A program made the translations under genes and the position numbers. Positions 1-13,241 of a stretch of 13,241 bases of DNA are shown here, in pieces; position 1 is the first letter of the stretch, and every line of letters starts with the position of its first letter. Source of the DNA: Eubacterium sp. (GTDB lineage Bacteria; Bacillota; Clostridia; Lachnospirales; Lachnospiraceae). Below the pieces are notes generated by a model. It was not told the origin of the DNA and searched no databases. It saw only the letters and a program-made list of their open reading frames with translations. Location: positions 1 through 13,241 of the forward strand of contig JABUSX010000405.1 of assembly GCA_021442545.1 (NCBI GenBank). Direction: 5' to 3'.

Positions 1-5
1 ATTTC

Positions 6-55
6 TTTACATTTCATCATCCATTTTTTACAGGACCGCACATCCGGATTTTACA
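6..55 (+). promoter_or_regulatory. Candidate PhoP-box-like hexamers upstream of the pst operon
   Basis: The hexamer TTTACA occurs at 6-11, 27-32 and 50-55, at 21- and 23-base intervals, close to two helical turns. Bacillus PhoP boxes are TT(A/T/C)ACA-type direct repeats, usually every 11 bp, so this looks like alternate sites of such an array ahead of a phosphate operon. The intermediate positions do not match, and the window begins only five bases upstream, so more copies may lie outside. The role is inferred from the motif and from the pst genes downstream. Confidence 0.3.
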
Positions 56-143
56 AGAGCTCTTTATTCTTATATCCGTGCACAAAAGAAACGACATGAG
101 GCTCTGATCGTTTCTGTGACAACAGGAGAGACGGATCTATAAA
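50..143 (+). promoter_or_regulatory. Candidate pst promoter region
   Basis: Two weak -10-like elements are visible: TATATC at 71-76, 15 bases after the TTTACA at 50-55, and TATAAA at 138-143, with no good -35 box. Response-regulator-activated pst promoters often lack a consensus -35, so either could be used. If the first is correct, the whole CCGG repeat array lies in the transcribed leader. The start point cannot be fixed from sequence alone. Confidence 0.22.
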
Positions 144-170
144 AGAAACGGAATTCTGTGAAAGCAGAAC

Positions 171-297
171 CGGAATGCCGGAAAGATCGAAACCGGAATG
201 CCGGAGAGAGTGACAACCGGAATGCCGGAAAGAGTGAAATCGGAATGCCGGAGAGAGTGACAACCGGAATGCCGGAAAGGACAGAACCGGAATCCTG
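171..297 (+). repeat. Tandem CCGGAATGCCGG mini-hairpin array in the pstS leader
   Basis: The core CGGAATGCCG starts at 171, 194, 218, 241 and 265, with a degenerate sixth copy (CGGAATCCTG) at 288. Spacing alternates 23, 24, 23, 24, 23, so the higher-order period is about 47. Spacers are purine rich (GAAAGAGTGAC, GAGAGAGTGAC, GAAAGATCGA). Most copies contain CCGG-AATG-CCGG, a 4-bp stem with a 4-base loop, so the leader RNA would be a string of small hairpins. The array ends 46 bases before the pstS start. It can be read through in the pstS frame, but the 23/24 alternation, the Shine-Dalgarno and the signal peptide at 344 argue that it is untranslated. Confidence 0.85.
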
Positions 298-343
298 CAA
301 AGAGCCGAAGAAAAACCAAAAAAGAAAAGATGAGGAAAAAAAC

Positions 344-1186
344 ATGAAAAAGAAAGCAATGATTCTTGCGTTGGCAGTTGGTACAGTGACATGCCTGATG
401 GGCTGCGGAGCAAAGGAAGCCGGGGCGGCAGAGATGGGCAAAGTTTCCGGTACGGTTTCCACGGACGGATCCACATCCATGGAAAAGGTTATCGGCGCTC
501 TGGGTGAGGCTTTTATGGAAATGAACAAAGATGCCAGCTTCACTTACAACCCGACCGGCAGCGGCAGCGGGATCACGGCAGCGGAAAACGGAACCTGCGA
601 CATCGGTCTTTCGAGCCGGCATCTGAAAGAAGAAGAGCTTGCCAAGGGTCTTGAGGAGACAGAACTTGCCATCGACGGGATTGCCGTGATCGTAAATATA
701 AACAATGAGGCGCAGGATCTTACTCTGGAAGAGATTGCCGATATCTACACCGGCGAGATCACGAACTGGTCGGAAGTCGGCGGAGCAGATGCAGAAATCG
801 TCGTGATCGGCCGTGAAGCCGGAAGCGGAACACGTGATGGTTTTGAATCCATAACCGGTACGGAAGATGCCTGCGTGCTGCGTCAGGAACTGACTTCGAC
901 GGGTGATGTGATCGCAACGGTGAAGAGCAACGAGAACGCGATTGGTTATGCATCTCTGGCTTCTGTAAAAGACGACGTTGCCATGGTTGCTGTCGATGGT
1001 GTTGAGCCGAGTTCGGAAACGATTCTGGACGGAAGCTATGCGATCCAGAGACCTTTCATTCTGGTTACGAAAGAAGACCGCGAGCTTTCCGAGGCGGCGC
1101 AGGCGTTTATGGATTTCGCCCTCTCTGAAGATGCCATGGAAATTATCGTGAGTGCCGGCGTAGTTCCTGCAGCACAGGAGTTATAA
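344..1186 (+). CDS. pstS: Phosphate ABC transporter substrate-binding lipoprotein PstS
   Basis: Periplasmic-type phosphate receptor of the PstSCAB importer, anchored outside the membrane as a lipoprotein. The 280-residue protein has a basic N-terminus, a hydrophobic segment (residues 5-16) and a lipobox LMGC with the lipidated Cys21. Phosphate-contacting loops of the family are visible: STDGSTSM (39-46), TGSGSGI (71-77), DIGLSSR (86-92) and GREAGSGTRD (156-165). I chose ATG 344 because GAGGA lies 7 bases upstream and the signal peptide begins there. The frame stays open back to 158, but that part is encoded by the CCGG repeat array and looks like leader. The stop codon abuts pstC directly. 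Length is normal for short clostridial PstS proteins. Induction by phosphate starvation is known for the family. Confidence 0.96.
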   Translation: MKKKAMILALAVGTVTCLMGCGAKEAGAAEMGKVSGTVSTDGSTSMEKVIGALGEAFMEMNKDASFTYNPTGSGSGITAAENGTCDIGLSSRHLKEEELAKGLEETELAIDGIAVIVNINNEAQDLTLEEIADIYTGEITNWSEVGGADAEIVVIGREAGSGTRDGFESITGTEDACVLRQELTSTGDVIATVKSNENAIGYASLASVKDDVAMVAVDGVEPSSETILDGSYAIQRPFILVTKEDRELSEAAQAFMDFALSEDAMEIIVSAGVVPAAQEL

Positions 1187-2050
1187 ATGAACAAAGCAGC
1201 AGATAAGATTATGCACGGTTTGTTCCTGGTCTGCGGCCTGATTGCCATAGCCTGCGTATGTACCATTACCATATATCTGATCATATCGGGCATTCCGGCA
1301 ATCAAGGAAATCGGCATAGTTAAGTTCTTATTCGGAACAACATGGGCTTCTACCGCAAAGGAGCCCATGTTCGGAATACTTCCGTTCATATTGACAAGTA
1401 TATTCGGAACCCTTGGCGCAATTCTGATTGGTGTTCCGGTCGGCTTTTTTACGGCACTGTATCTCTCCAAGTTTGCCAATCTCCATATAAAAAAGACGGT
1501 CGGTTTTGTGGTAACGCTTCTTGCTTCCATTCCGTCTGTTGTATACGGTCTCGTGGGAATGCTGGTTCTGGTTCCTGCGATCCGTACCGTTTTCGGGATC
1601 CCCGACGGTGCCACGCTTTTTGCGGCGATCCTGGTTCTTGCAATCATGATCCTGCCGTCCATCATCAGCGTATCCATGACGGCTCTGGATGCCGTTCCGC
1701 AGAAGTATGAGCACGGGGCGCTGGCCCTGGGTGCAACGGAATGTGAGACCTATCTGAAGGTATCCGTGCCGGCGGCAAAATCAGGAATCATTGCTTCCAT
1801 CGTTCTGGGCGTCGGAAGAGCCATCGGCGAAGCCATGGCCGTTATGATGGTTTCGGGAAACGTTGCCAATATGCCGAAACTCTTCGGTTCCGTGCGTTTC
1901 CTTACAACGGCGATCGCTTCCGAGATGTCTTATGCTTCCGGGCTTCAGAAAGAAGCACTTTTTTCGATCGCACTTGTCCTGTTTGTTTTCATTATGCTGA
2001 TCAATCTTGTACTCCGCAAAGTCATGAAGGGAGGAAAGGAAAACGCATGA
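1187..2050 (+). CDS. pstC: Phosphate ABC transporter permease PstC
   Basis: Inner-membrane permease subunit that pairs with PstA to form the phosphate channel. The 287-residue protein has about six hydrophobic helices and a MetI-like (BPD_transp_1) fold. The EAA-type coupling loop that contacts PstB is visible around residues 166-200 (QKYEHGALALGATE), followed by GVGRAIGEAMAV, a PstC hallmark. The start follows the pstS stop with no intervening base, with AGGAG at 1176-1180 inside the end of pstS, so the two are translationally coupled. The 3' end contains a purine-rich Shine-Dalgarno-like stretch (2027-2040) that appears to serve a micro-ORF overlapping its stop rather than pstA. Confidence 0.95.
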   Translation: MNKAADKIMHGLFLVCGLIAIACVCTITIYLIISGIPAIKEIGIVKFLFGTTWASTAKEPMFGILPFILTSIFGTLGAILIGVPVGFFTALYLSKFANLHIKKTVGFVVTLLASIPSVVYGLVGMLVLVPAIRTVFGIPDGATLFAAILVLAIMILPSIISVSMTALDAVPQKYEHGALALGATECETYLKVSVPAAKSGIIASIVLGVGRAIGEAMAVMMVSGNVANMPKLFGSVRFLTTAIASEMSYASGLQKEALFSIALVLFVFIMLINLVLRKVMKGGKENA

Positions 2051-2103
2051 GAACGGATCAGAGATATTCGGATGCGGCGAAGAGAGATCAGGCAGACATA
2101 TGA
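2047..2103 (+). CDS. Possible 18-codon micro-ORF overlapping the pstC stop
   Basis: Encodes MRTDQRYSDAAKRDQADI. Its ATG overlaps the pstC TGA in an ATGA junction and sits 6-12 bases after a very strong purine tract, AAGGGAGGAAAGGA (2027-2040). Its own TGA overlaps the ATG of a second micro-ORF. The product is hydrophilic and resembles nothing I recognise. It may be a real coupling peptide between pstC and pstA, or simply the remnant of a once closer pstC-pstA junction. It is listed because the ribosome binding site is better than the one in front of pstA. Confidence 0.25.
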   Translation: MRTDQRYSDAAKRDQADI

Positions 2104-2168
2104 AAAGGATTCAGGTATTTCATAACCTGATGAAGAGAGATTGGAACGAAAATGAAAACGAATATTGA
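2100..2168 (+). CDS. Possible 22-codon micro-ORF overlapping the pstA start
   Basis: Starts in an ATGA overlap with the preceding micro-ORF and ends with TGA at 2166-2168, 17 bases inside pstA. The peptide, MKRIQVFHNLMKRDWNENENEY, is charged and unrecognised. Only a weak AGG lies 7 bases upstream. Its significance is the continuous chain pstC, micro-ORF 1, micro-ORF 2, pstA with no untranslated gap, which could deliver ribosomes to the weak pstA start. Confidence 0.2.
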   Translation: MKRIQVFHNLMKRDWNENENEY

Positions 2169-3012
2169 AAAAACACGCAAAATAAAAGAGAGGGCATGGA
2201 AGATCGTCATGCTGATCTGTGCTGCCCTGACCTGTGCCATCCTGATTTTCATCATCGGCTATGTCTTTGTGCAGGGTGTCGGCGGTCTCAGCATCGAATT
2301 TCTGACCACAAAGCCCAGCTATCTTTCCGGAAACATCGGCATTCTTCCCGATATTCTGAACACGGTCTATATTCTGATCGTGTCGATCCTCGTACTGCTC
2401 CCTCTGGGAGTCGGTGCGGCCATCTACTTAAGTGAATATGCGACGAATCATAGGATCGTCAAGCTTGTGGACTATGCCGCAGAGATCCTTTCCGGCATTC
2501 CGTCCATCATCTACGGGCTTGTCGGCATGCTGTTCTTCTGTCAGTTCCTGAATATGAAGACATCACTTCTTGCCGGTGCTCTGACGCTGGTGGTAATGAA
2601 CCTTCCGACGATCATGAGAACGACGCGAGAAAGCCTTCTTACTGTTCAGAAGGGGCTGCGGGAAGGAGCCTATGCACTCGGCGCGTCCAAATGGAGAGTC
2701 GTCCGGACGATCGTCATTCCGGAATGTCTGGACGGTATTATTACCGGATGCATTCTTTCTGCAGGCAGGATCCTGGGAGAATCGGCGGCACTCCTGTTTA
2801 CGGCCGGCTTTGCCCATACGCTCCATGGTTTCTTCGACGGGATCACGAGCTCCGGAGCCACCCTGACCGTAGCACTTTATGTATATGCCAAGGAACAGGG
2901 AGAATTTCAGATTGCTTTTTCAATCGCTGTGATCCTTCTGATCCTTGCAGTGATCGTGAATCTCTGTGCAGTCGGTGTGAAAAGGCATTTTCAGAAAAAG
3001 AAGAGCATTTAA
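2152..3012 (+). CDS. pstA: Phosphate ABC transporter permease PstA
   Basis: Second membrane subunit of the phosphate channel, partner of PstC and docking site for PstB. The 286-residue protein has a basic N-terminus, a first membrane helix near residues 18-41 and five further hydrophobic segments. The EAA coupling loop is at about 168-196 (GLREGAYALGASKWRVV). SGIPSIIYGLVGMLF in the middle is typical of PstA/PstC proteins. The ribosome binding site is poor (GGAA 5 bases before the ATG), and the frame cannot be extended upstream because of a TGA at 2128-2130, so the start is well fixed but probably depends on coupling from upstream translation. A 149-base gap separates it from pstB. Confidence 0.95.
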   Translation: MKTNIEKTRKIKERAWKIVMLICAALTCAILIFIIGYVFVQGVGGLSIEFLTTKPSYLSGNIGILPDILNTVYILIVSILVLLPLGVGAAIYLSEYATNHRIVKLVDYAAEILSGIPSIIYGLVGMLFFCQFLNMKTSLLAGALTLVVMNLPTIMRTTRESLLTVQKGLREGAYALGASKWRVVRTIVIPECLDGIITGCILSAGRILGESAALLFTAGFAHTLHGFFDGITSSGATLTVALYVYAKEQGEFQIAFSIAVILLILAVIVNLCAVGVKRHFQKKKSI

Positions 3013-3051
3013 CTGCCTTCAGAAGTTCTGCGAAAAAACAAATACAAAATG

Positions 3052-3108
3052 GCTGCAGCAGTTCCACAGTAAAGAAAAATCACATACGGAAAAAGCTGCA
3101 GCGGTTCC
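3052..3108 (+). repeat. Short direct repeat in the pstA-pstB gap
   Basis: GCTGCAGCAGTTCC (3052-3065) recurs as GCTGCAGCGGTTCC (3095-3108), 43 bases apart with one mismatch. Each copy contains the 8-bp self-complementary GCTGCAGC, so the copies could also pair with each other. No terminator T-run follows, so transcription is expected to continue into pstB. The function is unknown. Confidence 0.5.
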
Positions 3109-3161
3109 CGGGAAATAGATGAGTGAACCGGTGAGACGTTAACAACACGAGGATGTACAAC

Positions 3162-3911
3162 ATGGAAAAATTTACGATAGAGAACCTGGATCTTTTTTAC
3201 GGAGAATTTCATGCATTAAAGAGCATTGATATGAGAATCCCGGAGCATGAAGTCACGGCTTTTATCGGGCCGAGCGGCTGCGGAAAATCCACGTTTCTGA
3301 AAACGCTGAACCGCATGAATGATCTTGTTGAAAACTGCAGGATCACGGGAAGCGTAAAGCTGGACGGAGAAGATATATATAAGGACAACAAAGTAAGCGA
3401 ACTTCGGAAAAGAGTCGGAATGGTCTTTCAGCAGCCGAATCCCTTCCCGATGAGCATTTATGACAATATCGCCTTCGGACCGCGGACGCACGGCATCCGC
3501 AATAAAGCTCAGCTGGATGAGATCGTCGAAAAGTCGCTGCAGCAGGCGGCGATCTGGGAAGAATGCAAGGACCGCCTGAAAAAGAATGCCCTCGGAATGA
3601 GCGGCGGACAGCAGCAGAGGCTCTGCATAGCCAGAGCACTTGCCGTCGATCCGGAAGTTCTTCTCATGGATGAACCGACGAGCGCTCTGGACCCGATTTC
3701 CACGTCGAAAATTGAAGATCTGGTTCTGGAACTGAAGGATCGCTATACGATCATCATGGTCACCCACAATATGCAGCAGGCTGCACGTGTTTCGGATAAT
3801 ACGGCCTTCTTCCTGCTGGGCGACATGATCGAGTTTGACAAAACAGAAAAAATTTTCTCGACTCCTTCCAATAAGAAAACAGAAGATTACATAACCGGCA
3901 GATTCGGATAA
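3162..3911 (+). CDS. pstB: Phosphate ABC transporter ATP-binding protein PstB
   Basis: Cytoplasmic ATPase that drives PstCA. The 249-residue protein shows all ABC motifs in order: Walker [10 protein letters not shown] (36-44), Q-loop VFQQPNPFP, signature [16 protein letters not shown], Walker [14 protein letters not shown] and switch histidine in VTHNMQQ. The [13 protein letters not shown] stretch is typical of PstB. I prefer ATG 3162 over the in-frame ATG 3153 because GAGG (3149-3152) directly abuts 3153 but is 9 bases from 3162; the difference is only three residues. It lies between pstA and phoU on the same strand in the conserved pst order. Confidence 0.97.
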
Positions 3912-3960
3912 GGAATCTGTAAAAACACCCGAAAAAGAATCTTAGAGGCAAAGTGAAGGA

Positions 3961-3975
3961 CGGAAATCATTTCCG
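3961..3975. promoter_or_regulatory. 15-bp dyad just before phoU
   Basis: CGGAAAT-C-ATTTCCG is a perfect 7+1+7 palindrome that ends 8 bases before the phoU Shine-Dalgarno AAGGA (3984-3988). As RNA it could give a 5-bp stem with a 5-base loop beside the ribosome binding site; as DNA it could be an operator. Neither role is demonstrated by the sequence. Confidence 0.35.
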
Positions 3976-3993
3976 GCTGAAGAAAGGAAAAAA

Positions 3994-4653
3994 ATGGCTA
4001 GAGAAAGTTATGATCGGCAGCTGAAGTATCTGAAGGATCAGATGCTTTTGCTGGGAAGTATGCTTCAGGAAGCACTCAGCGAAACGATACGGGCCCTCGT
4101 CACACAGGATGTGGAAAAGGCCAGAAGCGTATCAGCAGGAGATGAGCGGATCAATGCACAGGTCAGACGCATCGAGCAGGAATGCTACATGCTCTTTCTG
4201 CGGCAGCAGCCGATCGCAAAGGATCTGCGGAGCGTTTCCGCGGTGATGAAGATGATCACGGATATGGAACGGATCGGAGATCACGCGGCAGATATTTCCG
4301 AACTTGTGATCTATATGAGCAAAGAGCCCTATCCGGAAGAGATACATGTGATTGAGCAGATGGCAAAAGAAACAACGGTCATGCTGATCGAGGCAGTGGA
4401 CGCCTTTGCCGGAAAAAGCGTTGAAAAGGCAGAAGGTGTGATCCGAAGAGATGATCGTGTAGACAAACTTTTTGTGCAGGTCAAAAAGGATATCTGCGAA
4501 CATATGAAGACCATCGACACCACGAAGAGCACGATGATCGAACTGGATCTTCTTATGGTTGCAAAATACTTTGAGCGGATCGGAGATCATGCGACGAATA
4601 TTGCGGAGTGGGTGCTGTTTTCAATTTCAGGAGATGTCTCCGAAATAAGCTGA
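3994..4653 (+). CDS. phoU: Phosphate-uptake regulator PhoU
   Basis: Peripheral cytoplasmic regulator that restrains Pst transport and, in species with a PhoR-type kinase, keeps Pho signalling off when phosphate is plentiful. The 219-residue protein is two PhoU repeats of helical bundles. Each ends in the metal-binding E/D-xxx-D signature: DMERIGDHAAD (90-100) and YFERIGDHATN (192-202). Length is typical. AAGGA lies 5 bases before the ATG. It is the last gene of the pst operon and 82 bases after pstB. No PhoB/PhoR pair is in the window, so the signalling partner must lie elsewhere. Confidence 0.95.
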   Translation: MARESYDRQLKYLKDQMLLLGSMLQEALSETIRALVTQDVEKARSVSAGDERINAQVRRIEQECYMLFLRQQPIAKDLRSVSAVMKMITDMERIGDHAADISELVIYMSKEPYPEEIHVIEQMAKETTVMLIEAVDAFAGKSVEKAEGVIRRDDRVDKLFVQVKKDICEHMKTIDTTKSTMIELDLLMVAKYFERIGDHATNIAEWVLFSISGDVSEIS

Positions 4654-4762
4654 GCAGGGAGCGGCGAAATAACGGTCAAAGTGATAAGATCCGAAACCGT
4701 ATCGTGGCAGAGCGGAATTTTTCCTGTGGAAAAAATCCCGGCGGAGTCCTAAAATGGTAGCA

Positions 4763-4834
4763 GTGCCGGAAAACATATGTAGGGGCATGTTGTGAGATTT
4801 TCCGGAATGGAGCGATCCCCGATTGTTCCGGCAC
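4763..4834 (+). other. Leader with three mutually competing complementary segments
   Basis: In the 237-base phoU to thioesterase gap, segment A (GTGCCGGAAAA, 4763-4773) can pair with B (TTTTCCGG, 4798-4805; 8 bp) or with C (TTCCGGCAC, 4826-4834; 9 bp). CCGGAA in B (4802-4807) can also pair with C (6 bp). These pairings exclude each other, as in attenuators, but no T-run follows any of them. The self-complementary CCGG core makes such overlaps easier to get by chance. The rest of the gap shows no gene. Confidence 0.35.
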
Positions 4835-4890
4835 CCTGATCAAAAATCATACAGACATCGCTGACAGGATTTTGAAAGGGAGAATGAAAG

Positions 4891-5310
4891 ATGCCGACGC
4901 TTGAAGAAATACGAGAACGGTTTTCCGGAGACAAATATGCAACCGAGACCACGGGGATCGTGATCCGCTCTGCGGAGCCGGGACACGCGGTCTGTGATCT
5001 GCCGATCACGCCGAAGATTTTAAACGCAAACAATGTGCCTATGGGAGGTGCCGTATTTACCCTGGCAGATTTTGCCGCGGCCATTGCGGCAAACGGATTC
5101 AGCGAGGAGATCACGGTCTCCCAGCAGGTTTCCGTAACTTTTCTGGCTGCCGCAAAAGGTTCTGTGCTGACGGCGGATGCACGCTGCCTAAAGGCCGGCC
5201 GGAAGACATGTCTTTACGAGGTCAATATCACAGATGATGCCGGCGTTTTCGTGGCACACGCAACGTCGAACGGGTTTACGGTAGGGAAGTTTGTAAAACC
5301 TGTATCGTGA
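4891..5310 (+). CDS. PaaI-like hotdog-fold acyl-CoA thioesterase
   Basis: Probable cytoplasmic thioesterase of the PaaI/YdiI hotdog superfamily, hydrolysing an acyl-CoA to free acid and CoA. The 139-residue length is right for a single hotdog domain. The active-site helix region is at about 50-70, with NNVPMGGAVFTLADFAAAIA matching the family pattern N-x-x-x-HGG-x-x-F-x-LAD. The usual His before GG is Met here. A later conserved stretch is SVTFLAAAKGSVLTADARCL. GGGAG lies 8 bases before the ATG. It follows phoU by 237 bases with no terminator, so it may be partly cotranscribed with pst; it ends before a terminator and a separate operon encoding an acyl-CoA dehydrogenase fusion. Substrate cannot be read from the sequence. 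Confidence 0.85.
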   Translation: MPTLEEIRERFSGDKYATETTGIVIRSAEPGHAVCDLPITPKILNANNVPMGGAVFTLADFAAAIAANGFSEEITVSQQVSVTFLAAAKGSVLTADARCLKAGRKTCLYEVNITDDAGVFVAHATSNGFTVGKFVKPVS

Positions 5311-5354
5311 AACCTGTATCGTGAATCCTATATCGTGAACCCTGTATCGTGAAC
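5299..5354 (+). repeat. 14-bp tandem repeat spanning the thioesterase stop codon
   Basis: Units CCTGTATCGTGAAA begin at 5299, 5313, 5327 (CCTATATCGTGAAC) and 5341, with a degenerate fifth (CGCTTTTCGTATAA) at 5355. The first unit encodes the last residues of the thioesterase (P-V-S) and its TGA at 5308-5310. Because 14 is not a multiple of three, copies shift frame, but reading from the gene always meets the TGA in the first unit. No flanking mobile element is seen; replication slippage is the likely origin. Confidence 0.85.
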
Positions 5355-5375
5355 CGCTTTTCGTATAAAATGAGG

Positions 5376-5414
5376 TCTTCAGACTTCGGATAAAGGACCT
5401 TTCTGAAGAAGTCT
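5376..5414 (+). other. Alternative overlapping hairpins before the terminator
   Basis: TCTTCAGA (5376-5383) pairs perfectly with TCTGAAGA (5402-5409), while AGACTTC (5381-5387) pairs with GAAGTCT (5408-5414). The two stems share bases and cannot form together. A further match, AGGTC (5373-5377) with GACCT (5396-5400), also competes. There is no T-run here; the true terminator is about 30 bases downstream. Confidence 0.4.
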
Positions 5415-5442
5415 CTCAATATCTCTGCTCACAATAGTATAC

Positions 5443-5472
5443 AACAGGTGGTGTTGACCGCCTGTTTTTTTT
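5443..5472 (+). terminator. Rho-independent terminator after the thioesterase gene
   Basis: AACAGGTGG (5443-5451) pairs with CCGCCTGTT (5458-5466), 9 bp including one G-T wobble, around the loop TGTTGA, and merges into eight Ts (5465-5472). It closes the pst/thioesterase transcript and separates it from the acyl-CoA dehydrogenase operon. Confidence 0.9.
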
Positions 5473-5550
5473 ATGTTAATATCACAAATATACGTGCTTT
5501 TGAGAATTCGTATTAGTAAAAAATGTATAAAAAATGTGTAAAAAGGAGGT
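5473..5550 (+). promoter_or_regulatory. Promoter region and Shine-Dalgarno of the dehydrogenase-flavodiiron operon
   Basis: This AT-rich stretch lies between the terminator and the operon. A -10-like TATAAA is at 5526-5531 and TTGAGA, a possible -35, at 5500-5505, but the 20-base spacing is long, so the exact promoter is uncertain. An imperfect dyad TGTTA-ATA-TCACA (5474-5486) could be an operator; its spacing does not fit Rex or FNR/CRP sites. AAGGAGGT (5543-5550) is a near-perfect ribosome binding site 6 bases before the ATG, consistent with high expression. Confidence 0.4.
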
Positions 5551-5556
5551 AGAGAA

Positions 5557-7476
5557 ATGTTATTTCAAACCACACCTCAGCACGAGGAATTCAGAGCAGC
5601 AATTCGTGAATTTGCAGAGCGGGCTGTAAAACCGATCGCTCCGAAAATGGATCGTGAGAACGGTTTTCCGTATGAAGCCGTTAAAGAACTCGGGGAAATG
5701 GGCGTTCTGGGCGTTCCCTTCCCGAAGGAATACGGCGGCGCCGGAAAAGACGTTCTGAGCTATGCCATTGCCGTTGAGGAACTTTCCAGAGTAGACGGCG
5801 GAACGGGTGTTATCCTCTCTGCACATGTATCACTCGGAACCTGGCCGATCTTTGCTTTCGGCAATGAAGAGCAGAAACAGAAATACCTGGTTCCGCTCTG
5901 CAAGGGCGAAAAGCTCGGTGCCTTCGGTCTGACAGAGCCGAATGCCGGTTCTGACGCAGGCGGCACAGAGACCACAGCCATCTGGGACGGCGAAAACTAC
6001 ATCCTGAACGGAGAAAAGATCTTCATCACCAACGGCGGCGTCGCGGAGACCTACGTTGTCTTTGCGGTTACCACACCGGGCATCGGCACGAAGGGCATTT
6101 CCGCCTTCATCGTGGAAAAAGGCTGGGAAGGCTTCACCTTCGGAACCAAGTACGACAAGCTGGGTATCCGTTCTTCCGCCACGCAGCAGCTGCTGTTCCA
6201 CAACGTGAAGATTCCGAAAGAGAACCTGCTTGCCGAGGAAGGCATGGGCTTCAAGATCGCTATGGCTACGCTGGACGGCGGCCGTATCGGTATTGCTTCC
6301 CAGGCTCTTGGTATTGCACAGGGTGCCTATGAAGCCGCTCTGGAATATGCAAAAGAACGTGAACAGTTCGGCATGCCGATCGCCGGACAGCAGGGCATTT
6401 CCTTCAAGCTGGCAGACATGGCTACAAAGCTTGACTGCGCCCGCATGCTGATCTACAAGGCAGCCGAGATGAAAGAAGCACATGTGCCGTACGGAAAAGA
6501 AGCGGCCATGGCCAAGATGTATGCATCCGACATTGCCCTGGAAGTCTGCAACGATGCACTGCAGATCCACGGCGGCAACGGCTACCTGAAAGGCATGGAC
6601 GTTGAACGGATGTACAGAGATGCGAAGATCACGACGATCTACGAAGGAACCAACGAGATCCAGCGCGTGGTCATCGGCGCCAGCATCATCGGACGCATCA
6701 ACAGACCGAAACCCGCAGCTTCCGGCGCACCGGCAGCTCCGAAGCCCGGCATCACCGGCCCGCGTAAGAAAAAAATCTTCCAGGGAGATGCGGCAGAATG
6801 CGTTGCTTCCCTTGTCGAAGCACTGAAGGGCGACGGCCATGACTTTACGGTCGGCATCGCCATGGATACGCCGATCGTGGAAGCGGAGCGCGTCGTTTCC
6901 ATGGGCAGAGGCATCGGAGACAAAGAGAACATTAAACTGATCGAGGATCTGTGCAAGGCTGCCGGCGCGGCCATCGGCTCCTCCCGTCCGGTTGCGGAAG
7001 ATCTCGGCTATCTGCCGCTTGAGCGCTATGTCGGTATGTCCGGTCAGAAATTCTCCGGCAATCTGTATTTTGCCTGCGGCATCTCCGGTGCCATCCAGCA
7101 TCTGAAAGGCATCAAAGACGCATCCTGCATCGTGGCGATCAACAAAGATCCGGGCGCCCCGATCTTCAAGAACTGCGATTACGGTATCGTCGGCGACCTG
7201 ATGGAAGTCCTGCCGATCCTTGCGGAAGCTCTGGATACCGGCGAGAAGGAGGAAGCTCCGGCCATGGTCAAGATGGACAGAGTGGTAAGTGAAGAACCGG
7301 TTGTAAAACCGGCACCGATGGACAGATACGTGTGCAACGGCTGCGGTTATGAGTACATTCCGGAAGAGGGTGATCCCGAAGGCGACATCGCTCCCGGAAC
7401 ACCGTTCGAGAAACTTCCGGACAGCTGGACCTGCCCATTCTGCGGAGAGAGCAAATCGGAATTTGTGAAAGCCTGA
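5557..7476 (+). CDS. Acyl-CoA dehydrogenase / EtfA C-terminal domain / rubredoxin fusion
   Basis: A 639-residue three-module redox enzyme. Residues 1-380 are an acyl-CoA dehydrogenase of the butyryl-CoA dehydrogenase type: FAD signature [13 protein letters not shown] (from 124), [11 protein letters not shown], and the catalytic base Glu363 in [10 protein letters not shown]. An Ala/Pro/Lys-rich linker (about 383-406) leads to the FAD-binding domain II of EtfA (about 407-560): VSMGRGIG (447-454), GSSR ending at Arg477, GISGAIQH (508-515) and [12 protein letters not shown] second acidic/proline linker joins a rubredoxin with YVCNGCGY (Cys593, Cys596) and WTCPFCG (Cys626, Cys629). The EtfA N-terminal domain and EtfB are absent. 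Inferred role: oxidise an acyl-CoA to enoyl-CoA and pass electrons FAD to FAD to Fe(Cys)4, then to the flavodiiron protein encoded 27 bases downstream. Chain length of the substrate is unknown. Confidence 0.95.
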
Positions 7477-7503
7477 TCTGAATGACTGAGAGGAGAAAAT
7501 CAT

Positions 7504-8721
7504 ATGTATTGTGTGCGTCAAATTACGGACGGTCTGTACTGGGTAGGTGCGAATGACCATCGACTGCATCTTTTTGAAAACGTTCATCCCATTCCGCTGG
7601 GTGTAAGCTACAACGCATACCTGCTTCAGGATGAAGGCTGCAACATTCTCATCGACACGGTAGACTGGTCTGCCTGCCGCCAGATGCTGGAAAACGTGGA
7701 TTATCTGCTTGACGGCGGAAAGCTGGATTACCTGATCGTCAACCATATGGAGCCCGACCACGCGGCGACCATCGGTGAAGTGCTTCTGCGCTGGCCGAAG
7801 ATCAAAGTCATTGCTTCCCTGAAAGCCTTCCGGCTGATGCATCAGTTCGGCTTCGAGGTTGGCGATGAGGAAAAGATCGTCGTTGCAGAAGGCGATACCT
7901 ACACCTTTAACGAACACACGGTTACCTTCGTGGCAGCCCCGATGGTACACTGGCCCGAAGCGATCGTTACGCTGGATCTCACCAACGGTGCACTTTTCTC
8001 CGCCGACGCCTTCGGTTCGTTCATTGCCCTGGACGGCAAACTCTTTGCCGACGAGGTCGACTTCGACAGAGACTGGCTGGATGAAGCCCGCCGCTATCTG
8101 GTAAACATCGTGGGCAAGTACGGTCCGCAGGTTCAGGTCCTTCTCGGCAAGGCGGCGACCGTACTGGACAAGATCGAATTCATCTGCCCGCTTCACGGAC
8201 CGGTATGGCGTGAGAATCTTGGCTACTTCATCGAAAAATACGACAAGTGGAGCCGCTACGAACCGGAAGAAGAAGGCGTTCTCATCGCCTACGCTTCCAT
8301 GTACGGCAACACCGAATCCGCCGCACAGGCACTGGCTGCAAAGCTTTGTGAAAAAGGCATGACGAATGTCGTCGTCCGTGACGTATCCGATACACACGTA
8401 TCTTATCTGATCGCAGACGCCTTCAAGTACAGCCACATCGTACTGGCATCTGTCACCTACAACCTCGGAGCTTATCCGGTGATGATGAACTTCCTGCACG
8501 ACATGAAGGCACTCAACCTGCAGAAACGCACCTTCGCGATCGTGGAGAACGGCTCCTGGGCCTGCAAGTCCGGCGACGTCATGTCCAAATTCATCACGGA
8601 TGAAATGAAGAACATGAAACTGCTGAACAACCGCCTGTCACTGGCCTCCTCGCTCCATGCGGACAAGGCCGCAGAACTCGAGTCGTTCGCAGATATGATC
8701 ATGAAATCATTCGAAGAGTGA
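7504..8721 (+). CDS. fprA: Flavodiiron protein (A-type flavoprotein, FprA family)
   Basis: Cytoplasmic four-electron O2 reductase (to water) and/or NO reductase (to N2O) of anaerobes. The 405-residue protein has an N-terminal metallo-beta-lactamase-like diiron domain with ligands His81, Glu83, Asp85, His86 (NHMEPDH), His149 (APMVHW), Asp168 (SADAF) and His231 (CPLHGP). A C-terminal flavodoxin domain starts near residue 258, with the FMN phosphate loop ASMYGNTES (264-272). No rubredoxin or reductase domain is fused, so it needs an external donor; the rubredoxin at the end of the upstream fusion is the obvious candidate. AGGAG lies 8 bases before the ATG, the gap to the upstream gene is 27 bases, and a strong terminator follows, so the two form a closed bicistronic operon. 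O2 versus NO preference cannot be told from the sequence. Confidence 0.96.
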   Translation: MYCVRQITDGLYWVGANDHRLHLFENVHPIPLGVSYNAYLLQDEGCNILIDTVDWSACRQMLENVDYLLDGGKLDYLIVNHMEPDHAATIGEVLLRWPKIKVIASLKAFRLMHQFGFEVGDEEKIVVAEGDTYTFNEHTVTFVAAPMVHWPEAIVTLDLTNGALFSADAFGSFIALDGKLFADEVDFDRDWLDEARRYLVNIVGKYGPQVQVLLGKAATVLDKIEFICPLHGPVWRENLGYFIEKYDKWSRYEPEEEGVLIAYASMYGNTESAAQALAAKLCEKGMTNVVVRDVSDTHVSYLIADAFKYSHIVLASVTYNLGAYPVMMNFLHDMKALNLQKRTFAIVENGSWACKSGDVMSKFITDEMKNMKLLNNRLSLASSLHADKAAELESFADMIMKSFEE

Positions 8722-8778
8722 GTGAAGAGGGATTTCTGAAACTCAAATCTTAAAATGAAAATTTCAGATGAGACAAGA

Positions 8779-8809
8779 GGCCGCTTCCCGAAAGGGAGGC
8801 GGCCTTTTT
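8779..8809 (+). terminator. Strong rho-independent terminator after fprA
   Basis: GGCCGCTTCCC (8779-8789) pairs with GGGAGGCGGCC (8794-8804), 11 bp with one T-G wobble, around a GAAA tetraloop, and is followed by TTTTT (8805-8809). A smaller upstream complementarity, TCTGAAA (8735-8741) with TTTCAGA (8762-8768), lies just after the fprA stop. Together they end the dehydrogenase-flavodiiron operon. Confidence 0.95.
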
Positions 8810-8920
8810 GAAACCACCCACAGCCGGCATCGTTTGCGGAACGGGTTCAAAATACGAAATCCTGTAAAGGATTGGATACATAAACACCAGACGTAATGTG
8901 TTTTTCTTGCAGTATTTCTT

Positions 8921-8986
8921 CGCTGCGGGTACAACGTTGCTAAATCAAGATTTACTAAATTATGATTTAGCAAAGGAGACGCAGCG
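8921..8986 (+). repeat. Long imperfect inverted repeat enclosing the Fic-remnant ribosome binding site
   Basis: The outer arms CGCTGCG (8921-8927) and CGCAGCG (8980-8986) enclose perfect 11-bp inner arms TTGCTAAATCA (8937-8947) and TGATTTAGCAA (8963-8973), with a 15-base AT-rich loop. The ribosome binding site AAAGGAGA (8972-8979) lies partly in the inner stem and partly in the internal loop. The structure ends at the base before the GTG of the truncated Fic gene. It could be an operator, a translation-blocking hairpin or a recombination scar. Upstream 8810-8920 holds only a small AATCCT-GTAA-AGGATT hairpin (8858-8873) and no gene I recognise. Confidence 0.6.
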
Positions 8987-9289
8987 GTGTTTGTATCCGG
9001 ATTATGGCAGATTCATATATTTGCCGAAGGTAATACAAGGACCACGGCCGTGTTTTTTATTAAGTATCTGAATACCCTTGGATTTGATGTTACGAATGAC
9101 ATATTTGAAGAGAATGCCTGGTATTTCAGAAATGCTCTGGTTCGGGCAAACTATAACGACCTGAAAAACGGAATTCATAAGACGACGGAGTATCTTGAAT
9201 TATTCTTACGCAATTTGCTGCTGGATGAAAAAAATGAACTGCACAATCGCGATATGCATATCGGCAGACTGCCTGAGAAGAGGCAGTAA
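8987..9289 (+). pseudogene. 5'-truncated Fic-family protein (C-terminal half)
   Basis: Fic proteins transfer AMP or other nucleotide groups to target proteins and often act as toxins. The 100-residue reading frame begins, with GTG, just before the catalytic loop: LWQIHIFAEGNTRTTA carries the HxFx(D/E)GNxRT core (His10, Glu14, Gly15, Asn16, Arg18), with Ile where canonical Fic has Pro. The following NDIFEENAWYFRNALVRANY and the end near LHNRDMHIG match the C-terminal half of a common Firmicutes Fic type of about 200 residues. The N-terminal half that completes the fold is missing; in frame upstream there are only seven codons before a TGA (8963). A good ribosome binding site (AAAGGAGA) and GTG could still allow translation, but the product should not fold as an active Fic enzyme. 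I call it a decayed gene with moderate certainty. Confidence 0.75.
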
Positions 9290-9613
9290 AACAAAATCCC
9301 ACCATTAAAGATCCTGTGCAGTTCGTCAATATTCTGTCGGCAGATGACCTTTATTTGGGTAGGATACGGCTTTTATAAAAGCTTTTGCGGGAGTGCTGTC
9401 GGGAAATAGAGCAGCAGATATGATGATGTTTGTATCAATGAATACATTCATGTGGTGTTACTTTCTGATCGCAGATCAGCTCAGGTCGAATGCCCCATTC
9501 AGGGTAAATCCGGCACCTGAGCTGATCTGTGTTTATTATGGAAAAATATTCAATTTACATAACACTCCGCGGATGCAGCCGTTTTCGGCTTCATCACCGT
9601 TATACCGCAGGTT
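9290..9613 (+). other. 324-base gap with orphan reading-frame fragments
   Basis: No intact gene is supported here. One frame is open from 9277 to 9378 and reads plausibly (EAVKQNPTIKDPVQFVNILS), lying in the -1 frame relative to the end of the Fic remnant, so it may be its frameshifted tail or another relic. A second frame is open from 9363 to 9641 (GTG at 9393; contains MMMFVSMNTFMWCYFL), has no ribosome binding site and runs into the convergent gene. I recognise neither. The gap also contains the perfect inverted repeat at 9472-9529. Confidence 0.4.
9472..9529. repeat. 15-bp perfect inverted repeat with a competing small hairpin
   Basis: CAGATCAGCTCAGGT (9472-9486) is the exact reverse complement of ACCTGAGCTGATCTG (9515-9529), with a 28-base loop. 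CTGATC just upstream (9465-9470) can alternatively pair with GATCAG (9474-9479) in the left arm, giving a competing hairpin. No T-run follows on either strand, so it is not a standard intrinsic terminator, although it sits 85 bases past the 3' end of the - strand gene. It may be a processing hairpin or a remnant of a small mobile element. Confidence 0.7.
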
Positions 9614-10462
9614 TTATGAATTCCAAAGGTTGGTTATATAATCCGCGCTTGCGCGAAGGAGTTCGGCGCTGCCCGCGACTTCAAGGGTTGAGTATTTGAT
9701 TTCTTTTCTGTCTTTCAGGACATCGATCACGCCCTTGATATCGATGCATCCGGTTCCGACCTCGATGGTGGAAAATCCGCAGCCGAAGCGTTTGCCGCGT
9801 TCCGGTATCCATTCTTCTCCGAGATCTTTCCAGTGGATGTGATAAATTTTATCCTTGTATCTCTTTGCGAGTTCAACGGGATCGCTGCCGCCTAACCAGC
9901 TGTTGCCCGTATCCAGGTTAACTCCGAGAGATTCAATATTGCCGAGGGCGTCCATAACGTCACCGATGCCGTTTATGGAATCCGTAAGAGGACCGTGCGG
10001 CTCAAGGCAAAGCTTTATGCCGTAATCGCGGGCCATCTTGCAGGGCTCATACAATTTTTCTGCTGTAATGAAAACGGTCTGATCATAGGTAAGGCTTTTC
10101 GCCCATTCGCTCTTTGCAAAGGTTTCCGTTGTAATGACGTCCCGGATACCGATTGCTGCGGCAAATTTGATGGCCTTCATGACTTCCGCGGTTGCGAAAT
10201 TAGCCGGGCTGGACGGCTCCAAAAGCGAGGCATGCGCACTTAAAGTCATAATGTTCATACCGTATTTTTCAAAAGTTCTCTTAATTTCAAAAGGATTATC
10301 ATCAAGACTGACGGAAGCTGACAAGCCGGCAGAAGCAAACATTGAGCCGCTGGAATGCGTATCTGTTATGTCCGCATATTCAAAACCGTAATCATGAGCA
10401 ATCTTAAGGTTATTTTCCAAACTGGTATAAGGTTCCAAAGCTAAAAAGACACCGACATTCAT
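9614..10462 (-). CDS. Xylose-isomerase-like TIM-barrel protein (sugar phosphate isomerase/epimerase family)
   Basis: A 282-residue AP_endonuc_2/xylose-isomerase-like TIM barrel, the fold of IolE/IolI, tagatose epimerases and endonuclease IV. Likely metal ligands line up with the family: Glu154 in LCLEPHGP, Asp184 in NLDTGNSW, His210 in YHIHWKD and Glu261 in STLEVAG. The EPHG and HWKD motifs favour a sugar or inositol isomerase/epimerase or dehydratase over a nuclease. It starts with ATG at 10462, with AGAGGAGG on the - strand (10472-10479) 9 bases upstream. It is monocistronic here and divergent from the metallo-hydrolase gene, with no sugar transporter or kinase nearby, so its substrate cannot be inferred. 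Family call is secure; function is not. Confidence 0.85.
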   Translation of the reverse strand: MNVGVFLALEPYTSLENNLKIAHDYGFEYADITDTHSSGSMFASAGLSASVSLDDNPFEIKRTFEKYGMNIMTLSAHASLLEPSSPANFATAEVMKAIKFAAAIGIRDVITTETFAKSEWAKSLTYDQTVFITAEKLYEPCKMARDYGIKLCLEPHGPLTDSINGIGDVMDALGNIESLGVNLDTGNSWLGGSDPVELAKRYKDKIYHIHWKDLGEEWIPERGKRFGCGFSTIEVGTGCIDIKGVIDVLKDRKEIKYSTLEVAGSAELLRASADYITNLWNS

Positions 10463-10471
10463 TCTGTTTTT

Positions 10472-10531
10472 CCTCCTCTGATGATGTTGATTTTGTGCTT
10501 TTATTATAACAAACGAATCCCTGAGCGGACA
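10472..10531 (-). promoter_or_regulatory. Promoter and ribosome binding site of the TIM-barrel gene
   Basis: On the - strand a perfect TATAAT (+ strand ATTATA, 10503-10508) lies upstream of AGAGGAGG (10472-10479). The position 17 bases further upstream reads TGTCCG (10526-10531), a poor -35, so an activator may be needed. Confidence 0.6.
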
Positions 10532-10813
10532 CCCTTTTGTTCACTTTTTCGGTTTATCCTAACAGTCTCATATATCACATCCTGCGAATTTGATGTAAGA
10601 TAGTTACACTGGTATGGAGGCTTTCTGTACTTCGAAACAGTTTGTGTTTTCATGGGATCGGAACGGATAAATATTTTCGTAATGTGTTCATAGATCCGGT
10701 TCGTATTGGACCGGAAAACATATGGATTTTGCGGCAGATAAGTGGGACAGGTAATTATTTTACGTACAGGCTGGTGAAAGCAGGTACTGTCTGAATAAAA
10801 GAGGAATGAATGT
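10532..10813. other. Intergenic region between divergent genes
   Basis: The gap between the two divergent start codons is 351 bases (10463-10813). This part holds no supported gene. A frame without ATG is open from about 10592 to 10796 and resembles nothing I know. A small dyad, TCCGGT (10695-10700) with ACCGGA (10710-10715), has a 9-base loop. The metallo-hydrolase ribosome binding site GAGGA is at 10801-10805. No clear promoter for that gene is visible. Confidence 0.4.
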
Positions 10814-11617
10814 ATGAAGCTGATTATGCTGGGAACCGGAAACGCAATGGTGACAAAGTGTTTCAATACCTGCTTTGTGATGGAAGATCATAACAGATAT
10901 TTTCTCGTGGATACAGGCGGCGGAAACAGAATTCTGTCTGCATTAGAGGATGTAAATGTTCCCGTTGACGATATCCATGATATTTTTCTTACGCATGAAC
11001 ATGTTGATCATCTTCTCGGTATTATCTGGCTGATCCGTTATGCGGCATCAAAGATGAATAAGGGGAAATATAACGGGGACCTGAGAATCTATTGTCATCA
11101 GGATCTGGTCAATACCATTTTGACGATCTGCGGACTTACTCTGCAGAAGAAGATGACGAAGTTCTTTGGAAAGAGGATCTTTTTGATCGGCGTGGAAGAC
11201 GGAGAAACCAGAGAGATCATTGGTCAGGAAGTGACCTTTTTCGACATCCACTCAACAAAGGCCAGGCAGTATGGTTTTGTCATGAAGGCAAAAGGCGGGC
11301 AGAAGATTGCATGTGCAGGCGACGAGCCATACAACGAGAGTGAGTATGCGTATGTGAAAAACAGTGACTGGCTTATGCATGAGGCCTTCTGTCTGGCGTC
11401 TGAGGCAGATCACTTTAAACCGTATGAAAAACATCACAGTACGGTAAAAGATGCCTGTGAACTGGCGGAAAAACTCAGGATACCGAATCTGATCCTGTAT
11501 CACACGGAAGATACGCACATAAAGAACAGAAAAGAACTGTACATGGAGGAAGGAAGACGGTTTTATACAGGAAATCTGTTTGTGCCGGATGATCTGGAAT
11601 CCATAGAGCTGGACTGA
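10814..11617 (+). CDS. RNase Z-like metallo-beta-lactamase-fold hydrolase
   Basis: A 267-residue MBL-fold metal hydrolase, most similar in layout to RNase Z/ElaC-type proteins. The di-zinc motif THEHVDH gives His61, His63, Asp65 and His66. Further ligands are probably His146 (FFDIHST), Asp170 (CAGDEP) and His230 (LILYHTED). The stretch KHHSTVKDACELAEK (206-220) matches the RNase Z segment HSTxxxAxxxA whose His takes part in catalysis, and LMHEAF corresponds to its VHEAT. It is slightly shorter than housekeeping RNase Z (about 300 residues), so it may be a paralogue or another phosphodiesterase rather than the tRNA 3' processing enzyme. GAGGA lies 8 bases before ATG 10814. It stands alone, divergent from the TIM-barrel gene and upstream of a small CxxC protein gene. 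Confidence 0.85.
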   Translation: MKLIMLGTGNAMVTKCFNTCFVMEDHNRYFLVDTGGGNRILSALEDVNVPVDDIHDIFLTHEHVDHLLGIIWLIRYAASKMNKGKYNGDLRIYCHQDLVNTILTICGLTLQKKMTKFFGKRIFLIGVEDGETREIIGQEVTFFDIHSTKARQYGFVMKAKGGQKIACAGDEPYNESEYAYVKNSDWLMHEAFCLASEADHFKPYEKHHSTVKDACELAEKLRIPNLILYHTEDTHIKNRKELYMEEGRRFYTGNLFVPDDLESIELD

Positions 11618-11639
11618 CCGGAACTTGTAAAAATTCGGA

Positions 11640-11674
11640 TATTCCGGTAAGTTTTATTCACGGACACCGGAATA
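11640..11674 (+). other. Stem-loop between the metallo-hydrolase and the small CxxC gene
   Basis: TATTCCGGT (11640-11648) is the perfect reverse complement of ACCGGAATA (11666-11674), with a 17-base loop. Only a scattered TTTCTTT (11687-11693) follows, so it would be at best a weak terminator and some readthrough into the small gene is expected. Confidence 0.5.
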
Positions 11675-11712
11675 CACATGAATCGTTTCTTTAAAACAAA
11701 CAGGAGATACTT

Positions 11713-11949
11713 ATGCCGGGATATCTGATCAAAGACACTACAACGGAAGAAAGAAGAAAAATCGTGGAAGAAGCCCTTGGAAATATAGAGGCTTCCTGTG
11801 ACGGCTGCATGCCGGGACTTGCCGAGATGTATGAGGCGTATATCAGAGGAGAAAAAGAGATCCGTGACATCAATATGGAATTTTCCGCCCGTTATGTAAA
11901 GGGGGATATGGAAAGAGAAGAAAGAGCAGGCTGCCTGTACAGAGGGTAA
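11713..11949 (+). CDS. Conserved small protein with a CxxC motif
   Basis: A 78-residue, soluble, charged protein without a signal peptide. It starts at ATG 11713 with AGGAG 6 bases upstream. It has a helical N-terminal half (TTTEERRKIVEEALGNIEA) followed by SCDGCMPGLAEMYEAYIRGE, where Cys29 and Cys32 form a CxxC pair, and a lone Cys74 near the C-terminus. From memory the opening MPGYLIKDTT and the CDGCM segment resemble small proteins common in Clostridia, but I know no verified function. The CxxC suggests metal binding or redox activity. It follows the metallo-hydrolase by 95 bases and a stem-loop. Its TAA is followed, in the same frame, by a fibronectin-III fragment that probably belongs to another lost gene. 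Confidence 0.8.
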   Translation: MPGYLIKDTTTEERRKIVEEALGNIEASCDGCMPGLAEMYEAYIRGEKEIRDINMEFSARYVKGDMEREERAGCLYRG

Positions 11950-11952
11950 AAC

Positions 11953-12150
11953 TGTGCTGCGGCGAATAGCAGCTTCACCTCTGCAAAAACCGTCACTGTG
12001 AAAGGAAACGCGACCGTACAGAAGAACATTACCAAATCGATCGTAAAAGGAAAGGCGTATTACGTCCGGATCCGTACCTATAAGACAGTTGGCGGAAAGA
12101 ATTACTTCTCCGGATGGAGTAAAGCACTGAAACTGAAGATCAAAAAATAA
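11953..12150 (+). pseudogene. C-terminal fragment of a fibronectin type III surface protein
   Basis: Reading from 11953 gives about 65 codons ending in TAA at 12148-12150, with the typical last strands of a clostridial Fn3 domain: SSFTSAKTVTVKG, then YYVRIRTYKTVGGKNYFSGW and a lysine-rich end KALKLKIKK. Such tails close large secreted or cell-wall proteins in Lachnospiraceae and relatives. There is no start codon, ribosome binding site or signal peptide; the frame begins directly after the TAA of the small CxxC gene and is in frame with it. The most likely explanation is deletion of most of a surface-protein gene that kept its own terminator. A readthrough fusion is less likely. Confidence 0.75.
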
Positions 12151-12166
12151 ATCACAGATCATACGC

Positions 12167-12206
12167 GCGGCCGGAAGGGTTCACCCCTCCGGCCGCTTAT
12201 TTATTG
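12167..12206 (+). terminator. Rho-independent terminator after the Fn3 fragment
   Basis: GCGGCCGGA (12167-12175) pairs perfectly with TCCGGCCGC (12188-12196). One A-C mismatch then leads to three more G-C pairs around a TTCA loop, and TTATTTATT follows. Very stable for the + strand; the - strand side has no T-run, so it should not serve the convergent genes. Confidence 0.85.
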
Positions 12207-12276
12207 TAATCGGAGAATCAACCCCTTATCAGGTCATTTAAGATCATTGGGGATGATGGCTCTGTGTATTTTTTTG

Positions 12277-12309
12277 AGAAAAGGATAGCAGTCGGCAGAG
12301 TCCTTTTCT
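12277..12309. repeat. 9-bp inverted repeat beyond the XRE gene
   Basis: AGAAAAGGA (12277-12285) and TCCTTTTCT (12301-12309) are perfect reverse complements with a 15-base loop, 8 bases beyond the XRE stop. On the - strand the T-rich right arm could act as a weak terminator (stem ending TCCTTTTCT), but no separate T-run follows. Nothing else is recognised between 12207 and 12316. Confidence 0.45.
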
Positions 12310-12316
12310 GTATGAG

Positions 12317-12952
12317 TTAATCGATGATATCTTCTATGCCGCAGCCCAGGACGGAGGAAAGTGCTAAAACAGAATCCACGGCGGCTTTGCCCAGATCCTT
12401 GGATCCGATCTCATATTGCTGCAGGGTTCGGAGGTTTACACCGGATTTTTCGGCAAGCTCTTTCTGCGTATACCCAAGGAGTTTGCGCTGTCTTTGCAGT
12501 TTTGTAACCGATTGTTTCTTTTCCCGGATCGCTTCGGCTGCATCTACAAATCTATCTTCGGATGCTTCGTGGAGAGTCCCGTAGAGTTTATAGATTTCCT
12601 CAATAGAAATGATATCCAGAATATCTTTAAAGCTTCTACCGCTCTTCCACTGATAATAGGCCAGTATCCATCCGCACCAGTATTCCGGTGAATAGTCATA
12701 CTCTGTCTGCTGTTCCGGGAAAGAAAACTGCAGACCGCTTTTTAAAATAATTTCCATGACAAGTTCTGTTCCGGACAGTCCTGCAACGATCTTTGGATTA
12801 CCCTTCCGGAACTGTTCTGCATAGCCGCTTGCTACAAACAGCTCTGCAATTCTGCCAAGTGTAAGACCGCAGGCATTTACAGCATAGTCAAATGCTTCGC
12901 CCAGATTCCGCATGGCCAGATCAAGATATGACTCATCATATGTGCAGATCAT
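12317..12952 (-). CDS. XRE-family helix-turn-helix protein with N-terminal extension
   Basis: A 211-residue DNA-binding protein. The HTH_3/XRE domain is C-terminal (about 152-208): LQRQRKLLGYTQKELAEKSG, then VNLRTLQQYEIGSKDLGKA with the recognition helix. The first ~140 residues are a helical domain I cannot name (YWCGWILAYYQWKSGRSF near 91-108 looks characteristic). Its ATG overlaps by 17 bases the 3' end of a DUF3990 gene on the same strand, so the two are translationally coupled. A close XRE partner beside a putative ADP-ribosyltransferase-like protein recalls toxin/antitoxin pairs such as RES-Xre, so this may be an antitoxin and autorepressor. Fold of the C-terminus is secure; the role is inferred. 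Confidence 0.85.
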   Translation of the reverse strand: MICTYDESYLDLAMRNLGEAFDYAVNACGLTLGRIAELFVASGYAEQFRKGNPKIVAGLSGTELVMEIILKSGLQFSFPEQQTEYDYSPEYWCGWILAYYQWKSGRSFKDILDIISIEEIYKLYGTLHEASEDRFVDAAEAIREKKQSVTKLQRQRKLLGYTQKELAEKSGVNLRTLQQYEIGSKDLGKAAVDSVLALSSVLGCGIEDIID

Positions 12953-13241
12953 CCTGATTCATTCCTTTCCTGATAATGTCTCGCATGAAGATGCCCTCCA
13001 GGTCCTCCCTGTCCGATTCCTTTTCGTAGGCCCGGCGGGCGTCTTCGTCTCTCGTCTTTCGTCTCGCATAATATACGGCGTTATCCGCAACCTCATAGTC
13101 AAGGAAGCGAAGCGCATCAAAGGCCTTCTGCGATTTCAGCACGACCTGCTCTCCAAGTTTGCCGAGCTGCATCGCCCGGCCAAGCTGCGCGAGCGAAATA
13201 CCATTCTCCACAAATGCTCTCGCAAAAGAGAAATAGGAATC
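12936..13241 (-). CDS. DUF3990 family protein, C-terminal part (runs off the window)
   Basis: Only the last ~101 codons are present; the start lies beyond 13241. The visible part begins DSYFSFARAFVENGISLAQL and continues with LGKLGEQVVLKSQKAF, a signature I associate with the C-terminus of DUF3990 proteins, ending in a charged tail rich in Arg, Asp and Glu. To my knowledge DUF3990 belongs to the ADP-ribosyltransferase-like superfamily, but the NAD-binding residues would be in the missing part. It overlaps the downstream XRE gene by 17 bases. An apparent GTG at 13209-13211 lies inside the domain and is not the start. Family call is from memory of the motif; function is inferred. Confidence 0.75.
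   Translation of the reverse strand, partial: DSYFSFARAFVENGISLAQLGRAMQLGKLGEQVVLKSQKAFDALRFLDYEVADNAVYYARRKTRDEDARRAYEKESDREDLEGIFMRDIIRKGMNQDDLHI

Follow-up and report, generated by a model that had tools for sequence, protein, structure and literature searches.

A predicted butyryl-CoA oxygen oxidoreductase operon in a draft genome of the class Clostridia

NADH-linked flavodiiron protein (FDP) systems include the multidomain FDP of C. difficile, the flavorubredoxin system NorVW and Hrb-FprA of Moorella, in which a rubredoxin or flavin domain feeds the FDP. The primary donor in these systems is a reduced pyridine nucleotide, and FDPs in general are described as reducing O2 and/or NO (PMC12288474). 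The butyryl-CoA oxygen oxidoreductase (BOOR) of Fusobacterium nucleatum, characterised in 2024 by Bystrom and Wolthers as cited in PMC12288474, consists of BCR (FN1424), a fusion of Bcd, the EtfA C-terminus and rubredoxin, in a two-gene arrangement with the FDP (FN1423); a 2025 paper likewise gives the BOOR loci as FN1423-FN1424 (PMC12630350). The pair is reported to carry out butyryl-CoA-driven O2 reduction as an alpha4-beta4 complex, which is described in the same review as having no NO reductase activity, in a host that has Bcd-Etf and Rnf (PMC12288474). The review further states that BOOR, Rnf and Bcd-Etf are encoded by many obligately anaerobic Firmicutes, butyrate formers among them (PMC12288474), and a 2026 preprint places the BOOR pair of gut Clostridia (Roseburia, Faecalibacterium, Eisenbergiella) next to an Rrf2 regulator (PMC13404960).

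The DNA analysed here (the window, 13,241 nucleotides in full) is one contig of a 1.96 Mb draft assembly in 480 contigs that is 94.8% complete and 2.4% contaminated. Two of its genes very probably constitute a BOOR, predicted to turn O2 to water with electrons from butyryl-CoA in a butyrate-forming anaerobe. The operon is real and the sequence-only reading of it is correct; the novelty implied in that reading is not supported, as the system was published in 2024 for F. nucleatum. The features of the locus are as follows.

5443..5472, plus strand: intrinsic terminator ahead of the operon (stem-loop at 5443-5466 with a run of six T behind it; -16 kcal/mol, z -3.99)
5454..5482, plus strand: weak sigma-70-like promoter match (9/12), overlapping the terminator stem
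5557..7476, plus strand: open reading frame of 639 aa, BCR, a fusion of butyryl-CoA dehydrogenase, EtfA FAD domain and rubredoxin
5572..6687, plus strand: acyl-CoA dehydrogenase part (residues 6-377; PF02771, PF02770, PF00441)
6874..7116, plus strand: EtfA C-terminal FAD-binding domain (PF00766)
7324..7464, plus strand: rubredoxin domain (residues 590-636; PF00301, 1.6e-19)
7504..8721, plus strand: open reading frame of 405 aa, stand-alone FDP with an ODP diiron domain and a flavodoxin domain
8775..8809, plus strand: intrinsic terminator 3' of the operon (hairpin 8779-8804, with a fold extending to 8775-8808, and five T; -29.2 kcal/mol, z -5.44)

The 639-residue fusion shows Pfam matches to Acyl-CoA_dh_N, Acyl-CoA_dh_M and Acyl-CoA_dh_1 between residues 6 and 377 and to ETF_alpha at residues 440-520 (7e-28), with the rubredoxin domain at its C-terminal end. 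Glu363 (codon 6643-6645) sits in the motif YEGTNE, and the rubredoxin cysteines are Cys593, Cys596, Cys626 and Cys629. Stretches within and just after the EtfA domain are presumably FAD-binding motifs. The closest solved structure to the dehydrogenase part is chain 5ol2_C, deposited as an acyl-CoA dehydrogenase, which we take to be C. difficile Bcd. The three domains are unrelated, yet share one open frame that recurs in many genomes, and the arrangement is therefore not due to chance. The best NCBIfam model for the fusion is the acryloyl-CoA reductase AcrC, at 488 bits and thus under its cut-off of 640, and the acyl chain length of the substrate is not fixed by the sequence.

The FDP gene begins 27 bases after the fusion's stop codon (spacer 7477-7503), with GAGAGGAG ahead of its ATG. 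All of the expected ligands are present (H81, E83, D85, H86, H149, D168 and H231), and Pfam found no extra donor domain in the 405 residues. The ODP and flavodoxin domains are confined to this frame in the Pfam scan, save for overlapping generic lactamase-superfamily matches. Its closest solved structures are a flavorubredoxin and an FprA-type NO reductase. The roles of the FDP ligands, like those of Glu363 and the rubredoxin cysteines, are assumed from what is known of these families. The frames, Pfam matches and residues thus bear out what had been proposed from the sequence, namely a single chain joining an acyl-CoA dehydrogenase with Glu363, an EtfA FAD domain and a four-cysteine rubredoxin, followed 27 bases later by a complete FDP devoid of a donor domain.

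The operon had also been described as terminator-bounded. Good hairpins do lie on both sides, but the first, which precedes the operon, more likely ends the preceding transcription unit, and the operon proper would then span approximately 5473-8809. The promoter match at 5454..5482 was set aside, since the window holds 9 such sites against 14.9 expected from shuffles.

Compared with the published description of F. nucleatum BOOR, the window pair has the same order of domains in the fusion and the same two-gene layout; it differs in coming from another organism, of the class Clostridia, and is known here from its genes alone. No Fusobacterium name occurs among the matches listed in the sequence searches or the control genomes named. 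With respect to BOOR of gut Clostridia, the window proteins are 73% (BCR) and 72% (FDP) identical to those of the Faecalibacterium prausnitzii locus (L133), whose main Pfam domains are the same. Further identities for BCR and FDP, respectively, are 74% and 73% with an uncultured Roseburia, 74% and 72% with Eubacterium callanderi, and 70% and 63% with a Megasphaera MAG; the BCRs of 11 listed loci are 70-78% identical to that of the window, the alignment of one covering just residues 156-639. Whereas the pair of gut Clostridia adjoins an Rrf2 gene, tblastn with one F. prausnitzii Rrf2 query (E 1e-5, a search that misses distant members) found no Rrf2-like gene in the window. Among close loci with room for it, 34 of 67 have an Rrf2-like gene at most 700 bases from the start of BCR by the same type of search.

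Unlike the NADH-linked FDP systems, the window pair carries an acyl-CoA dehydrogenase on the rubredoxin's own chain. With the bifurcating Bcd-EtfAB the fusion shares a homologous dehydrogenase (the host's own Bcd is 54% identical to it) and the EtfA FAD domain, but it is devoid of EtfB and of the N-terminal EtfA domain, has a rubredoxin added, and is proposed to run in the direction of butyryl-CoA oxidation. In the Pfam scan of nine window ORFs no EtfB was detected, and the fusion holds only the C-terminal domain of EtfA.

All positions tested are strictly conserved among relatives. The alignments comprised 71 BCRs (the window's and 70 nearly complete ones) and 70 FDPs (the window's and 69 others) from the best 80 of 580 loci. 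E363, R477, G496, C593, C596, C626 and C629 are invariant in 71/71 BCRs, and H81, E83, D85, H86, H149, D168 and H231 in 70/70 FDPs.

The association of the two genes was surveyed in 393 genomes of the window's class, Clostridia, drawn evenly and at least 90% complete, with the EtfA-rubredoxin portion of the fusion (residues 437-639, 203 residues) as the query and the FDP as a second query on the same genomes. Near-full-length EtfA-rubredoxin matches occur in 36 of the 393 genomes among the matches listed, the remaining rows matching mostly the EtfA part alone or a rubredoxin. Each of the 36 full fusions is followed immediately by an FDP in the same orientation, with 15-235 bases between the aligned ends; the outcome named beforehand as contrary to the sequence-only reading, a triple fusion usually found without an FDP gene, did not come true. 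In the named collection the analysis covered the nearest relatives only, namely the best 80 among 580 loci confirmed. Where at least 300 bases follow the match, an FDP is found within 600 bases in 74 of 77 loci and about 880 bases downstream in the other three (L107, L120 and L145), and hence within 1 kb in 77/77. A dehydrogenase lies upstream in 72/72 of these best 80 loci with at least 1300 bases ahead of the match, and shares a single open frame with EtfA-rubredoxin in all 78 with a dehydrogenase match.

Among five stretches taken from survey rows beyond the 36 pairs, some depart from this arrangement. In genome G470 a dehydrogenase-EtfA chain of 572 aa stops short of any rubredoxin, and the 4.5 kb examined contain no FDP; a close FDP, 60% identical to the window's, sits on a separate contig. 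The fusion and the FDP are thus separable once the rubredoxin is lost. G481 contains, in addition to a full pair, an incomplete dehydrogenase-EtfA stretch with no rubredoxin match, which adjoins an oppositely oriented FDP (43%), and G508 combines a full pair with a 779-aa chain in which EtfA precedes the dehydrogenase, neither rubredoxin nor FDP being matched over 4 kb. These three genomes indicate that dehydrogenase-EtfA fusions are wider than BOOR, and that the tight link with the FDP belongs to the triple fusion. In G456 the gene order FDP-BCR-FDP was confirmed. P0001 is a chain of the FDP-rubredoxin-EtfA kind; among the 120 listed of 2823 matches, it alone carries an EtfA domain.

The host appears to make butyryl-CoA. 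One strand of another contig of the same draft assembly (C24) encodes 3-hydroxybutyryl-CoA dehydrogenase (hbd), Bcd, EtfB and EtfA, named from best NCBIfam models whose cut-offs none of them reaches. RnfC and butyryl-CoA:acetate CoA-transferase exceed the model cut-offs, and butyrate kinase gave no match in the host assembly. All these butyrate genes lie on contigs other than the window's. A host with Bcd-Etf, Rnf and butyryl-CoA genes corresponds to the setting proposed for BOOR.

In the proposed mechanism, the dehydrogenase part would oxidise butyryl-CoA to crotonyl-CoA with reduction of its FAD, from which the electrons would pass to a second FAD, held by the EtfA domain. Travelling one at a time by way of the rubredoxin iron, they would reach the FMN of the FDP and then the diiron centre in the partner subunit, which would reduce O2 to water. 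Oxygen would be removed in this way at no cost in NADH, and crotonyl-CoA would be returned to the Bcd-Etf/Rnf pathway. The overall reaction and the complex are reported for the F. nucleatum homologue only; for the window pair the activity, substrate and order of carriers are inferred. The earlier proposal of a water-forming acyl-CoA:O2 route through the EtfA FAD domain, rubredoxin and FDP that bypasses NADH is supported, this being what is reported for the two-gene architecture of F. nucleatum (PMC12288474). Removal of O2 coupled to butyryl-CoA instead of NADH bears on the survival of butyrate-forming anaerobes in O2, and BOOR also bears on the lowering of butyrate output by O2; both points have been argued already (PMC12288474, PMC13404960). 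To these the window adds one more BOOR carrier, and the survey a figure for the linkage of the full fusion with the FDP.

Other readings of the pair concern its donor, its acceptor and the partnership itself. An unchanged BOOR enzyme whose physiological donor is another acyl-CoA, such as propionyl-CoA or a branched or longer one, would agree with the best NCBIfam match of the fusion, an acryloyl-CoA reductase under its cut-off and not a butyryl-specific model. The host's separate C24 Bcd, however, finds its own best model in that same AcrC (519 bits), butyrate-route genes are present in the host, and the studied F. nucleatum homologue is reported to use butyryl-CoA (PMC12288474); we regard another donor as unlikely. 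An NADH-linked donor was set aside, as neither the FDP nor any of the nine window ORFs in the Pfam scan showed an NAD(P)H oxidoreductase domain.

That the FDP arm reduces mainly NO instead of O2 is very improbable. FDPs are described as reducing either or both (PMC12288474), and the best NCBIfam models for the window FDP are flavorubredoxin NO reductases, at 187 bits and far under their cut-off of 635; the reading was set aside because, according to that review, the complex formed by BCR and FDP in F. nucleatum has no NO reductase activity (PMC12288474). The two proteins might also act separately, the fusion delivering electrons to other acceptors and the FDP being fed by another rubredoxin or reductase. 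A separate rubredoxin-like frame on host contig C84, a second host FDP that itself carries flavin reductase and rubredoxin-like domains, and the retention of an FDP in G470, which has no rubredoxin-bearing fusion, would fit such a division, which is nonetheless extremely improbable given that every full fusion in the class survey adjoins an FDP (36/36), that the window FDP has no donor domain, and that the homologues form a complex (PMC12288474). A BOOR driven by butyryl-CoA and directed to O2 is the reading we retain.

Evidence on the origin of the window contig points in two directions. The nearest match of its PhoU comes from outside the family, in genome G277 (f23; 61%), same-family matches listed being at 41-45%, and this, together with the absence of the full fusion from the 24 same-family genomes listed, speaks for a binning error. 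Against it, the tetranucleotide usage of the window correlates with that of the host's own C24 at r 0.93 and with four other own loci at 0.80-0.93, compared with 0.32-0.71 for six loci of other genomes, and the nearest relative of the C24 Bcd (78%) belongs to the same family. The window contig is judged, without certainty, to belong to the host genome. Were the contig misbinned, the evidence from the butyrate pathway would be weaker and the identification of the operon unaffected.

The distribution of the operon is patchy. The full-length fusion occurs in 3 of 196 genomes of the host's order (the host's own, G008 and G092) and in 0 of 24 same-family genomes among those listed. Either lateral gain or repeated loss may account for this, a binning error being less likely. 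It is rather unlikely, on balance, that this is a laterally gained BOOR which sampled family members do not have, without the usual Rrf2 and perhaps differing in its donor acyl-CoA or its control. If it is, the operon would be a case of butyryl-CoA-driven O2 removal that spreads among anaerobes as a two-gene cassette.

The spacing between BCR, the chain that fuses an acyl-CoA dehydrogenase, an EtfA FAD domain and a rubredoxin, and the flavodiiron protein (FDP) is about 880 bases in three loci, L107, L120 and L145, compared with 16–477 bases in the other 74. The three loci come from an uncultured Oscillibacter, an Oscillospiraceae isolate and an unclassified strain. A further variation is the presence of a second FDP. 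The sequence of contig C8 of genome G456 (L156) reads FDP-BCR-FDP on a single strand, and the coordinates in G512 (C7) and G367 (C22) indicate the same one-strand layout. The second FDPs of these loci are 58–64% identical to the FDP of the window.

Two dehydrogenase-EtfA fusions depart from the BCR layout:

L153, 1972–3690 (G470, C1): dehydrogenase joined to EtfA in a 572-aa chain that has no rubredoxin at its end
L155, 1509–3848 (G508, C1): EtfA followed by acyl-CoA dehydrogenase, chain of 779 aa

The 572-aa fusion is not adjoined by an FDP; other sampled members of the same genus, G367 and G456, carry the full BCR and FDP pair. In the 779-aa chain, EtfA is N-terminal to the dehydrogenase, and the domain order is the reverse of that in BCR. 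A short internal duplication is visible within the EtfA domain of two BCR chains matched in the searches, P0003 and P0004.

The matched protein P0001 (1084 aa; 37 member sequences, three contigs) carries three rubredoxin-EtfA FAD modules behind its FDP and lacks an acyl-CoA dehydrogenase. Among the matches listed (120 of 2823), no other row has an EtfA domain.

Outside the BCR and FDP genes, the window contains two tandem repeats and a short open reading frame:

168–293: tandem repeat with a unit of 23 or 47 bases, just 5' of the likely start of a phosphate-binding protein gene
5296–5353: tandem repeat with a unit of 14 bases (AAACCTGTATCGTG) in four copies, lying across the point where the upstream thioesterase gene ends
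8987–9289: short open reading frame that resembles the final part of a Fic domain, with a score under the Pfam cut-off

The last of these is perhaps a gene remnant. The phosphate-binding protein gene belongs to a pst-phoU cluster, whose PhoU (3994–4653) has its nearest match, at 61%, in a genome of another family; same-family matches lie at 41–45% among those listed.
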